Below are positions 1-64,000 of a stretch of 64,000 nt of DNA, one piece after another. Position numbers and translations under genes: made by a program. The DNA comes from an uncultured Amylibacter sp. (GTDB lineage Bacteria > Pseudomonadota > Alphaproteobacteria > Rhodobacterales > Rhodobacteraceae). Each line of letters begins with the position of its first letter. The first letter of the stretch is position 1. The notes under the pieces were generated by a model. It was not told the origin of the DNA. It made no database searches and saw only the letters and a list, made by a program, of their open reading frames with translations. Location: positions 248,001 through 312,000 of the forward strand of contig CANMGS010000002.1 in assembly GCA_947497475.1 (NCBI GenBank), in the 5' to 3' direction.

Positions 1-434
1 GCCAATTCGAAATGCTCTTTTGGATCGAAATCCAATGTGCGCGGGGTACCCCAACGATGCACCTCGACATTGTCATCTTCATCGGCACCTTCAGGCACAT
101 CATCATGTGGGCTGTTTGGCAAAGTTGCCAACAAGTTTTGCAACTTGTCATCTTCAACCTTTGCTTCGTCTTCCAAAGCGGCGATTTCTGCTTTTTTATC
201 AGCAACTAATGCACGTAGGCGTTCAAATTCAGCTTCGTCACCCTGTGCTTTTGCTTTGCCGACATTCTTAGATGCGGCATTGCGGTCAGCCAAAGCTTGC
301 TCTGCTTTGGTGATCTTTGCACGGCGTGCTTCGTCAATTGCCAAAATTTCGGACGACATCGGTGCAGCACCTCGTTTCGCAAGAGCTGCGTCAAAAGCTG
401 CGGGATTTTCGCGGATAGCGCGGATGTCGTGCAT
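1..434 (-). CDS. serS: Seryl-tRNA synthetase, N-terminal part (cut by left edge)
   Basis: Reading leftward from an ATG at 432-434, the protein begins [18 protein letters not shown], the typical start of bacterial SerRS. About 144 residues are present, covering the N-terminal tRNA-binding domain: a long charged coiled coil rich in A, K and E (about residues 30-95), then the start of the catalytic part around [15 protein letters not shown]. The enzyme charges tRNA-Ser in the cytoplasm. An AGGTGA ribosome binding site lies just upstream of the ATG. The gene runs off the window, so the class II motifs 1-3 cannot be checked. Its position near yajC-secD-secF is the order I know from Rhodobacterales. 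Confidence 0.93.
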
Positions 435-505
435 AATATCACCTGATTATTGGATTCGTCGTAATCAGCGTTATACCCAAGTTTGCAGGGGATGAAAGTG
501 CGTGA

Positions 506-1837
506 TTAAGCCAGCTTGTTCTTTGTCGATTGCCAGAAGCTTAAAAATGCTTCGGACGACATGTCTTTGTTAGACCAATTCTCAACACTAGGTTGCTTCA
601 TCCCTTTGGGCAAAATTGTGGAACCATCGCCAATCATGACTTTTAATTGCTCGCCCGACAGATGTGTAACGTCTGTGAAATCAGCCGCTTTTACGCCAGC
701 ATAAAGCATTTCTGCAGCAGAAAAGTTCGCTTCTTGGAAGCGTGCCATAACCATACGTGCGCCTTGGAAGTTTGCCCAATCTAACCAACTGCGTTGCATT
801 TGCGCACCATTCAATGAGGCATCGCTAAGATTTGCTTTGAACAAATCAGCTTCTTGCAAGTTCACATGGTTCAAACTTGCACCATTTAACTTGGCAACAG
901 ATAGCGATGCGCCTTGTAAGTTTGATTCATCAAGTAAGATTGGACCAAGGTTGGCGTTGTTTAAATCGGCAAGGGCGATATTGCAGCCGCGCAAATCCAA
1001 AACAAAGTTTTGAGATGCTTCATAATCTATTCGTCCTGGTGCACGTTCGTTACGACGTCCGAATACAGTCAAAGCAGCTTGAATATCGGGGCGAGGTGGC
1101 ATCAAGGTTGCAACAGATGTTTTTTCCTCTTGGTTCAAATCCCAGACTTGCTTCTTTTTCTTCTTAGCTAATGCAGCCCAGGCTTCTTTACTGGCATCTT
1201 CATCAAAACGTGGTCTACGTGTGTTTTCACGCACATAAGCACAAAGTGTTTCCATCACCGATATATGGTCGCGGCGCGATTCAATCGCCACGCGTTCCAA
1301 AGTATAAATCGCCCCTAAACGGACCTCTAAATTTGGCTCGGTATTTTGCATACCATCTTCCCAAACAGTACGTTCCATACCCAGCTGTGTCACAGCGTCA
1401 GAAATACGGCCTGTGATGTAACTTTCTTCTGTTGCACGTGTTCGGCGCTCTGCCATAAAAATCATGAAAATCACGAAGGGGGCTGCCAACAATCCGACAA
1501 ATGTTGCGATCAAACCAAGGAGTGATAACACATGTTGGCGTACTTCGCCCAATGCCACTGCATCCGAAAATGATCCTGTTAGCAACCATAAGCTATACAT
1601 ATCTAAAACAAGTATGGCTGCCCAAAGAGGGGCTAATAACAAAGACATCCAGGCAAGCATTTTAAGGGCAGGTTGTTGGATAGCATTTAATGCTGCGAAT
1701 TGGCGTTTTATACGCTGTCCCCATTGAAGCTTTATAAAGACAGCAGAAAATAGAATAACCAATAATAAAAGCCATGGAACCATATCCGCAGGCAACCAAC
1801 TTGGCAGCCATGCGCCGTTCTCTAACCACTTAAACAT
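506..1837 (-). CDS. Membrane-anchored pentapeptide-repeat protein
   Basis: This 443-residue protein has two parts. The N-terminal third holds about three hydrophobic segments (roughly residues 15-35, 60-85 and 105-128). A linker follows, with a YTLERVAIESRRDHISVMETL segment commonly seen in bacterial proteins of this architecture. The C-terminal part (about 285-405) carries pentapeptide repeats of the A(D/N)Lxx type, such as ANLGP, SNLQG, ASLSV, ADLFK, ANLSD and ASLNG, which fold into a right-handed quadrilateral beta helix. The fold is clear; the function is not known and no partner is suggested by neighbours. It lies on the minus strand beside serS and is probably transcribed on its own. 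A role in sensing or scaffolding at the inner membrane would be a guess. Confidence 0.8.
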   Translation of the reverse strand: MFKWLENGAWLPSWLPADMVPWLLLLVILFSAVFIKLQWGQRIKRQFAALNAIQQPALKMLAWMSLLLAPLWAAILVLDMYSLWLLTGSFSDAVALGEVRQHVLSLLGLIATFVGLLAAPFVIFMIFMAERRTRATEESYITGRISDAVTQLGMERTVWEDGMQNTEPNLEVRLGAIYTLERVAIESRRDHISVMETLCAYVRENTRRPRFDEDASKEAWAALAKKKKKQVWDLNQEEKTSVATLMPPRPDIQAALTVFGRRNERAPGRIDYEASQNFVLDLRGCNIALADLNNANLGPILLDESNLQGASLSVAKLNGASLNHVNLQEADLFKANLSDASLNGAQMQRSWLDWANFQGARMVMARFQEANFSAAEMLYAGVKAADFTDVTHLSGEQLKVMIGDGSTILPKGMKQPSVENWSNKDMSSEAFLSFWQSTKNKLA

Positions 1838-2336
1838 AATAACCCTCTAATACGTAACTTAATCGCTTTTTTAGCTAGAATACGCTTTTTCGCTTTTTTA
1901 CGTCTACCCACTACGGAAATTTTCCTGTGCCAACAGGCTTAGACTAAGTGCTTTTCAGACGTATTGCCTTATTCTTCTTTCAAAAAGGCACGTAGCTTTT
2001 TGATAAATATATACTTTATTGAAAATCCATTAACATGGAAGAGGTGAGGCTATCCGTTGCATTTTTGCATTACTTTTAATGTGTATCTGATTGGTAATAC
2101 ATGATTTTGTGTCAATCGTATGTTTTAGTACATGCTTAGTATTTGAAAATACAAAGATACGCCAAACATGCCAGATATATAGGGTGTGCTTGAGTATTAC
2201 ACATATGCCTGCCTGAGTGCAGATAAATACAAGCTTTCAGGGTTTAAACGCTTCTTGTCATCCCTATATGTTAAAGATACTGTCTGCTGGATTCAAACAA
2301 GCAGAGATAATCTGTGTCAAGAAAAGGAAATACCAT
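1838..2336. promoter_or_regulatory. Intergenic region with candidate yajC promoter
   Basis: About 500 bases separate two divergent genes. On the plus strand, TTGTCA (2255-2260) and TACTGT (2278-2283) are 17 bases apart and sit about 55 bases before the yajC start. The -35 is good and the -10 is weak. Near the left end are three CGCTTTTT-like tracts (about 1864-1898), which may be part of the promoter of the minus-strand gene. I see no other gene or RNA structure here. Confidence 0.35.
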
Positions 2337-2654
2337 ATGTTTGCAACTCCAGCTTATGCACAATCCGCAGGTGGCGGCGGTGGCCTCGAAAGCTTTATTC
2401 CTCTAATTTTGATTTTTGCGATCATGTATTTCCTTATGATCCGCCCTCAACAGAAAAAAGCTAAGCAACATCGTGCAATGGTTGAAGCTTTGCGCAAGGG
2501 TGACCAAGTGATCACAGCAGGCGGCCTTAAAGGCAAAGTTACTAAAGTTGGCGCAGATAACGAAGTCGAAGTTGAAATCGCAACTGGCGTAAAAGTGAAG
2601 GTTGTACAGTCGACAATCCAAGCTGTTATCAACAAAACAGAACCAGCAAAATAA
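2337..2654 (+). CDS. yajC: Preprotein translocase subunit YajC
   Basis: YajC is a small single-span inner membrane protein that associates with SecDF and the SecYEG translocon. I place the start at ATG 2337 because GAAAAGGAAA lies just before it and the resulting 105-residue protein has normal YajC length; a longer reading from 2217 has no support. After a short periplasmic segment (FATPAYAQSAGGGGG) comes one transmembrane helix (about residues 17-38) ending in the hallmark FLMIRPQQKKAK. A basic, beta-rich cytoplasmic domain follows, with the typical LRKGDQVITAGGLKGKV. It is the first gene of the yajC-secD-secF operon, 21 bases before secD. Confidence 0.95.
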   Translation: MFATPAYAQSAGGGGGLESFIPLILIFAIMYFLMIRPQQKKAKQHRAMVEALRKGDQVITAGGLKGKVTKVGADNEVEVEIATGVKVKVVQSTIQAVINKTEPAK

Positions 2655-2675
2655 ATATCAATTAAAGGCGGGCGA

Positions 2676-4340
2676 ATGCTCCAGTTTTCTTTATCGAAGA
2701 AACTCCTAATTTGGGCGGTTTGCGCCATTGGGATTATGATGGCTGCGCCAAACGCGTTTTATACGCAGGTGGAACAGTCAAATGACGCCAAAGCAATTTT
2801 GGAAACAGGGGTGCCAGCAACGCCTGAACTTACTACCAAAGCTGAACAATGGCCAAGCTATCTGCCATCGTCTCTTGTGAATTTGGGGCTTGATTTGCGC
2901 GGTGGTGCGCATCTGCTGGCCGAAGTGCAAGTAGAAGAGGTTTATGCCGCGCGCATTGATGGCTACTGGAGCGAAGTTCGCGATGCGTTGCGCGAAGAAC
3001 GCGCAACCGTAGGGACTATTCGCCGCCAAGATAGCCCTGATGATGAATTGCGTGTTCGCATTTCTAATCCAGCGGCCGCCGAAGCCGCTGTTGCTAAAGT
3101 GCGCACACTGGCGCGCCCGATCGTAACGCTGACGGGTGTGGGTTCAAATGACATAGAGGTGACATCACAAGGCGATATTATCACTATCAAAATGTCCGAA
3201 GCAGAGCGTTTGGCAACTGATCAACGGACAATGGAACAATCTTTGGAAATTATCCGCCGCCGTGTGGACGAAGCTGGGACACGTGAACCAACAATCCAAC
3301 GTCAGGGGGATCGTCGTATTTTGATCCAAGTGCCAGGTATTGGTTCCGCCGAAGAACTAAAAGAATTGATCGGTAAAACAGCGAAATTGACGTTCCACCC
3401 AGTTTTGGGTCGCACAGGCGATGAGAATGCCCGTTTGCAATCGCGCCAAATTTTGGTTCCTGATGTGAACCAAGAAGGGTTGTTTTACATTCTTGAAAAG
3501 ACACCAACAATCACAGGCGATCACTTGGTGGATGCACAAGCTGCATTTGATCAAAATAATCAAGCGGCTGTGAATTTCCGGTTGAACCCACGTGGTGGTA
3601 AAATCTTTGGCGAATATACAGCCAGCAATATTGGCAGCCCATTTGCGATCGTCTTGGATAATGAAGTGCTTTCTGCACCAACGATCCAAAGTCATATCCC
3701 CGGTGGCTCAGGTATCATTACGGGGCAATTTAGCATTGAGGAAACAACCAGTCTTGCTATTCAATTGCGAGCAGGGGCATTGCCTGCGAAAGTGACATAT
3801 CTGGAAGAACGCACCATTGGACCAGAACTGGGCCAAGACAGTATCGATGCTGGTACCTTGGCCTGTATTGTAGCGTTTATTGCTGTGCTGGTCTTTATGA
3901 TTCTATCATATGGTTTGTTCGGTTTCTTTGCCAATATTGCACTTATTATCAACGTTGGTTTGATCTTTGGGTTATTGTCCATGATCGGTGCAACACTAAC
4001 GCTACCAGGTATTGCTGGTATCGTTTTAACAATCGGTATGGCTGTCGATGCTAACGTGCTGGTGTTCGAGCGTATCCGTGAAGAGATCAAAGCGAAAAAG
4101 ACGGCTGTAAGATCTATCGAATTGGGTTATGAACGTGCGTTTAGTGCCATCATCGACGCCAACATCACCACATTGATCGCTGCTGTGATCTTGTTTGTAA
4201 TGGGCTCTGGTCCTGTACGTGGCTTTGCTATTACGCTTGGTCTTGGCATCATTACATCTGTATTTACCGCAATCTGGGTGACGCGTTTGTTGATTTCGAT
4301 CTACATGCAACGCCGTCGTCCAAAGACCATCGAAGTTTAG
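2676..4340 (+). CDS. secD: Protein translocase subunit SecD
   Basis: SecD (554 residues) is the larger half of the SecDF motor, which uses proton-motive force to pull secreted proteins out of SecYEG on the periplasmic side. An N-terminal membrane helix (about 8-25) is followed by the first periplasmic domain, containing the D1 motif GLDLRGGAHLL (about 70-80). The P1 head and base domains come next. The C-terminal membrane domain (about 380-545) is RND-like, with the D4-type GMAVDANVLVFERIREE and NITTLIAAV motifs. The start is at ATG 2676, after an AAAGGCGGGCG leader. It is followed by secF after only nine bases, so the two are surely cotranscribed. Confidence 0.97.
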   Translation: MLQFSLSKKLLIWAVCAIGIMMAAPNAFYTQVEQSNDAKAILETGVPATPELTTKAEQWPSYLPSSLVNLGLDLRGGAHLLAEVQVEEVYAARIDGYWSEVRDALREERATVGTIRRQDSPDDELRVRISNPAAAEAAVAKVRTLARPIVTLTGVGSNDIEVTSQGDIITIKMSEAERLATDQRTMEQSLEIIRRRVDEAGTREPTIQRQGDRRILIQVPGIGSAEELKELIGKTAKLTFHPVLGRTGDENARLQSRQILVPDVNQEGLFYILEKTPTITGDHLVDAQAAFDQNNQAAVNFRLNPRGGKIFGEYTASNIGSPFAIVLDNEVLSAPTIQSHIPGGSGIITGQFSIEETTSLAIQLRAGALPAKVTYLEERTIGPELGQDSIDAGTLACIVAFIAVLVFMILSYGLFGFFANIALIINVGLIFGLLSMIGATLTLPGIAGIVLTIGMAVDANVLVFERIREEIKAKKTAVRSIELGYERAFSAIIDANITTLIAAVILFVMGSGPVRGFAITLGLGIITSVFTAIWVTRLLISIYMQRRRPKTIEV

Positions 4341-4349
4341 GAGATAGAT

Positions 4350-5330
4350 ATGAGACTTAAATTAGTACCCTCCGAAACTTCACTGGATTTTTTCAAGTTT
4401 ACAAAAGGAACACTGGGCGCATCTATCCTCGCAATGATCGTGTCGCTTGTTTTGTTCTTTATGATTGGCCTAAATTACGGCATCGATTTTCGTGGCGGGA
4501 CAACCATCAGAACAGATGCGCAAAACCCAGTAGACATTGTATCATATCGCGCAGCATTAGAACCGCTTGGCTTGGGTGATATTTCCATCACCGAAGTGAT
4601 CGATCCTGCTGAACAGTTGCAGGGCATTGAACCCAGCGTTGCTCAAATCCGCATTGAAACCCAAGAAGGTGCGGAAGCTGCAACAATTGAAACCATTCGA
4701 CTGGTAAAAGATGCCTTGATTGCGGTTGATCCAACAATGAGTTTTCCACAAGTGGACAGTGTTGGCCCGAAAGTATCGGGCGAATTGATCCAAACAGCCG
4801 TGATTGCGGTGATCTTGGCGATTGCAGCAGTGTTGTTCTACATATGGTTGCGTTTTGAATGGCAATTCTCATTCGGCGCCGTTGTGGCCTTGGTGCATGA
4901 CGTCGTCATCACCATCGGTATTTTTAGCTTCTTACAGATCAAATTTGACCTTGCGATTATTGCGGCCTTGCTGACCATCGTGGGGTACTCTTTGAACGAT
5001 ACCGTGGTTGTGTTTGACCGCGTGCGTGAAAACCTGCGTAAGTATAAAAAGAAACCGCTGAACGAAGTGCTGAACTTGTCCATCAACGAAACGCTATCGC
5101 GTACAATGATGACATCTGTAACCACATTGATCGCGTTGATTTCACTGTTCGTCCTTGGTGGCGACGTGATCCACGGTTTCGTATTCGCCATGATCTGGGG
5201 CGTAATCATCGGTACATATTCATCAATCTTCGTGGCATCTGCCATTCTTCTACGACTTGGCGTTAAGCGTGATTGGGATAAAATCGATGATGGTCGTGCA
5301 GGAACACAGTTCGCAAATATTGATGCCTAA
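4350..5330 (+). CDS. secF: Protein translocase subunit SecF
   Basis: SecF (326 residues) pairs with SecD in the inner membrane. Its N-terminal helix (about 22-45) is followed by the conserved GIDFRGGTTI, then a small periplasmic domain. The membrane domain (about 145-310) carries VGYSLNDTVVVFDRVRENL, whose Asp and Arg are the conserved proton-relay region, and TTLIALISLFVLGG near the end. Length is normal. GGAGATAG lies just before the ATG. The operon seems to end here: two inverted repeats follow before the next gene. Confidence 0.97.
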   Translation: MRLKLVPSETSLDFFKFTKGTLGASILAMIVSLVLFFMIGLNYGIDFRGGTTIRTDAQNPVDIVSYRAALEPLGLGDISITEVIDPAEQLQGIEPSVAQIRIETQEGAEAATIETIRLVKDALIAVDPTMSFPQVDSVGPKVSGELIQTAVIAVILAIAAVLFYIWLRFEWQFSFGAVVALVHDVVITIGIFSFLQIKFDLAIIAALLTIVGYSLNDTVVVFDRVRENLRKYKKKPLNEVLNLSINETLSRTMMTSVTTLIALISLFVLGGDVIHGFVFAMIWGVIIGTYSSIFVASAILLRLGVKRDWDKIDDGRAGTQFANIDA

Positions 5331-5336
5331 ACTTCG

Positions 5337-5418
5337 GTTTTCCTGAAGCGTTTCGGGAAAACATCAAAACTACAAAAGGGACGATGACAGGATGATATAT
5401 CCCTGTCATCGTCCCTTT
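5337..5418 (+). terminator. Two hairpins between secF and the TauE-type gene
   Basis: The first is weak: GTTTTCC (5337-5343) and GGAAAAC (5356-5362). The second is a perfect 17-base-pair inverted repeat, AAAGGGACGATGACAGG (5375-5391) with CCTGTCATCGTCCCTTT (5402-5418), around a 10-base loop. The plus-strand reading ends in UUU only, so it may be a weak intrinsic terminator, a processing or RNA-stability hairpin, or a regulatory structure in the leader of the next gene. Confidence 0.6.
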
Positions 5419-5436
5419 AACGTTTTGGGGGATATG

Positions 5437-6186
5437 ATGGGCATATTAAGCCAAGCACTGGCATATGACGGGCTTATGCTGTTACTCGCTGCTGCATTTG
5501 TAGCAGGCGTTGTCCGTGGCTTCGCTGGTTTCGGTACAGCAATGGTATTCATCCCAATGGCGGCACTCGTGGCAGAACCCATCTATGCTATCCTTATGAT
5601 GATGACTTTTGATTTCTTGGGGCCAATCGCTTTGTTGCCACGCGCATGGCGCGACGGTGAACCGCGCGATGTTGGATTGTTGGGAATAGGGGCGATCATA
5701 GGTCTACCATTCGGCGTTTATCTTCTGACCCGTCTGGATCCCGTTATTTTCAGATGGATCGTATCAGCACTCGCTATCTCGCTGTTAATCCTTCTCGCTA
5801 GTGGATGGCGTTACCGCAATCCATTGAACGCTATAATGACCAGCGTCATAGGTGTTATCAGCGGCTTCTTATGCGGTGTAGCGGCGCTGCCAGGCCCGCC
5901 TGTAATCCTGTCATATATGTCCAGCCCAAGACGCCCAGAGGTCATCCGCGGCAACACAATGATGTATCTCTTCCTTGTTGATATCCTGACCTTTATCGTC
6001 TTTGGCATCAAAGGCCTGTTGGTTCTGTTGCCACTTCTAATCGGGGCAATTCTTGGTATTCCTTACACAATAGGCGGCCTTGTTGGGCAATGGGTATTCA
6101 ACCCAGACAAAGAACACATATACCGCCGTGTGGCCTATGCGATTATCCTGTTCAGTGCTGTTGCAGGTCTGCCTATTTGGGATTAA
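5437..6186 (+). CDS. TauE/SafE family sulfite/sulfonate exporter-type permease
   Basis: This integral membrane protein (249 residues from ATG 5437, which has GGGGG at a good distance; ATG 5434 is next to it) has about eight hydrophobic segments. The family signature RGFAGFGTAMVFIPM is in the first helix, and the repeat-related FLCGVAALPGPPVIL in the second half. Members of Pfam TauE move small anions such as sulfite, sulfonates or organic acids; substrate cannot be told from sequence. A reading from 5392 would start inside the strong hairpin and is not preferred. It lies nine bases before the Mth938-like gene, and the two are probably cotranscribed. Confidence 0.85.
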   Translation: MGILSQALAYDGLMLLLAAAFVAGVVRGFAGFGTAMVFIPMAALVAEPIYAILMMMTFDFLGPIALLPRAWRDGEPRDVGLLGIGAIIGLPFGVYLLTRLDPVIFRWIVSALAISLLILLASGWRYRNPLNAIMTSVIGVISGFLCGVAALPGPPVILSYMSSPRRPEVIRGNTMMYLFLVDILTFIVFGIKGLLVLLPLLIGAILGIPYTIGGLVGQWVFNPDKEHIYRRVAYAIILFSAVAGLPIWD

Positions 6187-6195
6187 ACAGCCCTT

Positions 6196-6555
6196 ATGCA
6201 ATTGACAGAAATCACATATGAGGGCCAACCGCCCATTGATGCTTACGGCCCAAACTTCTTTCGCGTTATGGAACAAATCCAAGAAGGGCCATTGGCAATC
6301 TTGCCAAAAGGCATCGTTCAATGGACTGGTTTTGATGATTTGAATGATTTGATCGCGGCTGCATCTGAATACGATGTGATTTTCATCGGTACAGGCAAAG
6401 ATATCGCACCACTACCTGCAAAAGCGAAAGCAGAATTAGAAGCGGTCAACGTACCGTTCGAAGTCATGGGCACACCCGCCGCATGTCGTACCTATAATGT
6501 GCTGTTATCCGAAGGCCGCCGTGTGGCAATTGCCGCATTACCTGTGTCGGAATAG
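6196..6555 (+). CDS. Mth938-like domain protein (NDUFAF3 family)
   Basis: This 119-residue protein contains a whole Mth938/DUF498 domain: FxVxGxxxxGPLAILP-type start (here EGPLAILPKGIVQW), a central DVIFIGTGKDI strand-loop, and a C-terminal MGTPAACRTYNVLLSEGRRVAIAALPV. The family includes the mitochondrial complex I assembly factor NDUFAF3; the bacterial role is not settled. In Rhodobacterales a gene of this family commonly sits just behind secF, as here except for the interposed permease. No ribosome binding site stands out, so translation may be coupled to the gene before it. Confidence 0.88.
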   Translation: MQLTEITYEGQPPIDAYGPNFFRVMEQIQEGPLAILPKGIVQWTGFDDLNDLIAAASEYDVIFIGTGKDIAPLPAKAKAELEAVNVPFEVMGTPAACRTYNVLLSEGRRVAIAALPVSE

Positions 6556-6624
6556 GCCTTCCCTTGGCGCGTCATTACGCTATATTCACGCCAACGAAAC
6601 CCATAACACCCAAAGGATACTCCA

Positions 6625-7233
6625 ATGGCTTTTGAACTTCCTGATCTACCATACGCCCACGATGCACTTGCAGCAGGCGGCATGTCACAAGAAACGCTAG
6701 AATTCCACCACGACCTACACCACAACGCTTATGTCACAAACGGCAACGCAGCGATTGCGGGCACAGAGTGGGAAAACAAGTCTTTGGAAGAAATCATCAA
6801 AGGTACATATGATGCATCTTCAGTGGCTCAAAACGGTATCTTCAACAACATCTCACAGCTTTGGAACCACAACCAATTCTGGGAAATGATGGGCCCATCA
6901 GGTCGTGCAATGCCATCAGAACTAGAAGCAGCAATCGTTGACAGCTTTGGTTCAGTAGACACATTCAAATCAGAATTCGGCGCAGCAGGTGCTGGTCAAT
7001 TCGGTTCAGGCTGGTGCTGGTTGGTGAAAGACGCAGACGGCGGCTTGAAAGTGACGAAAACTGAAAACGGCGTAAACCCATTGTGCTTTGGTCAAACTGC
7101 ATTGCTAGGCTGTGATGTATGGGAGCACTCATACTACATCGATTTCCGCAACAAACGTCCAGTCTATATCACAAACTTCCTAGACAATTTGGTAAACTGG
7201 GAAAACGTTGCAGAGCGCCTTTCGAACGCTTAA
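6625..7233 (+). CDS. sodB: Superoxide dismutase (Fe type)
   Basis: The 202-residue enzyme turns superoxide into oxygen and hydrogen peroxide in the cytoplasm. The four metal ligands are visible: His in LEFHHDLHHNAYV (about 28), His in QLWNHNQFW, and Asp and His in CDVWEHSYYIDF. Gln in SQLWNH is the second-sphere glutamine position typical of iron rather than manganese enzymes; GSGWCWLV is the usual core motif. An AAAGGATACTCC leader precedes the ATG. It is a single-gene unit closed by a strong intrinsic terminator. Fe rather than Mn is inferred from motif positions only. Confidence 0.95.
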   Translation: MAFELPDLPYAHDALAAGGMSQETLEFHHDLHHNAYVTNGNAAIAGTEWENKSLEEIIKGTYDASSVAQNGIFNNISQLWNHNQFWEMMGPSGRAMPSELEAAIVDSFGSVDTFKSEFGAAGAGQFGSGWCWLVKDADGGLKVTKTENGVNPLCFGQTALLGCDVWEHSYYIDFRNKRPVYITNFLDNLVNWENVAERLSNA

Positions 7234-7257
7234 GCGAATCTTTTTTATAAGTTTAGG

Positions 7258-7285
7258 GGCCTGTTGATTTTCAACGGGCCTTTTT
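7258..7285 (+). terminator. Intrinsic terminator of sodB
   Basis: The stem GGCCTGTTGA / TCAACGGGCC (7258-7280, one G-U pair) is followed by TTTTT. It is 25 bases after the sodB stop. Confidence 0.9.
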
Positions 7286-7359
7286 CATTTGGAAAACTGT
7301 ATATTTTTGAGGCAGTTAATGCCGGTTTGCATAAATTCAATGCGACAAAAATAAGTGAG

Positions 7360-7388
7360 TTGACTTTGGCGAAAAATTGCTCATTCTA
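7360..7388 (+). promoter_or_regulatory. Candidate sigma-70 promoter for a small RNA
   Basis: TTGACT (7360-7365) and ATTCTA (7383-7388) are 17 bases apart and point to the UUCG-loop terminator 75 bases further on. No protein gene follows on this strand before 8112. Confidence 0.45.
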
Positions 7389-7394
7389 GCGGAA

Positions 7395-7494
7395 CAGTTT
7401 CTACGCTGCTTGCACTGGGAGGACTTTGATTTCGATTAAAGATGTGCGACGCGTTTCAAAGCCCCGTCAGTTCGCTGGCGGGGTTTTCTTTTGC
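7395..7494 (+). ncRNA. Candidate small RNA between sodB and the marR gene
   Basis: A short plus-strand unit is framed by a sigma-70-like promoter and a very strong terminator: CCCCGTCAG (7462-7470), loop TTCG, CTGGCGGGG (7475-7483), then TTTTCTTTT. The UUCG loop closing a G-C-rich stem marks the plus strand as the transcribed one. The terminator overlaps the last codons of the opposing marR gene, so the RNA would be partly antisense to its 3' end. A GGGAGGA at about 7416-7422 precedes a possible 27-codon TTG-start reading frame (from 7427), so a tiny protein cannot be excluded. I know no named homolog. Confidence 0.4.
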
Positions 7495-8013
7495 TTGAAT
7501 ACTTTGTGAGGCTGTTTCAACCGGGCATCCTTGCGGTCGGCAGACACCTTCGTTGCATAACCGACAATTGCGACGTGCACTATTTTTATCAGATGTAAGT
7601 GTTTTTAGCATTGCCTCTATGACGGGCTTCAAAGCTTCGCGCTGATCGACAGTTAAGTTTTCGACAAGCTTCGTTGTCATATCCTCGCGAGCGTGCAAGA
7701 CTTGCTCTGCACGTGCTTGGCCTTCAGCTGTCAATTGCAGCACGACTGCGCGGCGATCTTCTGCACTTGCTTTGCGTTCAACCAGCCCTTCTTTTTCTAG
7801 ACCATTAATCAGGCGAACAGCACCAGAATGGGTCACATTCAAAATACGCCGCAGAACATCAATACTCTCATTTGGATGATTGTGAATTGTTACAAGTGCA
7901 GTAGCAGCACTTTCGCTGCGCAACCCCACTTCGCGAATATTGTCATCTATAGCACTCGCAAGTGTTGTCGCGAATGCCGCTAAGATATTGTTGATATAGG
8001 GTTCTGTATTCAT
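7456..8013 (-). CDS. MarR family transcriptional regulator with C-terminal Cys cluster
   Basis: The start at 8013 (MNTEPYINNILAAFA) gives a 185-residue MarR-type winged-helix protein; the longer reading from 8088 would translate through both operator copies and is unlikely. The DNA-binding core shows LRRILNVTHSGAVRLINGLEKEGLVERKASAEDRRAVVLQLT (helices and wing, about residues 55-105). After the dimer helices comes CRLCNEGVCRPQGCP, four cysteines that could bind a metal or sense oxidants. It is divergent from the haloalkane dehalogenase gene, with two palindromes between them, so it very probably represses both itself and that gene and releases when a ligand or oxidant is present. Confidence 0.88.
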   Translation of the reverse strand: MNTEPYINNILAAFATTLASAIDDNIREVGLRSESAATALVTIHNHPNESIDVLRRILNVTHSGAVRLINGLEKEGLVERKASAEDRRAVVLQLTAEGQARAEQVLHAREDMTTKLVENLTVDQREALKPVIEAMLKTLTSDKNSARRNCRLCNEGVCRPQGCPVETASQSIQAKENPASELTGL

Positions 8014-8027
8014 GTGGCGATATTTAT

Positions 8028-8093
8028 ATGACTGAGTCATGAAAAACAATAGACATGGCGCAAAACCCCTTTTATATGACTGAGTCATATAAA
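8028..8093. promoter_or_regulatory. Double palindromic operator between marR and the dehalogenase gene
   Basis: The 13-base palindrome ATGACTGAGTCAT occurs twice, at 8028-8040 and 8077-8089. The second copy sits in a perfect 23-base palindrome (8071-8093) with arms TTTATATGACT and AGTCATATAAA around a central G. The copies are 49 bases apart (about 4.7 helical turns), one next to each divergent start. This is the arrangement expected for a MarR dimer controlling both directions. Confidence 0.85.
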
Positions 8094-8111
8094 TATATAA
8101 AGGAGATACAA

Positions 8112-9080
8112 ATGACCAATATGTCCCGCCGTGTAGCTATGGCTGCCACAGCATCCATGACTGCACTCGCCTCTGTTGGTGCAAGCACAATTCCTGCTCA
8201 TGCAGATCAAACATGGTCTGCCCAGAAAAAGTTTGTTGAGGTTTACGGTAACAAAATGGCCTATATCGAACGTGGAGAAGGACGCCCAATTGTATTCATT
8301 CATGGCAATCCAACATCCTCTTACCTATGGCGAAATATCATCCCACACCTTGAAGCCCAAGGCCGTGTGATCGTTCCTGATCTAATGGGGATGGGGGACA
8401 GCGATAAATTACCTGAAAGCGTAGAGGACCGTTACCGACTTGTCAGTCACACAAAATACTTTGCAGAGTTCATGCGTCAAATCGGTGCTGGTGATGAAGT
8501 AACGTTGGTTCTGCACGATTGGGGCGGTGCTGTAGGGTTTGATTGGGCATTCCATAACCAAAGTGCGTTGCGTGGTATCGCATATATGGAAACCTTTGTG
8601 AAATCCTTAGACTGGGAAGATCTGCCAGAAAGTTTTCACCCAACATTGAAAGCTGTACGTTCCGAAGAGGGGCTAAAACTGGTTCTAGAAGAAAACATGT
8701 TCATCGAAGGCATGTTGCCTGGTGTCACAGGCCGTGATTTGACCGAAGAAGAAATGACAGAATACCGCCGCCCATACCTGAATGCAGGTGATGATCGTTT
8801 GCCAACAATGCAATGGGCACGCGAAGTCCCTCTTGGTGGATCTCCAGCGGATGTTGCTGAACGCATTGATAATTATTCAGAATGGTTGAAGACAAGCGCA
8901 GTTCCAAAATTGTTTGTAGATGCTGATCCAGGCGTTTTCATCACTGGCAAAACACGTAAGTTTGCACGCAGCTTGCCAAATCAAACCTATGCACAAGCAA
9001 AGGGACTTCACTTCATGCAAGAAGATGATCCAGATACCATTGGTACTGCGATATCCGCATTCGTAGCTGGATTAGAATGA
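8112..9080 (+). CDS. Exported haloalkane dehalogenase (alpha/beta hydrolase)
   Basis: The start at ATG 8112 has AAGGAGAT before it and gives 322 residues. The N-terminus MTNMSRRVAMAATASM with a hydrophobic stretch and an AHA-D cleavage site (about residue 31) looks like a Tat or Sec signal peptide, so the mature enzyme should be periplasmic. The catalytic set of subfamily II haloalkane dehalogenases (LinB/DhaA type) is visible: halide-binding Asn66 in HGNPTSSYLWR, nucleophile Asp136 and Trp137 in LHDWGGAVGFDWA, acid Glu160 in YMETF, and His300 in KGLHFMQED. The predicted reaction is hydrolysis of a carbon-halogen bond to alcohol plus halide. It is regulated by the divergent MarR protein. The physiological substrate is unknown. 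Confidence 0.9.
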   Translation: MTNMSRRVAMAATASMTALASVGASTIPAHADQTWSAQKKFVEVYGNKMAYIERGEGRPIVFIHGNPTSSYLWRNIIPHLEAQGRVIVPDLMGMGDSDKLPESVEDRYRLVSHTKYFAEFMRQIGAGDEVTLVLHDWGGAVGFDWAFHNQSALRGIAYMETFVKSLDWEDLPESFHPTLKAVRSEEGLKLVLEENMFIEGMLPGVTGRDLTEEEMTEYRRPYLNAGDDRLPTMQWAREVPLGGSPADVAERIDNYSEWLKTSAVPKLFVDADPGVFITGKTRKFARSLPNQTYAQAKGLHFMQEDDPDTIGTAISAFVAGLE

Positions 9081-9211
9081 CACATTAATGAGGGCGGGTT
9101 TGTTTCGCCATCATTGCATAATTTTGAATACCACGATTGATATAATTCCTGTGTTGGCCCTATAATGAAATAGGGTCAATGCTTGCCAATTTTCAATGAA
9201 AGCCATGGAAT

Positions 9212-10099
9212 ATGTCAGAACAGTTCAAAGGTATTGCTGCGATGGTATTGGCTTGCACCATCTGGGGTTTATCTGCGCTCTATTACCGTGAAATCGGGCA
9301 TATACCCCCGTTAGAAGTGTTAAGCCATCGCACATTATGGTCGCTGGTTTTTTTACTTGCGCTATTGGCCTATTCCAAACGCTTGGGCGAAGTGATGCAG
9401 GTGCTTGTGCAAAAACGCGCGCTGCTTATCGTTGCGATTGCAGCCCTGATGATTTCAATCAATTGGTTTGCCTATATTCTGTCGGTACAGATCGGCCGCT
9501 TGGTTGAAAGCTCGCTGGGCTATTACATATTCCCACTGGTTGCCGTCGCCCTTGGATATTTATTCCTTGGCGAGCGTTTGAACCGCTTACAATGGGTTGC
9601 TGTGGCTATGGCATTCACAGCCGTGGTTTTGTTGACCGTTGGTTTGGGGGTGGCGCCATGGATATCCTTGATCCTTGCCATCACTATGGGGCTTTACGGT
9701 TTGAGTAAAAAGTCACTTGGATGCGGGCCAGTGGTTTCCGTTATGTGTGAAGTCATCCTTTTAGCACCCTTAGCCTTACTTTGGTTGTACGGAGTACACA
9801 CACTGGGTTGGCAAGGATTGGTCGGGCGTGACGGTGGTTTCTTCGGGCAGGGATGGGATACTGTATTGCTGATGCTGGCAGGGCCATTAACCGCTGGGCC
9901 GCTTGTATTGATGTCTTATGCAATGAAACGCTTGGCATTAGGGACTGTTGGATTGGTTCAATATCTCAACCCAACACTCCAATTTGGCGTAAGCGTTCTA
10001 ATCTTTATGGAACCTTTTACACAATGGCACTTCATCGCCTTTGCGATTATTTGGACGGCATTGGTGCTTTATTCCTACCAATCCATCCGCCAGCCCTAA
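9212..10099 (+). CDS. rarD: EamA-type transporter RarD
   Basis: This 295-residue protein has ten predicted membrane helices in two EamA repeats. Landmarks are ACTIWGLSALYYREI near the start, SHRTLWSLVFLL, NWFAYILSV, ESSLGYYIFPLVAVALGYLFLGERL in the first repeat and TAGPLVLMSYAMKRLALGTVGLVQYLNPTLQF in the second. These are the conserved features of RarD, a drug/metabolite superfamily member first linked to chloramphenicol sensitivity; substrate is unknown. A short inverted repeat CCCTAT/ATAGGG (9158-9175) lies upstream. The 3' end overlaps the opposing glxA-like gene by four bases. Confidence 0.88.
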   Translation: MSEQFKGIAAMVLACTIWGLSALYYREIGHIPPLEVLSHRTLWSLVFLLALLAYSKRLGEVMQVLVQKRALLIVAIAALMISINWFAYILSVQIGRLVESSLGYYIFPLVAVALGYLFLGERLNRLQWVAVAMAFTAVVLLTVGLGVAPWISLILAITMGLYGLSKKSLGCGPVVSVMCEVILLAPLALLWLYGVHTLGWQGLVGRDGGFFGQGWDTVLLMLAGPLTAGPLVLMSYAMKRLALGTVGLVQYLNPTLQFGVSVLIFMEPFTQWHFIAFAIIWTALVLYSYQSIRQP

Positions 10100-11076
10100 G
10101 CAGCCAAGGTTTTACGGTTTGCAAAGCTGTCACTTTTAGATGGCTGCATCCCATAATGACGTTTGTACCACCGCGAGAAATGTGATGTGGATGTAAACCC
10201 ACAAGCCATTGATATATTGATCAAGCTCATATCCGTTTGCGCAATCAAACGACGTGCTTTTTCCAAACGAAGTGTCATGTAGTACCGTTTTGGTGGGCAA
10301 TCCATATAGCGGCTGAATATCCGCTCTAATTGGCGCACGGACACATTGATACTTGCTGCCAACTCCGCAGGTGTCAGCGGGAACTCCAGATTGTTTTCCA
10401 TATGTGTAATTGCATCTGCCAAACGTGCATTCCGGATGCCAAAACGACCCGTTAATGAAATGCGTTGACGATCATCTTCGCTGCGCGAGGAGACGTAAAC
10501 CAGTTGATCAGCAACATCACGCGCTGTTTCACCATCATGATCCGTTTCCACAATGTTCAGCATCATATCTATTGTGGCGGTTCCACCTGCACAGGTGAAA
10601 ATGGACCGTTCCGTGGTGTATATCTGATTAACCAGATCAATATCAGGGTAGCATTCCTTAAACGCATCCTGACTTTCCCAATGCAATGTGCATTTTTGGT
10701 TATTTAACAACCCAGCAGCCGCCAAAAGATATGTTGCCGTGTCCAATGCCGCAATTCTTGGGCGTTTCATGCTTTCGCGGCGCACCCAATTCACCAATGT
10801 TTTGGATTGATGCTGTGGGTTGTCCACGCTGCTTAAAAGCATAATGAAATCTTGACGTTTCACAGGGTATAAACCGCTGCTCACAGCAATAGGTATACCA
10901 CAAGCGCTGGTAACGACATCGCCTGTTTCACTGATCAAAGACCATGTATAAGCCTGTCTTTTTAAAATACGATTGCATGTATTCAGAACTGACATAGCAT
11001 TTGACAAACTGGACTGAGAAAACCCTTCCGTCAAAACAAAGATGAAATGACAACTATCATATTGAATACGATCCAT
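10096..11076 (-). CDS. GlxA family AraC-type transcriptional regulator
   Basis: I choose ATG 11076 because GGAGGG lies seven bases before it, giving 326 residues. The N-terminal two thirds is a DJ-1/PfpI-like domain (about 8-185) that lacks enzyme activity in this group and is thought to bind small ligands. The C-terminal AraC domain (about 215-315) has two helix-turn-helix motifs: LTPAELAASINVSVRQLERIF and LINISMACGFTSTSHFSRWYKRHYG, with the classic PKRYYMTLRLEKAR between. Related regulators in alphaproteobacteria control carnitine, betaine, arginine or polyamine metabolism. The target cannot be read from the neighbours, which are an exporter gene and a divergent LysR gene. Confidence 0.88.
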   Translation of the reverse strand: MDRIQYDSCHFIFVLTEGFSQSSLSNAMSVLNTCNRILKRQAYTWSLISETGDVVTSACGIPIAVSSGLYPVKRQDFIMLLSSVDNPQHQSKTLVNWVRRESMKRPRIAALDTATYLLAAAGLLNNQKCTLHWESQDAFKECYPDIDLVNQIYTTERSIFTCAGGTATIDMMLNIVETDHDGETARDVADQLVYVSSRSEDDRQRISLTGRFGIRNARLADAITHMENNLEFPLTPAELAASINVSVRQLERIFSRYMDCPPKRYYMTLRLEKARRLIAQTDMSLINISMACGFTSTSHFSRWYKRHYGMQPSKSDSFANRKTLAA

Positions 11077-11187
11077 TGCTAAACCCTCCACACTCATACT
11101 CTCTTAAGTTTCGGAGATATTAACGAAGATTAATCAGTTTAAAAATATTATTGATTTGTCATTATCAATCGGTTTATTCGATTGAAT

Positions 11188-12048
11188 ATGAATCAATTGC
11201 TTATAAGAACCTTCCTTGATGTGCTTGAAACGCGCAATTTTAACCGTACTGCTGATAGGTTGAATATTACACAATCCACAGTCAGTGCACGCATCAGACA
11301 ATTGGAAGAAGAGCTTGGAGCGCGTCTGTTTGAACGCGGGCGCGGTGGTGCCGAACCCACGATTTCTGGTATCAGGTTTGAGACGCATTGCCATTCTATG
11401 CTGAACCTTTGGGGGAACGCGAAACGTGATGTAGAGCAAGGTGGGAATAAACTTAGTCGCCGTCTTTATATCTCGGCGCAATACAGTTTGATCCGTTCCT
11501 TTTTCTTAGATTGGATTGATGACCTCCAAGAAGCAGTGCCCGATCTTGCAATGCACATCGAAATCAACTTTTCATATCAAATTCAAAGAGATGTGCTGTC
11601 AGGTGTATGTGATATTGGCCTGCTATTTGCCCCACAATACTTGCCAGATTTGATCGTATCAGAGGTGGGCAGTGACGAATACATTATGGTTTCAACCACG
11701 GCTGAATACCTACACGATGTCCGCATCGAGGATTATATCAAGGTGGCTTATACCGAATATTTTACACGTCATCATGACGAACAACTCGCGCATCTAAGTT
11801 ACCCAGCCTTAAGTGCGGGTAATGATGATTTTGCCGTCGAACAATTAAAGCGGCGTGGTGGTACGCTGTATTTACCAAGCTACGTGATGAAAAGTGTGGC
11901 TGACACAATACCGAACTTAAAAGTGGTCAAAGATGCACCAGTTATCCCACAACCGCTTTATTCCATGGTGCACATTCGCAAACGTAATGATCCGCATGTG
12001 GTTGCTGCTTTGAAAGAGTTAAAAGCATATACAGAATCGTGGTCGTGA
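11188..12048 (+). CDS. LysR family transcriptional regulator
   Basis: From ATG 11188 (a TTG at 11182 is in frame) the protein has 286 residues. The N-terminal winged helix-turn-helix reads FLDVLETRNFNRTADRLNITQSTVSARIRQLEEELGARLFERG, a textbook LysR domain. The effector domain spans about residues 90-285. Only 111 bases separate it from the divergent AraC-type gene, so the promoters probably overlap. The 3' end directly abuts the stop of the opposing LOG-family gene. Target genes are unknown. Confidence 0.9.
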   Translation: MNQLLIRTFLDVLETRNFNRTADRLNITQSTVSARIRQLEEELGARLFERGRGGAEPTISGIRFETHCHSMLNLWGNAKRDVEQGGNKLSRRLYISAQYSLIRSFFLDWIDDLQEAVPDLAMHIEINFSYQIQRDVLSGVCDIGLLFAPQYLPDLIVSEVGSDEYIMVSTTAEYLHDVRIEDYIKVAYTEYFTRHHDEQLAHLSYPALSAGNDDFAVEQLKRRGGTLYLPSYVMKSVADTIPNLKVVKDAPVIPQPLYSMVHIRKRNDPHVVAALKELKAYTESWS

Positions 12049-12612
12049 TTAATCTGTAAGATCTCGTTTCAATTGGGCGAACAAAGAATCGGTATCATTA
12101 AAATCCTTTAAAAAATCTCGAAACGATGGATCTGCAAATCCATGTGCAATTTGATGTTCGATCAATGTAATAAGAGGGTCCCAGTATCCAGAAACGTTTA
12201 ACAAGTAGATTGGTTTTTCGTGCTGTTCCAATTGTGCCCATGTTAAAACTTCAAACAGTTCATCCAATGATCCAGGGCCACCAGGCAAAGTGATGATTGC
12301 ATCACAGTTCATAAACATAACTTTTTTACGTTCATGCATGTTCTCGGTAACGATATATTGGGTGAGATCAACTTTGCCGACCTCCCATTTCACCAAATGT
12401 TCTGGAATGACCCCCATAATGTCGCCATTTGCAGCCTGAGTGGCATTTGCAACAGTACCCATAAGACCGACATCACCTGCACCATACACAAGACGCAAAC
12501 CTTCATCGGCGATGCGTTTACCGATCTCTTTTGCGGCATGTTCGTATTCGGGCATATCCCCACTACGCGACCCGCAAAAGATACAGACTGATTTTTGGAT
12601 GGGTTTTGACAT
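12049..12612 (-). CDS. LOG family protein (TIGR00730, cytokinin riboside 5'-phosphate phosphoribohydrolase type)
   Basis: This 187-residue Rossmann-fold protein starts VCIFCGSRSG, the family's N-terminal signature. The active-site region PGGPGSLDELFEVLTWAQLEQHEKPIYLLN corresponds to PGGxGTxxE, with Ser in place of Thr. Homologs cleave the ribose-5-phosphate from cytokinin nucleotides or from AMP. In bacteria a general nucleotide-salvage role is as likely as hormone production. It is divergent from the LysM gene. Confidence 0.9.
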   Translation of the reverse strand: MSKPIQKSVCIFCGSRSGDMPEYEHAAKEIGKRIADEGLRLVYGAGDVGLMGTVANATQAANGDIMGVIPEHLVKWEVGKVDLTQYIVTENMHERKKVMFMNCDAIITLPGGPGSLDELFEVLTWAQLEQHEKPIYLLNVSGYWDPLITLIEHQIAHGFADPSFRDFLKDFNDTDSLFAQLKRDLTD

Positions 12613-12701
12613 GCGGGCACCTTAGTTAACGAAAATCTGTTTTTGATTTGATGTCTGATTTGTGTAACATGGTGACGACATAAGCTGTAAAGGGCAAGGG
12701 T

Positions 12702-13730
12702 TTGGCGACATCATTATCATCAGGTTTGGCAATAGCAGGGGCAAGTGCCGTTGTGGTTGTGGCAATGGTAACGGCTTATAATGTGATTGTTGATGATCCC
12801 GTTGTTTCAAATGAGCCCGCTGGTTTGGCAGCACAAAACGTATTGATTGCCCCACCTGACCCTGTTGTTGCTGAAGAACCTACAGCAAAAGCAGTTACAT
12901 TACCCAGCTTTGACGTAGTTCGTATCGACGAAGCAGGTTCCGCTGTTGTCGCAGGAAAGGCTGCTGCAAACACGACTGTAAGTGTGCGTTTAGACGGCAA
13001 TGAAATCGTCAAAACCCAAACAGATGCAAGCGGTGCTTTTGTAGCTTTATTTGACCTCGCTGCGGATACAGACCCGCGCGAACTTTCCTTGATCTCTATT
13101 GATGACACGGGCTCTGAATTGGCTTCTGCTGACCAAATCTTGGTCATGCCTGTGGAACCAGATACAGAAGTCGCTCCAAAGATTATCTTGGCAAAGCCAG
13201 AAAGCGTAGAGGTGATTAAACCCGAGGTCAAAGTGGCAGAAGCAACAGTTACCGAAACATCGGAAAAGACCAACAAAACGCCCCTTTCTTTAGATACAAT
13301 CGTTTATGATGATGTGGGTGATGTAATTGTGGCGGGAAGTGGTAATAGTGACGATTTTATCCGTATATATCTTGATAACAAGCCTAATAAAGTTGAAAAA
13401 GTACAAGAAAATGGCCAATGGAAAATCACACTCAATGATGTTCCTGAAGGAATATACGCTTTAAGAGTAGACACGATTGATGCCGCAGGAACCGTCAAAG
13501 AACGCGTTGAAAGTCCTTTCAAAAAAGAGGCTGCAAATACGGTTGTCGCATCCAATAAAAGTAAAGCGACCAACGTTACAATTCAACCGGGCTTCACCCT
13601 TTGGCAGCTTGCCGAAAACCGTTATGGTGACGGCATACGTTATGTCCAAATCTTTGAAGTTAATCGCGATATTATCAAAGACCCCGATCTGATTTACCCA
13701 GGTCAAATTTTTGATCTGCCATCCCAATAA
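12702..13730 (+). CDS. LysM peptidoglycan-binding protein with N-terminal membrane anchor
   Basis: The most plausible start is TTG 12702, with AAGGGCAAGGG upstream; no ATG fits. The 342-residue protein has a hydrophobic anchor (about 8-27), then a long acidic, Ala/Val-rich region. That region contains two related segments (about 70-145 and 195-265) resembling Ig-like or carboxypeptidase-regulatory beta domains, each with VVAGxxxxxxxVxxxLD. The C-terminal LysM domain (about 288-340) reads IQPGFTLWQLAENRYGDGIRYVQIFEVNRDII, then YPGQIFDLP. It should sit in the periplasm bound to peptidoglycan. Roseobacters usually have such a protein, but its function is not defined. Confidence 0.85.
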   Translation: MATSLSSGLAIAGASAVVVVAMVTAYNVIVDDPVVSNEPAGLAAQNVLIAPPDPVVAEEPTAKAVTLPSFDVVRIDEAGSAVVAGKAAANTTVSVRLDGNEIVKTQTDASGAFVALFDLAADTDPRELSLISIDDTGSELASADQILVMPVEPDTEVAPKIILAKPESVEVIKPEVKVAEATVTETSEKTNKTPLSLDTIVYDDVGDVIVAGSGNSDDFIRIYLDNKPNKVEKVQENGQWKITLNDVPEGIYALRVDTIDAAGTVKERVESPFKKEAANTVVASNKSKATNVTIQPGFTLWQLAENRYGDGIRYVQIFEVNRDIIKDPDLIYPGQIFDLPSQ

Positions 13731-13790
13731 GTTTTAGCTCTGGTCAATCCTGTTTTAGCGACCTAAGTAAGTTAGACAGGAGACAGCAGT

Positions 13791-15620
13791 ATGCCATCTA
13801 CAATCACAGAAACGGACGTGAATAAAGAACAAGCCATGCGGGTGATCCACAAAGTGATCCCATACCTGTGGCCAGCCGATAAAACATGGGTCAAAGTACG
13901 TGTAGTACTGGCTCTGATCGCATTGTTCGTTGCTAAAATTGTAGGCGTGGCAACTCCATTCTATTTTAAAGCTGCCGTGGATGCTATGGCGCCAGAAAGT
14001 GGCGAGCCACAAACGGTCTTTATGCTAACAGCAGGGGCAGTGGGGCTGACGATTGCTTATGGTGTCATGCGTTTGCTTGCTGTTGGCTTTAATCAATTAC
14101 GAGATGTAATCTTTGCCAAAGTGGGTCAACGCGCTTTGCGCCAATTGGCACTGGAAACTTTCCGTCATATTCACGCAATGTCTTTGCGCTATCATATCAG
14201 CCGCAAAACAGGTGGGTTAAGCCGTATTATTGAACGCGGTGTAAAAGGCGTGGAGTTTTTACTGCGTTTTATGTTGTTTTCGATCGGCCCATTAATCCTA
14301 GAGCTGTTGTTTATCGGCGGTATTCTGTTCTACCTTTTTAATGTTTGGTACCTTGCCGTCGTCTTTGTAACCATTAGCGCATATATCTGGTTCACATTTA
14401 AAGTAACCGAATGGCGTGTCCGCATTCGCAAAGAAATGAATGATCTAGACACGGATGCGAACCAAAAAGCAATTGATAGCCTGTTGAACTTTGAAACAGT
14501 TAAGTATTTTGGCGCAGAAGAACGCGAAGCAATGCGCTATGACGAAAGCATGCGTGGGTATGAGCAAGCGGCACTAAAAACCAACTACACACTCGGTTTC
14601 TTAAACTTCGGCCAGTCTTTCATCATCACCATCGGCCTTGTGCTAGTGATGGTGATGGCTGCAATCGGTGTGGAGCGTGGTGATTTAACTGTCGGCGACT
14701 TTGTCATGGTCAACGCCTACATGATCCAAATCACTATGCCTTTGAATTTTCTTGGCACAGTTTATCGCGAAATTCGCCAAGCTTTGGTCGATATGGGCGA
14801 AATGTTTGACCTGTTGGCACAACCGGCCGAAGTCACAGACAAAGCAGATGCCAAAGCATTGAAAATCAGCAAAGGTGAAATCCATTTTGATAACGTTGAT
14901 TTTGCCTATAATGAAAACCGCGGTATCCTTAAGAAGCTGAATTTAAAAGTGAAACCTGGGCAAACCGTTGCTGTGGTTGGCCCCTCAGGTTCGGGTAAAT
15001 CCACCATTGGGCGTTTGTTGTTCCGTTTCTATGATGTGGGCACAGGCGCGTTGCGCATTGATGGGCAAGACGTGCGTGACATCACGCAAAACAGCCTGCA
15101 TGCGCAAATAGGGATCGTTCCACAGGACACTGTGCTGTTCAATGATACTGTGGGTTATAACATCGCTTATGGTCGTGCAGGAGCATCTCAGGCTGACATT
15201 GTCGAGGCCGCAAAAGCCGCGAAAATACATGACTTTATCATGAGCCTGCCAGATGGATACCAAACCACAGTGGGTGAACGCGGTCTAAAACTATCTGGCG
15301 GCGAAAAACAACGTGTAGGTATTGCGCGGACATTGCTTAAAAACCCACCGATATTGTTGTTGGACGAGGCCACATCTGCACTGGACACCGAAACTGAGCG
15401 CGACATCCAAGAAAGCTTGCGTCAAATGGGCGAGGGGCGTTCCGTGATCACCATCGCACACCGTTTGTCGACGGTTGTAGATGCCGATCAGATCATTGTT
15501 CTGGAAGAGGGACACGTGACTGAACAAGGCACACACGACGAACTTTTGGCCCGTGACGGACGCTACGCCACCATGTGGCACCGCCAGTTGGCAGATGAAG
15601 ATGAAGCTAAAGCAGGATAG
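13791..15620 (+). CDS. Atm1-type ABC exporter (heavy metal / glutathione conjugate)
   Basis: This 609-residue half-transporter has six membrane helices (about 30-330) fused to a nucleotide-binding domain. The ATPase motifs are Walker A GPSGSGKST (about 397), signature LSGGEKQRVGIARTLLKNP (about 501) and Walker B ILLLDEATSALDTETE (about 521). The membrane part has the Atm1/HMT1-like YHISRKTGGLSRIIERG and NFETVKYFGAEE segments. Family members in mitochondria and alphaproteobacteria export glutathione-linked sulfur species or metal complexes, supporting cytosolic Fe-S assembly or metal tolerance. GACAGGAGA precedes the ATG. It appears to be its own transcription unit. Confidence 0.92.
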   Translation: MPSTITETDVNKEQAMRVIHKVIPYLWPADKTWVKVRVVLALIALFVAKIVGVATPFYFKAAVDAMAPESGEPQTVFMLTAGAVGLTIAYGVMRLLAVGFNQLRDVIFAKVGQRALRQLALETFRHIHAMSLRYHISRKTGGLSRIIERGVKGVEFLLRFMLFSIGPLILELLFIGGILFYLFNVWYLAVVFVTISAYIWFTFKVTEWRVRIRKEMNDLDTDANQKAIDSLLNFETVKYFGAEEREAMRYDESMRGYEQAALKTNYTLGFLNFGQSFIITIGLVLVMVMAAIGVERGDLTVGDFVMVNAYMIQITMPLNFLGTVYREIRQALVDMGEMFDLLAQPAEVTDKADAKALKISKGEIHFDNVDFAYNENRGILKKLNLKVKPGQTVAVVGPSGSGKSTIGRLLFRFYDVGTGALRIDGQDVRDITQNSLHAQIGIVPQDTVLFNDTVGYNIAYGRAGASQADIVEAAKAAKIHDFIMSLPDGYQTTVGERGLKLSGGEKQRVGIARTLLKNPPILLLDEATSALDTETERDIQESLRQMGEGRSVITIAHRLSTVVDADQIIVLEEGHVTEQGTHDELLARDGRYATMWHRQLADEDEAKAG

Positions 15621-15701
15621 GTTGAGCCTCTGCTTTCAATGTAAACTTACCAAATCAGCGATCTGTAAATAGATATTGATCGTGTTTTGCGGTTATATAA
15701 A

Positions 15702-16004
15702 TTACTCGCCGCTGCCACGGTATTCTCGGTAATAGTCACGAACAATCTTTTTGACTGTACAGTATGGGTAATCTTCTTCGCGCCAAGCTGTATCGCTACT
15801 GTTACCTGCACCTGCGCCTGGGTTTTCTTCGTTTCTGAAACTAAAATAACCATCTTCTAGTGCTTTAAAACGACCCCGCGCAGTGCTTCCGTCATCAAAA
15901 TACACTCTAAGTGTTCTACGTTCGCCGTCTCGGACTGCATTCATCCAAGTGCTGGCTGCATGAACCATTTCTTTGCGGTCATCACATTTGCTTTGCTTTT
16001 TCAT
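15702..16004 (-). CDS. Hypothetical protein, 100 residues
   Basis: I do not recognise a family. The protein is charged and soluble-looking, with a segment RRTLRVYFDDGSTARGRFKALEDGYFSF that resembles a small SH3-like beta barrel, and a C-terminal basic-aromatic tail (KKIVRDYYREYRG). It has no signal peptide or membrane helix. The ATG at 16004 follows GAGGAAAG, and codon use resembles neighbouring genes, which supports it being real. Confidence 0.6.
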   Translation of the reverse strand: MKKQSKCDDRKEMVHAASTWMNAVRDGERRTLRVYFDDGSTARGRFKALEDGYFSFRNEENPGAGAGNSSDTAWREEDYPYCTVKKIVRDYYREYRGSGE

Positions 16005-16127
16005 TCTATACTTTCCTCACCAATATATGCCCTAAAATATCTATTGGGCTCTTTTATTAGGCGAAGTGTAGCATAAAAATATGACTTAGATCACGACTTA
16101 GCGAATTAATCAGTTGTTTGGAGGTAA

Positions 16128-16502
16128 TTAAAAACCATGCATATGTTTTGCCCATTGAATGGCAATCACCATGCCTTTCATACGGGGAAGTATGATAAGG
16201 GCTAATACCACGGCTACAAAAGAGAGAACCAAGAAGAGTGCCATATTTGAAAGCGCAGTATATGAAATCAATATATGTGCTAAAAAACCAACCAAATGGG
16301 CAACGAATAGGATTGTCAGATAGGCTGGGCCATCATCCGCACGTTGGCAGCTTAAATCTTGACCGCATACAGAACAGCTGTCGTGAACCTTTAGGTATTT
16401 ATACAAAAGAGGACCTTCAGAGCAGTTTGGACACTTAAGAGCCAAACCATCTTTGACAGCTGCTTTGAAATTACGATCTTCGGTTTGTACAGTCTCGGTC
16501 AT
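16128..16502 (-). CDS. DUF983 family membrane protein with zinc ribbon
   Basis: The 124-residue protein carries two CxxC pairs, LKCPNCSEGPLLYKYLKVHDSCSVCGQDL (about 23-51), forming a zinc ribbon. This is followed by GPAYLTILFVAHLVGFLAHILI and a second helix pair in the membrane. This is the complete DUF983 layout, common in alphaproteobacteria. The role is unknown. A strong plus-strand AAGGAGGT lies just upstream at 16519 but faces the other way and is not its ribosome binding site. Confidence 0.88.
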   Translation of the reverse strand: MTETVQTEDRNFKAAVKDGLALKCPNCSEGPLLYKYLKVHDSCSVCGQDLSCQRADDGPAYLTILFVAHLVGFLAHILISYTALSNMALFLVLSFVAVVLALIILPRMKGMVIAIQWAKHMHGF

Positions 16503-16865
16503 AATATGATCATTTCATAAGGAGGTAATATTTATCCGAGTATCGGTGTTATCGCGCTAATGTACATGCACAATAAAGTCGCATCATTTCGTGCATATTG
16601 GGCATGCGAAATGGGCCGTTTGAATGTCTCATCTGGCTTTCATATATCTGGGTTTGTAATGTTTATGTATAAGAAAGGTGGCGCCACCGTGTGTGGATGA
16701 AAAGCCGAACAGGGTTGTAAATCCTGCACCTAATGTAACTGTTATTTCGGTGGTTTTCGCATTTGGTGCTGTCACACACCCTTTGAAAACCCGTGAACCA
16801 CTTTTGTCGACGCGGTATTTATACCCTGTAAACTGTTATAGATTTATTAGGGGTGCGTACGCTGA
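16503..16865. other. Intergenic region without an assured gene
   Basis: This stretch of 363 bases contains an orphan AAGGAGGT on the plus strand (16519-16526) and a small perfect palindrome GGTGGCGCCACC (16678-16689). A 56-codon frame starting at a non-standard ATT (16530) ends at 16700, but its protein matches nothing I know. I would not annotate a gene here. Confidence 0.4.
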
Positions 16866-17213
16866 TCACAGATCATCCCAATTGCTTAGGTTCTTTCTGC
16901 TTGCCGTGAATTTATAAAAACACCCCATAATAAGGCCAAAGATCATACCAGCAAAGCCTGCTGCGGTAATGGCTTCGGAATATGTTTTGCCTTCTCCGCT
17001 CCAAACAAACACCCACATAGCCAGACCCCAAGCAACGGTAAACCAGATGCCCATAGAAAATGTGTTCTTATAAAAGGTATTGTAATGCGGCGGACGTGAT
17101 TGCGATCCAAAGTGCTTGGATATTCTATGACCCACAGGCAAATAATGTGCTTTGCGAATGCCACTGGCCTCTAATTCGGCCAGTGCTTTTTGGTATTTTT
17201 CTTCGTAGCTCAT
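16866..17213 (-). CDS. DUF6404-like small membrane protein
   Basis: The protein has 115 residues. The N-terminus YEEKYQKALAELEASGIRKAHYLPVGHRI is followed by RPPHYNTFYKNTFSMGIWFTVAWGLAMWVFVW and a second helix (about 80-102). This matches my memory of the DUF6404 pattern (E-K-x-x-x-A-L-x-E-L near the start, PPHY before the first helix). No function is known. It lies eight bases behind the stop of the RND permease gene on the same strand, so it is probably the last gene of the efflux operon. Confidence 0.65.
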   Translation of the reverse strand: MSYEEKYQKALAELEASGIRKAHYLPVGHRISKHFGSQSRPPHYNTFYKNTFSMGIWFTVAWGLAMWVFVWSGEGKTYSEAITAAGFAGMIFGLIMGCFYKFTASRKNLSNWDDL

Positions 17214-17221
17214 AACAGCCC

Positions 17222-20200
17222 TTAGTTTGCGATATCCGCATAAGCCGTATCATGAAGCGTTGATGGTTTGCCACCTGATTTTTGTGTCTTTTGAGCCAGA
17301 TGCTTTACAATTGCGACCACCCATACACGGGCTGCCAGCATAGCAGGGGTTAAAACAAGCGTCAGAACCGTCGCAATTCCAAGCCCGAAAACAACAGCAG
17401 TTGCCAACTGTTTCCACCATAATGCTGTCGGTGCATCAAGGCTGTAACCACCATTCCCGAAATCAATGGACAAACCCAACATCATTGGGGTCAGACCTGC
17501 CATAGTGGTGATTGTGGTCAATAGAACGGGTCTGATACGTGCCTCTGCTGTTGAAACAATTGCTTCTAGCTTAGGCATACGTTTTGCGTATTCTTGATAA
17601 GTATCAATGAGAACAATGTTATTGTTCACCACAATCCCAGCAAGTGCCACAATACCAGTCCCTGTCATAATCACAGAGAAAGCTTGGTTCATAACCATCA
17701 TGCCGATCAAAACACCTGTTGTGGATAGAACCACAGCTAATAGTACCAGCAGAGAATTATAAAAACTGTTGAACTGCGCTAATAGAATAACAAACATCAA
17801 ACCCATAGCGCCGACAAAAGCCTTACCTAAGAATTCAGAACTCTCTTTTTCTTCTTCTTGGTTTCCAGACCATTCCCATTCGACACCTGCAGGCAAATCA
17901 AGATCATTTTCCAGCCATTCTGTAACTTCGGCGATTTTCTCGTTCACATTCACACCGAATAAAACATCTGCCTTCACATCGAAATATCGTGCGGTATCCA
18001 CACGGTTGATTTGTCCAAGTTGTGGAACAGGTGTGCGGCTGATGAAGTTTGATAAAGGGATAAGTCCCGTTTCTGTACGCACACGCAAAGTGTCTAAAGT
18101 TGATAGCAAACGATCTTCTTCGGGAACACGCACACGGATATCAATCTCTTCCTCAGAGCTGTCCACGCGCATTGTGTCAAGCAATAGGCCACGTGTAACC
18201 AACTGAACCATAGCGCCGACAGTTGCCACGTCAGCGCCGTAGCGGCCAGCTTCTTCGACATCAACGTTCACTTGCCAATCGATACCGGGCAGGGGTGTTG
18301 TATCTTCGACGTCTCTCAGACCCGGAACATTGTCAAAATGTGCACGAACAGTGCGTGCCGATTGCAACAGATCAGGCCAATTATCCCCAATCAGACGTAG
18401 GTTTAATGGTTTACCGCTCGCTGGCCCGTCTTCATCCACAAGGATTTCAGCTTGAATGCCTGGAACGACTTGAATGGCTTCGGTGATATTATCCAAAATG
18501 GCTTGACCTGTGCCAGTGCCACGTACGCGCCAATCGTCCAATTCAAACTGGATTTGGCCCACAGTGTCCAAAGGCGCCTGTGCACCGCCTGTGTTTTGAT
18601 CCAATCCACCTTCGCCTGCAAATGCAAAGACTGATTCCACGCCTTTGACAACACTTACTCTGCTTTCAACTTCGCGAACGAGTTTGTCCTTTTCTTCAAG
18701 TGAAAGATTGCCCCGTGCACGTACATAAATGATGCCGTTTTCAGGTTCCTGCTCAACAAAGAACTCAACGCCTAGATTGTTGTTCGAGAAATATGCGCCT
18801 GTTGCGCCTACACTTAGAAATACAACAAAGATTGCTACAAATGGCATGTAATATGTATTTGTAATGGAAGCGATAAAGCGTCCAAACAATGTTCTTTTTG
18901 AACTATCTTTATCGCTTGATCGTGCCCAGCCGTAATGATTAAAAAACCATGAAATAACCCGTTCTTTGAGTGAAATTACACCTACTAATGTATAAGCTAT
19001 CCCAACGAAGATAAATGCGACTGCAAGAATAGTTACACACATGAATATGAATACTACGCTTAGGCTTGGTATTACGGATGTAACAATTTTAGCCGCATCC
19101 ATTGCGGAAAACGTTTGAATAACCCCAATATTCCAAGACAATGATGCAATCGTGATCGACAAGGCTATTAATGTAAAGCAAGCTGGAATGAGTGAAATAT
19201 TTAATACCCAATATGGAATTTTTCGCCACTTTCCTTTTTGTGCTAGCATATCAGAAGATGTTTCAAACCAATTTGTTAGCCGACCCGAAACCCCGCCCAT
19301 AATAGGTAAATATATAAGTGCAACTAGCAATGAAGCGGCCAACACATAAATCAATGTGATTGGCAGATTCCGCATAAATTCACCTGGAACACCTGGCCAA
19401 AATAACATGGGTAAGAACGCACAAAGTGTTGTAGCTGTTGAAGAGATAATCGGCCAAAACATACGCTTGGCGGCTTCGACATAGGCTTTCATTGGACCTG
19501 TGCCATCTTTGATGCGTTTGTCAGCATATTCCACGACGACAATCGCACCATCCACGAGCATACCAACGGCAAGAATAAGACCGAACATAACCATGTTTGA
19601 AATTGCCAGACCAGCAATAGCCATGAACGCAAAAGCCAAAAGAAAAGAGGTTGGGATTGCAAAGCCAACCAGTAAAGCAGAACGAATGCCCAAAGCACCA
19701 AGGATTACAATCATCACAAGCAGGATTGCTGTTAAAACTGACCCTTCTAGCTGGCTGATCATACTGGCGACTTGTTTGGATTGATCTAATGTGAAATCAA
19801 CACGAATGGCTTGTTTCAATTCCTCGGGCCAATCTTCCATTTCTTTGGTCACAGTATCGCGCACCAATTGGGCCGTCTCGATATGGTTTGCACCTTTACG
19901 CTTTACGATTTGCAAGGCGACTGTTGAATCGCCGTTATAACGCGCAGTGCCCAAGCGATCCTCAAAGGTCAGACGGATTTCAGCCAAATCCCCCAATGTA
20001 ATAACGCTGTCGCCATTGACTTTAACAGGCAGGTTATAAACGTCTTGTGGCTCATCAAAGGATGATGGGATTTTAACAGCAAATGCCCCGCTATCCGTTT
20101 CGATTTCACCGGCTGCAATCAACTGGTTGTTGTTTTGAACGACTGTCAGCAATTCGCCTGCTGTCACATTATATGCTTCTAGCTTTAAGGGATCGATGAG

Positions 20201-20755
20201 AACTTCCAGCATCTCATCACGGTGTCCTGCAAGTCCTGCTTCTAGGACAGGTGTTAAGCCCTCTAAATCTGTTTGCAGTTCTTTGGCAACACGCAGCAAT
20301 GTCCGTTCGGGTAAGCTACCTGAAAGGGAGACAACAATGATCGGGAATTGCGAGAAATTCACCTCGTTAATCGTGTATTGCTCGGCACCTTCTGGGAATT
20401 CAGCTTCGGCTTGGCTGACTTTGTCGCGGACATCCGCAATCACAGCCTCTTTATCCCAGCCAAATTCAAACTCCATTGCGACCCCGCCGTAGTTTTCGGA
20501 GGCTGTTGCTGTCATGGTTTTTAGACCTTCAAGGTCTTTTAGTTTGTTTTCGAGTGGTTTGATTAAGAGCTTCTCTGAATCTGCCGCAGAAATACCAGGG
20601 AAAGGGACGGAAACAAATAAAACGGGGATATCAATGTCTGGCTCACCTTCTTTAGGCAACCCAGTATAGGCCAAATACCCTGCGGCCAGTGACATTAGAA
20701 TAAAGGCGATGATCATTCGGGCGCGGGAAGAGGCCCAATCGACGATACCTACCAT
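17222..20755 (-). CDS. RND family efflux transporter permease, with an extra membrane insertion
   Basis: This inner membrane pump subunit has 1177 residues, against about 1030 for the usual AcrB-like protein. The core is complete: a first helix, porter domains, helices 2-6 (about 335-490) with GMLVDGAIVVVEYADKRI, a second porter half, and the last helices with GIVVNNNIVLIDTYQEYAKR near the C-terminus. Where AcrB has an Asp-Asp pair and a Lys for proton relay, this protein has Asp402 followed by Gly, and Asn in place of Lys. An insertion at about residues 500-625 adds two or three hydrophobic helices in the central cytoplasmic region; its DNA is more AT-rich. It is one base behind the adaptor gene. 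Substrate is unknown (drug, metal or lipid). Confidence 0.9.
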   Translation of the reverse strand: MVGIVDWASSRARMIIAFILMSLAAGYLAYTGLPKEGEPDIDIPVLFVSVPFPGISAADSEKLLIKPLENKLKDLEGLKTMTATASENYGGVAMEFEFGWDKEAVIADVRDKVSQAEAEFPEGAEQYTINEVNFSQFPIIVVSLSGSLPERTLLRVAKELQTDLEGLTPVLEAGLAGHRDEMLEVLIDPLKLEAYNVTAGELLTVVQNNNQLIAAGEIETDSGAFAVKIPSSFDEPQDVYNLPVKVNGDSVITLGDLAEIRLTFEDRLGTARYNGDSTVALQIVKRKGANHIETAQLVRDTVTKEMEDWPEELKQAIRVDFTLDQSKQVASMISQLEGSVLTAILLVMIVILGALGIRSALLVGFAIPTSFLLAFAFMAIAGLAISNMVMFGLILAVGMLVDGAIVVVEYADKRIKDGTGPMKAYVEAAKRMFWPIISSTATTLCAFLPMLFWPGVPGEFMRNLPITLIYVLAASLLVALIYLPIMGGVSGRLTNWFETSSDMLAQKGKWRKIPYWVLNISLIPACFTLIALSITIASLSWNIGVIQTFSAMDAAKIVTSVIPSLSVVFIFMCVTILAVAFIFVGIAYTLVGVISLKERVISWFFNHYGWARSSDKDSSKRTLFGRFIASITNTYYMPFVAIFVVFLSVGATGAYFSNNNLGVEFFVEQEPENGIIYVRARGNLSLEEKDKLVREVESRVSVVKGVESVFAFAGEGGLDQNTGGAQAPLDTVGQIQFELDDWRVRGTGTGQAILDNITEAIQVVPGIQAEILVDEDGPASGKPLNLRLIGDNWPDLLQSARTVRAHFDNVPGLRDVEDTTPLPGIDWQVNVDVEEAGRYGADVATVGAMVQLVTRGLLLDTMRVDSSEEEIDIRVRVPEEDRLLSTLDTLRVRTETGLIPLSNFISRTPVPQLGQINRVDTARYFDVKADVLFGVNVNEKIAEVTEWLENDLDLPAGVEWEWSGNQEEEKESSEFLGKAFVGAMGLMFVILLAQFNSFYNSLLVLLAVVLSTTGVLIGMMVMNQAFSVIMTGTGIVALAGIVVNNNIVLIDTYQEYAKRMPKLEAIVSTAEARIRPVLLTTITTMAGLTPMMLGLSIDFGNGGYSLDAPTALWWKQLATAVVFGLGIATVLTLVLTPAMLAARVWVVAIVKHLAQKTQKSGGKPSTLHDTAYADIAN

Positions 20756-20756
20756 T

Positions 20757-21833
20757 TTAGGACCCTTTTTGTTTAAATGTTACATCTACTTTGCGCCCAT
20801 CGGTGACGTATTCTTGGCCGACAATGATGACGTCTGTTTCTTCTGGTAGTCCAGATATCCACATGCCTTCAGCACTGTCTCGAATAATTTGCACTGGCAT
20901 AAAGACGGCTTTTTCATCTTTAACAGCACGGATGCCCATAATACCTTCGCCGTTCAGCGTAAGTGCCGATTGTGGTAGTAGGTGACCTTTTTCGCCTGAT
21001 AAAGCGATATAAATATCAGCCGTAGAGCCATCGCGCAGTTTACCATTGTCGTTTGGTACTTTGACTTCCACGCGGAACGTACGTGTAACATTATCGGCTC
21101 GGCGAGAAACAAAGGTCACTTCACCTTTGACATCTTGACCAGATAAAAGACGTGCCCCAGCAGGCGCACCTTTGGAAATACGAGAGACTTGCTGTTCTGT
21201 TGCATTTCCAACCAGTTTCATCGGGTTCAGCTGTAAAACCGTAGCACATGGAGAGCCACGTTGAATGAATGAGCCAAATTCAGCAGTGTCAGATTCCAAA
21301 AGGCCAGAAAAAGGGGCTTTGATCTTTAGATTGTTAAATTCGCGCTGGGCACGGTCTAGATTTGCTTCTGCACTTTCAAGAGCGGCTTCGCGGGAAAAAG
21401 CAGCCGTTTCTGAAATAATGCCTTTTTCGACCAACCCTTTGGCGCCTTTGTTATTGGCTTTGGCTTCTTCATAACGCGCTTTGGCTTCTGCGATTGCAGC
21501 TTGTCTTGTGCCGATGTTCAACTCACACAAAAGCTGCCCTTCCGTCACAAAAGTACCTTTACGCAAAGGTTGTGAGATCACTGTGCCATCTACCTCGGCA
21601 CGGACTTCTAATTGGCGAAATGCTTCTGTTTGACCGCGCAAAACGATGCCGCTGGTCACAGGTTGTGCGACTGATTTTTGAACCAGAACAGACACAGCCG
21701 GAAATTCTTGTGCTGTTGCTGCACCTGATTCAGATGTTTCTTCTTTTGGGGCAGCGGAATTGCCACCTTTCAAAACAAATATAGAAATTGCAGCGCATAC
21801 GAGTATGGCCAGTATTATTGGAACAGGGCGCAT
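20757..21833 (-). CDS. RND efflux periplasmic adaptor subunit (membrane fusion protein)
   Basis: The 358-residue HlyD/AcrA-like protein begins with a signal anchor (about 5-22), then the typical barrel and lipoyl halves: LRGQTEAFRQLEVRAEVDGTV and GTFVTEGQLLCELN. A coiled-coil hairpin (about 115-165) follows, then KAPFSGLLESDTAEFGSFIQRGSP closing the lipoyl domain. It would link the permease to an outer membrane channel, plausibly the TolC encoded at 61.5 kb. It precedes the permease gene by one base, an efflux operon of two or three genes. Promoter elements are not obvious in the 219 bases shared with divergent panB. Confidence 0.92.
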   Translation of the reverse strand: MRPVPIILAILVCAAISIFVLKGGNSAAPKEETSESGAATAQEFPAVSVLVQKSVAQPVTSGIVLRGQTEAFRQLEVRAEVDGTVISQPLRKGTFVTEGQLLCELNIGTRQAAIAEAKARYEEAKANNKGAKGLVEKGIISETAAFSREAALESAEANLDRAQREFNNLKIKAPFSGLLESDTAEFGSFIQRGSPCATVLQLNPMKLVGNATEQQVSRISKGAPAGARLLSGQDVKGEVTFVSRRADNVTRTFRVEVKVPNDNGKLRDGSTADIYIALSGEKGHLLPQSALTLNGEGIMGIRAVKDEKAVFMPVQIIRDSAEGMWISGLPEETDVIIVGQEYVTDGRKVDVTFKQKGS

Positions 21834-22052
21834 TCAATACTCCTAGTAATTTGGGCCTGAAAATATTCGCCCTAAAGTCTTTTAATTCATGCAAAGCCTA
21901 CGCTTGCATAAAATGGGCTGCAAGCGCAGTTTTGTCTCATTCTATACGTTACGTGACGTTCACTTGGATTTCATTTATTCATATTATTCTGGAGTGGCTT
22001 GGGTTAACATAGGTCAAATGCCGTATTCTGTATTAAAAAAGGTCTACTAATC

Positions 22053-22931
22053 ATGTCTACAACGAGCACTTTATCCAAAAAGTCAGCTGTGTCTGACCCA
22101 GACCAAATTTCTGAGAATTACGCCAAAAAGAAAAAGATGACAGTCCCTGCTTTTAGCACACGCAAAGGCGGTGAACCTTTGGTGTGTTTAACTGCTTATA
22201 CAGCACATGTCGCACGTTTGGTTGATGAACAGGCGGATATGATTTTGGTCGGCGATAGCCTCGGTATGGTGATCCATGGGATGCCAAACACTTTGGGTGT
22301 CACGATGGAGCATATGATTATGCACGGCCAAGCGGTGATGCGCGGTGCTGAAAAAGCATTGGTTGTGGTGGATATGCCCTTTGGCAGCTTTGAAGAAAGC
22401 ACAGAAGTTGCGTTTCGAAATGCATCACGGATTATCAAAGAAACAGGATGTACTGCGGTAAAGCTCGAAGGTGGTGCTGAAATGGCGGATACTATCCGTT
22501 ATTTATCAACACGGGGAATACCTGTGATGGCTCATGTTGGCTTGATGCCGCAGCAAATGAACACTGCAGGTGGATTTAAAGCTGTTCGTGAACAGGACCA
22601 ATTCGATGCAGTCGTCGCTGATGCACTTGCTGTCCAAGAAGCAGGGGCATTTGCTGTTGTCGTTGAGGGGGTTGCTGTGCGTTTAGCAAATAAGATAACA
22701 AAGACGCTTTCCATTCCCACAATTGGGATTGGGGCGTCTGCGGAATGTGATGGTCAAATTTTAGTGTTTGAAGATATGATTGGCCTGTTTCCACGAGTGC
22801 CAACATTTGTAAAACGCTATGGAAATATGGAAGATATGATGCGTGATGCAATCACGAGATACTCAGACGAAGTTCGCAAACGTGCCTTTCCGAGCGACGA
22901 ACATACATATAAGGCCAAAGAAACAGGTTAA
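22053..22931 (+). CDS. panB: 3-methyl-2-oxobutanoate hydroxymethyltransferase
   Basis: PanB transfers a hydroxymethyl group from methylene-tetrahydrofolate to 2-oxoisovalerate, the first step to pantothenate and coenzyme A. The 292-residue protein shows [28 protein letters not shown] (active-site Asp and Mg site), [31 protein letters not shown] and [23 protein letters not shown]. About 30 residues at the N-terminus exceed the usual length; start 22053 is the only ATG with fair context, and MTVPAF at about residue 29 is an alternative start. panC is not adjacent, unlike in many relatives. Confidence 0.95.
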
Positions 22932-22995
22932 TCTAGCTTGGCATTTGTTTCATTTTCCTTTTAAAGTCTGCCAAAATATCTAAAGGCCAAAGAGT

Positions 22996-23673
22996 ATGAG
23001 CGACACAGACAGTTTTATCGAAGAAGTTTCCGAAGAGGTCCGCAAAGACCAGTTGTTTGGGTACTTTAAAAAGTATGGCTGGATTGCTGGCGCTATTATC
23101 GCTGTGTCAGTAGGTGGCGCTGCCTATTTAGAGTGGTCTAAATCAAAAGCCGAAACTGTGGCGCAGGCCCGAGGTGATGCAATCGCTGCGGCATTGGCCA
23201 AAGAAACTGCTGCAGATCAAATTACGGCTTTAGATGCTTTAACGACTGACGCAGGTGGTGCAGTTTCTTTGTTGGCTATGCAAAAAGCAGCACTTCAAGT
23301 TCAAGACGGCCAAATTGATGCTGCTTTGACCACTTTAGATACACTTGCTGCATCTGACACTGTGGCACCTATTTACCGCGATATGGCAACATTCAAAGCT
23401 TTGATGTTGCGCGGTAAAGATATTGAACCTGCTGCACGTATGGCTGCTTTGGATCAATTGGCAATTCCAGGGAACCCGTTTCGCCCACTTGCATTGGAGC
23501 AAATGGCGGTTGTTAAACTGGATGCAGGAGATAAATCTGGTGCAATTGAAATTCTGACGTCATTGCTGAATGAATCAGAAGTTTCCGCTGGTATACAACA
23601 ACGTGCAACACAGCTTTTGGTTGCTTTGGGCGGTGAACTTCCACAGCAACCACAGTTGCTTTCTGGTAATTAA
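22996..23673 (+). CDS. YfgM-like tetratricopeptide membrane protein
   Basis: The protein has 225 residues: acidic N-terminus (DSFIEEVSEEVRKDQLFGYFKKYGW), one membrane helix (about 31-50), then a periplasmic, Ala-rich helical domain of the 'tetratricopeptide repeat-like' family (DUF2133/YfgM). YfgM in E. coli works with the PpiD chaperone at the Sec translocon. Position directly before bamB and der is the usual order. A ribosome binding site AAAGGCCAAAGAG precedes the ATG. Named by similarity of layout and context. Confidence 0.85.
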   Translation: MSDTDSFIEEVSEEVRKDQLFGYFKKYGWIAGAIIAVSVGGAAYLEWSKSKAETVAQARGDAIAAALAKETAADQITALDALTTDAGGAVSLLAMQKAALQVQDGQIDAALTTLDTLAASDTVAPIYRDMATFKALMLRGKDIEPAARMAALDQLAIPGNPFRPLALEQMAVVKLDAGDKSGAIEILTSLLNESEVSAGIQQRATQLLVALGGELPQQPQLLSGN

Positions 23674-23719
23674 ACTGCACAATACGCGTAACAACAGGCA
23701 AATAAGAGAGTTCTGAACA

Positions 23720-25036
23720 ATGATAATAAAAAGAGTTAACCACAAAACTCTGACTTTGGTACTTGCAACAAGTGTTGCCTTAGGGGCCTGTGCAAAAAAA
23801 GAGCAAATACTGACGGGTGAACGTTTGACGTTGCGCGGTGAAACCGCAAAAACGATAGTGGAAGCTGACATTACGCAGCTTGCAGCACCTGCCACGCGTA
23901 ATTATGCAGAATGGACACATAAAAACGGCTCAACAGCGCATGGAGTTGAGCACCCAGCATTGGGAACCGCTTTAACACGGGTTTGGTCGCAAAATATTGG
24001 CACAGGCAACAGCAAAAAAGCACGTATCACATCTGATCCTATCGTCGCTGCAGGCCGTGTATACACATTGGATGGAAACGCACAGGTTCGTGCATTTAGC
24101 ACAGCTGGCGCGCCTCTTTGGACGAAAGATTTAACGCCACCGTGGGATAAAGGCGGCGCTGCATCTGGTGGTGGTTTGGCTTATGATAATGGGCTTTTGG
24201 TTGCCACAACTGGCTTTGGCGAGATTATCGCAATTGATCCTGCCTCTGGTGGTATCAAATGGCGCCATAAAATGGATGCGTCTATTTCCGCAGCACCTCT
24301 TGTATCTGATGGCTTAGTCGTTGCGGTATCTTTGAATAATAAAGCCGTTGCAGTTGATACGGCTAATGGCCGCATTCAATGGCAAATTCGCAGTGGTGGC
24401 ATATCCACTGGGTTATCAGGAGCAGGCTCACCTGCTGCGGTTGGTGAATTTGTTGCGATACCATTCACTTCGGGTGAATTGGTTGGTGCAAACCTGAAAA
24501 CCGGTGCGCGTGCTTGGAGTGCTGCGGTTTCTGGAGGAGGCAAAGGAACTGCGCGTAGCTTTGTCGGCGCTATTTCTGGTGATCCAGTGATTGCTGGAAA
24601 TACAATTTACGCTGCAAACCAATCTGGTCGTTTAATTTCTGCTGACCGCGAAACCGGTGCCAGAAATTGGACAATTAATGAAGGCACTTATGGCCCAGTA
24701 TGGGCAACAGGTGATTCAATCTTTCTTGTAACTGACCAATTTGAATTGAAACGTTTGCGCGCATCGGATGGTTCTCAGATGTGGTCTGTACCTCTGCCTG
24801 GTTATTTAAAAGATGGTAAGCGCCGCCGTGAAGCGAATGTGCACTTTGGTCCTATTTTGGCTGGCAACCGTTTGGTTGTTCCTGGCAGTGATGGCCAAAT
24901 TCGCAGCTTTAATGCGACCACAGGTGCTGCGTTGGGATCTGTTGCTCTGCCGGGTGGTGCTGCGTCTCAGCCTGCGATTGTGAACGGTACAATGTACATT
25001 CTAACTGCAAATGGGCAATTACAAGCTTTCAAATAA
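23720..25036 (+). CDS. bamB: Outer membrane assembly lipoprotein BamB-like (PQQ-type propeller)
   Basis: The 438-residue protein has a lipoprotein signal with lipobox LGAC (Cys24) and an eight-bladed beta propeller built from repeats such as GRVYTLDGNAQVRAFSTAGAPLW, GEIIAIDPASGGIKWRHKM and AVDTANGRIQWQIR. BamB is a scaffold subunit of the BAM complex that inserts outer membrane beta barrels. It stands between the YfgM-like gene and der, the common bacterial order, and is probably cotranscribed with both. Confidence 0.92.
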   Translation: MIIKRVNHKTLTLVLATSVALGACAKKEQILTGERLTLRGETAKTIVEADITQLAAPATRNYAEWTHKNGSTAHGVEHPALGTALTRVWSQNIGTGNSKKARITSDPIVAAGRVYTLDGNAQVRAFSTAGAPLWTKDLTPPWDKGGAASGGGLAYDNGLLVATTGFGEIIAIDPASGGIKWRHKMDASISAAPLVSDGLVVAVSLNNKAVAVDTANGRIQWQIRSGGISTGLSGAGSPAAVGEFVAIPFTSGELVGANLKTGARAWSAAVSGGGKGTARSFVGAISGDPVIAGNTIYAANQSGRLISADRETGARNWTINEGTYGPVWATGDSIFLVTDQFELKRLRASDGSQMWSVPLPGYLKDGKRRREANVHFGPILAGNRLVVPGSDGQIRSFNATTGAALGSVALPGGAASQPAIVNGTMYILTANGQLQAFK

Positions 25037-25085
25037 CTGAATAGCCCTGTAAAGGGCTCTTTCAGAGATGAAGGGGCCAAGCGCC

Positions 25086-26582
25086 ATGAGTTTTACATTA
25101 GCCATTGTTGGACGTCCGAATGTGGGCAAATCAACGCTGTTTAACCGTTTGGTGGGCAGAAAACTTGCTTTGGTCGATGACCAGCCAGGTGTGACACGCG
25201 ATTTACGTGAAGGTGATGCACGTGTTGCAGGTGTGAAATTCACAATCATCGATACCGCTGGTTTAGAAGAAGCAACCGATGAAAGCCTGCAAGGGCGTAT
25301 GCGGATGCTCACAGAACGCGCTGTGGATATGGCAGATGTTTGTTTGTTCATGATTGATGCGCGTGATGGGGTTTTGCCAGCGGACCGTGTGTTTGCGGAA
25401 ATCCTGCGTAAAAAAGCAGCACGTGTGATTTTGGCGGCTAATAAGGCCGAAGGTAAAGCGGGTGAGGTCGGATATTACGATGCATTCTCGCTTGGGCTTG
25501 GCGAGCCTATTCAATTGTCTGCTGAACACGGTGAGGGCATGGATGAGCTTGCCCATGTATTACGCCCGATTGAGGCGGAGTTCAAAGAGCGCGAAGTTGA
25601 CAGCACACCTGATACGGACGTTGAGATCGACGAAGATGGTTTGGGTGGTGAGCGTATCATCTCAAACGAAAAGCCTTTGCAGATTGCCGTAGTTGGCCGT
25701 CCGAATGCAGGTAAATCGACACTGATCAATCAGATCATGAAAGACGATCGTTTGTTAACAGGCCCAGAAGCGGGGATTACACGCGATGCGATTTCACTGA
25801 ACCTGAATTGGGAAGATGTACCAATCCGTATCTGGGATACTGCTGGTATAAGAAAGAAGGCTAAGGTTCAGGAAAAGCTGGAAAAATTATCAGTCTCTGA
25901 TGGTTTAAGAGCTGTTAAATTTTCTGAAGTTGTGGTTGTTCTACTAGATGCTGAAATCCCTTTTGAGCAGCAAGATTTGCGCATTGCCGATTTGGCAGAA
26001 CGCGAAGGTCGTGCCGTCGTGATTGCGGTAAACAAATGGGATGTTGAGAATAACAAACAAGAAAAGCTGAAAGATGTACGCGAAAAGTTTGGCCGCTTGT
26101 TGCCACAACTGCGCGGTGCGCCTCTTGTAACAGTTTCGGCGAAAACAGGCCGGGGGCTGGATCGTTTGCACAAAGCGATTATGACGGCCCATGAAACATG
26201 GAACCGCCGTGTCAGCACATCGAAACTGAACCGCTGGTTAGAAGGCATGGTCGAAATGCATCCGCCACCCGCACCAGGCGGTCGCCGTATCCGTTTGCGC
26301 TATATGACACAGGTGAAAACACGCCCACCGACCTTTGTTGCGATGTGTTCGCACGCTGATCTGCTACCGACAAGCTATGAACGCTATTTGGTGAATGGTT
26401 TACGCGAAGGCTTTGATATGCCTGGCACACCAATCCGCCTGTTTATACGCTCTCAATCCGATAAGAACCCTTATGCGGATAAGAAAGAGAAGCGTGTGAC
26501 CAAGTTGAACAAGCACCAAGAGGGCAAGTTCCAAAAAGATATAAGCCGTCCTGTTCGTAATAAGCGTGAGCCGAAAAGATAG
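25086..26582 (+). CDS. der: Ribosome biogenesis GTPase Der
   Basis: Der (EngA) has two consecutive GTPase domains and a KH-like C-terminal domain, and is needed to mature the 50S subunit. The P-loops are GRPNVGKST near residue 10 and GRPNAGKST at about 211; NKAEG/NKWD specificity motifs and DTAGL/DTAGI switches are present. The C-terminus is basic ([30 protein letters not shown]). I take ATG 25086 (MSFTLAIVG, 498 residues) because AAGGGG sits ten bases ahead; 25068 would add six residues. The 3' end lies one base from the convergent pirin gene stop. Confidence 0.97.
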
Positions 26583-26583
26583 G

Positions 26584-27495
26584 TTAATGAGCGGGTTTTA
26601 TAAATGTCCCGTTCTTTAACTCGTCAAAAGCCGTTTGCAATTCCTCTGTAGAATTCATCACTATTGGTCCGTGCCACGCCACAGGTTCTTGGATTGGTGT
26701 GCCCGAGATCAATAGGAATCTGATGCCTTCTGGGCCTGCTTGAACGGTGACACTATCGCCTGTATCGAAGTTTACTAATGTGCGGTTGCCTGAAAGATCA
26801 CGAATGTTAACTTCTTCGCCCATAACCTCTTTTTCTGTCAGCACTCCGCGCGGCTGTGAGGCATAGTCAAACAAGCCAGAGCCCTCGAAAATATACGCGA
26901 AGGCTTTTCTGTAAGTGTCTACAGGAAAAGTCTTTTTTACACCTGATGGTACATAGATATCCAAGTATTGTGGATCGGCAGCAATGCCGTCTACTGGGCC
27001 CGATTTACCCCAGAAATCACCTACAATAACCTTCACACGTGTACCATCATCCTCAAGAATTTCAGGGATTTCTTGTGCGCCAACGTCTTGATAACGGGGA
27101 TCTGTCATTTTCAGATCGCGTGGAAGGTTTGCCCATAATTGAAAACCATGCATTTGTCCGTTCGCATTCCCACGTGGCATTTCTTGATGCAAAATACCTG
27201 ATCCTGATGTCATCCATTGGATATCACCTGCACCTAAAGTGCCAGCGTTCCCTAAGCTGTCTTTATGATCAACGTTTCCTGACAATATATATGTAATGGT
27301 TTCAATGCCGCGATGTGGATGCCATGGAAAGCCTTTCTCAAAGGCTTTTGGATCATCATTGCGAAAATCGTCGAACAACAGGAACGGATCCAATTCTGAT
27401 GGGTTGTGAAAGCCAAAGGCGCGGTAAAGTTCGACACCAGCCCCTTCTAGGGTTGGTTTACCTATAGAGGTCGATTTTACGGGACGTACAGACAT
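26584..27495 (-). CDS. Pirin family protein
   Basis: From ATG 27495 (GGAAAGGACA ahead) the protein has 303 residues with two cupin barrels. The N-terminal cupin carries the metal-binding FPWHPHRGIETITYILSG and LHQEMP motifs: His-x-His-x-Gly and a later His and Glu. The C-terminal cupin includes WHGPIVMNS. Pirins bind iron; some oxidise quercetin, others act as redox-linked co-regulators. The role here cannot be assigned. A longer frame from 27612 lacks a ribosome binding site. Confidence 0.92.
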   Translation of the reverse strand: MSVRPVKSTSIGKPTLEGAGVELYRAFGFHNPSELDPFLLFDDFRNDDPKAFEKGFPWHPHRGIETITYILSGNVDHKDSLGNAGTLGAGDIQWMTSGSGILHQEMPRGNANGQMHGFQLWANLPRDLKMTDPRYQDVGAQEIPEILEDDGTRVKVIVGDFWGKSGPVDGIAADPQYLDIYVPSGVKKTFPVDTYRKAFAYIFEGSGLFDYASQPRGVLTEKEVMGEEVNIRDLSGNRTLVNFDTGDSVTVQAGPEGIRFLLISGTPIQEPVAWHGPIVMNSTEELQTAFDELKNGTFIKPAH

Positions 27496-27720
27496 AACGT
27501 GTCCTTTCCATATCTCAGTTGGTGTAAAACTAGCACGTTGACGGCTCTCTATATAGAATAGTGCTGATACAGCGGGTGTGCGTATTTGTGCACATATGGG
27601 TGAAACAATCAAAATCCCGATAAATTTATGATTTATTTTGCAAAGATTAAGCTGCCACTTTTAGAGGAGCTTAAACAAATTCCGCGACCTTTTCATTGAA
27701 GTGTAAATGGAGGGTATGGA

Positions 27721-28113
27721 ATGAAAGCCTATTGGCTGTTGGGGTGTTTATTGGTGGCATCATGTGGGACACCTGCGCAAGTTATTCACAAAGGCGGGCA
27801 ATTTGTGGATGTGGGGGCAAACTCATTTGCGATTTTTACCGAAGAAGAGCATGTCACCGTTATACAATTGGGGCAGGACATGATTGCGAATGCCAAAGAT
27901 TTTGCAAAAATGGCGCTGACAGCAATATCGCATACGACAAAATGCGGCGTAAAACAGGGGTCTTTGCGTATGGATGGTAAGTCTATGCAGGCCATATTAG
28001 CGTGTATGCGCCACCCAAAGGCGCGGTTGAGAGGGGCATCTGTATCCGTGCGCATCTGGCCAAAAGAGATTGATGTTGCAGAGGGCGATATAGAGGAATT
28101 AAGCCATCCATAG
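27721..28113 (+). CDS. Small lipoprotein of unknown function
   Basis: The 130-residue protein begins MKAYWLLGCLLVASCGTP, a signal peptide with a lipobox (VASC, Cys15). GGAGGGT lies just ahead of the ATG. The rest is a mixed alpha/beta domain with two further cysteines (CGVKQG and ACMRHPKAR) that might form a disulfide in the periplasm. I do not recognise a family. It sits alone on the plus strand between pirin and the dehydrogenase. Confidence 0.7.
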   Translation: MKAYWLLGCLLVASCGTPAQVIHKGGQFVDVGANSFAIFTEEEHVTVIQLGQDMIANAKDFAKMALTAISHTTKCGVKQGSLRMDGKSMQAILACMRHPKARLRGASVSVRIWPKEIDVAEGDIEELSHP

Positions 28114-28208
28114 CTGAATATCTTAATTACGGCACATCCATGTCGCGTATTGACGGGCTGAAACGCTGAAATTTTCCAAAGCTGGTTTTAAACAGGGGGA
28201 GTTGAGCT

Positions 28209-29168
28209 ATGAAAATCGGATTTATTGGTCTTGGGAATGTTGGCGGTAAGCTGTCTGGCAGTCTTTTGCGCAATGGTATGGACATTATGGTGCATGATCT
28301 GAATGAAGACTTGGTTCAAAGCTTTGTTGAACGGGGCGCTAAGGCTGGCGGTAATCCTGCTGCGATGATGAAGGCCTGTGATGCTGTCATTACATGTTTA
28401 CCGTCCCCTGCGGCTTCTGCGGCTGTTATGGAAGCGGATGATGGTTTGTTAAGCGAAATGGGTGCTGGCAAAATCTGGATGGAAATGTCCACGACAGATG
28501 AAGCTGAAGTTAAAAGGTTAGGGGAAAAGGTTATTTCGGCAGGGGGTGCAGCCGTTGATTGCCCAGTCTCTGGTGGATGCCACCGTGCGGATACAGGCAA
28601 TATATCTATATTTGCAGGCTGTGATCGGGAAACGTTTGAGCGGATATTGCCCTTATTAACCACAATGGGCCGCCGCGTGTTGCATACAGGTGAACTGGGC
28701 TCTGCCAGTGTGTTGAAGGTTTTGACGAATTATCTGGCGACTGCGAACCTGATTACATGTTCAGAGGCCTTGGTTGTGGCAAAAGCTGCTGGTATGGATT
28801 TAAATACGGCATATGAGGCGATGAAGATAAGTTCTGGTACGTCTTTTGTGCATGAAACCGAAAGCCAAGTGATCTTGAACGGGTCGCGCGATATCAGTTT
28901 TACGATGGATTTGGTATTAAAGGACATTGGCCTGTTCCAAGACGTAGCAGATCGCGCTGGTGTGCCATTGGAAATGAACCCTTTGATGATTGAAATCTTT
29001 AAAGACGGTATTGAGCGTTATGGCAGCCGTGAATTATCCCCCAATATTATTAGACGCCTCGAGGATGCAACAGGGCTGGATATACGTGCGCCAGGGTTCC
29101 CGGCTGAGATGACTGATAATGAGGCGGAAGAGCCTGGATATGAGGTTATCCCGACAGGTCACGCATAG
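28209..29168 (+). CDS. NAD(P)-dependent oxidoreductase, 3-hydroxyisobutyrate dehydrogenase family
   Basis: The 319-residue beta-hydroxyacid dehydrogenase begins with a Rossmann motif GFIGLGNVGGKLSGSLLRNG. Other family marks are DCPVSGGCHRADTGNISIFAG (substrate-binding loop, usually DAPVSGG) and GSASVLKVLTNYLATAN with the catalytic Lys. The usual 290-residue enzyme is extended by about 25 acidic residues at the C-terminus. The exact substrate (3-hydroxyisobutyrate, tartronate semialdehyde, or other) is not clear. GGGGGAG precedes the ATG. Confidence 0.88.
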   Translation: MKIGFIGLGNVGGKLSGSLLRNGMDIMVHDLNEDLVQSFVERGAKAGGNPAAMMKACDAVITCLPSPAASAAVMEADDGLLSEMGAGKIWMEMSTTDEAEVKRLGEKVISAGGAAVDCPVSGGCHRADTGNISIFAGCDRETFERILPLLTTMGRRVLHTGELGSASVLKVLTNYLATANLITCSEALVVAKAAGMDLNTAYEAMKISSGTSFVHETESQVILNGSRDISFTMDLVLKDIGLFQDVADRAGVPLEMNPLMIEIFKDGIERYGSRELSPNIIRRLEDATGLDIRAPGFPAEMTDNEAEEPGYEVIPTGHA

Positions 29169-29181
29169 GATTTGTCCTATA

Positions 29182-29242
29182 AACTTGAAAAACCATAGAG
29201 TGATTCTCTTATTTTCAAGTTCAAATGTTAAAAAAGTATAAT
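29182..29242 (+). promoter_or_regulatory. Inverted repeat and candidate promoter upstream of the Tad-like genes
   Basis: AACTTGAAAA (29182-29191) and TTTTCAAGTT (29212-29221) form 10-base arms, with a small inner AGAG/CTCT stem. Overlapping the right arm, TTCAAG (29214-29219) stands 17 bases before a perfect TATAAT (29237-29242). A second repeat, GTTTCG/CGAAAC, lies at 29270-29286. If this promoter drives the Tad-like operon, the leader is over 300 bases long; the rest of 29243-29570 shows no gene I can support. Confidence 0.45.
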
Positions 29243-29570
29243 TTTTGTAAGCATGAAATAGGGCCGATTGTTTCGCGTTCCGAAACTGTCAGATTGTTTC
29301 AAGATTATTGTGTCGATGGTTTTTGCCTAAACTACGCCATTTATGCCACATTTAAACGGCGTAAATTCGCTTGTATTCATTATTTAATTTTAAAAACAAT
29401 ACCTTAGACTCCGTCACATTCTGCTCCTCTAAAATATCTTTCGGCACAGTGTTGACCGATTTTGTCCGAAAAACATACGATTAATGCCTAGTTACAGCCA
29501 AACTGAGAACACGCCAACTGGGGATAAGCATCGGTAGTTATGAATCCGTAATGTATATGGAAGTGAAAAA

Positions 29571-31163
29571 ATGAAACAGTATATGAGTAAACTGATGAAG
29601 AGATTTGAGCGCGATGAAGAGGGCTCATTTTCTATCTTCGTAGCAGTCATGATGTCTTCGTTGCTTTTCATTGGCGGTAGTGCCATTGATATCGTGCGTC
29701 ATGAAACAATAAGAAGTAGTATTCAATATAATCTGGACCGCGCTGTTCTTGCGGCGGCATCCCTGCGTCAAACAGGTGATGAGGCTGCGGCTGGTGCAAT
29801 CGTACGTGATTATATGAGCAAAGTTGCAACATTGGCGGAATTCCAAGCCAATATTGATGAAGAGAAAACTGTCGTTACTTTAACGGGACGAACAGTTTCT
29901 GCATATGCAACTGCTGAGTTAAACACGTATTTCTTGGATTGGATTGGTATAGATACACTTGATGTACATGTAACAAGCACAGCATCTGAGAGAATTCCAA
30001 ACTTGGAAATCTCGATGGTTCTGGATGTATCTGGCTCTATGCAGGGTACGAAAATTGCACAGCTTAAAAACGCTGCGAATAATTTCGTTGAAACTGTGAT
30101 TAAAGAGCAGTCTGTTATTGAAGAAGAAAATACAGTTACAGCTATTTCTATTGTGCCATATGCTACTAACGTATCATTGCCAGAAGAAATGTTTGACTTG
30201 TATGCAACTGAACAACTGCATGATGATCACCATTGTATCATTTTCGATGCGAATGAATTTGCTGCAACAGAATTACCAACGACTGTAGAGTTGAAACAGC
30301 TGTCAAGCTATGCATTCTCTCGTTTTTATGGCGGTTCTTTAGCTAAGGTTTCAGATTGTTCTAACAATCAGTATTCAAAAATCTTGCCATTCTCTACGTC
30401 TAAAAATGATTTGAAAGACAAGATCAATTCGCTTCAAGCAACTGGATCAACGGCTACTCATATTGGTACTCGTTGGGGTGCAGCCTTGCTAGACCGTGGT
30501 GCGGTACCTATTGCGAATGCTTTGGGTAGCGAAGAAGCTGCAGATCACCCAAAATCATATTCTGAGCCTGGTGTTCTTAAAGCTTTGATCGTGATGAGTG
30601 ATGGTGACAACAAAAGCCACCGCCGCTTGAAAGATGGATTCCGCAATGGCCCATCTAACATCTATAAAGTAACGAATAGCAGCAACAGCTATAACGGTTA
30701 TTACATCAAGAATACTGATGGTTTGTTCCGTGGCATCAGCTATGACAGCTACTATAATGATTACTGGTGGAATGGTCGCGTTTACAGCAGCATACCATCA
30801 GGTATCACGAACCAGCTAACATGGGCTGAAACGTGGAACTTGTTGACACTGTATGATTACAGACAGCTATCGAATGAAGTGTCTAATGTGTCTCAGCTTT
30901 ATGGTCACCTAGCTTCAGCAGCTGATGCGGATGCCGCAATGCTTGCAACCTGTAATGCAGCGAAACAACACTCAAATGTAGTTGTATACACAATCTACTT
31001 TGGTGATGCGAACTCAGATAACAACGGCACGTCAAATGCGGAACAATTGCTAAGTGATTGTGCATCGGGTCCTGGACAGTTCTATAATGTGACTGGTCTA
31101 GATATTGAAGCGGCGTTCGCGTCTATCGCTATCTCTGTTCAAAAACTTAAGCTAACTCAGTAA
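29571..31163 (+). CDS. TadG-like pilus assembly protein with von Willebrand A domain
   Basis: This 530-residue protein has the TadE/TadG layout: RFERDEEGSFSIFVAVMMSSLLFIGGSAIDIVR, a type IV prepilin-like helix (about 17-40), then an extracytoplasmic part. From about residue 145 a von Willebrand A domain begins with MVLDVSGSMQG, an intact MIDAS motif (DxSxS), and later ALIVMSDGDNKS. The C-terminal third includes a Tyr/Ser/Asn-rich stretch (about 365-400). Such proteins are tied to Flp/Tad pili and adhesion. It is the first of three genes on the same strand. Confidence 0.85.
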   Translation: MKQYMSKLMKRFERDEEGSFSIFVAVMMSSLLFIGGSAIDIVRHETIRSSIQYNLDRAVLAAASLRQTGDEAAAGAIVRDYMSKVATLAEFQANIDEEKTVVTLTGRTVSAYATAELNTYFLDWIGIDTLDVHVTSTASERIPNLEISMVLDVSGSMQGTKIAQLKNAANNFVETVIKEQSVIEEENTVTAISIVPYATNVSLPEEMFDLYATEQLHDDHHCIIFDANEFAATELPTTVELKQLSSYAFSRFYGGSLAKVSDCSNNQYSKILPFSTSKNDLKDKINSLQATGSTATHIGTRWGAALLDRGAVPIANALGSEEAADHPKSYSEPGVLKALIVMSDGDNKSHRRLKDGFRNGPSNIYKVTNSSNSYNGYYIKNTDGLFRGISYDSYYNDYWWNGRVYSSIPSGITNQLTWAETWNLLTLYDYRQLSNEVSNVSQLYGHLASAADADAAMLATCNAAKQHSNVVVYTIYFGDANSDNNGTSNAEQLLSDCASGPGQFYNVTGLDIEAAFASIAISVQKLKLTQ

Positions 31164-31176
31164 GGAGGGTGAGAAA

Positions 31177-31719
31177 ATGAAATTCTTAAGAAAACTCAAT
31201 TGGTTCTCACGCGAGGAAGAAGGGGCAGCTACTGCAGAATTCGTAGTACTTTTCCCAATCATCCTAGGCTTAATCGCAGTGAACTTTCACTCAGCAGTTC
31301 TAATGTTGAAATATACAGAATTAGAATCCGCTTTGGATAAATCAGTACGCGAAGTGCGTTTGCACGGTTTCCCAGAATCTGATGATAATGGTTTGGCATA
31401 CTTCAAGTCTGAGATTTGTAGCCATGCAAACTACATCAAGAATTGTGCATCAACTCTGACACTAGAGATGAGTCCAATTGATACATCTGCAGGCTTTGTA
31501 AAACCAGCTGGAGCAAAATGTATCGACCGTACTCAAACGAGCCAACCTGTTATCGAATTCGTGCCAGGTCGTCAAAATGATGCAGTTTACCTAAGAGCTT
31601 GTGTTGTTGTTGATCGTGTCGGTCCTACTATCTTTAATGGTTTCGGATTGTTCGATACCGATGCAAGTGGTGGGATACAATTAATCGCTGATACAGCCTA
31701 TGTCGTGGAGCCATTATAA
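31177..31719 (+). CDS. TadE/TadG family pilin-like protein
   Basis: The protein has 180 residues. The N-terminus FSREEEGAATAEFVVLFPIILGLIAVNFHSAVLML contains the TadE signature (E-x-x-A-x-x-A-E-F followed by a hydrophobic helix), a pseudopilin expected to be processed and to assist Flp pilus assembly. The rest is an extracytoplasmic domain with paired cysteines (CSHANYIKNC and further ones). It starts 13 bases after the vWA gene with AAGGAGGG as ribosome binding site, and its stop codon overlaps the next start by one base. Confidence 0.85.
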   Translation: MKFLRKLNWFSREEEGAATAEFVVLFPIILGLIAVNFHSAVLMLKYTELESALDKSVREVRLHGFPESDDNGLAYFKSEICSHANYIKNCASTLTLEMSPIDTSAGFVKPAGAKCIDRTQTSQPVIEFVPGRQNDAVYLRACVVVDRVGPTIFNGFGLFDTDASGGIQLIADTAYVVEPL

Positions 31720-32339
31720 TGCGTATTTTCAAAAACCTTTTCCGTAAATACGGACGCGACGAAGCTGGCGTTATCTCTATGGAGTTTGCCATTCTTGCTC
31801 CTGTAATTCTAGCTTGGGCTTTCATCAGTTTATCATTCTTTGATGGCTTTAAGACCTACATGGGTGCAAACAAAGCAACATATACAGCTGTAGATTTGAT
31901 CTCTCGCCAAGATGTGGTGACAGATGAATACATCAACACAGTTGGCAGTATTTTTGAATCTATCGTTGATAGTGATGGATCTGATCCTACAATTGTTGTG
32001 ACAAGCATTCTGCAAGTGGATGCAAACACAAAACGCATCCAATGGAGTACAGCTGTAAATGGTGGTGATCGTATCTATGATCAAAGTGAACTGCCTACAG
32101 CGATTATTCCAAATATGGCTGTTGGCGAAAGTTTGGTATTGATCCAGACGGGTGTTCCGTTTGAACCATTCATCTCAATTGCAAACTTAGTTTCTACGAC
32201 GTTTACAAACGAGATTGCGATTACGCCACGTTTTCATACAGAGATCACAAATACAGATCAGCCTATCGGTCCTGAACGTGCGACCAATGAAAACGAAGAT
32301 TCGATTGATCCAGATGCATCAGGGTCAGAGCGCAGCTAA
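31719..32339 (+). CDS. TadE/TadG family pilin-like protein
   Basis: The 206-residue protein carries YGRDEAGVISMEFAILAPVILAWAFISLSFFDGF at the N-terminus, the same TadE-type helix as the gene before it, then an extracytoplasmic domain ending in an acidic, Ser-rich tail. TAATG couples it to the preceding gene. A strong terminator follows, so this is a three-gene operon. No tadA, cpaB or secretin gene lies within the window. Confidence 0.83.
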   Translation: MRIFKNLFRKYGRDEAGVISMEFAILAPVILAWAFISLSFFDGFKTYMGANKATYTAVDLISRQDVVTDEYINTVGSIFESIVDSDGSDPTIVVTSILQVDANTKRIQWSTAVNGGDRIYDQSELPTAIIPNMAVGESLVLIQTGVPFEPFISIANLVSTTFTNEIAITPRFHTEITNTDQPIGPERATNENEDSIDPDASGSERS

Positions 32340-32365
32340 GATCGCTTAGAATACAATTAGATAGC

Positions 32366-32400
32366 AAAAGGCCCAGATAATCATCTGGGCCTTTTGTTTT
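32366..32400 (+). terminator. Intrinsic terminator of the Tad-like operon
   Basis: AAAAGGCCCAGAT (32366-32378), loop AATC, and ATCTGGGCCTTTT form a perfect stem followed by more T residues. It is 26 bases after the last stop codon. Confidence 0.93.
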
Positions 32401-32483
32401 TTATAGTTCATTCTGCTTGCGTTCAGCTGCTCATGGAAATGGAACGCCCAGACTTATTCATATAAAACAAGTGTTCTAAAACG

Positions 32484-32520
32484 AAACAAGGGTCGCAGTT
32501 TTCACTACGACCCTTTGTTT
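32484..32520 (-). terminator. Terminator downstream of tRNA-Gly
   Basis: AAACAAGGGTCG (32484-32495) and CGACCCTTTGTTT (32508-32520) pair with one bulge. On the minus strand the stem is followed by TTGTTTCGTTTT, directly behind the tRNA. Confidence 0.75.
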
Positions 32521-32526
32521 TCAAAT

Positions 32527-32601
32527 TGGAGCGGGCGAAGAGATTCGAACTCTCGACCCTAACCTTGGCAAGGTTATGCTCTACCCCTGAGCTACGCCCG
32601 C
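32527..32601 (-). tRNA. tRNA-Gly (anticodon GCC)
   Basis: On the minus strand a full cloverleaf of 75 bases runs from GCGGGCG at the 5' end to CGCCCGC plus encoded TCCA at the 3' end. The anticodon loop reads TTGCCAA (GCC) on a CCTT/AAGG-type stem, and the T arm has GTTCGAATC. It reads glycine codons GGC and GGT. Confidence 0.97.
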
Positions 32602-32740
32602 GTCCATTTGGTAAGGCGGTTTATACACTTAACCATAGCTGCTGCAAGTGGAAAAATGGAATTATTTTCTATTTTATTTATGGTGGAACATTGTGTGAAC
32701 AACGCTTTTACTTTCCTACAAATAGAGTTACGATGCGCGA

Positions 32741-35356
32741 ATGAATGATTGGGATGATACCGACGCTTTTGAACAAGCAGAAAAGCGCAGCCTGTCGCAA
32801 ATGGCGATGGGTGCGCGGCCGACACCGTATTTGGAAGGCTTGAACCCAGCACAGCGCGAGGCGGTGGAAACACTGAATGGACCTGTGTTGATGTTGGCGG
32901 GTGCGGGGACGGGTAAGACCAAAGCGTTAACTTCGCGTATTGTGCATTTGTTGAACACGGGTACCGCGCGGCCGAATGAGATTTTGGCGGTGACCTTTAC
33001 CAATAAAGCGGCACGCGAGATGAAAAATCGTGTGGGCGGCATGTTGGGTGAAATGGTGGAAGGGATGCCTTGGTTGGGCACGTTCCATTCGCTTTGTGTG
33101 AAAATCTTGCGCCGCCATGCGGAACTGGTTGGGCTGAAGTCTAATTTCACTATTTTGGATACGGACGATCAGAAGCGGCTGTTGAAACAGTTGATTGTTG
33201 CTGCAAATGTAGACGAAAAAAGACATCCACCTAGATCACTTATTTGGTTAATTGATCAATGGAAAAACCAAGCCTTTCCACCAGAGAAAGTACCTGTTTC
33301 TCAAGATGTCGAACTTTGGGCCGACCGTTTGTATAATGAAAGTGAAATTAAGAAAGCCGAGCGTTCTTATGAATTTGATCGGCGTAACCCAGAAAGTGGG
33401 GCAATTGGGCGAAAGACTGTTTTGGGTTCAGAACTCTATGCCCAATATCAGGCGCGATTGAAAACGTTGAATGCGGCTGATTTTGGGGATTTATTACTGC
33501 ATGTGGTGACGATCTTCCAAGCGCATCCTGATATTTTGCAGCAGTACCAGCGTTGGTTTAAATACATTCTGGTGGATGAATACCAAGATACCAACGTGGC
33601 GCAGTATTTGTGGCTGCGCTTGTTGGCATCGAACCATAAGAACATCTGTTGTGTCGGTGATGATGATCAATCGATCTATGGCTGGCGCGGTGCTGAGGTG
33701 GGCAATATCTTGCGGTTTGAAAAGGATTTCCCTGGGGCGCATGTTGTTAAGCTGGAGCAGAATTATCGGTCTACGCATCATATTCTGGGGGCTGCCTCTG
33801 GTGTTATCAATGGCAATGAAGACCGTCTGGGTAAAACGCTTTGGACGGATAAAAAAGACGGCGACAAAGTCCGCTTGATCGGTCATTGGGATGGTGAGGA
33901 AGAAGCACGTTGGATCGGCGATGAGATTGAAGATGCGCAAGCTGGACGTGGTAAATATAAATACCGCAGTAACCCTAGATCTCAAACATTTCAACAAGAG
34001 CAAGACCGCTTAGATAAAAATGCAGCGGCGCGAGAAGCTCCAGGAGTAACAGTTGGGAAAGCTGGAGAATACGACCACGATTATAAAACACGTAGTTTAC
34101 ATGATCATGGAGCTACGCATAAAGATGGATTTTCATTAGATGAGATAGCAATCCTTGTGCGTGCCTCACATCAAATGCGGGCGTTTGAAGATCGGTTTCT
34201 AACCATTGGCTTGAACTACCGCGTGATCGGTGGGCCGCGGTTTTATGAGCGGATGGAGATCCGTGATGCGATGGCTTATTTCCGTGTCGCGGTTTCGAAC
34301 GAGGATGGTTTGGCGTTTGAGCGGATCGTGAATACGCCGAAACGCGGAATTGGCGATAAGGCGCAGCAGATCATCAACCAAGCGGCGCGTGAAAATGGCG
34401 TGTCGTTGTTAGAAGGTGCACGGATTGTTGTGGAAGAGGGTGGTTTGTCTGCCCGTGCGCGCAATTCATTAAAGCAGTTGGTGGAAGGCTTTGATCGTTG
34501 GACAGCTGCTATTCGTGATGGTGCGATGAGCCATATTGAGGTGGCTGAACTTATTCTGGATGAAAGCGGTTATACGGATCACTGGAAGAATGACAAAACG
34601 CCAGAAGCGCCTGGGCGCTTGGAAAATCTGAAAGAATTGGTCAAAGCGTTGGAAGAATTTGAGAATCTGCAAGGGTTCCTAGAGCACGTCAGCCTGATCA
34701 TGGACAATGAGCAAGAGGCGGATACGCCTAAGGTCAGCATTATGACATTGCATGCGGCCAAAGGTTTGGAATTTCCTGTGGTGTTTTTACCCGGCTGGGA
34801 AGATGGGTTGTTCCCATCGCAACGCGCTATGGATGAAACAGGCCAAAAGGGTGTCGAGGAAGAACGACGTTTGGCCTATGTGGGGATCACGCGCGCGGAA
34901 GAGTTTTGTACGATCAGTTTTGCGCAAAACCGCCGTGTTTATGGGCAGTGGCAAACACAAATGGCATCGCGATTTGTGGATGAATTACCGCCAGAACATG
35001 TTGAGGTTCTCAGTGCACCCGGGCTTTATGGTGGCACCAGTGGTGGGGCAACCATGCAATCTGACTTGGCGGATCATGCGGCAAGGGCAGATGCTTATAA
35101 TTCTCCGGGTTGGAAGCGGATGCAGGCACGGACTGCTGGGGCAACGGTGATTCCATCAAAGCCACGTAAACCGCTGATCATTGATGCAGAATCTGTGCCA
35201 GATTTTGGGATCGGTGATCGTGTGAACCACGGGAAATACGGCAATGGAACGGTTATTGGTGTAGAAGCTGATAAGTTGTCGATTGTGTTCGATGGTGGCG
35301 GGGCCAAGAAAATCTTGGCAAGCTTCGTTCAAGCCGAAGATGAAGTGCCGTTTTAG
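32741..35356 (+). CDS. ATP-dependent DNA helicase UvrD/PcrA
   Basis: The 871-residue SF1A helicase unwinds DNA 3' to 5' in excision and mismatch repair and in clearing RecA or stalled RNA polymerase. Visible motifs: LNPAQREAV (Q motif), Walker A AGAGTGKT (53-60), TFTNKAAREM, GTFHSLC, VDEYQDTN (278-285), GDDDQSIYGWRG, LEQNYRS, IMTLHAAKGLEF and YVGITRAEE. The C-terminal Tudor-like RNA polymerase-binding domain (IGDRVNHGKYGNGTVIGV) is present. An extra 55-60 residues at about 403-463 (charged, no hydrophobic core) interrupt domain 2A; this DNA and another patch at about residues 155-210 use AGA, TTA and other AT-rich codons unlike the rest. uvrD versus pcrA naming is arbitrary. Confidence 0.95.
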   Translation: MNDWDDTDAFEQAEKRSLSQMAMGARPTPYLEGLNPAQREAVETLNGPVLMLAGAGTGKTKALTSRIVHLLNTGTARPNEILAVTFTNKAAREMKNRVGGMLGEMVEGMPWLGTFHSLCVKILRRHAELVGLKSNFTILDTDDQKRLLKQLIVAANVDEKRHPPRSLIWLIDQWKNQAFPPEKVPVSQDVELWADRLYNESEIKKAERSYEFDRRNPESGAIGRKTVLGSELYAQYQARLKTLNAADFGDLLLHVVTIFQAHPDILQQYQRWFKYILVDEYQDTNVAQYLWLRLLASNHKNICCVGDDDQSIYGWRGAEVGNILRFEKDFPGAHVVKLEQNYRSTHHILGAASGVINGNEDRLGKTLWTDKKDGDKVRLIGHWDGEEEARWIGDEIEDAQAGRGKYKYRSNPRSQTFQQEQDRLDKNAAAREAPGVTVGKAGEYDHDYKTRSLHDHGATHKDGFSLDEIAILVRASHQMRAFEDRFLTIGLNYRVIGGPRFYERMEIRDAMAYFRVAVSNEDGLAFERIVNTPKRGIGDKAQQIINQAARENGVSLLEGARIVVEEGGLSARARNSLKQLVEGFDRWTAAIRDGAMSHIEVAELILDESGYTDHWKNDKTPEAPGRLENLKELVKALEEFENLQGFLEHVSLIMDNEQEADTPKVSIMTLHAAKGLEFPVVFLPGWEDGLFPSQRAMDETGQKGVEEERRLAYVGITRAEEFCTISFAQNRRVYGQWQTQMASRFVDELPPEHVEVLSAPGLYGGTSGGATMQSDLADHAARADAYNSPGWKRMQARTAGATVIPSKPRKPLIIDAESVPDFGIGDRVNHGKYGNGTVIGVEADKLSIVFDGGGAKKILASFVQAEDEVPF

Positions 35357-35387
35357 CCGCCGCATAAATCATCATATCAATAGATAA

Positions 35388-35460
35388 AATAAAAACGGCG
35401 CCACAGGGAGAGGGTGACGCCGTTTTATGCAACACGATCTGAGGGAGGGCAGATCGGTAT
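35388..35460 (-). ncRNA. Cuckoo-like (CcsR-type) RNA downstream of DUF1127, two hairpins
   Basis: Reading leftward behind the DUF1127 stop, hairpin one is CGATCTG-CCCTCCCT-CAGATCG (35435-35456). Hairpin two is AAAACGGCGTCAC-CCTCTCCCT-GTGGCGCCGTTTT (35392-35426, one mismatch) followed by T-rich sequence, so it also serves as terminator. Both loops expose C/U-rich anti-Shine-Dalgarno sequence. This is the layout of the cuckoo family (CcsR1-4 in Rhodobacter sphaeroides), which lie next to a DUF1127 gene. The second stem could also terminate uvrD from the other side. Confidence 0.72.
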
Positions 35461-35472
35461 GAGTATTAAGTC

Positions 35473-35682
35473 TTAGTAGTTGTATACTGCGTAGATTGCA
35501 GATGCTTTGATGCCTGAACGGCTTAGGCCAAGATCGCCTAATTCGCGGTTAGTCAACTTGCTTAGCTCAGCAACTGTTTTGCGGTAAGCTAGGTAGTTCG
35601 CGACATCTGTTTTCACCATGTTGAATACTGATGTAAATGTGTCTGCAGAAGTCGGTTTGTATGTTTGTGTTAGGAATGCCAT
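35473..35682 (-). CDS. DUF1127 small protein (CcaF1-like)
   Basis: I take ATG 35682, with GGAG eight bases upstream, giving 69 residues (MAFLTQTYKPTS to the end). The C-terminal part, AELSKLTNRELGDLGLSRSGIKASA, is the DUF1127 (YjiS-like) signature. In Rhodobacter sphaeroides the DUF1127 protein CcaF1 is encoded with CcsR RNAs, binds RNA, and affects their maturation and turnover. The same neighbourhood here makes that role likely, though not shown. A frame from 35733 would add 17 residues without support. Confidence 0.88.
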   Translation of the reverse strand: MAFLTQTYKPTSADTFTSVFNMVKTDVANYLAYRKTVAELSKLTNRELGDLGLSRSGIKASAIYAVYNY

Positions 35683-35733
35683 TGGCTTGCTCCATTGTTT
35701 ATCTGATGACTTTAATTTAGGCATTCGGCACAA

Positions 35734-35768
35734 AAATTAAACAGATAAGGTTGCATTTCCGACATGCG
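35734..35768 (-). promoter_or_regulatory. Promoter-like box upstream of the DUF1127 gene
   Basis: On the minus strand GCATGTCGGAAATGCA (box at 35752-35768) is followed after ten bases by TTTAAT. A near-identical arrangement, with the same spacing, lies upstream of the second RNA unit at 35982-35998. The repeat strongly suggests a shared promoter or activator site. It does not match a plain sigma-70 consensus; an alternative sigma factor is possible. Confidence 0.55.
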
Positions 35769-35804
35769 TTTGGCGCATAAGTAGTTCTACCTATATGGAA
35801 TGCA

Positions 35805-35940
35805 CAAAAAGAAAAAGCGACGCCGCGGGAGGAGGTGCAGCATCGCTTTCTAACTTTGGACTGGGCTTCGAATGGGAGGAGTGAAGCTGCAATCCTATGT
35901 AAGGAAGGACTAAATGGGAGGTTTGTCCTTCGCTCTGTTT
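35805..35940 (-). ncRNA. Cuckoo-like (CcsR-type) RNA upstream of DUF1127, three hairpins
   Basis: On the minus strand three stem-loops follow one another. They are AAGGAC / GTCCTT with loop containing CCTCCC (35905-35930); GCTTC / GAAGC with loop containing CTCCTCCC (35865-35887); and a terminator-like stem AAAGCGATGC / GC-GTCGCTTTTT whose loop has the exact CCTCCTCCC motif (35827-35835). T-runs follow the last stem. The CCUCCUCCC loop motif defines cuckoo RNAs, which respond to heat and oxidative stress in Rhodobacter. Here the RNA precedes rather than follows the DUF1127 gene. Confidence 0.75.
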
Positions 35941-35956
35941 ATAAGATAGGTACTGG

Positions 35957-35998
35957 GTAAGTATTATTAAAGGGTCAATAATGCATTTCCGATATGCA
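35957..35998 (-). promoter_or_regulatory. Promoter-like box upstream of the three-hairpin RNA
   Basis: GCATATCGGAAATGCA on the minus strand (box at 35982-35998, arms TGCAT and ATGCA) is followed after ten bases by TTTAAT. It is the twin of the box before the DUF1127 gene. The first hairpin of the RNA begins about 50 bases downstream. Confidence 0.55.
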
Positions 35999-36052
35999 AT
36001 TATTGCATAGCTTTAGGGCTTGAAACAATACGCAGTTATACGGGCTATCGTG

Positions 36053-36889
36053 TCAATCAACTTTAGGTACAGAGCTGGGACATATTACATCAATATTCTG
36101 TTCTGGATTGGCATTGGGGCAAAAGAGTTGCATGCCATTAAGTGTAAACTCGCCAATGATAGATTGGGTTCTATCCGAGATGATCCAATCGGAAAACTGA
36201 CGAGCCATATCAATTTTTACATGTGGGTGTTTGGCAGGATTTACAAGGATGATGCCATAGGGGTTGAACAACATATCTTCGCCTTGGGCAACGATATCTA
36301 AATTACCTTTGTTGCCAAAAGACAGCCATGTGCCACGGTCAGACAATGTGTATGCTTCTATAGAGGCAGACATGTTCAAGGCTGCGCCCATACCAGCTCC
36401 AATTTCGCGGTACCAATCCCCTTGTGGTGATAAATTAAATGCGGCCCAAAGTTCACGTTCGCGCTTATGCGTGCCGCTGTCATCCCCACGCGAGACAAAT
36501 GTGTAATCATTCGATGATGAAAATGTAGTAAGTGCAGCTTCCAAATTTTCAAAGTTTGCTTTGTCTTTTGGACCAACGAGAACAAAGTCGTTGTACATGA
36601 CATCACGGCGATCAATGCCAAAGCCATCTGCCACAAAAGCATCTTCAGAGGAACGATGATGGACAAGTAAAACGTCGGCATCGCCGTTTTTTGCAATTTT
36701 AATCGCTTGACCTGTGCCAACTGCAACAACACGGACGTCTATGCCGGTTTCTTTTGTGAACTGTGGCAGTAGGTAATCATATAAACCTGAATTTTGGGTG
36801 GATGTGGTTGATGCAATTGTAATGAATTTATCTTCTGCAAAGGTCATTGTAGAAAAGAGCAGAAAGCAGCAGGCTGTTATAAAACGCAT
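36053..36889 (-). CDS. tupA: Tungstate ABC transporter, substrate-binding protein
   Basis: The 278-residue protein has a Sec signal peptide (about 1-18, cleavage after TFA), then ITIASTTSTQNSGLYDYLLPQF; the TTTS motif is the tungstate-binding signature of TupA. Other conserved parts are VAVGTGQAIKIAKNGDADVLLVHH and FVSRGDDSGTHKRERELW. It should bind tungstate in the periplasm for the TupBC importer. It directly follows tupC without a gap and is last in the operon, though the binding-protein gene is usually first. Confidence 0.92.
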   Translation of the reverse strand: MRFITACCFLLFSTMTFAEDKFITIASTTSTQNSGLYDYLLPQFTKETGIDVRVVAVGTGQAIKIAKNGDADVLLVHHRSSEDAFVADGFGIDRRDVMYNDFVLVGPKDKANFENLEAALTTFSSSNDYTFVSRGDDSGTHKRERELWAAFNLSPQGDWYREIGAGMGAALNMSASIEAYTLSDRGTWLSFGNKGNLDIVAQGEDMLFNPYGIILVNPAKHPHVKIDMARQFSDWIISDRTQSIIGEFTLNGMQLFCPNANPEQNIDVICPSSVPKVD

Positions 36890-37591
36890 TTAGAGGTCTC
36901 CGCTTAAATAAGCTTTGCCTTCACGGGTGGTTGGAGCCGCAAAGAAGTCTTTTGCCGCTTTATGTTCCAATAGTCGACCAGTTTCCAGAAAGAAAACCAC
37001 GTCTGACAAACGCTTAGCCTGCGCCATGTCGTGTGTAGAGATATAGACGCTGCCACCATCTGCTACAAAGCGCAGTATCATACCTTCAATAAGCTTGGTG
37101 GAGGCTGGATCTAGGTTGGAGCAGGGTTCGTCTAATAATAGCGTCTTAGGCTGAGTGATCAGCGCACGTGCAATAGTCATGCGCTGTGCCTCGCCGCCTG
37201 AGAGGCTGGCTGCGGGTTGATCTGCGAGATGAGAGAGCTGTGAAAGCTCTAACATACGGTCAGTGGCCGCTGTTTGATCTGCTTTTGGTTGGTTTTGAAC
37301 CTTAAGTGGGTAGGCAAGGTTGGCACGCACGGATCGGCGCAAGATGATTGGCTTTTGAAAAACATATCCGCGCGTGTTTTTTCCATCAACCGCAGGGGTA
37401 TCGCCCCATAAAATTCGGCCCGATGTAGGTGTAATCAATCCATGCAAGGCAGATAGCAAGAGGCTTTTACCCGCGCCATTTGCACCAATAATTGCCGTTA
37501 CTCCCTTGTTTTCATGAGAAACGTTAATCTCTTTTAAGAGAAGCGCGTTATCAGATGTGTAATTTAGGTCTTGTATCTTTAGGTGCTGCAT
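36890..37591 (-). CDS. tupC: Tungstate ABC transporter, ATP-binding protein
   Basis: The 233-residue ATPase shows Walker A GANGAGKS (about 36-43), signature LSGGEAQRMTIARALI (about 129), Walker B TLLLDEPCSNLD and switch His in VYISTHD. It powers tungstate uptake with the TupB permease. Its start overlaps the tupB stop by one base and its stop abuts the tupA start, so the three genes are translationally coupled. Confidence 0.9.
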   Translation of the reverse strand: MQHLKIQDLNYTSDNALLLKEINVSHENKGVTAIIGANGAGKSLLLSALHGLITPTSGRILWGDTPAVDGKNTRGYVFQKPIILRRSVRANLAYPLKVQNQPKADQTAATDRMLELSQLSHLADQPAASLSGGEAQRMTIARALITQPKTLLLDEPCSNLDPASTKLIEGMILRFVADGGSVYISTHDMAQAKRLSDVVFFLETGRLLEHKAAKDFFAAPTTREGKAYLSGDL

Positions 37592-38289
37592 TACCGTACG
37601 ACCTGATATTTGCGGCCAAAGCTGCCGATCCAGTGAATGAGGATGTTAATGGCAAAGGCAATGGATAATAAGATAATACCAAGAGCCAGTGCCAATTGCA
37701 GGTTACCTTTGGATGTTTCCAACGCAATCGTTGTGGTCATGACACGGGTAAAGCCAGCGATATTACCGCCAACGATGATAACGGCGCCAACTTCTGCCAA
37801 GGCGCGACCAAAGCCAGCGAGCAGGGCCGTGACAATTGCAAAACGGGCATCCCAGATAAGCGTTTTCAGGCGCTGGGTCGGGCTGACGTTTAAGGCATTG
37901 AGTAGATTTTCATAATCGCGGTTCAATGGCAGAATGGCTTCGCGGGTGAGGGCCAATACGATTGGAAAGATTAGAACTGATTGAGCAATGATCATTGCCG
38001 CCGGTGTAAAGAGTATGCCGTATGATCCTAATGGGCCTGCGCGCGAGAGTAAGAGATAAACCATTAGGCCGACAACCACGGGGGGGAGGGCCATCAATGA
38101 TGTTGATATGACAATCAACACCTGACGAAATCTAAAGTTCCAGATTGCTAAAGCTGCGCCCATAGGAATCGCAAAGAGTGAGGCGATTAAAGTGGCTGTT
38201 AAGCTGACGCGTAAAGATAGGCCGACAATGCGTCCGAGCTCTGCATCAGCAGAGAGTACTAGGTCTATAGCTTGGCCAAGGATACTCAT
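37591..38289 (-). CDS. tupB: Tungstate ABC transporter, permease
   Basis: This 232-residue inner membrane protein has five or six helices. It carries the permease EAA-type loop near LNALNVSPTQRLKTLIWDARFAIVTALLAGFGRALAEVGAVIIVGGNI, the region that contacts the ATPase. It is the first gene of a tupBCA operon. The roughly 100 bases between it and divergent apbC must hold both promoters; I see no clear ModE-like operator. Confidence 0.9.
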   Translation of the reverse strand: MSILGQAIDLVLSADAELGRIVGLSLRVSLTATLIASLFAIPMGAALAIWNFRFRQVLIVISTSLMALPPVVVGLMVYLLLSRAGPLGSYGILFTPAAMIIAQSVLIFPIVLALTREAILPLNRDYENLLNALNVSPTQRLKTLIWDARFAIVTALLAGFGRALAEVGAVIIVGGNIAGFTRVMTTTIALETSKGNLQLALALGIILLSIAFAINILIHWIGSFGRKYQVVR

Positions 38290-38389
38290 TGTCGCGGTCT
38301 TTCCCGTTTGCTCTTGCTCTTCTGGCTAGAATGCTAAATTTAGGGGCGATATATAGTGATGCGCAAGCTGAAAGAGAAGGCTTCATAAA

Positions 38390-39451
38390 ATGACCCTAAA
38401 TCGTGATGACGTTTTGAACTGCTTAAAAGCGGTAAAATTGCCAAATGGACAAGATATTGTAGCGGCAGATTTGATCCGTGCACTGGTTGTTGAAGGCAGC
38501 TCTGTTCAGTTTGTAATGGAAGTGGCGCCAGAAGACGGCCCAAAGATGGGGCCTGTGCGTGATGCGGCGGAAGCTGCGGTTAAAGCATTGGACGGTGTTC
38601 AAAACGCTTCTGTCATGCTGACAGCACATAATGCGCCAAAACCTGTACCAAATTTGAAAATCGGCGGTCATCCGAAACCTGCTGCGGATAAAGCACCTGT
38701 TGCAGGTGTTGATCGCATATTGGCGATTGCCAGTGGTAAGGGGGGGGTTGGTAAATCCACAGTGTCCAGCAATTTGGCTGTGGCTTTAGCGAAACAAGGT
38801 CGCCGCGTTGGTCTGTTGGATGCTGATATCTATGGCCCAAGTCAGCCGCGTATGATGGGTGTGAACAAACGCCCAGCTTCGCCTGATGGCAAAACGATTA
38901 TTCCTTTGCAAAGCCACGGCGTGACCATGATGTCTATCGGGTTGATGTTGAAAGAGGATGAAGCGGTTGTTTGGCGTGGCCCTATGTTGATGGGTGCCTT
39001 GCAGCAGATGTTGGGGCAAGTTGAATGGGGTGAATTGGATGTGCTGATCGTTGATTTGCCGCCAGGTACGGGTGATGTGCAGCTGACATTGGCACAAAAG
39101 GCCAGTGTTACGGGGGCTATTGTGGTATCTACGCCGCAAGATGTGGCACTTTTGGATGCGCGCAAAGCGTTGAACATGTTTGAAAAGACCAAGACACCAG
39201 TTTTGGGGATGATCGAAAACATGTCCAGCTATCACTGCCCGCAATGTGGGCACGAGGCACATATCTTTGGCCATGGCGGTGCACGTGATGATGCGGAACG
39301 CCTGGGATTGCCATTCTTGGGTGAAATCCCATTGGATCTAGAGATTCGTTTGGCAGGCGATGGTGGCACACCAATTGCGGCGACTGACAATCCGATTGCA
39401 GATGCTTATGCTCAGATCGCAGCTGGGTTGGTGGAAAAAGGTCTGGCATGA
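38390..39451 (+). CDS. apbC: Iron-sulfur cluster carrier protein Mrp/ApbC
   Basis: The 353-residue P-loop ATPase carries and transfers Fe-S clusters. The N-terminal MIP18/DUF59 domain (about 5-80) is followed by a deviant Walker [10 protein letters not shown] (about 115-123), [27 protein letters not shown] and the cluster-binding CPQCG (about 283) late in the protein. Length and motifs are normal. Its last codons overlap the next gene by four bases (ATGA). Confidence 0.95.
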
Positions 39452-39909
39452 CAAAAGTTTTAGACAAAGCACAGATCGAAGCGCTGGGTATCGAAGGCGG
39501 CTGGACATTGGGTTTGGCTGATGTCGTAAAATACAGCGACTTGGACACGTATAACCATGTGAACAACAAGATTTACCACACATGGTTCGAAAACGCGCGC
39601 GTGCTTTATCTAGAGATGCTTGGCATTGTCTTTAGCCAAGACAGTGAAATCAAACCTGTCGTACGATCTGCGAACATTACGTATGATGCACCGATGTATA
39701 ATGCCGAGGAATATATAACACTGGCACGCGTATCCAAATTGGGTCGCACAAGCTTTGTTGTGGATTATGCTGTGTGGTGTGATGGGACCGTTCGGGTCAC
39801 AGGGAATACGACTTTGGTGATGGTCAACCAAACTGCGACAGAAAGCAGACCTGTACCAGATGACCTGCGCGAGATCATGATTAGCATAGATGGCGCAAAG
39901 ACTTCATAA
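39448..39909 (+). CDS. Acyl-CoA thioesterase, 4HBT hot-dog fold
   Basis: The 153-residue protein contains [26 protein letters not shown], the 4-hydroxybenzoyl-CoA thioesterase-type motif with the catalytic Asp and its HVNN partner. Such enzymes hydrolyse acyl-CoA or acyl-ACP thioesters; substrate is not readable here. ATGA overlap with apbC shows translational coupling. The pair is unlikely to share a pathway in an obvious way. Confidence 0.85.
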
Positions 39910-40002
39910 ATTACGCGACTTCCTCTTGACTCGTATGCTGAAGCGAGTAGAAGGCGGGTTCACAGATTTTCGCAGGGTTTTCCTGCAGCACGGAGAAAAA
40001 CC

Positions 40003-40170
40003 ATGGCGAAGCCAACCACAATTAAAATCCGCCTAAACTCAACTGCGGATACTGGCCACTTTTATGTGACTAAAAAGAATTCACGCACAATGACCGAAAA
40101 AATGGTTGTGAATAAGTATGACCCAGTTGTGCGTAAGCACGTTCCTTACAAAGAAGGCAAAATCAAGTAA
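40003..40170 (+). CDS. rpmG: 50S ribosomal protein L33
   Basis: This 55-residue gene is [20 protein letters not shown], then [20 protein letters not shown] and [15 protein letters not shown], the Cys-free L33 form. It stabilises the E-site region of the large subunit. ACGGAGAAAAACC precedes the ATG. A small stem GCAGG/CCTGC (39972-39986) lies in the leader. The C- form lacks zinc cysteines. Confidence 0.95.
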
Positions 40171-40198
40171 GCTTGATTTTCCAGTCTTTAGGACTTTG

Positions 40199-40224
40199 AA
40201 GGGCGCTCTTTGGGGCGCCTTTTT
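40199..40224 (+). terminator. Intrinsic terminator of rpmG
   Basis: AGGGCGC and GCGCCT arms close a short stem followed by TTTTTG, 30 bases after the rpmG stop and just before the end of the opposing MAPEG gene. A smaller AATCAAG/CTTGATT stem overlaps the stop codon. Confidence 0.75.
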
Positions 40225-40229
40225 GCTCT

Positions 40230-40625
40230 TTAGAATAACAACGTCCGTAATAGTGCGATTAAAGATAAGGCTTGTGCCGTAACGGTGAGCAGCATTCCGT
40301 AGAAGCGAAAGCGCCATGTTGTGCCGTCAAAGCGGAAGTATGTGGCGTGTAGTAAACGACCAATCACTAGGATGGCTGCAATGATACAGGCGTATGTACT
40401 GCCATTCAGATATTCCACTAAACCCAATAGGATAAGCGCCATTGGGATTTGTTCAGCAGCATTTGCGTGACCACGGATAAGTTTGGTCATGACTTTGTCA
40501 TCCCCGTCGCCCAGAACGATATGCTTGTTTCGACGATAAAGGATTGTGGCGAATGTCAGATACAACAGGAGTGCGCCTAATATCAGGGCCGTCCAAGCTG
40601 TGACTGTAAGTGGAAAATCTTCCAT
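40230..40625 (-). CDS. MAPEG family membrane protein
   Basis: This 131-residue protein has four helices. The loop after helix 1 reads RRNKHIVLGDGDD, and VMTKLIRGHANAAEQIPMALILLGLVE matches the MAPEG (membrane-associated proteins in eicosanoid and glutathione metabolism) R-x-H-x-N-x-x-E motif. RLLHATYF is also typical. Many bacterial members are glutathione-dependent; the precise reaction is unknown. A second MAPEG paralog lies at 43346. Confidence 0.88.
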   Translation of the reverse strand: MEDFPLTVTAWTALILGALLLYLTFATILYRRNKHIVLGDGDDKVMTKLIRGHANAAEQIPMALILLGLVEYLNGSTYACIIAAILVIGRLLHATYFRFDGTTWRFRFYGMLLTVTAQALSLIALLRTLLF

Positions 40626-40644
40626 AGTATCATCCTCTAGATAT

Positions 40645-40672
40645 AAAAAAGCCGAGGCGCATGGCCTCGGCT
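40645..40672 (-). terminator. Intrinsic terminator of the Bax-inhibitor-1 gene
   Basis: AGCCGAGGC (40650-40658) and GCCTCGGCT (40664-40672) form a perfect stem. On the minus strand it is followed by TTTTTTAT. Confidence 0.92.
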
Positions 40673-40696
40673 AATATTTAACAGACTGTGCTGTGT

Positions 40697-41461
40697 TTAG
40701 TCTTGGTTGCCCATGAAGCTTAGCAAGAACATAAACATATTTAAGAAATCTAGGTATAAGTTTAATGCGCCCATAATAGCCGCTTTACCCAACCATTCTG
40801 TCTGGCCGTGTGAAGCCATTTGAATGTATGTGTTTTTAATGTTCTGTGTGTCATAGGCTGTAAGGCCTGCAAAGATCAAAACACCCAACGCTGAGATTGC
40901 AAATGCAAGTGCGCTTGATGCTAGGAAGATGTTTACGATCATTGCAACGATCAAACCAATCACACCCATGATCAGGAAGCTACCCCAGCCAGAAATGTCT
41001 TTTTTGGTTGTGTATCCGTATAAAGACAGGCCAGCAAAAGCAATTGCAGTCACAAAGAATGTATTTGCGATTGAGATGCCTGTGTATACAGCGAAAATCC
41101 AAGAGATGGATAGACCCATCAAGCCAGAGAAGCCTAAAAAGACTAAACGTGCAGTATTTTCAGACATGCGGTTGATGCCAGCGCCAAAGGCGAAAACAAC
41201 AGCAAGTGGTGCGAACATGATGACATAGCGAATTGGGCTAGAGAACATCGTTTGCAAGATTTCAGGGGATAGAACCATTGTTGGCTGGCCTGCTTTTGCA
41301 GATGCCAAGTCAGTACCTACGATATAAGCGATGATCCCTGTAATGATCATGCCCATAGACATAAGTCCATAAACGCGGTTCATGTGGGCGCGTAGGCCCT
41401 CGTCAATTGCCGATGATTGTACGCCTGCGGAGGCGCGGCGGACTGTATCATATTCAGCCAT
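40697..41461 (-). CDS. Bax inhibitor-1 / YccA family membrane protein
   Basis: The 254-residue protein has seven predicted helices, beginning after the sequence DEGLRAHMNRVYGLMSMGMIITGIIAY. The C-terminal end shows FLNMFMFLLSFMGNQD, the usual TMBIM ending. The family forms a pH-gated calcium leak channel in some members; YccA interacts with FtsH protease in E. coli. GGAGATACAAAA precedes the ATG. It is a single-gene unit. Confidence 0.93.
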   Translation of the reverse strand: MAEYDTVRRASAGVQSSAIDEGLRAHMNRVYGLMSMGMIITGIIAYIVGTDLASAKAGQPTMVLSPEILQTMFSSPIRYVIMFAPLAVVFAFGAGINRMSENTARLVFLGFSGLMGLSISWIFAVYTGISIANTFFVTAIAFAGLSLYGYTTKKDISGWGSFLIMGVIGLIVAMIVNIFLASSALAFAISALGVLIFAGLTAYDTQNIKNTYIQMASHGQTEWLGKAAIMGALNLYLDFLNMFMFLLSFMGNQD

Positions 41462-41594
41462 TTTTGTATCTCCTCGATAACATTACGTTTCATGCACACG
41501 TGGTTGTGGCATTCTTAACAAAGAATATGGGGAGTTATCGGGATTTATCAAGGAAAATACGCATGAATTTATCGTTAAATTCAAGGGTTTTTGT

Positions 41595-41654
41595 AAAAAA
41601 CCGTATTCAAACGGAGGGAATAGGCGCACCCCAAGGGAAGAGGTGGGTGCGCCT
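41595..41654 (-). ncRNA. Hairpin pair downstream of the second DUF1127 gene, cuckoo-like
   Basis: On the minus strand, AGGCGCACC / GGTGCGCCT (41622-41654) closes a loop containing CCTCTTCCC. A second stem CCGT/ACGG (41601-41614) is followed by TTTTTT (41595-41600), an intrinsic terminator. The layout (DUF1127 gene, then two hairpins, one with a C/U-rich loop) resembles the cuckoo-like unit at 35.4 kb but the motif is imperfect. It may simply be a terminator. Confidence 0.45.
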
Positions 41655-41667
41655 TTAGGCAAAAAAC

Positions 41668-41871
41668 TTATCTGATGAGGTCAGAAAAGAATGTTTTTGC
41701 GCATTCGCGGTTCACATCACTGCGTGTTAGGCCAATGTCTTTTAAGGCGTCATCGCTTAGACCCTTTAGTGTGGTGCGTTGGCTGTGCAATGTAAGTGCT
41801 TCAGCTATACGAGCAAAGAATGTTGGACGTTTTGAGCCGTGGGAGATGTGTGTATCGACGATGTATGTCAT
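41668..41871 (-). CDS. DUF1127 small protein
   Basis: This 67-residue protein ends with LKGLSDDALKDIGLTRSDVNRECAKTFF, the DUF1127 domain (L-S-D-x-x-L-x-D-I-G-L-x-R). The N-terminus (MTYIVDTHISHGSKRP) is basic and unstructured. AAAGGATC lies before the ATG. The family often shows RNA-binding or phosphate-stress roles. It differs from the DUF1127 protein at 35.5 kb and its upstream region lacks the GGAAATGCA box. Confidence 0.88.
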   Translation of the reverse strand: MTYIVDTHISHGSKRPTFFARIAEALTLHSQRTTLKGLSDDALKDIGLTRSDVNRECAKTFFSDLIR

Positions 41872-41996
41872 TTTGTGATCCTTTCCATTCCGTTATGTGA
41901 TGTATGTTTTTCATCAATTTTCTTGATATCTCTATGCCAGTTAAGCTAACATATGGAAAACGAATGTTTGTGACGTAATACATCAAGGATTGTGAT

Positions 41997-42887
41997 ATGG
42001 TTCGAAATTTAGATTTAACGGCATTAAGATCATTTGTGGCTGTTGCCGAAACTGGAGGCGTTACTAAGGCGGCAGGCCAATTGCATTTGACGCAGTCAGC
42101 GGTTTCTATGCAATTGAAAAGACTAGAGGAATCTATGGGGTTGGCGCTGATGGACAGGTCCGGCCGTGGCGTGGCTTTAACCCAACAAGGCGAACTGTTG
42201 TTAAGTTACGCTAAACGTATGATGGCATTAAATGATGAAGCTTGGGGGCGATTAACATCTGATGATTTCGAGGATGAAATCGTTTTAGGTGTACCGCATG
42301 ACATTGTTTATCCGCATATTCCAAAGGTGTTAAAGCAATTTGCTGCTGAATTTCCGCGTGTAAAAGTACAATTGCTGTCGTCCTATACAACCTATTTAAA
42401 GGAAAGATTGGAATTGGGCGAAGCAGATTTAATCCTGACAACAGAAATTGATTGCCCTGTCGGCGCTAAGGTTGTGAAATCATCACAACTTAAATGGTTC
42501 GGTGCACAAGATGGGCGTGTTTGGAAGAAACAACCACTTGGATTGGCTTATGAAAACAACTGTTTGTTCCGCCCAATTGTTGTGGAAGCCTTAGATAAAG
42601 CAGGTATTACATGGGAATTGGCTGTGGATACAACACATGCAAAGACCGTTGAGGCCTGTGTTAGCGCAGATTTCGCAGTTCATGCCTGTTTGGCGGGAAC
42701 GCAGCCTGCGGATTGGATCGAAGTGCCTGAGGATGCGAATTTGCCAGAGTTGCCAGAATTTAAGATCACTTTGCAACGCGGAGGTTCTACAAATGCGGTT
42801 CTGGTCGATCGCTTGGCCGGATTGATTGAGGATGCATATGCAAACCAATCAGCACCTGCACGCCCACAGCATTTACAGGCTGTTTGA
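41997..42887 (+). CDS. LysR family transcriptional regulator
   Basis: The 296-residue regulator begins [58 protein letters not shown], a complete LysR winged helix. The effector-binding part follows (about 90-290). It is divergent from the DUF1127 gene across 125 bases and overlaps the end of the opposing hxlR-type gene by 15 bases. The target is unknown; a relation to the divergent DUF1127 gene is possible. Confidence 0.9.
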
Positions 42888-43235
42888 TTGTGTGTTTGGG
42901 AAAGCATCAAGAACGTTGGTTTGCCCCCATTCCATTAATGCGAGTAAGACGGGCTGAAGTGTTTGACCTCGTTCTGTAAGGTTGTACTCCACTTTTGGTG
43001 GAACGACTGGGTACACGGTTCTGCTGATCAAGCCATCTGCCTCTAGTTCGCGCAGCTGTTTGGTCAACGTTCTGGGTGATATTGTACAGATAAGGCGGGA
43101 TAATTCGTTGAAACGCTTTGTACCTTCGTAAAGACGAAAGAGTATAACGCCTTTCCATTTTCCACCTATTAGATCCAAAGTTGCCTCCATTGGGCAATTC
43201 TCAAGTATCTCTGTTGGATGACGTTGTTTTCGCAT
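42873..43235 (-). CDS. HxlR family transcriptional regulator
   Basis: The 120-residue winged-helix protein has the family start [36 protein letters not shown], with the conserved Cys14 near the N-terminus often acting as a redox or electrophile sensor, and [39 protein letters not shown] for helix-turn-helix and wing. It faces a MAPEG gene across an inverted repeat, so it probably senses a reactive compound and represses that gene. Confidence 0.92.
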
Positions 43236-43252
43236 TTTACACTATCCTATTT

Positions 43253-43283
43253 GTAAGTATATGCATTATTTGCGCATACTTAC
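43253..43283. promoter_or_regulatory. Candidate HxlR operator
   Basis: GTAAGTAT (43253-43260) and ATACTTAC (43276-43283) form an inverted repeat with inner ATGC/GCAT, placed between the divergent hxlR-type and MAPEG genes. Confidence 0.65.
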
Positions 43284-43345
43284 GTAAATGTAAATAAAAG
43301 AGTAGCTGTGATTCCATTCATATTGGAAACAGAGGAACTCTTATC

Positions 43346-43744
43346 ATGTCATCGGAACTTTATTGGTTAACATTGTCGGTTTGCTTGCTTGGGCTGTCAT
43401 GGCTGCCTTATATTTTACAATTGATTGTGCAGCAGGGGGTCGTGAAAGCAGTTTGGGACCCTACAGGTATTCATCCCCATGATGCAGACTGGGCGCACCG
43501 TGCTGCGCGTGCTCATAATAATGCGGTAGAGAATATGGCTGTTTTTGCGCCTTTGGTGCTGATTGTCGAAGTCTTGGGTCTTAATAGTGGGGCAACGGCG
43601 ATAGCAGCGATTGTGTATTTCTGTGCGCGTGTTGCGCATTACATCATATATACGGCTGCATTGCCCGTACTAAGAACTTTGGCTTTTGCAGTTGGGGTTG
43701 GCTGTCAGGCAGTATTTGCCTTGCGTATCTTTGGAATAATCTAG
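43346..43744 (+). CDS. MAPEG family membrane protein
   Basis: The 132-residue protein has four helices and carries DWAHRAARAHNNAVENMAVFAPLVLIVE, the MAPEG R-A-x-x-N-x-x-E motif, with CARVAHYIIY in a later helix. It is similar in layout to the MAPEG gene at 40230 but only distantly related. Divergent from the HxlR regulator; induction by an electrophile and a glutathione-linked detoxification role would fit, by inference. Confidence 0.88.
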   Translation: MSSELYWLTLSVCLLGLSWLPYILQLIVQQGVVKAVWDPTGIHPHDADWAHRAARAHNNAVENMAVFAPLVLIVEVLGLNSGATAIAAIVYFCARVAHYIIYTAALPVLRTLAFAVGVGCQAVFALRIFGII

Positions 43745-43753
43745 GGCCTATAA

Positions 43754-43874
43754 ATAGGAGGATGGGTTGAGCTAAGCTTTGCGATGCTTGATGTGGAACG
43801 CTGATATGCTCATTTATCACTGGCTATTTGTGCTTAGTCCCTGTAAGGCGCACACAAACAGCCCAACCTCCTAT
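43754..43874 (+). promoter_or_regulatory. Long-range inverted repeat in the typA leader
   Basis: ATAGGAGGATGGG (43754-43766) is complementary, with one mismatch, to CCCAACCTCCTAT (43862-43874), about 95 bases apart. The right arm ends 13 bases before the typA start, close to its AAGG ribosome binding site. If transcribed together the leader would fold back on itself, so it may control translation; it may also be a spaced DNA-binding site. Confidence 0.45.
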
Positions 43875-43887
43875 AAAGGCGCGTATC

Positions 43888-45708
43888 ATGGATTTACGAA
43901 ATATTGCTATTATTGCCCACGTTGACCACGGCAAAACCACACTTGTAGATGAACTGCTAAAGCAGTCAGGTATCTACCGTGAAAACGAAGCGACACAAGA
44001 ACGTGCTATGGACAGCAACGATTTGGAACGTGAGCGCGGCATTACGATTTTTGCAAAACCTACATCAGTTGAGTGGAAGGGCACACGTATCAATATCGTT
44101 GATACACCAGGCCACGCTGACTTTGGTGGTGAGGTTGAGCGTATCCTATCTATGGTAGATGGCGTTGTATTGTTGGTGGATGCGGCAGAAGGCCCAATGC
44201 CACAAACGAAATTCGTAACATCTAAAGCATTGAAATTGGGTCTGCGCCCAATTGTTGTTGTGAACAAAGTGGATAAACCTGATGGCGAGCCTGATCGTGC
44301 ATTGGATGAATGTTTCGATTTGTTTGCAAACCTAGAAGCAACAGACGATCAGCTTGATTTCCCTTCTATGTATGCCTCTGGCCGTTCTGGCTGGGCTGAC
44401 ATGGAATTGGACGGTCCGCGCAAAGATTTGTCTGCTTTGTTTGACCTGATCATTGATCACGTGCCAGCACCTGCGCAAATCCAAGAGCAGGACAAGCCTT
44501 TCACAATGTTGGCAACAACTTTGGGGGGTGACCCATTCCTTGGTCGTTTGCTGACTGGTCGTGTTGAAACAGGTACGCTTAAAGCTGGTGAAACGATCAA
44601 AGCGATGTCGCGTGAAGGTGAGTTGATTGAAAACTTCCGTGTAACGAAAATCTTGGCATTCCGTGGTTTGGAACAAACTGCAATTGATGTAGCTGAAGCA
44701 GGCGATATTGTTTCTATTGCTGGTATGACTAAAGCGACGGTTGCGGATACTTTGGCTGCACAATCTGTCGATGAAGCTATTCCTGCGCAACCTATTGATC
44801 CGCCAACAATTACTGTAACTTTCGGCATTAACGACAGCCCATTAGCTGGTCGTGATGGTAAGAAGGTACAATCACGTGTGATCCGTGAACGTTTGTTGAA
44901 AGAAGCGGAATCAAATGTTGCAATTAAAGTAACAGATACACCTGGTGGCGAAGCCTTTGAGGTTGCTGGTCGTGGCGAATTGCAGATGGGTGTTTTGATT
45001 GAAAACATGCGCCGCGAAGGGTTTGAATTGTCGATTTCTCGCCCACAAGTTTTGTTTATGGAAGAAGACGGTAAAAAGATGGAGCCGATTGAAGAGGTGA
45101 CCATCGATGTGGATGACGAATATTCTGGTGCCGTGATTGAAAAGATTACAGGCCATCGTCGTGGTGAATTGGTCGAGATGAAACAAGCAGGTGCTGGTAA
45201 GACACGTATTGTGGCGCATGTGCCTGCACGTGGTTTGATCGGCTATCATGGTGAGTTTTTGACAGACACGCGTGGTACGGGTGTTCTGAACCGTGTGTTC
45301 CACGATTGGGCAGAGTACAAGGGTGCTATCCCTGGTCGCCGTGCTGGTGTTCTGATTTCAATGGAAAACGGTCAATCTGTTTCTTATGCGATCTTCAACT
45401 TAGAAGATCGTGGTAAGTTCTTTATTGGTGCACAAGAAGATGTTTATCAGGGTATGATCATTGGTGAGCATAATCGTGAGAATGATCTGGAAGTAAACCC
45501 GCTTAAGGGTAAAAAGCTAACGAACGTACGTGCCTCTGGTACGGATGAAGCGGTTCGCTTGACGACACCTGTGAAGCTGTCTTTGGAAGAAGCAATTGCT
45601 TATATTGATAATGACGAATTGGTTGAGGTGACACCAAGTTCTGTGCGTTTGCGCAAACGTTATCTGGACCCAAATGAGCGTAAGCGCATGTCTAAAGTGG
45701 CAAGCTAA
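43888..45708 (+). CDS. typA: Translational GTPase TypA/BipA
   Basis: From ATG 43888 ([19 protein letters not shown]) the protein has 606 residues, the usual TypA length; a longer frame from 43828 runs through the leader repeat. G motifs: AHVDHGKTT, the RERGITI switch, [14 protein letters not shown] and NKVDKPD. Domains II, III and V follow, ending in the TypA-specific C-terminal domain ([27 protein letters not shown]). It is an EF-G-like factor that helps 50S assembly, above all at low temperature or stress. Confidence 0.97.
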
Positions 45709-45735
45709 CTTTAAGAATTTTCAAAACTTTTTAAG

Positions 45736-45776
45736 ACCCGTTGTATTAAGCAGGAATGCTTTACAGCGGGTTTTTT
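45736..45776 (+). terminator. Intrinsic terminator of typA
   Basis: ACCCGTTGTA (45736-45745) and TACAGCGGGT (45762-45771) pair with one wobble, enclosing a smaller AAGCA-type stem, then TTTTTT. Confidence 0.9.
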
Positions 45777-45780
45777 ATTG

Positions 45781-46000
45781 TTGGGGACATTATCATGTGG
45801 CTTGTGTCTTAAGCCAGGGTTGAACAATTATTAAGACCAATGTTGTCCGCCTTTAAATTGTCTTAATTATTGTTAACTTTATCTTAAGTAACTGTAGAGT
45901 GACGCGATTCTTTTTCTGCTCTGGGTAGAATGTCATATTTGCAAAATGCAAAACTTTACCTTAACGGTAATTTGCATTTTGCAAATATGGATTTTTTTAT
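45781..46000 (+). ncRNA. Gap region with a long hairpin and T-run; candidate small RNA
   Basis: In the 420-base gap between typA and the XRE gene, CATATTTGCAAAATGCAAA (45934-45952) and TTTGCATTTTGCAAATATG (45971-45989) form a perfect 19-base-pair stem. TTACC/GGTAA continues it inward past an ACT bulge. Seven T residues follow (45992-45998), as in an intrinsic terminator, yet typA already has its own. TTGTCT and TATCTT, 16 bases apart at about 45857-45884, could be a promoter, giving a transcript of about 105 bases. The bases 46001-46200 hold nothing else clear. Confidence 0.4.
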
Positions 46001-46200
46001 GAGCTAACCATAGAACAGTCTTCATGGCCTAAAATGTGTTGTTAAAAGGTGAAGTTTAGTGAGGAACTCAAAAATAAGTATTTAAATTCAAATGTTTAAC
46101 TAATTATTACAAGTTAATTCCAAATAGTTGATCGCCTGTGAATGTAATAGATTCAAAAAATTGCTATAAAACCTAGAGTAGCAAGCAAGGACTATTAATA

Positions 46201-46584
46201 ATGACGCATCCCGTTGATGAATATGTGGGTAAACGCGTTCGCCAGAGACGTTGGATGGTTGGTTTTAGCCAACAACAACTTGGTGAGGCGGTTGGGATTA
46301 AATTCCAACAGATCCAAAAATACGAAACAGGTATGAACCGCATAAGCGCATCGCGCTTGTGGGATATCGCGGAAACACTTGGTGTTCCGATTACATTCTT
46401 TTTTGAAGGATATGAAGGTGCTGAGTTAAGCGCTGAAAATACTGAAGCAGGTATCAAATCTGCTAAAGGTGATTTCCTCGCGGATAAAGAAGCCTTAGAA
46501 CTCGTACGTTCATATTATGCTATGCCAGAAAAACAACGCCGTAAACTTTTCGATCTTGCGCGTGTTTTAAGTGATGTTGCATAA
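46201..46584 (+). CDS. XRE family helix-turn-helix regulator
   Basis: The 127-residue protein has a Cro/CI-type helix-turn-helix at about residues 10-65: VRQRRWMVGFSQQQLGEAVGIKFQQIQKYETGMNRISASRLWDIAETLGV. The C-terminal half is helical (LELVRSYYAMPEKQRRKLFDLARVL) and may mediate dimer formation. Such short XRE proteins are widespread in Rhodobacterales chromosomes and are not phage-borne here. The target is unknown. Confidence 0.88.
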   Translation: MTHPVDEYVGKRVRQRRWMVGFSQQQLGEAVGIKFQQIQKYETGMNRISASRLWDIAETLGVPITFFFEGYEGAELSAENTEAGIKSAKGDFLADKEALELVRSYYAMPEKQRRKLFDLARVLSDVA

Positions 46585-46655
46585 GGTCTGCGGTTGACGC
46601 AAACCTTACATTGTGAAAACTCCAGTTTAGGAACATGCACCGAACTGGAGTTTTT
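46581..46655 (+). terminator. Two hairpins after the XRE gene; second also holds the hisN ribosome binding site
   Basis: TAAGGT / ACCTTA with inner TGCG/CGCA (46582-46608) begins at the stop codon. AAAACTCCAGTT (46616-46627) and AACTGGAGTTTTT (46643-46655) then form a 12-base-pair terminator with T-run. GGAG inside the right arm is seven bases before the TTG start of hisN. Confidence 0.85.
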
Positions 46656-46657
46656 CT

Positions 46658-47458
46658 TTGCCCGATATATCCCAAACATTGCAATCTGAATTACTGGATG
46701 TAGCAAACGCGCTTGCAGACGCTGCACGACCAATTGCATTAAAGTATTTCCGATCTTCAGGGCAAAATTTAGAGAATAAACTTGATGAAGGTTTTGACCC
46801 TGTAACAATCGCAGATAAGGCGATTGAGCGTGAAATGCGAGACATCCTTGCAAAACGCAGGCCTGATGATGGTATTCTTGGTGAAGAGTATGAAAATATA
46901 AATGGGGTTTCTGGGTTTACGTGGGTTCTTGATCCGATTGATGGTACCCGTGGTTTTATCAGTGGGACACCGACATGGGGTGTCTTGATTGCTGTTGATG
47001 CAGGTGAGGGACCTGTTCTGGGCGTAATTGATCAGCCCTATACAGGGGAGCGCTTTATTGGAGGATTTGGGACGGCTTCTATGACGCGCGGGCAACAAAC
47101 ATACGATTTGGTCGTTAGAAAATGTGCGGATGTGTCTGATGCAATTGTATTTACGACATTTCCAGAAGTTGGGACAGACGCAGAAGGCGCCGCTTTCAAA
47201 CGTGTTGCTGGCCAAGCAAAATTAACCCGTTATGGTATGGATTGTTATGCATATGCCTTGCTTGCTTCAGGGCAGATTGATTTGGTAATCGAGGCTGGTT
47301 TGAATGCCTATGATATCCAAGGCCCTATTGCTGTTATAGAGGCTGCTGGTGGTATTGTTACGGATTGGCAGGGTAACCCTGCCCATCAAGGGGGGCAAGT
47401 GATTGCCGCAAGTGATAAACGGATCCATGCGCAAGCGATAGAATTACTTAACGGCTAA
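46658..47458 (+). CDS. hisN: Histidinol-phosphatase, inositol monophosphatase family
   Basis: The 266-residue protein has the Mg-dependent phosphatase motifs GEEYEN, WVLDPIDGTRGFISGTPTWG and the later AYDIQGPIAVIEAAGG. The GTRGFISGxPTWG form is typical of HisN-type histidinol-phosphate phosphatases rather than of inositol or 3'-phosphoadenosine phosphatases. This would be the eighth step of histidine synthesis. TTG 46658 is the only start that keeps the whole domain. The stop region overlaps the opposing hydrolase gene by 15 bases. Confidence 0.87.
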   Translation: MPDISQTLQSELLDVANALADAARPIALKYFRSSGQNLENKLDEGFDPVTIADKAIEREMRDILAKRRPDDGILGEEYENINGVSGFTWVLDPIDGTRGFISGTPTWGVLIAVDAGEGPVLGVIDQPYTGERFIGGFGTASMTRGQQTYDLVVRKCADVSDAIVFTTFPEVGTDAEGAAFKRVAGQAKLTRYGMDCYAYALLASGQIDLVIEAGLNAYDIQGPIAVIEAAGGIVTDWQGNPAHQGGQVIAASDKRIHAQAIELLNG

Positions 47459-48373
47459 AAAGCGGTCTATATTCGTCCAGACTTGGTCTAATATTTCATC
47501 GCCATCCATAAGTGGTTCATGTTTAGCACCTTGGATGTCGATCAATTCAGCATTTGGCCATTTACCCATGATATGCCGAAGCGATTTTGGATGTACGATT
47601 TCTTCTTTGCTGCCCAAGAAACAAATACAATCTTGTTCTGGTGCGGGCATCATTAATAATTTTGCACATTCCATGAACGCTTGATGTAGCCAGTTTATGC
47701 TTGGGCCACCAATGCCAAGTTCTGGGTGTGCATCCAATTGACGGATCATCCAATCGTAGGTTTCTTTATCATTTGTGAGCTTATTTTCAGTGAAGTCACT
47801 GATTTGGACGTAATTTTCGGATCGCGTGTTTGGTGAGAATTTCTGCGAAAGCCCGATACGAGGACCGATTGTCGATATTAGCTTGGCAGGAATACGTAAC
47901 GCGGGGGCTATATAAATGCCCCACATTGGTGCCGAAAAGATCACTTTCTTTACATCTAGGCCATTATGGAGGGCGCGAAGGCCGATATTACCACCCATAG
48001 AGTGTGCAATAAGTGTGTGCGGTTTTTCTAAACCAGCATCATCTACTACCTCTAGCATGGCTTCTACATCCATTTGATAGTCATGGAAGTGTTTTACGTG
48101 ACCAAGCTGATGATTCTTAGCAATTCGATCGGCCAATCCTTGGCCACGCCAATCAATTGCAGCCACAGAATACCCACGGTCCACTAGGGATTGAATGGTT
48201 GGTCCATATTTTTCGATAAATTCGGTGCGGCCAGGAAAAACCAAAACAGTGCCTTTGGTTCCGTTTTTCCAAGTCGCAACACGGATACGTACGCCGTCCC
48301 GACATGTTTTCCAATGCGCAATGCCCCCTTTGGGAGCATTGGCAATATCAGCAAAGAACGGCGCTTGTGTCAT
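47444..48373 (-). CDS. Alpha/beta hydrolase, lysophospholipase-like
   Basis: The 309-residue protein carries VLVFPGRTEFIEKYGPTIQSLVDRGYSVAAIDWRGQGLADR and the nucleophile elbow LIAHSMGGNIGLRAL (Ser in HSMGG). A late Asp and the His in GAKHEPLMD complete the triad. This matches monoglyceride lipase/PldB-type hydrolases. It follows the SCP2 gene with one base between, suggesting a two-gene operon dealing with lipid-like substrates, though this is inference. Confidence 0.88.
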   Translation of the reverse strand: MTQAPFFADIANAPKGGIAHWKTCRDGVRIRVATWKNGTKGTVLVFPGRTEFIEKYGPTIQSLVDRGYSVAAIDWRGQGLADRIAKNHQLGHVKHFHDYQMDVEAMLEVVDDAGLEKPHTLIAHSMGGNIGLRALHNGLDVKKVIFSAPMWGIYIAPALRIPAKLISTIGPRIGLSQKFSPNTRSENYVQISDFTENKLTNDKETYDWMIRQLDAHPELGIGGPSINWLHQAFMECAKLLMMPAPEQDCICFLGSKEEIVHPKSLRHIMGKWPNAELIDIQGAKHEPLMDGDEILDQVWTNIDRFLAVK

Positions 48374-48374
48374 A

Positions 48375-48665
48375 TTATGATAGAACTGCGCCCAATTTCA
48401 TTGCAGCGCTCATGTCACCGTCTACTTTTAGACCACCAGACATAAATGCAGCTGTTGGGTTTACATCGCCCGTTAACATACCTTGGAATGTTTCTGCATC
48501 AGCAGTAAGCGTGCAATCTGCGTCTTCGTCAGCAGCACGTGCACCATTTTGGTCAATCATAAGACTACCTTCGCCTTCGATTTCCACTTTAACAGAACCA
48601 TCAAAGCCGTCGCTTCCCATTTTTTCGTTCAGCGCGTCTACTGCTTTTGCGATTACGTCACTCAT
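48375..48665 (-). CDS. SCP2 sterol-binding domain protein
   Basis: This 96-residue protein is one SCP2 domain: VKVEIEGEGSLMIDQNGARAADEDADCTLTADAETFQGMLTGDVNPTAAFMSGGLKVDGDM. SCP2 domains hold hydrophobic ligands such as lipids or acyl-CoA. AGGAGACACAA precedes the ATG. It is paired with the lysophospholipase-like gene and is a clear paralog of the gene at 55931. Confidence 0.9.
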   Translation of the reverse strand: MSDVIAKAVDALNEKMGSDGFDGSVKVEIEGEGSLMIDQNGARAADEDADCTLTADAETFQGMLTGDVNPTAAFMSGGLKVDGDMSAAMKLGAVLS

Positions 48666-48729
48666 TTGTGTCTCCTAAATCTTAAAAAATTCTCGCATTC
48701 TTGCGTGTTTGCGATACCTTGGGGTTATC

Positions 48730-49308
48730 ATGAAACTAAATACTAAAAACTTAAAGTCCCTGATACCTGCGATCTTCTGTTTCGTAACGTTAATTGCTGT
48801 TTTTGGTGATAATAATCACGCTTTTGCGCAAACAACTGAACTTGATACCTTATTTTCAGAGCTTCAAGATCCTGAAAACGATGAATGGAAGAAATCTGAA
48901 CAGAAAATATGGGCAGAATGGGGCAAATCAGGATCGCCTGCGATGGATCATTTGCTGCGCCGCGGTAAAAAAGCCATGCAAGATGGTGATTTGAAAGTGG
49001 CTGTTGGGCATTTTTCAACTGTGATCGACCATTCTCCCGATTTTGCTGAAGCATGGAACATGCGGGCAACTGCATTTTATTTGATGAATGAATTTGGTCT
49101 CTCAATGGCTGATATTCAACGCACCTTACAATTAAACCCTAGGCATTTTGGGGCAATGGCTGGTCTTGGCTCGATACTTGTTCAGCTAGATAGAAAAAAA
49201 GATGCATTGGCTGTATATAAGCGCGCTTTAGAGGTGCATCCTCATCAAGATGGTCTTAAGAAGAACATTGAACAGTTAGAGGATGAGGTCAAAGGTACCT
49301 CATTATAG
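48730..49308 (+). CDS. Periplasmic tetratricopeptide repeat protein
   Basis: From ATG 48730 (MKLNTKNLKSLIPAIFCFV) the 192-residue protein has a signal peptide ending AFA-Q (about residue 28). About three TPR units follow from residue 85: AVGHFSTVIDHSPDFAEAWNMRATAFYLMNEFGLSMADIQRTLQLNPRHFGAMAGLGSILVQLDRKKDALAVYKRALEVHPH. It probably acts in the periplasm as an adaptor. The next gene, for the helicase, is 18 bases on. Confidence 0.88.
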   Translation: MKLNTKNLKSLIPAIFCFVTLIAVFGDNNHAFAQTTELDTLFSELQDPENDEWKKSEQKIWAEWGKSGSPAMDHLLRRGKKAMQDGDLKVAVGHFSTVIDHSPDFAEAWNMRATAFYLMNEFGLSMADIQRTLQLNPRHFGAMAGLGSILVQLDRKKDALAVYKRALEVHPHQDGLKKNIEQLEDEVKGTSL

Positions 49309-49326
49309 GCTAAGGATAGACCTACA

Positions 49327-52008
49327 ATGCAACAGCGATCGCGCGTATGCGCGGTGCTTGGCCCCACCAACACCGGAAAAACACATTATGCGTTAGAGCG
49401 CATGTTGGCCCATCGCAGTGGTGTGATTGGATTGCCTTTGCGTTTGTTAGCGCGTGAGGTTTATGACCGTTTAGTTGCCAAAAAGGGCCCATCTGTTGTG
49501 GCCTTGATCACAGGTGAAGAACGGATTGTGCCACCACGTGCCACTTATTGGGTCTGTACGGTAGAGGCTATGCCGACAAGTCTTGGTGCCGAATTTGTAG
49601 CTATTGATGAAGTGCAGCTTTGCGCTGACCCTGAACGCGGGCATGTGTTTACAGATCGTTTGTTAAACTTGCGCGGTATATCAGAAACTTTGTTTTTGGG
49701 TTCTGATGCCATGTGGGGCGTTATTTCCAAGTTGGTTCCTGATGCGGATTTTTTGCGCCGTGACCGTTTTTCTGAACTGACTTATTCAGGGTCCAAAAAA
49801 ATATCCCGTATGCCAGAACGCTCTGCAATCGTTGGGTTTTCTGTGGATAATGTCTATTCAATCGCGGAACTTATCCGCCGCCAAAAGGGTGGTGCTGCGG
49901 TTGTGATGGGCGCGCTTTCCCCACGGACGCGCAATGCGCAAGTAGAGATGTATCAAAACGGCGATGTAGACTATCTGGTCGCAACCGATGCTATTGGTAT
50001 GGGATTGAACCTTGATATTGATCACGTGGCATTTTCGGGCACCTCGAAATTCGATGGGCGTAATATGCGGCGCCTTATGCCAAATGAACTCGCTCAGATT
50101 GCAGGACGGGCAGGGCGTTATCAAAACAATGGGACTTTTGGTGTTACAGGCGAGGCGCGCCCGTTAGAGGATGAAGTGGTCAATGCAATTGAAAATCACC
50201 GCTTTTCACCCATTCAAAAACTACAATGGCGCAATTCTCGATTGGATTTTGGCACAACCGCCACTTTACTGCGATCTTTGGAGCGCAGCAGTGATGATCC
50301 ATTATTGGTTAAAGCGCGCGAAGCAGGGGATCATTTGACCCTACGCAGCTTATCTGATCAGCCTGAAGTCATAGACCGCATCCAAAATGCCCGAGATGTG
50401 CAATTGTTATGGGATACCTGCCAATTACCTGATTTCAGGCAGGTTTCACACAATGAGCATGTCGCGATTGTGGGCAAAATCTTCGAGTTTCTGGCAGACG
50501 GCGGGCAAATCCCTGTGGCATGGTTTGCAGACCGTGTAAGGCGCATTGATAAAACCCATGGTGATATCGATGCATTGTCTAAAAGATTGGCATATATCCG
50601 CACATGGACCTATGTGACACAGAGAAAAGGCTGGTTAACTGACGAAAACTATTGGCGAGACGAAACGCGTGCAGTAGAAGATCGGTTATCAGATGCGCTT
50701 CACGGCGCGCTTACAAAACGATTTGTCGATCGGCGTACCTCTATTTTAATGCGCCGGTTGAAGCAAAAGGAGGCCTTGGTGGCTGAAGTAAATAAAGATG
50801 GCGAAGTAACCATTGAAGGCGAATTCGTCGGTAAATTAAATGCATTTCAATTCCAATTGGACAAATCTGCGGATGCAGATCAGGTAAAAACTTTACGCTC
50901 GGCGGCTATTCAAGCGCTTCAGCCTGAATTCAGCTTGCGTTCTGATCGTTTTTACAATGCGCCAGATACTGAATTTGATTTCACAGAACAGGGTGGCCTG
51001 ATGTGGGGCGAGCATGCTGTTGGTAAACTTGTGAAGGGCGAGGATATTGTGTCGCCTGCGATCCATGTTTTCGTAGATGAAGAAGCAGGCACAGATGTTG
51101 CTGATAAAGTGCGCAAACGTTTGGGCCACTTTATGGACCGCAAAATCACTGCTGCTTTTGAACATATTATTAACATGCGTGATGACGAAGCTTTGCCTGG
51201 TTTGGCGAAGGGTGTTGCGTTCCGTTTGGCAGAAAGCCTCGGGGTTATCCCACGGTCTGCGATTGCGAATGACATTAAAGCTTTGGATCAAGATCAACGC
51301 GGTACATTGCGCAAACACGGTATTCGTTTCGGCCAATACACCGTTTTCCATCACTTAATGCTTAAACCAGCGCCAACACGTTTGCGCTTGGTGCTTTGGT
51401 CTTTGTTTGAAGGTCTGGGCGAATTCCCAGAAGCCCCGCCAGCTGGTTTGGTGACTGTTCCTGCTGTTTCTGATGCACCAAAAGGCTACTACCCTCGTGC
51501 AGGGTACCGTTTGGCCGGTGAACGCGCGATCCGCATTGATATGTTGGAACGTTTGGCGGATATGATCCGTTCACATGATGTGAAAGGTGGCTTTGAAGCC
51601 AATCCTGACATGTTGTCCATCACAGGTATGACATTGGACCAATTCGCAGATTTGATGCAGGGCCTAGGCTACGCTGCTGAAAAAGGCGAACGCGATAAGG
51701 TCAAGACCGCGCCGAAGGCGACTGGTGATGAAGCGGCAACGGAAGTTGCCTCTGAAGAGCCAGCAACACCTAAAGATGAAGCGGAAGAAGACACAAAAGA
51801 AGTGTTTTACACCTTCAAATGGGTTCCAAAAGCGCGTCCACAGGGTAACCGCCCACAGCATTCTAAGCCTAAAGCACGTCGTGATGCCAAAGGTGGCAAA
51901 CAATCCAATAAGCCAAAACAACATTCTTCGGGACCACCAAAGAAAGACAAAGCGATTGATCCTGATAATCCATTCGCAGCTTTGATGGCGCTGAAAGGCA
52001 AATCATAA
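49327..52008 (+). CDS. Suv3-type DExH RNA helicase-like protein
   Basis: The 893-residue protein begins with GPTNTGKTHYALERML (Walker A), then LRLLAREVYDRL, ITGEERI, FVAIDEVQLCADPERGH (DEVQ box) and a second RecA-like domain with TDAIGMGLNLDIDHVAF and QIAGRAGR. This is the SUV3 mitochondrial helicase pattern, and alphaproteobacteria have the bacterial relative. The C-terminal part (about 500-800) is family-specific and ends in a Lys/Pro-rich low-complexity tail (about 835-893), likely disordered RNA-binding. A role in RNA turnover or ribosome assembly is probable. Confidence 0.9.
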   Translation: MQQRSRVCAVLGPTNTGKTHYALERMLAHRSGVIGLPLRLLAREVYDRLVAKKGPSVVALITGEERIVPPRATYWVCTVEAMPTSLGAEFVAIDEVQLCADPERGHVFTDRLLNLRGISETLFLGSDAMWGVISKLVPDADFLRRDRFSELTYSGSKKISRMPERSAIVGFSVDNVYSIAELIRRQKGGAAVVMGALSPRTRNAQVEMYQNGDVDYLVATDAIGMGLNLDIDHVAFSGTSKFDGRNMRRLMPNELAQIAGRAGRYQNNGTFGVTGEARPLEDEVVNAIENHRFSPIQKLQWRNSRLDFGTTATLLRSLERSSDDPLLVKAREAGDHLTLRSLSDQPEVIDRIQNARDVQLLWDTCQLPDFRQVSHNEHVAIVGKIFEFLADGGQIPVAWFADRVRRIDKTHGDIDALSKRLAYIRTWTYVTQRKGWLTDENYWRDETRAVEDRLSDALHGALTKRFVDRRTSILMRRLKQKEALVAEVNKDGEVTIEGEFVGKLNAFQFQLDKSADADQVKTLRSAAIQALQPEFSLRSDRFYNAPDTEFDFTEQGGLMWGEHAVGKLVKGEDIVSPAIHVFVDEEAGTDVADKVRKRLGHFMDRKITAAFEHIINMRDDEALPGLAKGVAFRLAESLGVIPRSAIANDIKALDQDQRGTLRKHGIRFGQYTVFHHLMLKPAPTRLRLVLWSLFEGLGEFPEAPPAGLVTVPAVSDAPKGYYPRAGYRLAGERAIRIDMLERLADMIRSHDVKGGFEANPDMLSITGMTLDQFADLMQGLGYAAEKGERDKVKTAPKATGDEAATEVASEEPATPKDEAEEDTKEVFYTFKWVPKARPQGNRPQHSKPKARRDAKGGKQSNKPKQHSSGPPKKDKAIDPDNPFAALMALKGKS

Positions 52009-52011
52009 TCC

Positions 52012-52386
52012 ATGGCGGAAACGCAGCGGGTTGATAAATGGCTATGGTATGCGCGGTTCTTTAAATCGCGCAGCCTTGCCACAAAATTTGTGGCAGAGGG
52101 TAAACTTCGCGTTAACAGTACCAAAATCAGCAAACCAGCACATGGTCTTGTTGTTGGGGATATGTTAACTTTTGTGAAAGCTGAGCATGTTCGTGTTATC
52201 GAAGTTTTGGACTTAGGAACACGACGTGGCCCAGCTCCCGAAGCTCAAAAACTCTATAATGACCAGTCGCCACCGCCCCCCAAAAAGGAATTTGTTCCAC
52301 CAAATCCTAAATTCGAAGGAAACGGTCGTCCAACAAAGAAAGATCGGCGGCAGACTGACGCTTTTCACGCAAAGCGTCTTGATTGA
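52012..52386 (+). CDS. S4 RNA-binding domain protein, Hsp15-like
   Basis: The 124-residue protein has an S4 domain at residues 1-65: QRVDKWLWYARFFKSRSLATKFVAEGKLRVNSTKISKPAHGLVVGDML. Hsp15 in E. coli uses it to rescue nascent chain-blocked 50S subunits. The C-terminal half is Pro/Lys-rich and disordered. It directly follows the helicase gene (three bases), and the order helicase, S4, ferredoxin, CarD is the common one in Rhodobacterales. Confidence 0.92.
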   Translation: MAETQRVDKWLWYARFFKSRSLATKFVAEGKLRVNSTKISKPAHGLVVGDMLTFVKAEHVRVIEVLDLGTRRGPAPEAQKLYNDQSPPPPKKEFVPPNPKFEGNGRPTKKDRRQTDAFHAKRLD

Positions 52387-52442
52387 TCGGAATTCGCCCC
52401 ATATAGGGCTATATAACAACCGCAAAGACTAGGATTTTGCAC

Positions 52443-52781
52443 ATGACATATATCGTCAACGACGCCTGTATCGCTTGTAAATACACAGATTGTGTAGAGG
52501 TATGCCCTGTAGATTGTTTCTATGAGGGTGAAAATATGCTGGTTATCCACCCTGATGAATGTATCGATTGCGGTGTATGTGAACCAGAATGCCCAGCGGA
52601 TGCGATCCGTCCAGATACAGAACCTGATATGGAAAAATGGGTCGAGTTTAACCGTGAATATGCGGAAAAATGGCCTGTTATCATCACCAAGAAAGACCAA
52701 CTTCCAGAAGCTGAAGAGCGTGATGGCGAAGAAGGTAAATTAGAGAAGTATTTCTCACCAGAGCCTGGCGAAGGCGGTTAA
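52443..52781 (+). CDS. fdxA: Ferredoxin FdxA, seven-iron type
   Basis: The 112-residue protein has two cluster motifs: [18 protein letters not shown] near the N-terminus and [16 protein letters not shown] (about 39-54). Together they hold one [3Fe-4S] and one [4Fe-4S] cluster. The acidic C-terminal extension is as usual. ATG 52443 is the start; an in-frame TTG two codons earlier is not needed. It carries electrons in the cytoplasm; partner unknown. Confidence 0.95.
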
Positions 52782-52848
52782 ATTACGATTCGTGGCTTTT
52801 ACAGTTATATTTTAACGAACATTTATAATATGCTGTTTTTAAAGGGTA

Positions 52849-52886
52849 AACTTCCTAATGTATACGGTAGGAAGTTGTCTCTTTTT
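52849..52886 (+). terminator. Intrinsic terminator after fdxA
   Basis: AACTTCCTA (52849-52857) and TAGGAAGTT (52868-52876) pair perfectly; TTTTT lies at 52882-52886. The rest of the 250-base gap before carD is AT-rich and shows no gene. Confidence 0.75.
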
Positions 52887-53033
52887 GTGATATAATTAAT
52901 ACTGAAACATTAGGACGCTTATCAGTATATGTTGCTGAAATTATAACTCATTCCCAAAAAACGAACCATTATACGTTGTCATTTTTTGACGCGTTTTTTT
53001 CGTATCGGGATATGGCAATAAGGAAGACTAAAA

Positions 53034-53555
53034 ATGGCTAAAGCAAAAAAGATCGCAGGGTTCAGCTTGAACGACTATGTTGTGTACCCTTCACACGGTG
53101 TAGGCAAAATCATTGCTGTTGAAGAGCAAGAAGTTTTGGACATGAAACTAGAACTGTTCGTCATTGATTTTGAAAAAGACAAAATGACATTGCGTGTACC
53201 AACTGCCAAAGTCGAATCTGTTGGTCTGCGCAGCCTATCAACACCAGAATTGGTGGCAAAAGCAATGACAACACTAAAAGGCCGTGCCCGTGTGAAACGC
53301 GCAATGTGGTCACGCCGCGCACAAGAATACGAAGCCAAAATCAACTCTGGCGATCTATTGTCTATTGCAGAAGTTGTGCGCGACTTGCACCGCAATGACG
53401 AACAGCGCGAGCAATCTTATTCAGAGCGTCAGTTGTACGAAGCTGCACTTGAGCGTTTGACGCGCGAAGTGGCTGTTGTGAACAATGTAGATGAGAGCCG
53501 TGCGACAGAAGAAATCGGCGAGGTTCTATTGTCTCGTGTTGTTGCAGCTGCTTAA
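53034..53555 (+). CDS. carD: CarD family transcription factor
   Basis: The 173-residue protein begins FSLNDYVVYPSHGVGKIIAVEEQEV, the CarD/TRCF RNA polymerase-interacting domain that binds the beta subunit. A helical, basic domain follows (WSRRAQEYEAKINSGDLLSIAEVVRDL, EQSYSERQLYEAALERL). In alphaproteobacteria CarD stabilises the open complex at many promoters, rRNA ones included. Translation starts after AAGGAAG. A single-gene unit with its own terminator. Confidence 0.95.
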   Translation: MAKAKKIAGFSLNDYVVYPSHGVGKIIAVEEQEVLDMKLELFVIDFEKDKMTLRVPTAKVESVGLRSLSTPELVAKAMTTLKGRARVKRAMWSRRAQEYEAKINSGDLLSIAEVVRDLHRNDEQREQSYSERQLYEAALERLTREVAVVNNVDESRATEEIGEVLLSRVVAAA

Positions 53556-53575
53556 CGCAGAGATATAAAAAGCAT

Positions 53576-53611
53576 AAACCGCAGCCAGGGTGAACCTGCT
53601 GCGGTTTTTTT
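53576..53611 (+). terminator. Intrinsic terminator of carD
   Basis: AAACCGCAGC (53576-53585) and GCTGCGGTTT (53598-53607) form a perfect 10-base-pair stem with T-run to 53611. The next gene's first ATG follows at once. Confidence 0.93.
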
Positions 53612-54064
53612 ATGGATATTATGTTGAAGAAACGACCATCAGCGCGGGTGATTGTGCGGGATCCAATTGGATTGGTGTTCCTGTTCAAATTTCAATTTCG
53701 TTTACCAAATGGCGATATGAATACTTTTTGGGCCACTCCGGGTGGTGGCGTTGATGATGGTGAAAGCTTTGAAGAAACGGCAAAGCGGGAATTGGGCGAA
53801 GAACTGGGGTTGGATTTGCCGATTGGTCCAGAATTACATCGCCATAATGTAGAATTTATAATGCCTGACGGTGTGCCTGTGGACGCAGAAGAACGGTTTT
53901 TCTTAGTGGAAACAGGTGGCGAAGTCTTTGATCACAGTCGTTGGACCGATTTAGAAAAACGTATTCTGGTTGATGCGCGTTGGTGGTCATTGAATGATCT
54001 TAAGATCACAAACGACCGTATTTTTCCTGCAAACCTAATAGATATTATCGAAAACCTAGCTTAA
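53612..54064 (+). CDS. NUDIX hydrolase
   Basis: The 150-residue protein contains a full Nudix box at residues 45-67 (G-x5-E-x7-REL-x-EE-x-GL) in PGGGVDDGESFEETAKRELGEELGLDL. Such enzymes cleave a nucleoside diphosphate linked to another moiety; the substrate is not known. No ribosome binding site is evident because the ATG abuts the carD terminator's T-run; ATG 53621 is an alternative. Its 3' end overlaps the opposing cobS gene by nine bases. Confidence 0.88.
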   Translation: MDIMLKKRPSARVIVRDPIGLVFLFKFQFRLPNGDMNTFWATPGGGVDDGESFEETAKRELGEELGLDLPIGPELHRHNVEFIMPDGVPVDAEERFFLVETGGEVFDHSRWTDLEKRILVDARWWSLNDLKITNDRIFPANLIDIIENLA

Positions 54065-54826
54065 TGCTGTAACGGCCGCTGCTAATGCTGCGAGTTCAGC
54101 GCATTGTTGCATGGCGCCCAATACATCGCCTGTGTACCCGCCGATCGCACGATGTGCGACAACACCCATAACAATGGTAGCAAGTATAGCCCAGCCAAAG
54201 ATGAATATCCCTGACCATCCTAGTATAATAAAGCACAACACTAACGTTGTTATGATTGCTATGATCAATGATGTTTCAGGAGGTTTTCCAACGCTAGACG
54301 CTAGACCCGATCCGCGTGCGTTTGGCATAGCGTACATTGCTAATACCATCGGTAAGCGACTTGCTGCACCAACAGCTATGAGGGCAGGGGTAAAAGATGT
54401 GACGATTAAAGCGTCCATAGTTCCAGCGCGTCCGATTAGAAATAAGATCAATGCGATAGCACCAAATGCACCAATGCGGCTGTCTTTCATTATCTCTAGG
54501 CGGCGATCTTTCTCATAAGCACCACCAAAGCCATCGGCGCAATCAGCTAAGCCGTCTTCATGTAATCCACCTGAGAACATCACAAGGCTGATTAGAGCTA
54601 TAAGTGCAGCGATATTCGAAGGTGCGCCGAACCAATATAAAAGGCATCCTATAATACCAGCAAGTAAGCCCAGTATAGCGCCGACCAATGGGTAAGCCCA
54701 AGTCGCATAGGCCGCACGTTTGCCTGCCAGTTCATGATCAACTGGGACAGGTAGGCGTGTGAGCAAGCTTATTGCGGCTGGGATGTCAGATACCAGTGCA
54801 GGCTTTAGGGAAGATGTGTCGGTCAT
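54056..54826 (-). CDS. cobS: Adenosylcobinamide-GDP ribazoletransferase
   Basis: CobS (also called CobV) joins adenosylcobinamide-GDP and alpha-ribazole(-phosphate) to form cobalamin, the last assembly step, in the inner membrane. The 256-residue protein has about six helices and the metal-binding [37 protein letters not shown] motif. The N-terminus, [12 protein letters not shown], is the family's. It is divergent from cobT across 86 bases with no visible cobalamin riboswitch. Confidence 0.93.
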
Positions 54827-54912
54827 ATATAAGAGGCCTTCGCAATTGCTATTTCAGCAATGTGAAAATGCCGCTAAAACTGTTGGAACACAAGATAAAT
54901 GGACGGATTCTT

Positions 54913-55929
54913 ATGAACGCGACTTTTACGACCCTTACAGAGTTTCAATCCGTTTTAGAAGCGATGCCAGATGCTGATGCAAAAGCGTTTTCTGATGCTC
55001 AAGATCGCAACAATCAGCTGACGAAACCGCCGGGTGCTTTGGGGCGTTTAGAAGATTTAGCGATATGGTATGCAAGTTGGCGGGGGAAGAGTGTCCCAGT
55101 TGGGGCAAACCCTCAAGTCGTTGTTTTTGCTGGAAATCACGGCATTGCGGCACAAGGTGTTTCTGCTTTTCCGCCAGAGGTGACGGAGCAAATGGTGCTG
55201 AATTTCCAACATGGCGGTGCAGCGATCAATCAATTGTGCAAGACATATGGTGCCAAACTGGATGTACATGCATTGGAGTTGGATCGCCCAACGGCGGATT
55301 TTACATCTGGGCCAGCAATGAGCGAAGATGAAGTTATTGCTGCATTACAAACAGGTTGGAACGCTGTGGATGCAAAAGCCGATGTTTTGGTTGCTGGGGA
55401 AATGGGTATTGGCAACACGACGTCTGGGGCTGCCATTGCATGCGCGTTGTTTGGTGGCGATGCCGCCGATTGGGTTGGCCGTGGAACAGGGGTTACAGAT
55501 GAAGGTTTGGCTCTAAAGGCACGTGTTGTTGCTCAAGGTATCGCTGCGAACCCAACGGCGGTTGGGAATGGTTTAGAGGCACTGCGATGTTTGGGCGGCC
55601 GCGAGTTGGCAGGAATGGTTGGCGCTATCGCCAGTGCGCGGGCAAAATCTATTCCTGTAATTTTAGACGGTTTTATTTGCTCTGCTGCTGCATCTTGTTT
55701 AGCTGCCGCCGTTGATGGTGCACTAGATCACACAGTTGCAGGGCATTTATCTGCTGAGGGTGCACATGCTGCAATCTTGGAAAATCTAGGTAAGACGCCG
55801 CTATTATCCCTAGGCCTCCGTTTGGGTGAAGGATCAGGCGGGGCTTTGGCCTTGGGCGTATTACAAGGGGCTGTTGCCTGTCATTCTGGTATGGCAACTT
55901 TTGCAGAAGCAGGTGTTTCTGACGCTTAG
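54913..55929 (+). CDS. cobT: Nicotinate-nucleotide-dimethylbenzimidazole phosphoribosyltransferase
   Basis: CobT makes alpha-ribazole phosphate from dimethylbenzimidazole and nicotinate mononucleotide, the lower-ligand step of cobalamin synthesis. From ATG 54913 (338 residues, normal length) it shows [52 protein letters not shown] and near the end [13 protein letters not shown] with the catalytic Glu. A longer frame from 54772 would run over the cobS start and is rejected. Confidence 0.94.
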
Positions 55930-55930
55930 A

Positions 55931-56221
55931 TCAGCTGGTTAGAATTTCGCTAACTTTAAGCGCGCGTGTGGCACTGCCATCGACCTTTAGCTTGCCTGTC
56001 ATAAACGCCATTGCAGGGTTTTGAGACCCATCTAGAATAGCTTTGAACACGGCTTCTGATGAAATCAATGTCACATCGGCATCTTCATCCCCAACACGCG
56101 CACCTGTGGCGTCTAGCATCAATGTGCCTTCGTCTTTGATCACCAATTTAGCTGTGCCAACAATGGTATCTTTTACCTTAGGCGTCAGGTGTTCAATAAA
56201 TTCAGCGACGACAGTGTTCAT
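55931..56221 (-). CDS. SCP2 sterol-binding domain protein, second copy
   Basis: From ATG 56221 the 96-residue protein is a single SCP2 domain: KLVIKDEGTLMLDATGARVGDEDADVTLISSEAVFKAILDGSQNPAMAFMTGKLKVDGSATRALK. It is a clear paralog of the gene at 48375 (same length, shared GARxxDEDAD and NPxxAFMxGxLKVDG). It stands alone, abutting the cobT stop on the other strand. The ligand is unknown. Confidence 0.88.
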   Translation of the reverse strand: MNTVVAEFIEHLTPKVKDTIVGTAKLVIKDEGTLMLDATGARVGDEDADVTLISSEAVFKAILDGSQNPAMAFMTGKLKVDGSATRALKVSEILTS

Positions 56222-56312
56222 AGTATAAGGCCTTTTCTTTGCGTGTGCTGGTTTTATCAAACAGCGGGCTATCTATAGCAATCAAGACGTTACGGCATTT
56301 TGATGCTGTGTT

Positions 56313-57668
56313 TTACCGCAACCCATTCAATTCTTGTTTAGCTACGCGTGATGCAATGAGCAATGCCATGACCCAACCTGTGCTGACGGCTATGGCAATA
56401 CCCAGCCAAACGCCCCAAACGTCCATGCCGCACACACCGACCAGCAACCATACAAAGAAAGCTATACCGAAACCTTGGCGGTATACCGATATCCATAAGG
56501 TCCAGACAGGGCGTTTGAGTGCTTGTAGGAATGAATTGATTGAGAATAGCATCATATACAGGATGAATAAGAAACTATCGACACGCAGATAGCTTTGTCC
56601 GACGTCGATAACGGCCTGGTCGTCTGTGAAGAAGGACATCGCGAATGCGCCACCGAACCACAGGATTGGGGCAGCGCTGATTGTCATGATGAGACCGAGT
56701 TTCCAACAAAACCATAACGCTTCGCGTACGCGGTCATAGTGTTCTGCACCAAAGTTTTGTGCTGCTATTGGTAAAAGTGCCCCTGTCATGCCAAGCACGG
56801 GTAAGAGAAGGATTTGTTCAATCCTAAGAGCGATGCCATATGCAGCAATGGCATGCCCTCCAAAGCCTTTGAGCGCGTATTGGACGACAAAGCCAGAGAT
56901 GAACATGACCATGAATGCCGTGGTGGTGGGTAACATCTGTCCGAAAATTTCACGATATGATTTTATGCTTGGGGATAGTTCAGATGCATTTGCACCTTTG
57001 ATAACACGCAAGTTCAAGACAGCGCGCAGCACGAATATCATAACGCCTGTTTGGGATACAACTGTTGCTAAGGCGATGCCGTTAAAGCCCAATCCAGAAA
57101 CCACCCCCGGGATACCGTAGATGAATAAAGGGTTTAGGATGATATTGGCAAAAAACGCTGCCATCATCGCGCGTTGCATAGTCACGCTGTTGCCGTGTGC
57201 TTGCAATATTCCGTTGGCGGCATAGGCAATGAGAAAACCAGGTAGTGAGGCCAATAACCAATAGAAATAACCGTTTGCGGCATCACGGTAAGCGCCAGGT
57301 TCTGAGACCAATGCGATCAGATATGGCCCTGCAATAAAACCGATTACGATCAGGATCATTGTTGCGACTAATGCAAAGGATATACCCTGCATTGCAGTTT
57401 GGCGCGCTAGGCTATCGTCCTTTTTCCCGCGGGCATTGCCCACAAGGGCACTCATCGCTGATCCAGTGCCAAAACCCACTGCCATCATAATGAAAAAGGC
57501 TTGGAACCCGATTGCTAAACCTGCTTGGGCATCTGTCGAAAGCTGGCCAGCAAAATAGACATCGACCACATTATAGAGCGTAGAAAACAGCATTCCCATC
57601 GCGGCTGGTATAGCCAACGTTCGAAAGTGGCCAGCAATAGGGCCTTCCGTCAGGTCTTGGTCAAGCAT
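56313..57668 (-). CDS. MATE family efflux transporter
   Basis: The 451-residue protein has twelve predicted helices in two bundles. It begins LTEGPIAGHFRTLAIPAAMGMLFSTLYNVVDVYFAGQL, the family's start region (P in helix 1), and has GTGSAMSALVGNARGKKD with the conserved family pattern. Typical members export cationic drugs by Na+ or H+ antiport. It is a single gene; no regulator lies beside it. Confidence 0.92.
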   Translation of the reverse strand: MLDQDLTEGPIAGHFRTLAIPAAMGMLFSTLYNVVDVYFAGQLSTDAQAGLAIGFQAFFIMMAVGFGTGSAMSALVGNARGKKDDSLARQTAMQGISFALVATMILIVIGFIAGPYLIALVSEPGAYRDAANGYFYWLLASLPGFLIAYAANGILQAHGNSVTMQRAMMAAFFANIILNPLFIYGIPGVVSGLGFNGIALATVVSQTGVMIFVLRAVLNLRVIKGANASELSPSIKSYREIFGQMLPTTTAFMVMFISGFVVQYALKGFGGHAIAAYGIALRIEQILLLPVLGMTGALLPIAAQNFGAEHYDRVREALWFCWKLGLIMTISAAPILWFGGAFAMSFFTDDQAVIDVGQSYLRVDSFLFILYMMLFSINSFLQALKRPVWTLWISVYRQGFGIAFFVWLLVGVCGMDVWGVWLGIAIAVSTGWVMALLIASRVAKQELNGLR

Positions 57669-57748
57669 ATGGGGTGCTTTTCAGATAATTCATAGGTTAT
57701 GATAGGGACGTTACGAACAAGTACTTAGAACAGCAAGCCGTATATTTG

Positions 57749-57822
57749 TGGAGGCGAGTACCGGAATCGAACCGGTGTACACGGATTTGCAATCCGCTGC
57801 GTCACCACTCCGCCAACTCGCC
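57749..57822 (-). tRNA. tRNA-Cys (anticodon GCA)
   Basis: A cloverleaf of 74 bases on the minus strand: GGCGAGT acceptor at the 5' end, D arm GGCGGAGTGGTGACGC, anticodon loop TTGCAAA (GCA), T loop GTTCGATTC and 3' encoded TCCA. Confidence 0.97.
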
Positions 57823-58097
57823 ATCCTATTGAAAACAAAGGATAGTAACCGATTGTTTAAACCGTGGTGTTAAATGTATAGGCAGATGCCTCAACATTCT
57901 GGCTCCGTATACGTTCTGTTCTTTATGTCTTCAAGAGCAATCTGAAGCAATATCAGCATAATTTTAGGGGTGGTGGTGTGGGTTTCTGGTATGAGATGTG
58001 TTTCAAAACCGTCGCAGGGTTTTCAACCCACGGCGGTTTTATATTTCTTTATAGAATTCTAAAGATGACTACTGTGAAGTAAGTCTACATTGGTTCA
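57823..58097. other. Gap with a strong bidirectional hairpin
   Basis: AAAACCG and CGGTTTT arms with inner GGGTT/AACCC (58005-58040) form a long stem that ends in T-rich sequence on the plus strand and TTTTG on the minus strand. On the minus strand it lies just behind the 50-codon gene at 58098 and probably terminates it. I see no gene elsewhere here. Confidence 0.6.
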
Positions 58098-58250
58098 TTA
58101 CGCAACAACGGTTATTGCGAACGCTGAAAGAATAAGCAGAATAACCCAGCCAACTTTTTGCCGAGCTGTTTTGATTTCGCCAGCAATCTTTTTGGCCAGT
58201 ATTTTACGTCTCGCCCTTAAGCGTCTTAGTGATTTAGATTTTGCTTTCAT
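58098..58250 (-). CDS. 50-residue basic membrane protein
   Basis: The frame from ATG 58250 to TAA 58098 codes for MKAKSKSLRRLRARRKILAK, then a short linker, and WVILLILSAFAITVVA at the C-terminus: 14 basic residues in the first 32, then one hydrophobic helix. AAGGA lies eight to nine bases ahead of the ATG, and a terminator-like stem follows. These signs support a genuine small protein, likely in the inner membrane with its basic part in the cytoplasm. I recognise no family. Confidence 0.6.
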   Translation of the reverse strand: MKAKSKSLRRLRARRKILAKKIAGEIKTARQKVGWVILLILSAFAITVVA

Positions 58251-58400
58251 TTTTCAAGTCCTTCTATGAGCGGGTCTTTGGTTTCATGTAACTATAATAT
58301 AGCATTTTTGGGCTGAAATTTCAATTTAATGCTAAGTGGATACTACGAAGACGGGCAAGTTGCGCTTAGTGTAGTAGCTATAATTGAGTATTGGCCTTGG

Positions 58401-58970
58401 TTAGAACATCAACCCAAATATAAGTATTGGAGCAACTTCCAGTAACGCTAAAGCTGTGAATAAGGCACGCATTCTGATGGATTTGAAACGTCGCCATAGA
58501 AAAACACAAACGCCAATCACCAGTATTTGTTCTATGATTGATATGATACCGCCGTGGTGGTTTTTGTCCCAATAACTATAGGGGCTTTCGAACACCCAAT
58601 CTGTTATAGGCCAAAAATGCTGTCGCGCATCATCGTGATGTAGGGGGAAATCAAGACCTAGGTGAAGCAGTGCTGATCCTGAAAGGGCGATGACCCATGA
58701 TTTTTTGACCCATATGGCCACGGCACAGACGATTCCCCAAAGAACGAAAGAGTTGTCGATTGCAAAGACTTGCTGCCAAAGTGGCGAGAAATATTGCACG
58801 TCAAAGACGTACGCTGGGCTGTTGCCAAGGATAAACAGGCTGAAACTGGCCATTATGTACAAAGAAAGGTCGGGGAGGAGCCCGCCAATCATTGCAGCCG
58901 TGGTTATTTTAGGGCTATCTGGTTTTGCAAAAGCGCCAGCGGCGAATATCAGATGAGCAGGGGTGTTCAT
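58401..58970 (-). CDS. YdjM-like metal-dependent hydrolase family membrane protein
   Basis: The 189-residue protein begins MNTPAHLIFAAGAFAKP with GGLLPDLSLYIMA; His and Asp in these motifs, plus LHLGLDFPLHHDDARQHFWP, match the DUF457/YdjM-type family of membrane-bound predicted metal-dependent hydrolases. Four or five helices are seen. In several Rhodobacterales a gene like this lies beside cobQ. A direct role in cobalamin metabolism is not shown. It is divergent from cobQ. Confidence 0.75.
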   Translation of the reverse strand: MNTPAHLIFAAGAFAKPDSPKITTAAMIGGLLPDLSLYIMASFSLFILGNSPAYVFDVQYFSPLWQQVFAIDNSFVLWGIVCAVAIWVKKSWVIALSGSALLHLGLDFPLHHDDARQHFWPITDWVFESPYSYWDKNHHGGIISIIEQILVIGVCVFLWRRFKSIRMRALFTALALLEVAPILIFGLMF

Positions 58971-59010
58971 GGTTTTTCCAGCTGGTTTTTAAATAACTAT
59001 AGGACGCGAC

Positions 59011-60459
59011 ATGGCAAAGTCCATCATGATCCAGGGTGCTGGATCAAATGTTGGTAAATCGATGGTGGTGGCAGGGATATGCCGTGCTGCTGTGAAGCGT
59101 GGACTAAAGGTGCGCCCATTTAAGCCGCAAAACATGTCTAACAATGCGGCTGTAACGGCTGATGGCGGGGAAATAGGACGCGCGCAAGCGTTGCAAGCCA
59201 TGGCATGTGGTGTGCCTGCTGTAACGGATATGAACCCTGTTTTACTAAAGCCTGAAACCGATATTGGGGCACAGGTGATTGTGCAGGGTAAACGTTTGAC
59301 GACAGCGAAGGCGCGGGATTATGCGAAGCTGAAACCGACGTTGATGACCGCTGTTCTTGAGAGTTTTAATCGCTTGGGCGATGATGTTGATTTGATCGTT
59401 GTAGAAGGGGCTGGAAGCCCTGCGGAAACCAATCTGCGCAAAGGTGATATTGCCAATATGGGTTTTGCAGAGGCTGCGGATGTGCCTGTTGTTTTGGTTG
59501 GTGATATTGATCGTGGGGGCGTGATTGCACAGGTTGTCGGCACGCATGTGATTTTACCTGATGAGGATCGCGACCGAATTAAAGCCTTTTCTATCAATAA
59601 GTTTCGTGGCGATATTAGTCTGTTTGATGATGGTCTGGCCGAAATTGTAGAACGAACGGGTTGGGCGAGCGTAGGTGTTTTGCCTTGGTTTGCAGATGCT
59701 TCAAAACTGCCAGCAGAAGATGCTGCTGATATTGCGAAGACAGCTAAAGGAGTTGGCTTTAAAATTGTGGTTCCACAATTGTCCCGGATTGCCAACTTTG
59801 ATGATTTAGACCCGTTGGGATTAGACCCAAATGTTTCTGTGCAAATGATACCAGCAGGGCAGCCTTTGCCCCTAGATGCTGATTTAATTTTGATCCCCGG
59901 CTCTAAATCGACGACTGGAGATTTGGCGTTTTTCCGTGCCCAGGGTTGGGATGTGGATTTGGCAGCACATGTGCGCCGTGGTGGTTCTGTATTGGGGATT
60001 TGTGGTGGCTATCAAATGTTGGGCACAGAGATACATGATCCAGAAGGGATTGAAGGAACTGCGGGAAGCTATAAAGGTTTGGGATTGTTGGATGTCGTAA
60101 CAACGATGCACCCTGAAAAACGTTTGGCAGAGGTATTTGGCACTTTTGTTCCCACGGGTGATGATGTGCGGGGATATGAAATTCATATTGGGAAAACAGA
60201 TGGTCTTGATTGCACGCGATCTTGGTTAGACTTTGATGGGGTGCCAGAAGGGGCTGCCTCACCAAATGGGCGTATAATGGGGTGTTACATACATGGGTTG
60301 TTTTCCGCAGATACGTTTCGTGCAGCGTTTCTTAAAATATTAGGCGCGCAAGCGAGCGTGTTTAACTATGATGCTCAGGTGGATCAGGTATTGGATGATT
60401 TGGCCGAACATATCGAGGCCCATTTGGACCTTGATATGTTGTTTTCATTGGCAAAATAA
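59011..60459 (+). CDS. cobQ: Cobyric acid synthase
   Basis: The 482-residue glutamine amidotransferase adds four amide groups to adenosylcobyrinate a,c-diamide. The synthetase half starts [18 protein letters not shown] (P-loop) and has [12 protein letters not shown] and [20 protein letters not shown]. The glutaminase half shows [11 protein letters not shown] with the nucleophilic Cys (about 331) and GCYIHGLF with the His. Divergent from the YdjM-like gene by 40 bases. It is the only cob gene here outside the cobST pair. Confidence 0.96.
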
Positions 60460-60461
60460 CT

Positions 60462-61376
60462 CTAAGGAATTTCGCGTGATGCCAGTGCGTGATGTATTTC
60501 ACGACGTACCAGTTTACGGACATTGCGTGTGATACGGTCACCAAGGTCACCTTGAAGCTCAGCGCGTACCAATTCACTTACGATTTCGCGTAATGTTTCT
60601 TCGTCGATAAATGCATCGTTTGATGTTTCTTCAATTTCTGTTGGTGTTTCATCATCGAAGTCATCAGCTACATCTAATGTCTCGGTTTGTTCTGGAATAG
60701 CTTGAAATGTTGCTTCAGCTTCTGGCTCTGGTATATCTTCTTCAGCGATATATTCTTCGTAGAAAGCTGTTGGTTCTTCTTCTGGCTCTTCAGCAACAAT
60801 ATCATCTGAAGTGTCCTCTGCTTCAGTTTCCATTTCAGCACGCAGAACAAATGGTTCTAACTTCTCTGGGTTTGGAGCTTCTACTTCTGATGGCTTTGTT
60901 GTTTCATTTGCTAAAAATGCATTTACATGTGCAGCGCGGGTTTCTTGATCTGGATCATTTGGTAAGTCTGAAACATCTTCCATTTCAGATGTATTATCTG
61001 AAACTGTTTCTTGGGCTGGTACCTCAGCCTCAATATCTGCTTCTATTGAATGGCCTTTGGTCATTTCTGCGATAGAGGCATTGATTGCCTGAACGAATGT
61101 TATTGGGCCGTCTTCATCTTCAACACGTGCTTGTGCTTCAAAGATTGCTTCATCTGTGCCAACAATAATTGGTTCTAACGGCTCTTCTTCTGCAACTGGC
61201 AGTTCTTCTGTTGTTTCTTCGATATCCTTTGGTGCGGATAGTGGTGGTTCTACACGTGCAGTTGCTAGACTAAGCGGTTTAGATTTATTTTCTTCTACAC
61301 GTGGTCCGTCCGCGACCAAACGGCGAATAGATGACAATACATCTTCTATTTCGGCTGATTTCTCTGCTTCAGACAT
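60462..61376 (-). CDS. PopZ-like polar organising protein
   Basis: From ATG 61376 (GAGGGGCCC ahead) the protein has 304 residues in three parts. The N-terminal helix is AEIEDVLSSIRRLVADG, very close in pattern to the E-E-I-L-A-S-I-R-R-I helix of Caulobacter PopZ. The middle (about 35-245) is highly acidic, Glu/Pro/Thr-rich and certainly disordered. The C-terminal helices (about 252-300), EETLREIVSELVRAELQGDLGDRITRNVRKLVRREIHHALA, are in the position of PopZ's oligomerising region. PopZ forms a polar condensate that anchors chromosome and cell-cycle proteins. Context next to tolC supports the call. A frame from 61433 is longer but unsupported. Confidence 0.62.
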   Translation of the reverse strand: MSEAEKSAEIEDVLSSIRRLVADGPRVEENKSKPLSLATARVEPPLSAPKDIEETTEELPVAEEEPLEPIIVGTDEAIFEAQARVEDEDGPITFVQAINASIAEMTKGHSIEADIEAEVPAQETVSDNTSEMEDVSDLPNDPDQETRAAHVNAFLANETTKPSEVEAPNPEKLEPFVLRAEMETEAEDTSDDIVAEEPEEEPTAFYEEYIAEEDIPEPEAEATFQAIPEQTETLDVADDFDDETPTEIEETSNDAFIDEETLREIVSELVRAELQGDLGDRITRNVRKLVRREIHHALASREIP

Positions 61377-61539
61377 GGGCCCCTCGATATTATATTTTTT
61401 TAAAACTGTAGCCAAAATTAGAAATTCAGACAACTCTGTTGTTAATTTCTAACTGCTGAAGCCTTAAAATTATGAGAACTATTGCATTGAAGATGCAATT
61501 GCGCACCACAGAACCGTCAAAAAAACATCATATGTGTAA

Positions 61540-62913
61540 TTATTGGCCGTTGCGTTTCAATAGCTTGTCTAGCGCATCCAAACGTTTTTTACCCAATGGG
61601 CTTGGTTTCGCGACAGCCGTATAGTTGACATCAGGGTCATAGCTTTCGATGCCTAGTTGCAAATGTTCTACCGTTAGCAACCCCATTGCGTTTAAAACAC
61701 TATAGGCATTTACATATTCATCGCGAATTGCTGACACGAGATCAGAACGGGCTTGGAGCAATTCTTGCTCTGCATTCAAGGCGTCTAAGGTTGTACGCGC
61801 GCCAAGTTTTGCTTCTTCGCTTGTACCTTCAAAAGCAATTTTTGCAGCGCGCACTTGTTCGCGACGTGCTCTGATACTTGCTTTTGAAGCTTCCCAAGTT
61901 GCATATGCACTTTGAACTTCTTGACGGACTTGAACACCTGCCAATTGTAGTTCTGATTTTTCTTGATCCAACAATGCGAGTGATTGGCGCTCAGCGCTAA
62001 TGAGGCGACCACCTTGGTATATAGGTTGTGTGGCTTCAATCCCAATAACCGCGGTTGTATCATCTAAATTTGTGGTGTCCGAGTTTGATCGCGCCGCAGT
62101 CACATTTCCTGTTACAGTGATGTCTCTGTTTCCGCGGGCAATAGAAACAGCCTTTTCAGCTGCCTTTACCAAGAACTGTTGTTGAAGGATCTGTGGGTTT
62201 CGAGCGATAGCAATAGCTTCGGCTGCATTTGCAGATGCAGGTAATTTTGGGGCAGGTGGTGGTGTTTGCAGGTTTTTAGGAGGTGAACCAATTGTTGCAA
62301 TGTAGAAATCTATTGAACGTTTTAGTGCTGCACGACTTGTTTCCAATGTGCTTTGTGAAGCTGCGAACCGAGACTCTGCTTGGCTCACATCTGTTCGCGT
62401 GACTTCACCAACTTCGAAGCGTTCACGTGCTGCACGTACTTCTTCGGACAAAACTTTCACACTGTTTTTTGAAAGTTCCACATTACGTATATCGCGGCGT
62501 ACATCCATATAAGCCGTGACCGCATCCAACAAAACGTTTTGCTCTGTGTCTAATAAAGCTTGGCGGTTAGCCTGAACATTGAATTTTGCCTGATCAACGC
62601 CGTTTAAACCAGTCAAGCCAGCATAAATAGGGATTGTTGTTGTTAAGGCTAAAGTACTACTGTTGCCTTCAGTGTTTCTGGTTCTGTTTAATGTTCTGTC
62701 CGCTGAAGCTGTCGCAGCAATGCTTGGGCGCAATGCACCCCTAGCTTGGCTGACTGTTTCATCTGTTGCTCGCAGGTTGTTCTGACCAATCCGTAAAGAT
62801 GGGTTAGTTTGATATGCTTGGATCAATGCATCTGTTAAAGTTGTCGCAAAAGCTGGCATGGCCGATAAAAGTGCGATACTTGCTGTTGTTACCTTAAGAG
62901 CCTTTAAAAACAT
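61540..62913 (-). CDS. tolC: TolC family outer membrane channel protein
   Basis: The 457-residue protein has a signal peptide ending AFA-TT (about residue 24), then TLTDALIQAYQTNPSLRIGQNNLRATDETVSQARGALRPSI, the typical TolC repeat start. Two long coiled-coil halves (about 25-225 and 240-425) each show the alternating helix and strand layout. It forms the outer membrane exit duct for type I secretion and RND pumps, plausibly for the RND system at 17-22 kb. It lies 36 bases behind pcm, the same order as in Caulobacter relatives. Confidence 0.94.
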   Translation of the reverse strand: MFLKALKVTTASIALLSAMPAFATTLTDALIQAYQTNPSLRIGQNNLRATDETVSQARGALRPSIAATASADRTLNRTRNTEGNSSTLALTTTIPIYAGLTGLNGVDQAKFNVQANRQALLDTEQNVLLDAVTAYMDVRRDIRNVELSKNSVKVLSEEVRAARERFEVGEVTRTDVSQAESRFAASQSTLETSRAALKRSIDFYIATIGSPPKNLQTPPPAPKLPASANAAEAIAIARNPQILQQQFLVKAAEKAVSIARGNRDITVTGNVTAARSNSDTTNLDDTTAVIGIEATQPIYQGGRLISAERQSLALLDQEKSELQLAGVQVRQEVQSAYATWEASKASIRARREQVRAAKIAFEGTSEEAKLGARTTLDALNAEQELLQARSDLVSAIRDEYVNAYSVLNAMGLLTVEHLQLGIESYDPDVNYTAVAKPSPLGKKRLDALDKLLKRNGQ

Positions 62914-62949
62914 GGCTTGGCTTATCCTTCGGTCAGAAATTTTCTATAG

Positions 62950-63603
62950 TCAGAAAGTAAATTCGGGTTTGGTTTCAAATCCATTAAGAATAGGGGCAGA
63001 AGCATTAAATTCAGAACGCCAAGATATTTTGCCGTTCGATTTGTAGCCAACTTTACATTCACCCAATGCGCCATTTTGGAAAATAGCACAGATACGACCA
63101 CCCTCTTTAAGCTGATCTGATAGGGTCACAGGAATTTCCATAACAGCACCTTGCAGAATGATCACATCATAAGGACCGTTTTTAACATTACCTTCAGCCA
63201 GAGAACCTGTAGCAACAAAACCATTATCTACAGATTGCTCTGTCAAAGTTGTGTTGGCTTCTTGTGCCATACCTTGATCACTCTCTATAGATACCACAGC
63301 TTCGGCCATTTTTGCAAGAATCGCAGTTGAGTAGCCAAGGCCACAGCCAATATCCAATACCATTTCGGTTGGTTGTACATTGACGGCATCTAGCATCTTT
63401 GCAAAGGTTCTTGCGTCCAAAAGTACGCGGCCATTTCCAAGTTCAATATGTTCGCCTGCATAGGCTACTGGACGCTTTGACAAAGGGACATAAGCCTCGC
63501 GTGGTGTCGACAAAAGTGCATCAATAATCGGATATTTTGTAACATCAGAAGGTCTAACCTGACAGTCGACCATTGCTATACGTGCTGTTTTGTAATCAGA
63601 CAT
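62950..63603 (-). CDS. pcm: Protein-L-isoaspartate O-methyltransferase family
   Basis: This 217-residue SAM-dependent methyltransferase contains MVLDIGCGLGYSTAILAKMAEAVVSIESD (motif I and II) and PYDVIILQGAVMEIP. The N-terminal region, MVDCQVRPSDVTKYPIIDALLSTPREAYVP, is of the PIMT group found in Rhodobacterales. It repairs isoaspartyl residues in other bacteria, but this subgroup is often annotated only by family. Likely first gene of a pcm-tolC(-popZ) unit. Confidence 0.88.
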   Translation of the reverse strand: MSDYKTARIAMVDCQVRPSDVTKYPIIDALLSTPREAYVPLSKRPVAYAGEHIELGNGRVLLDARTFAKMLDAVNVQPTEMVLDIGCGLGYSTAILAKMAEAVVSIESDQGMAQEANTTLTEQSVDNGFVATGSLAEGNVKNGPYDVIILQGAVMEIPVTLSDQLKEGGRICAIFQNGALGECKVGYKSNGKISWRSEFNASAPILNGFETKPEFTF

Positions 63604-63695
63604 AACTCAACCTTGCCCTATGGTATCTTAGTTTTAGAAACTTGTGACACAGTTCAATGCGGTGAGCAACCAAACATGCCTAAAGAATTTACGGT

Positions 63696-64000
63696 TTATG
63701 TGCTTTTTTGCACAGGTATTGTCGGCGTAAGCTCTGGCTGATGTGTAATCACAGAAGGATGGATGTATTCTGAGGGACAATTTCCGATTTCACGGGGTTT
63801 GCGAGATAGGAAAAATTTAGCAATTCCACGCTTACTTCCCAGTGGTGTGGCATCTGGATCTTGGGGGAAGCGATCTCGCCATCCATCGGGAAGTTTCAGG
63901 CCGCATTTTTGCGCGCGTTCCAACATCCAGACCAAAGGTATATTGGATAAGTGGCGTGCTTTTGGGAATTCCCAAATATGTCCACCGACATCCGAATGTG
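63696..64000 (-). CDS. DUF2235 domain protein, C-terminal part (cut by right edge)
   Basis: The open frame runs leftward from the window end to TGA at 63696, about 100 residues. It starts HSDVGGHIWEFPKARHLSNIPLVWMLERAQKCGL, the C-terminal DUF2235 pattern (G-x-H-x-D-V-G-G, then L-x-D-I-x-L-x-W-M), with the His of an alpha/beta-hydrolase triad in HSDVGG. Type VI lipase effectors (Tle1) share this domain, but most roseobacter copies are free-standing. The catalytic Ser lies outside the window. Confidence 0.72.
   Translation of the reverse strand, partial: HSDVGGHIWEFPKARHLSNIPLVWMLERAQKCGLKLPDGWRDRFPQDPDATPLGSKRGIAKFFLSRKPREIGNCPSEYIHPSVITHQPELTPTIPVQKST

Follow-up and report, generated by a model that had tools for sequence, protein, structure and literature searches.

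The locus described here appears to hold two adjacent units, an NfeR1-like small RNA and a CcaF1-CcsR-like operon, which an LsrB-type regulator probably drives side by side. It lies in the window analysed, a 64,000-nt stretch from an uncultured Amylibacter sp. of the Rhodobacterales (Paracoccaceae), whose genome amounts to 11 contigs and 3.02 Mb; among named relatives, Amylibacter sp. SFDW26 was the closest found, with a DUF1127 protein 94% identical to that of the locus. As summarized in Table 1, box 1, a three-hairpin RNA, box 2, the DUF1127 gene and a two-hairpin RNA follow one another on the minus strand from 36008 to 35388. The initial annotation had assigned three hairpins to the front and two to the rear of the DUF1127 gene (35682..35473, minus) on one strand, and position, strand and order were all correct, as was the claim of named anti-Shine-Dalgarno (aSD) motifs for four of the five loops; SL5, with CCCTCTCCC in its loop, departed from it. 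Ahead of the locus on the same strand, a PBP-superfamily binding protein is encoded (36889..36053), and a UvrD/PcrA-type helicase gene on the plus strand ends at 35356. Elsewhere in the window, a second DUF1127 gene (L003, about 41713-41817, minus strand) stands without the box and without aSD hairpins nearby.

Table 1. Features of the two-unit locus (positions in the window; RNA starts and -10 elements are predicted).
Feature	Position	Strand	Remarks
Box 1, ATGCAATAATTGCATATCGGAAATGCA, LsrB/VtlR-like, 27 bp, before upstream RNA	35982..36008	-	0 mismatches to regulon pattern
-10 element TATCTT, upstream RNA (inferred)	35943..35948	-	start then near 35936
Upstream anti-SD RNA, alpha-r14/NfeR1-like, about 131 nt, three hairpins	35806..35936	-	RF02344; fold z; own model R2
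SL1	35901..35935	-	loop CCTCCC; passes hairpin filter; covariation
SL2	35858..35895	-	loop CTCCTCCC; weak inner stem of only 5 bp; below hairpin filter
SL3	35812..35851	-	loop CCTCCTCCC; 15-bp hairpin, then T-rich run, terminator-like; passes hairpin filter; covariation
Box 2, ATGCGCCAAACGCATGTCGGAAATGCA, before DUF1127 gene	35752..35778	-	0 mismatches to regulon pattern
-10 element TAAATT, DUF1127 gene (inferred)	35714..35719	-	start then near 35707
DUF1127 gene, 69 aa	35473..35682	-	GGAG 7 nt before ATG; PF06568, E 6.5e-10
Downstream CcsR-like RNA, about 80 nt, two hairpins, 3' part of DUF1127 unit	35388..35470	-	RF02791; fold z; model R1
SL4	35432..35458	-	loop CCTCCC; passes hairpin filter; covariation
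SL5	35392..35426	-	loop CCCTCTCCC; then T run, terminator-like; passes hairpin filter; covariation

The clustering of the aSD hairpins exceeds chance. At a threshold of -5 kcal/mol, the hairpin filter was passed by four of the five hairpins inside 545 bp and by three more in the rest of the window on both strands, whereas between 0 and 5 such hairpins per 64 kb (mean 1.65) turned up when the entire minus strand was dinucleotide-shuffled 20 times. The folding z was -7.4 for the upstream unit and -7.0 for the downstream unit, none of 200 shuffles being as stable. In alignments that were small and drawn from related species (10 and 9 rows), 11 of 16 pairs of the upstream unit and 10 of 18 pairs of the downstream unit were changed on both sides yet still pairing, and pairing cells amounted to 88.1% and 92.6%, respectively, against at most 66.7% and 60.5% in sliding controls; the count of further pair types was no better than in shuffles (186 of 500 as high upstream, 284 of 500 downstream). 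Across the aligned relatives, the stems covary with C-rich cores retained in the loops, and at the level of the alignments this covariation supports both RNA units. SL2 was absent from the consensus structure and is therefore without covariation support of its own. Since the SL5 counterparts in four congeners (G025, G001, G006 and G009) carry CCTCCC, the SL5 motif looks eroded in the present genome. SL3 was missing from the list of a generic terminator scan because its loop exceeds the limit of that scan.

To place the arrangement within the genus, hairpins were mapped at one DUF1127 locus per genome, the best protein match, in 30 genomes, namely 29 of the genus including the present one (G000-G032 minus G011, G013, G024 and G029) and one of a sister genus (G035). 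Ten loci (G000, G018, G025, G001, G006, G009, G026, G021, G014 and G017) were bracketed, with aSD hairpins no more than 400 bp ahead of DUF1127 and no more than 350 bp behind it. Four others (G010, G019, G015 and G030) had aSD hairpins downstream and also 570-670 bp upstream, and the remaining 16 showed them on a single side or lacked them.

The initial annotation had called the hairpins aSD RNAs of the cuckoo kind, and this was supported. In covariance searches both units matched Rfam models over their full length, both below the gathering cut-offs. At gathering level, Rfam returned two tRNAs and nothing else in the 64-kb window. In a 1-kb search, the upstream unit matched ar14 (RF02344) with 46.8 bits at 35811-35941 over model positions 1-123 of 123, far above its 15 bits for CcsR1 (RF02791), and in the genome-wide search ar14 found it with an E-value of 2.2e-7. 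As 46.8 bits falls short of the RF02344 cut-off of 58.8 bits, we refer to the unit as alpha-r14-like, which implies no family membership by the rule of Rfam; the cut-off was reached in only one of the 61 genomes searched. Alpha-r14 RNAs are described as having three hairpins with aSD loops (PMC7143759), and the present unit likewise has three hairpins whose loops leave the aSD motif unpaired, SL2 being weak. The number of three had earlier been taken as unusual, a view that is not supported, since alpha-r14 has three and aSD hairpin RNAs with two, three and four hairpins are reported (PMC7143759, PMC3927594). Model R2, built by us from the upstream unit of 10 congeneric loci, matched the alpha-r14 genes of R. 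setariae (L100, E 4e-10; L107, E 3e-9). The reading of this unit as an enlarged CcsR was rejected; it resembles alpha-r14 of the NfeR1 type, for which three hairpins are normal.

The protein encoded between the two RNAs matched PF06568 with 39 bits (cut-off 23.3) and is a short DUF1127 protein like CcaF1. In the 1-kb search, the downstream unit matched CcsR1 with 25.4 bits at 35390-35467 over model positions 1-83 of 83, short of the RF02791 cut-off of 65.3 bits, and is thus named CcsR-like. Two hairpins stand after the DUF1127 gene and would belong to the 3' part of its transcript, the exact motif being absent from SL5. A CcsR1 search of the whole genome gave four matches up to E 10, the downstream unit not among them; the best of these, the upstream unit at E 0.73, was discarded, because control genomes also give matches and such genome-wide matches are thus no evidence. 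The scores of R2 and of R1, our own model of the downstream unit, partly reflect the loop motif, which is common to all such RNAs; R1 also matched the R. setariae ar14 locus L100 (E 0.0017). The association of the hairpin RNAs with DUF1127, proposed from the outset, was supported. Speculatively, the DUF1127 mRNA, with GGAG ahead of its ATG, could itself be an aSD target.

The same 27-bp box ahead of each unit lends sequence support to the earlier suggestion of two promoters. When starts were placed 7 nt past the -10 elements, the T-N11-A box halves came to lie at -71 to -58 of the upstream RNA and at -70 to -57 of the DUF1127 gene. In S. meliloti, the nfeR1 promoter is reported to carry an LsrB site, TGCA-N6-GCAT, at -72 to -57, and LsrB to be required for expression (PMC10746234); the alpha-r14 promoter trait is present here as TGCAATAATTGCAT at -71 to -58 of the predicted start, and the box thus stands at the same distance as in nfeR1. 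In an alignment of 10 species, most have the box ahead of each unit; further on comes an element of the TATATT/TATCTT type in the case of the RNA and one resembling TAAATT in the case of the DUF1127 gene. With up to three mismatches allowed, the box was found before the RNA in 8 of the 10 bracketed loci, before DUF1127 in 8 and before both in 7. The top -10-like hexamer stood 45 nt past the first box half in 6 of 10 RNA promoters; in the present genome, the top-scoring hexamer was at 50, TATCTT also being present at 45, and in the DUF1127 promoters the gap between box and hexamer varies. The -35 regions are poor at both promoters, and a generic promoter scan found no sigma-70 promoter on the minus strand, which counts against our reading. 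The conserved promoter feature is the LsrB-type box.

The exact sequence GCATRTCGGAAATGCA occurs twice in the genome, both times at this locus. With up to two mismatches, the box was matched 10 times in the genome and the reversed pattern twice, and one of the box matches precedes a second DUF1127 gene (C1:1553907); two of the four DUF1127 genes of the genome (L003 and L004) lack the box, a result counted against the main reading. For the genus, at most one mismatch being allowed, the pattern ATGCN7GCATNNCGGNNATGCA was matched at 69 places distributed over 30 of the 33 congeneric genomes and the reversed pattern nowhere. Of these, 28 stand within 450 bp before DUF1127 domains, 13 stand 41-58 nt before ar14 matches and 16 stand 42-97 bp after an LsrB orthologue (16 of 25 such genes, whose positions were taken in 24 genomes of the genus, G000-G024 minus G008), so that 57 are DUF1127, alpha-r14-like or LsrB/VtlR-orthologue sites and 12 are other. 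Three of the 12 are the opposite strand of sites already counted, those in G032, G031 and G027 stand after an LsrB orthologue, that in G011 precedes a SorY-like RNA and those in G007 and G002 precede aSD hairpins; the match at G019:C62 precedes a DUF1127 gene. At two places, L157 (G022:C26:24118) and L158 (G014:C3:26226), the box stands in a 3-kb stretch without DUF1127, LsrB orthologue or same-strand aSD hairpin, a finding that also tells against the main reading.

For loci beyond the genus, 41 of the 69 box sequences were combined into a matrix, with which 24 loci were scanned, each against 20 mononucleotide shuffles of itself. The best matrix match exceeded all shuffles upstream of DUF1127 in 6 of 11 non-genus DUF1127 loci (L040, L050, L051, L054, L055 and L159) and before the sRNA that follows lsrB in three of four loci (L151, L152 and R. 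setariae L154). In L154 the score was 19.4 at the first ar15/AbcR promoter, and no shuffle exceeded 13.5. In L042 the second-best match lay before DUF1127, in L041 the best match lay elsewhere, and L044, L046, L047 and L153 gave no qualifying match. The matrix failed in all Pseudochrobactrum-type loci tried (L044, L046, L047, L093, L094 and L153) and before the R. setariae ar14 loci L100 and L107, which likewise speaks against the main reading. In none of five non-genus ar14 promoters was there a match at the expected place; in L092 a match lay 136 nt upstream, and in L093 a match lay on the opposite strand. In Pseudochrobactrum L093 and L094, TTGCAATGCTGCATGACTGTTATGCATTATTG before ar14, recognized by eye and unscored, fits the published VtlR box GCAT-N3-TG-N3-T (PMC7486931) and resembles box 1.

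In R. setariae, LsrB was recognized from its neighbours, trxB in front and three ar15/AbcR genes behind, the position described for vtlR in Agrobacterium (PMC7486931). In the present genome, trxB is flanked by lrp and a sulfate adenylyltransferase gene without LsrB, the LysR gene in question lying elsewhere; a location of the regulator beside trxB was thus ruled out, and the orthologue was found by similarity instead (300 aa; L120:1362-2264, minus strand; G000:C2:472894-473766). It showed 43% identity at 266.8 bits, the next match in the genome reaching 124 bits, and the reverse search agreed (265.2 vs 166.9 bits), making the two proteins reciprocal best matches with nearly identical DNA-binding regions. 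Neither this protein nor its counterparts in four congeners examined contain any cysteine, and the redox-sensing C-terminal cysteines are accordingly absent, so that thiol redox sensing is unlikely here; in the aligned parts, two cysteines were found in each of the R. setariae and Pseudochrobactrum proteins and none or one in six other alphaproteobacterial proteins. The orthologue is followed by a SorY-like RNA (L120:1168-1253, minus strand), which reached 46.5 bits where the cut-off is 111 and is preceded at 52 nt by a diverged box. Of 16 loci searched, 13 gave SorY matches, all below the SorY cut-off, two others gave ar15, and L143 gave neither; SorY/SorX-like RNAs that follow the LsrB orthologue or its box are those of L122, L124, L125, L129, L131, L132, L135, L139, L141, L147, L150, L151 and L152. 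In R. setariae and Pseudochrobactrum, ar15/AbcR occupies that place after lsrB; the SorY-like RNA is possibly the Rhodobacterales counterpart of AbcR.

Each part of the locus has a published relative. The upstream RNA agrees with NfeR1/alpha-r14 of S. meliloti in its three aSD hairpins, in matching the whole Rfam model and in length (131 nt predicted here, 115 nt for NfeR1; PMC8844928), and differs from it in the score below the cut-off, in loops that are not three identical motifs, in adjoining a DUF1127 operon and in belonging to the Rhodobacterales. The second unit resembles the CcaF1-CcsR1-4 system of R. sphaeroides (RF02791, CIN1 locus) in the small DUF1127 protein (69 aa, and 71 aa in R. 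sphaeroides), in the adjoining two-hairpin aSD RNA and in the terminator at the end; however, one such RNA follows the gene here and four there, an extra RNA stands in front here, and the box is of the LsrB type, whereas an RpoHI/RpoHII promoter is reported in R. sphaeroides (PMC10253847), in which CcsR1-4, SorX and SorY are described as under alternative sigma factor control (PMC8307010). Like the cuckoo RNAs SmelA075 and SmelA099, which show adjacent hairpins with variable stems and a CCUCCUCCC-type loop each (PMC3927594), the units consist of neighbouring aSD hairpins, but the full CCTCCTCCC is found in SL3 only. The VtlR/LsrB regulon of Brucella, Agrobacterium and Sinorhizobium shares the orthologous regulator and a box that accompanies an aSD RNA, DUF1127 genes and the sRNA directly after the regulator; VtlR is reported to activate DUF1127 genes in Brucella (PMC12595884) and abcR1 together with the small gene atu1667 in Agrobacterium (PMC7486931). 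It differs in that the sRNA after the regulator is ar15/AbcR there and SorY-like here, where the regulator is not beside trxB and has no cysteine. The Caulobacter alpha-r8 RNAs (PMC12559287) were set aside as a comparison, as was uORF attenuation, for which a 279-nt leader is described (PMC12218461) and the predicted DUF1127 leader here is about 25 nt.

The hairpins with their covariation and homology, the box with its distribution and the regulator orthologue are read from the sequence itself. In the mechanism that we propose, in which transcription, regulator binding, processing and targets are predictions, the minus strand would give rise to an NfeR1/alpha-r14-like sRNA of about 131 nt with three aSD loops and to a CcaF1-like DUF1127 mRNA with a CcsR-like two-hairpin RNA in its 3' part, each from a weak sigma-70-like core promoter with the same box centred near -64. 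Because both units have this box, joint activation by the single close LsrB/VtlR orthologue of the genome is expected. The CCUCC loops of the RNAs would occupy GGAGG-like ribosome-binding sites and block translation of those mRNAs, in line with the reported regulation by NfeR1 through aSD motifs (PMC10746234, PMC8844928, PMC7143759), and the DUF1127 protein may bind RNA, as reported for CcaF1 (PMC10253847), and help RNA maturation.

Unlikely, in our view, is a single long operon in which transcription from the upstream promoter reads through SL3 and processing releases both RNAs and the DUF1127 mRNA, the upstream RNA being a CcsR copy placed in front. Such a layout would suit the cuckoo type of both units, the match of R2 to the downstream unit (E 5e-6) and the maturation of the R. 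sphaeroides CcsR RNAs out of a longer transcript, as described in PMC10253847 and PMC8307010, but a T-rich tail follows the 15-bp hairpin SL3, and a second box with a -10-like element stands between SL3 and the gene. The split or duplicated CcsR arrangement suggested in the initial annotation keeps the R2 match in its favour and is otherwise made less likely by the far better fit of the upstream unit to ar14 than to CcsR1, by the normality of three hairpins, and by four congeners (G027, G031, G022 and G020) that have alpha-r14-like RNAs with the same box and no DUF1127 domain within 450 bp downstream. That hairpins with C-rich loops are mere terminators or processing remnants without regulatory role is very improbable: T-rich tails at SL3 and SL5, the imperfect motif of SL5 and its position 35 bp past the UvrD-like gene, where it could end both transcripts, would fit such a role, yet SL1, SL2 and SL4 have no T run, the stems covary around retained C-rich cores, and two sRNA families match over their full length.

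Box and units could also be real with a regulator other than the LsrB/VtlR orthologue binding the box, which we regard as rather unlikely. The genome encodes more LysR-type proteins (the second match at 124 bits), LysR sites look alike, and the box is different in Brucellaceae-type loci; against this, the box occurs just after the LsrB orthologue in the 16 of 25 cases given above, agrees with the reported nfeR1 site both in form and in position (PMC10746234) and, as a matrix, finds the first ar15/AbcR promoter of R. setariae in L154. Activation by the LsrB/VtlR orthologue is the reading that we retain.

On a wider scale, we somewhat favour the view that LsrB/VtlR, an aSD RNA and DUF1127 form an old circuit common to Rhizobiales and Rhodobacterales, in which a SorY-like RNA of Rhodobacterales would hold the position beside the regulator gene that AbcR has in rhizobia, NfeR1-like and CcaF1-CcsR-like members would have been joined in one two-promoter locus in the Amylibacter group, and RpoH control of CcsR/SorY in Rhodobacter would be an added layer. 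Two points are new as far as literature searches show, namely an alpha-r14-like unit that adjoins a CcaF1-CcsR-like operon and has an LsrB-type box in common with it, and the proposed extension of the LsrB/VtlR circuit to aSD and SorY-like RNAs of Rhodobacterales; in the parts of the literature covered by these searches, no link was found between LsrB/VtlR and CcsR, CcaF1 or SorY. NfeR1/AbcR of rhizobia and CcsR/SorY of Rhodobacter, studied apart, would be linked through a single conserved regulator and a single DNA box, which offers a possible reason for the recurrent co-occurrence of DUF1127 genes and aSD RNAs, and the idea of a shared regulator is directly testable in Rhodobacterales.

Model R1 matched RNAs after DUF1127 in congeners, in the sister genus (G035, L159), in Salipiger (L050 and L054) and in Citreicella (L051). 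The loci L050, L051 and L054 carry 10, 11 and 7 aSD hairpins, respectively, within 1.5 kb after the DUF1127 gene, one of the ten in L050 standing well apart, and in all three the LsrB-type box before the DUF1127 gene is the best matrix match.
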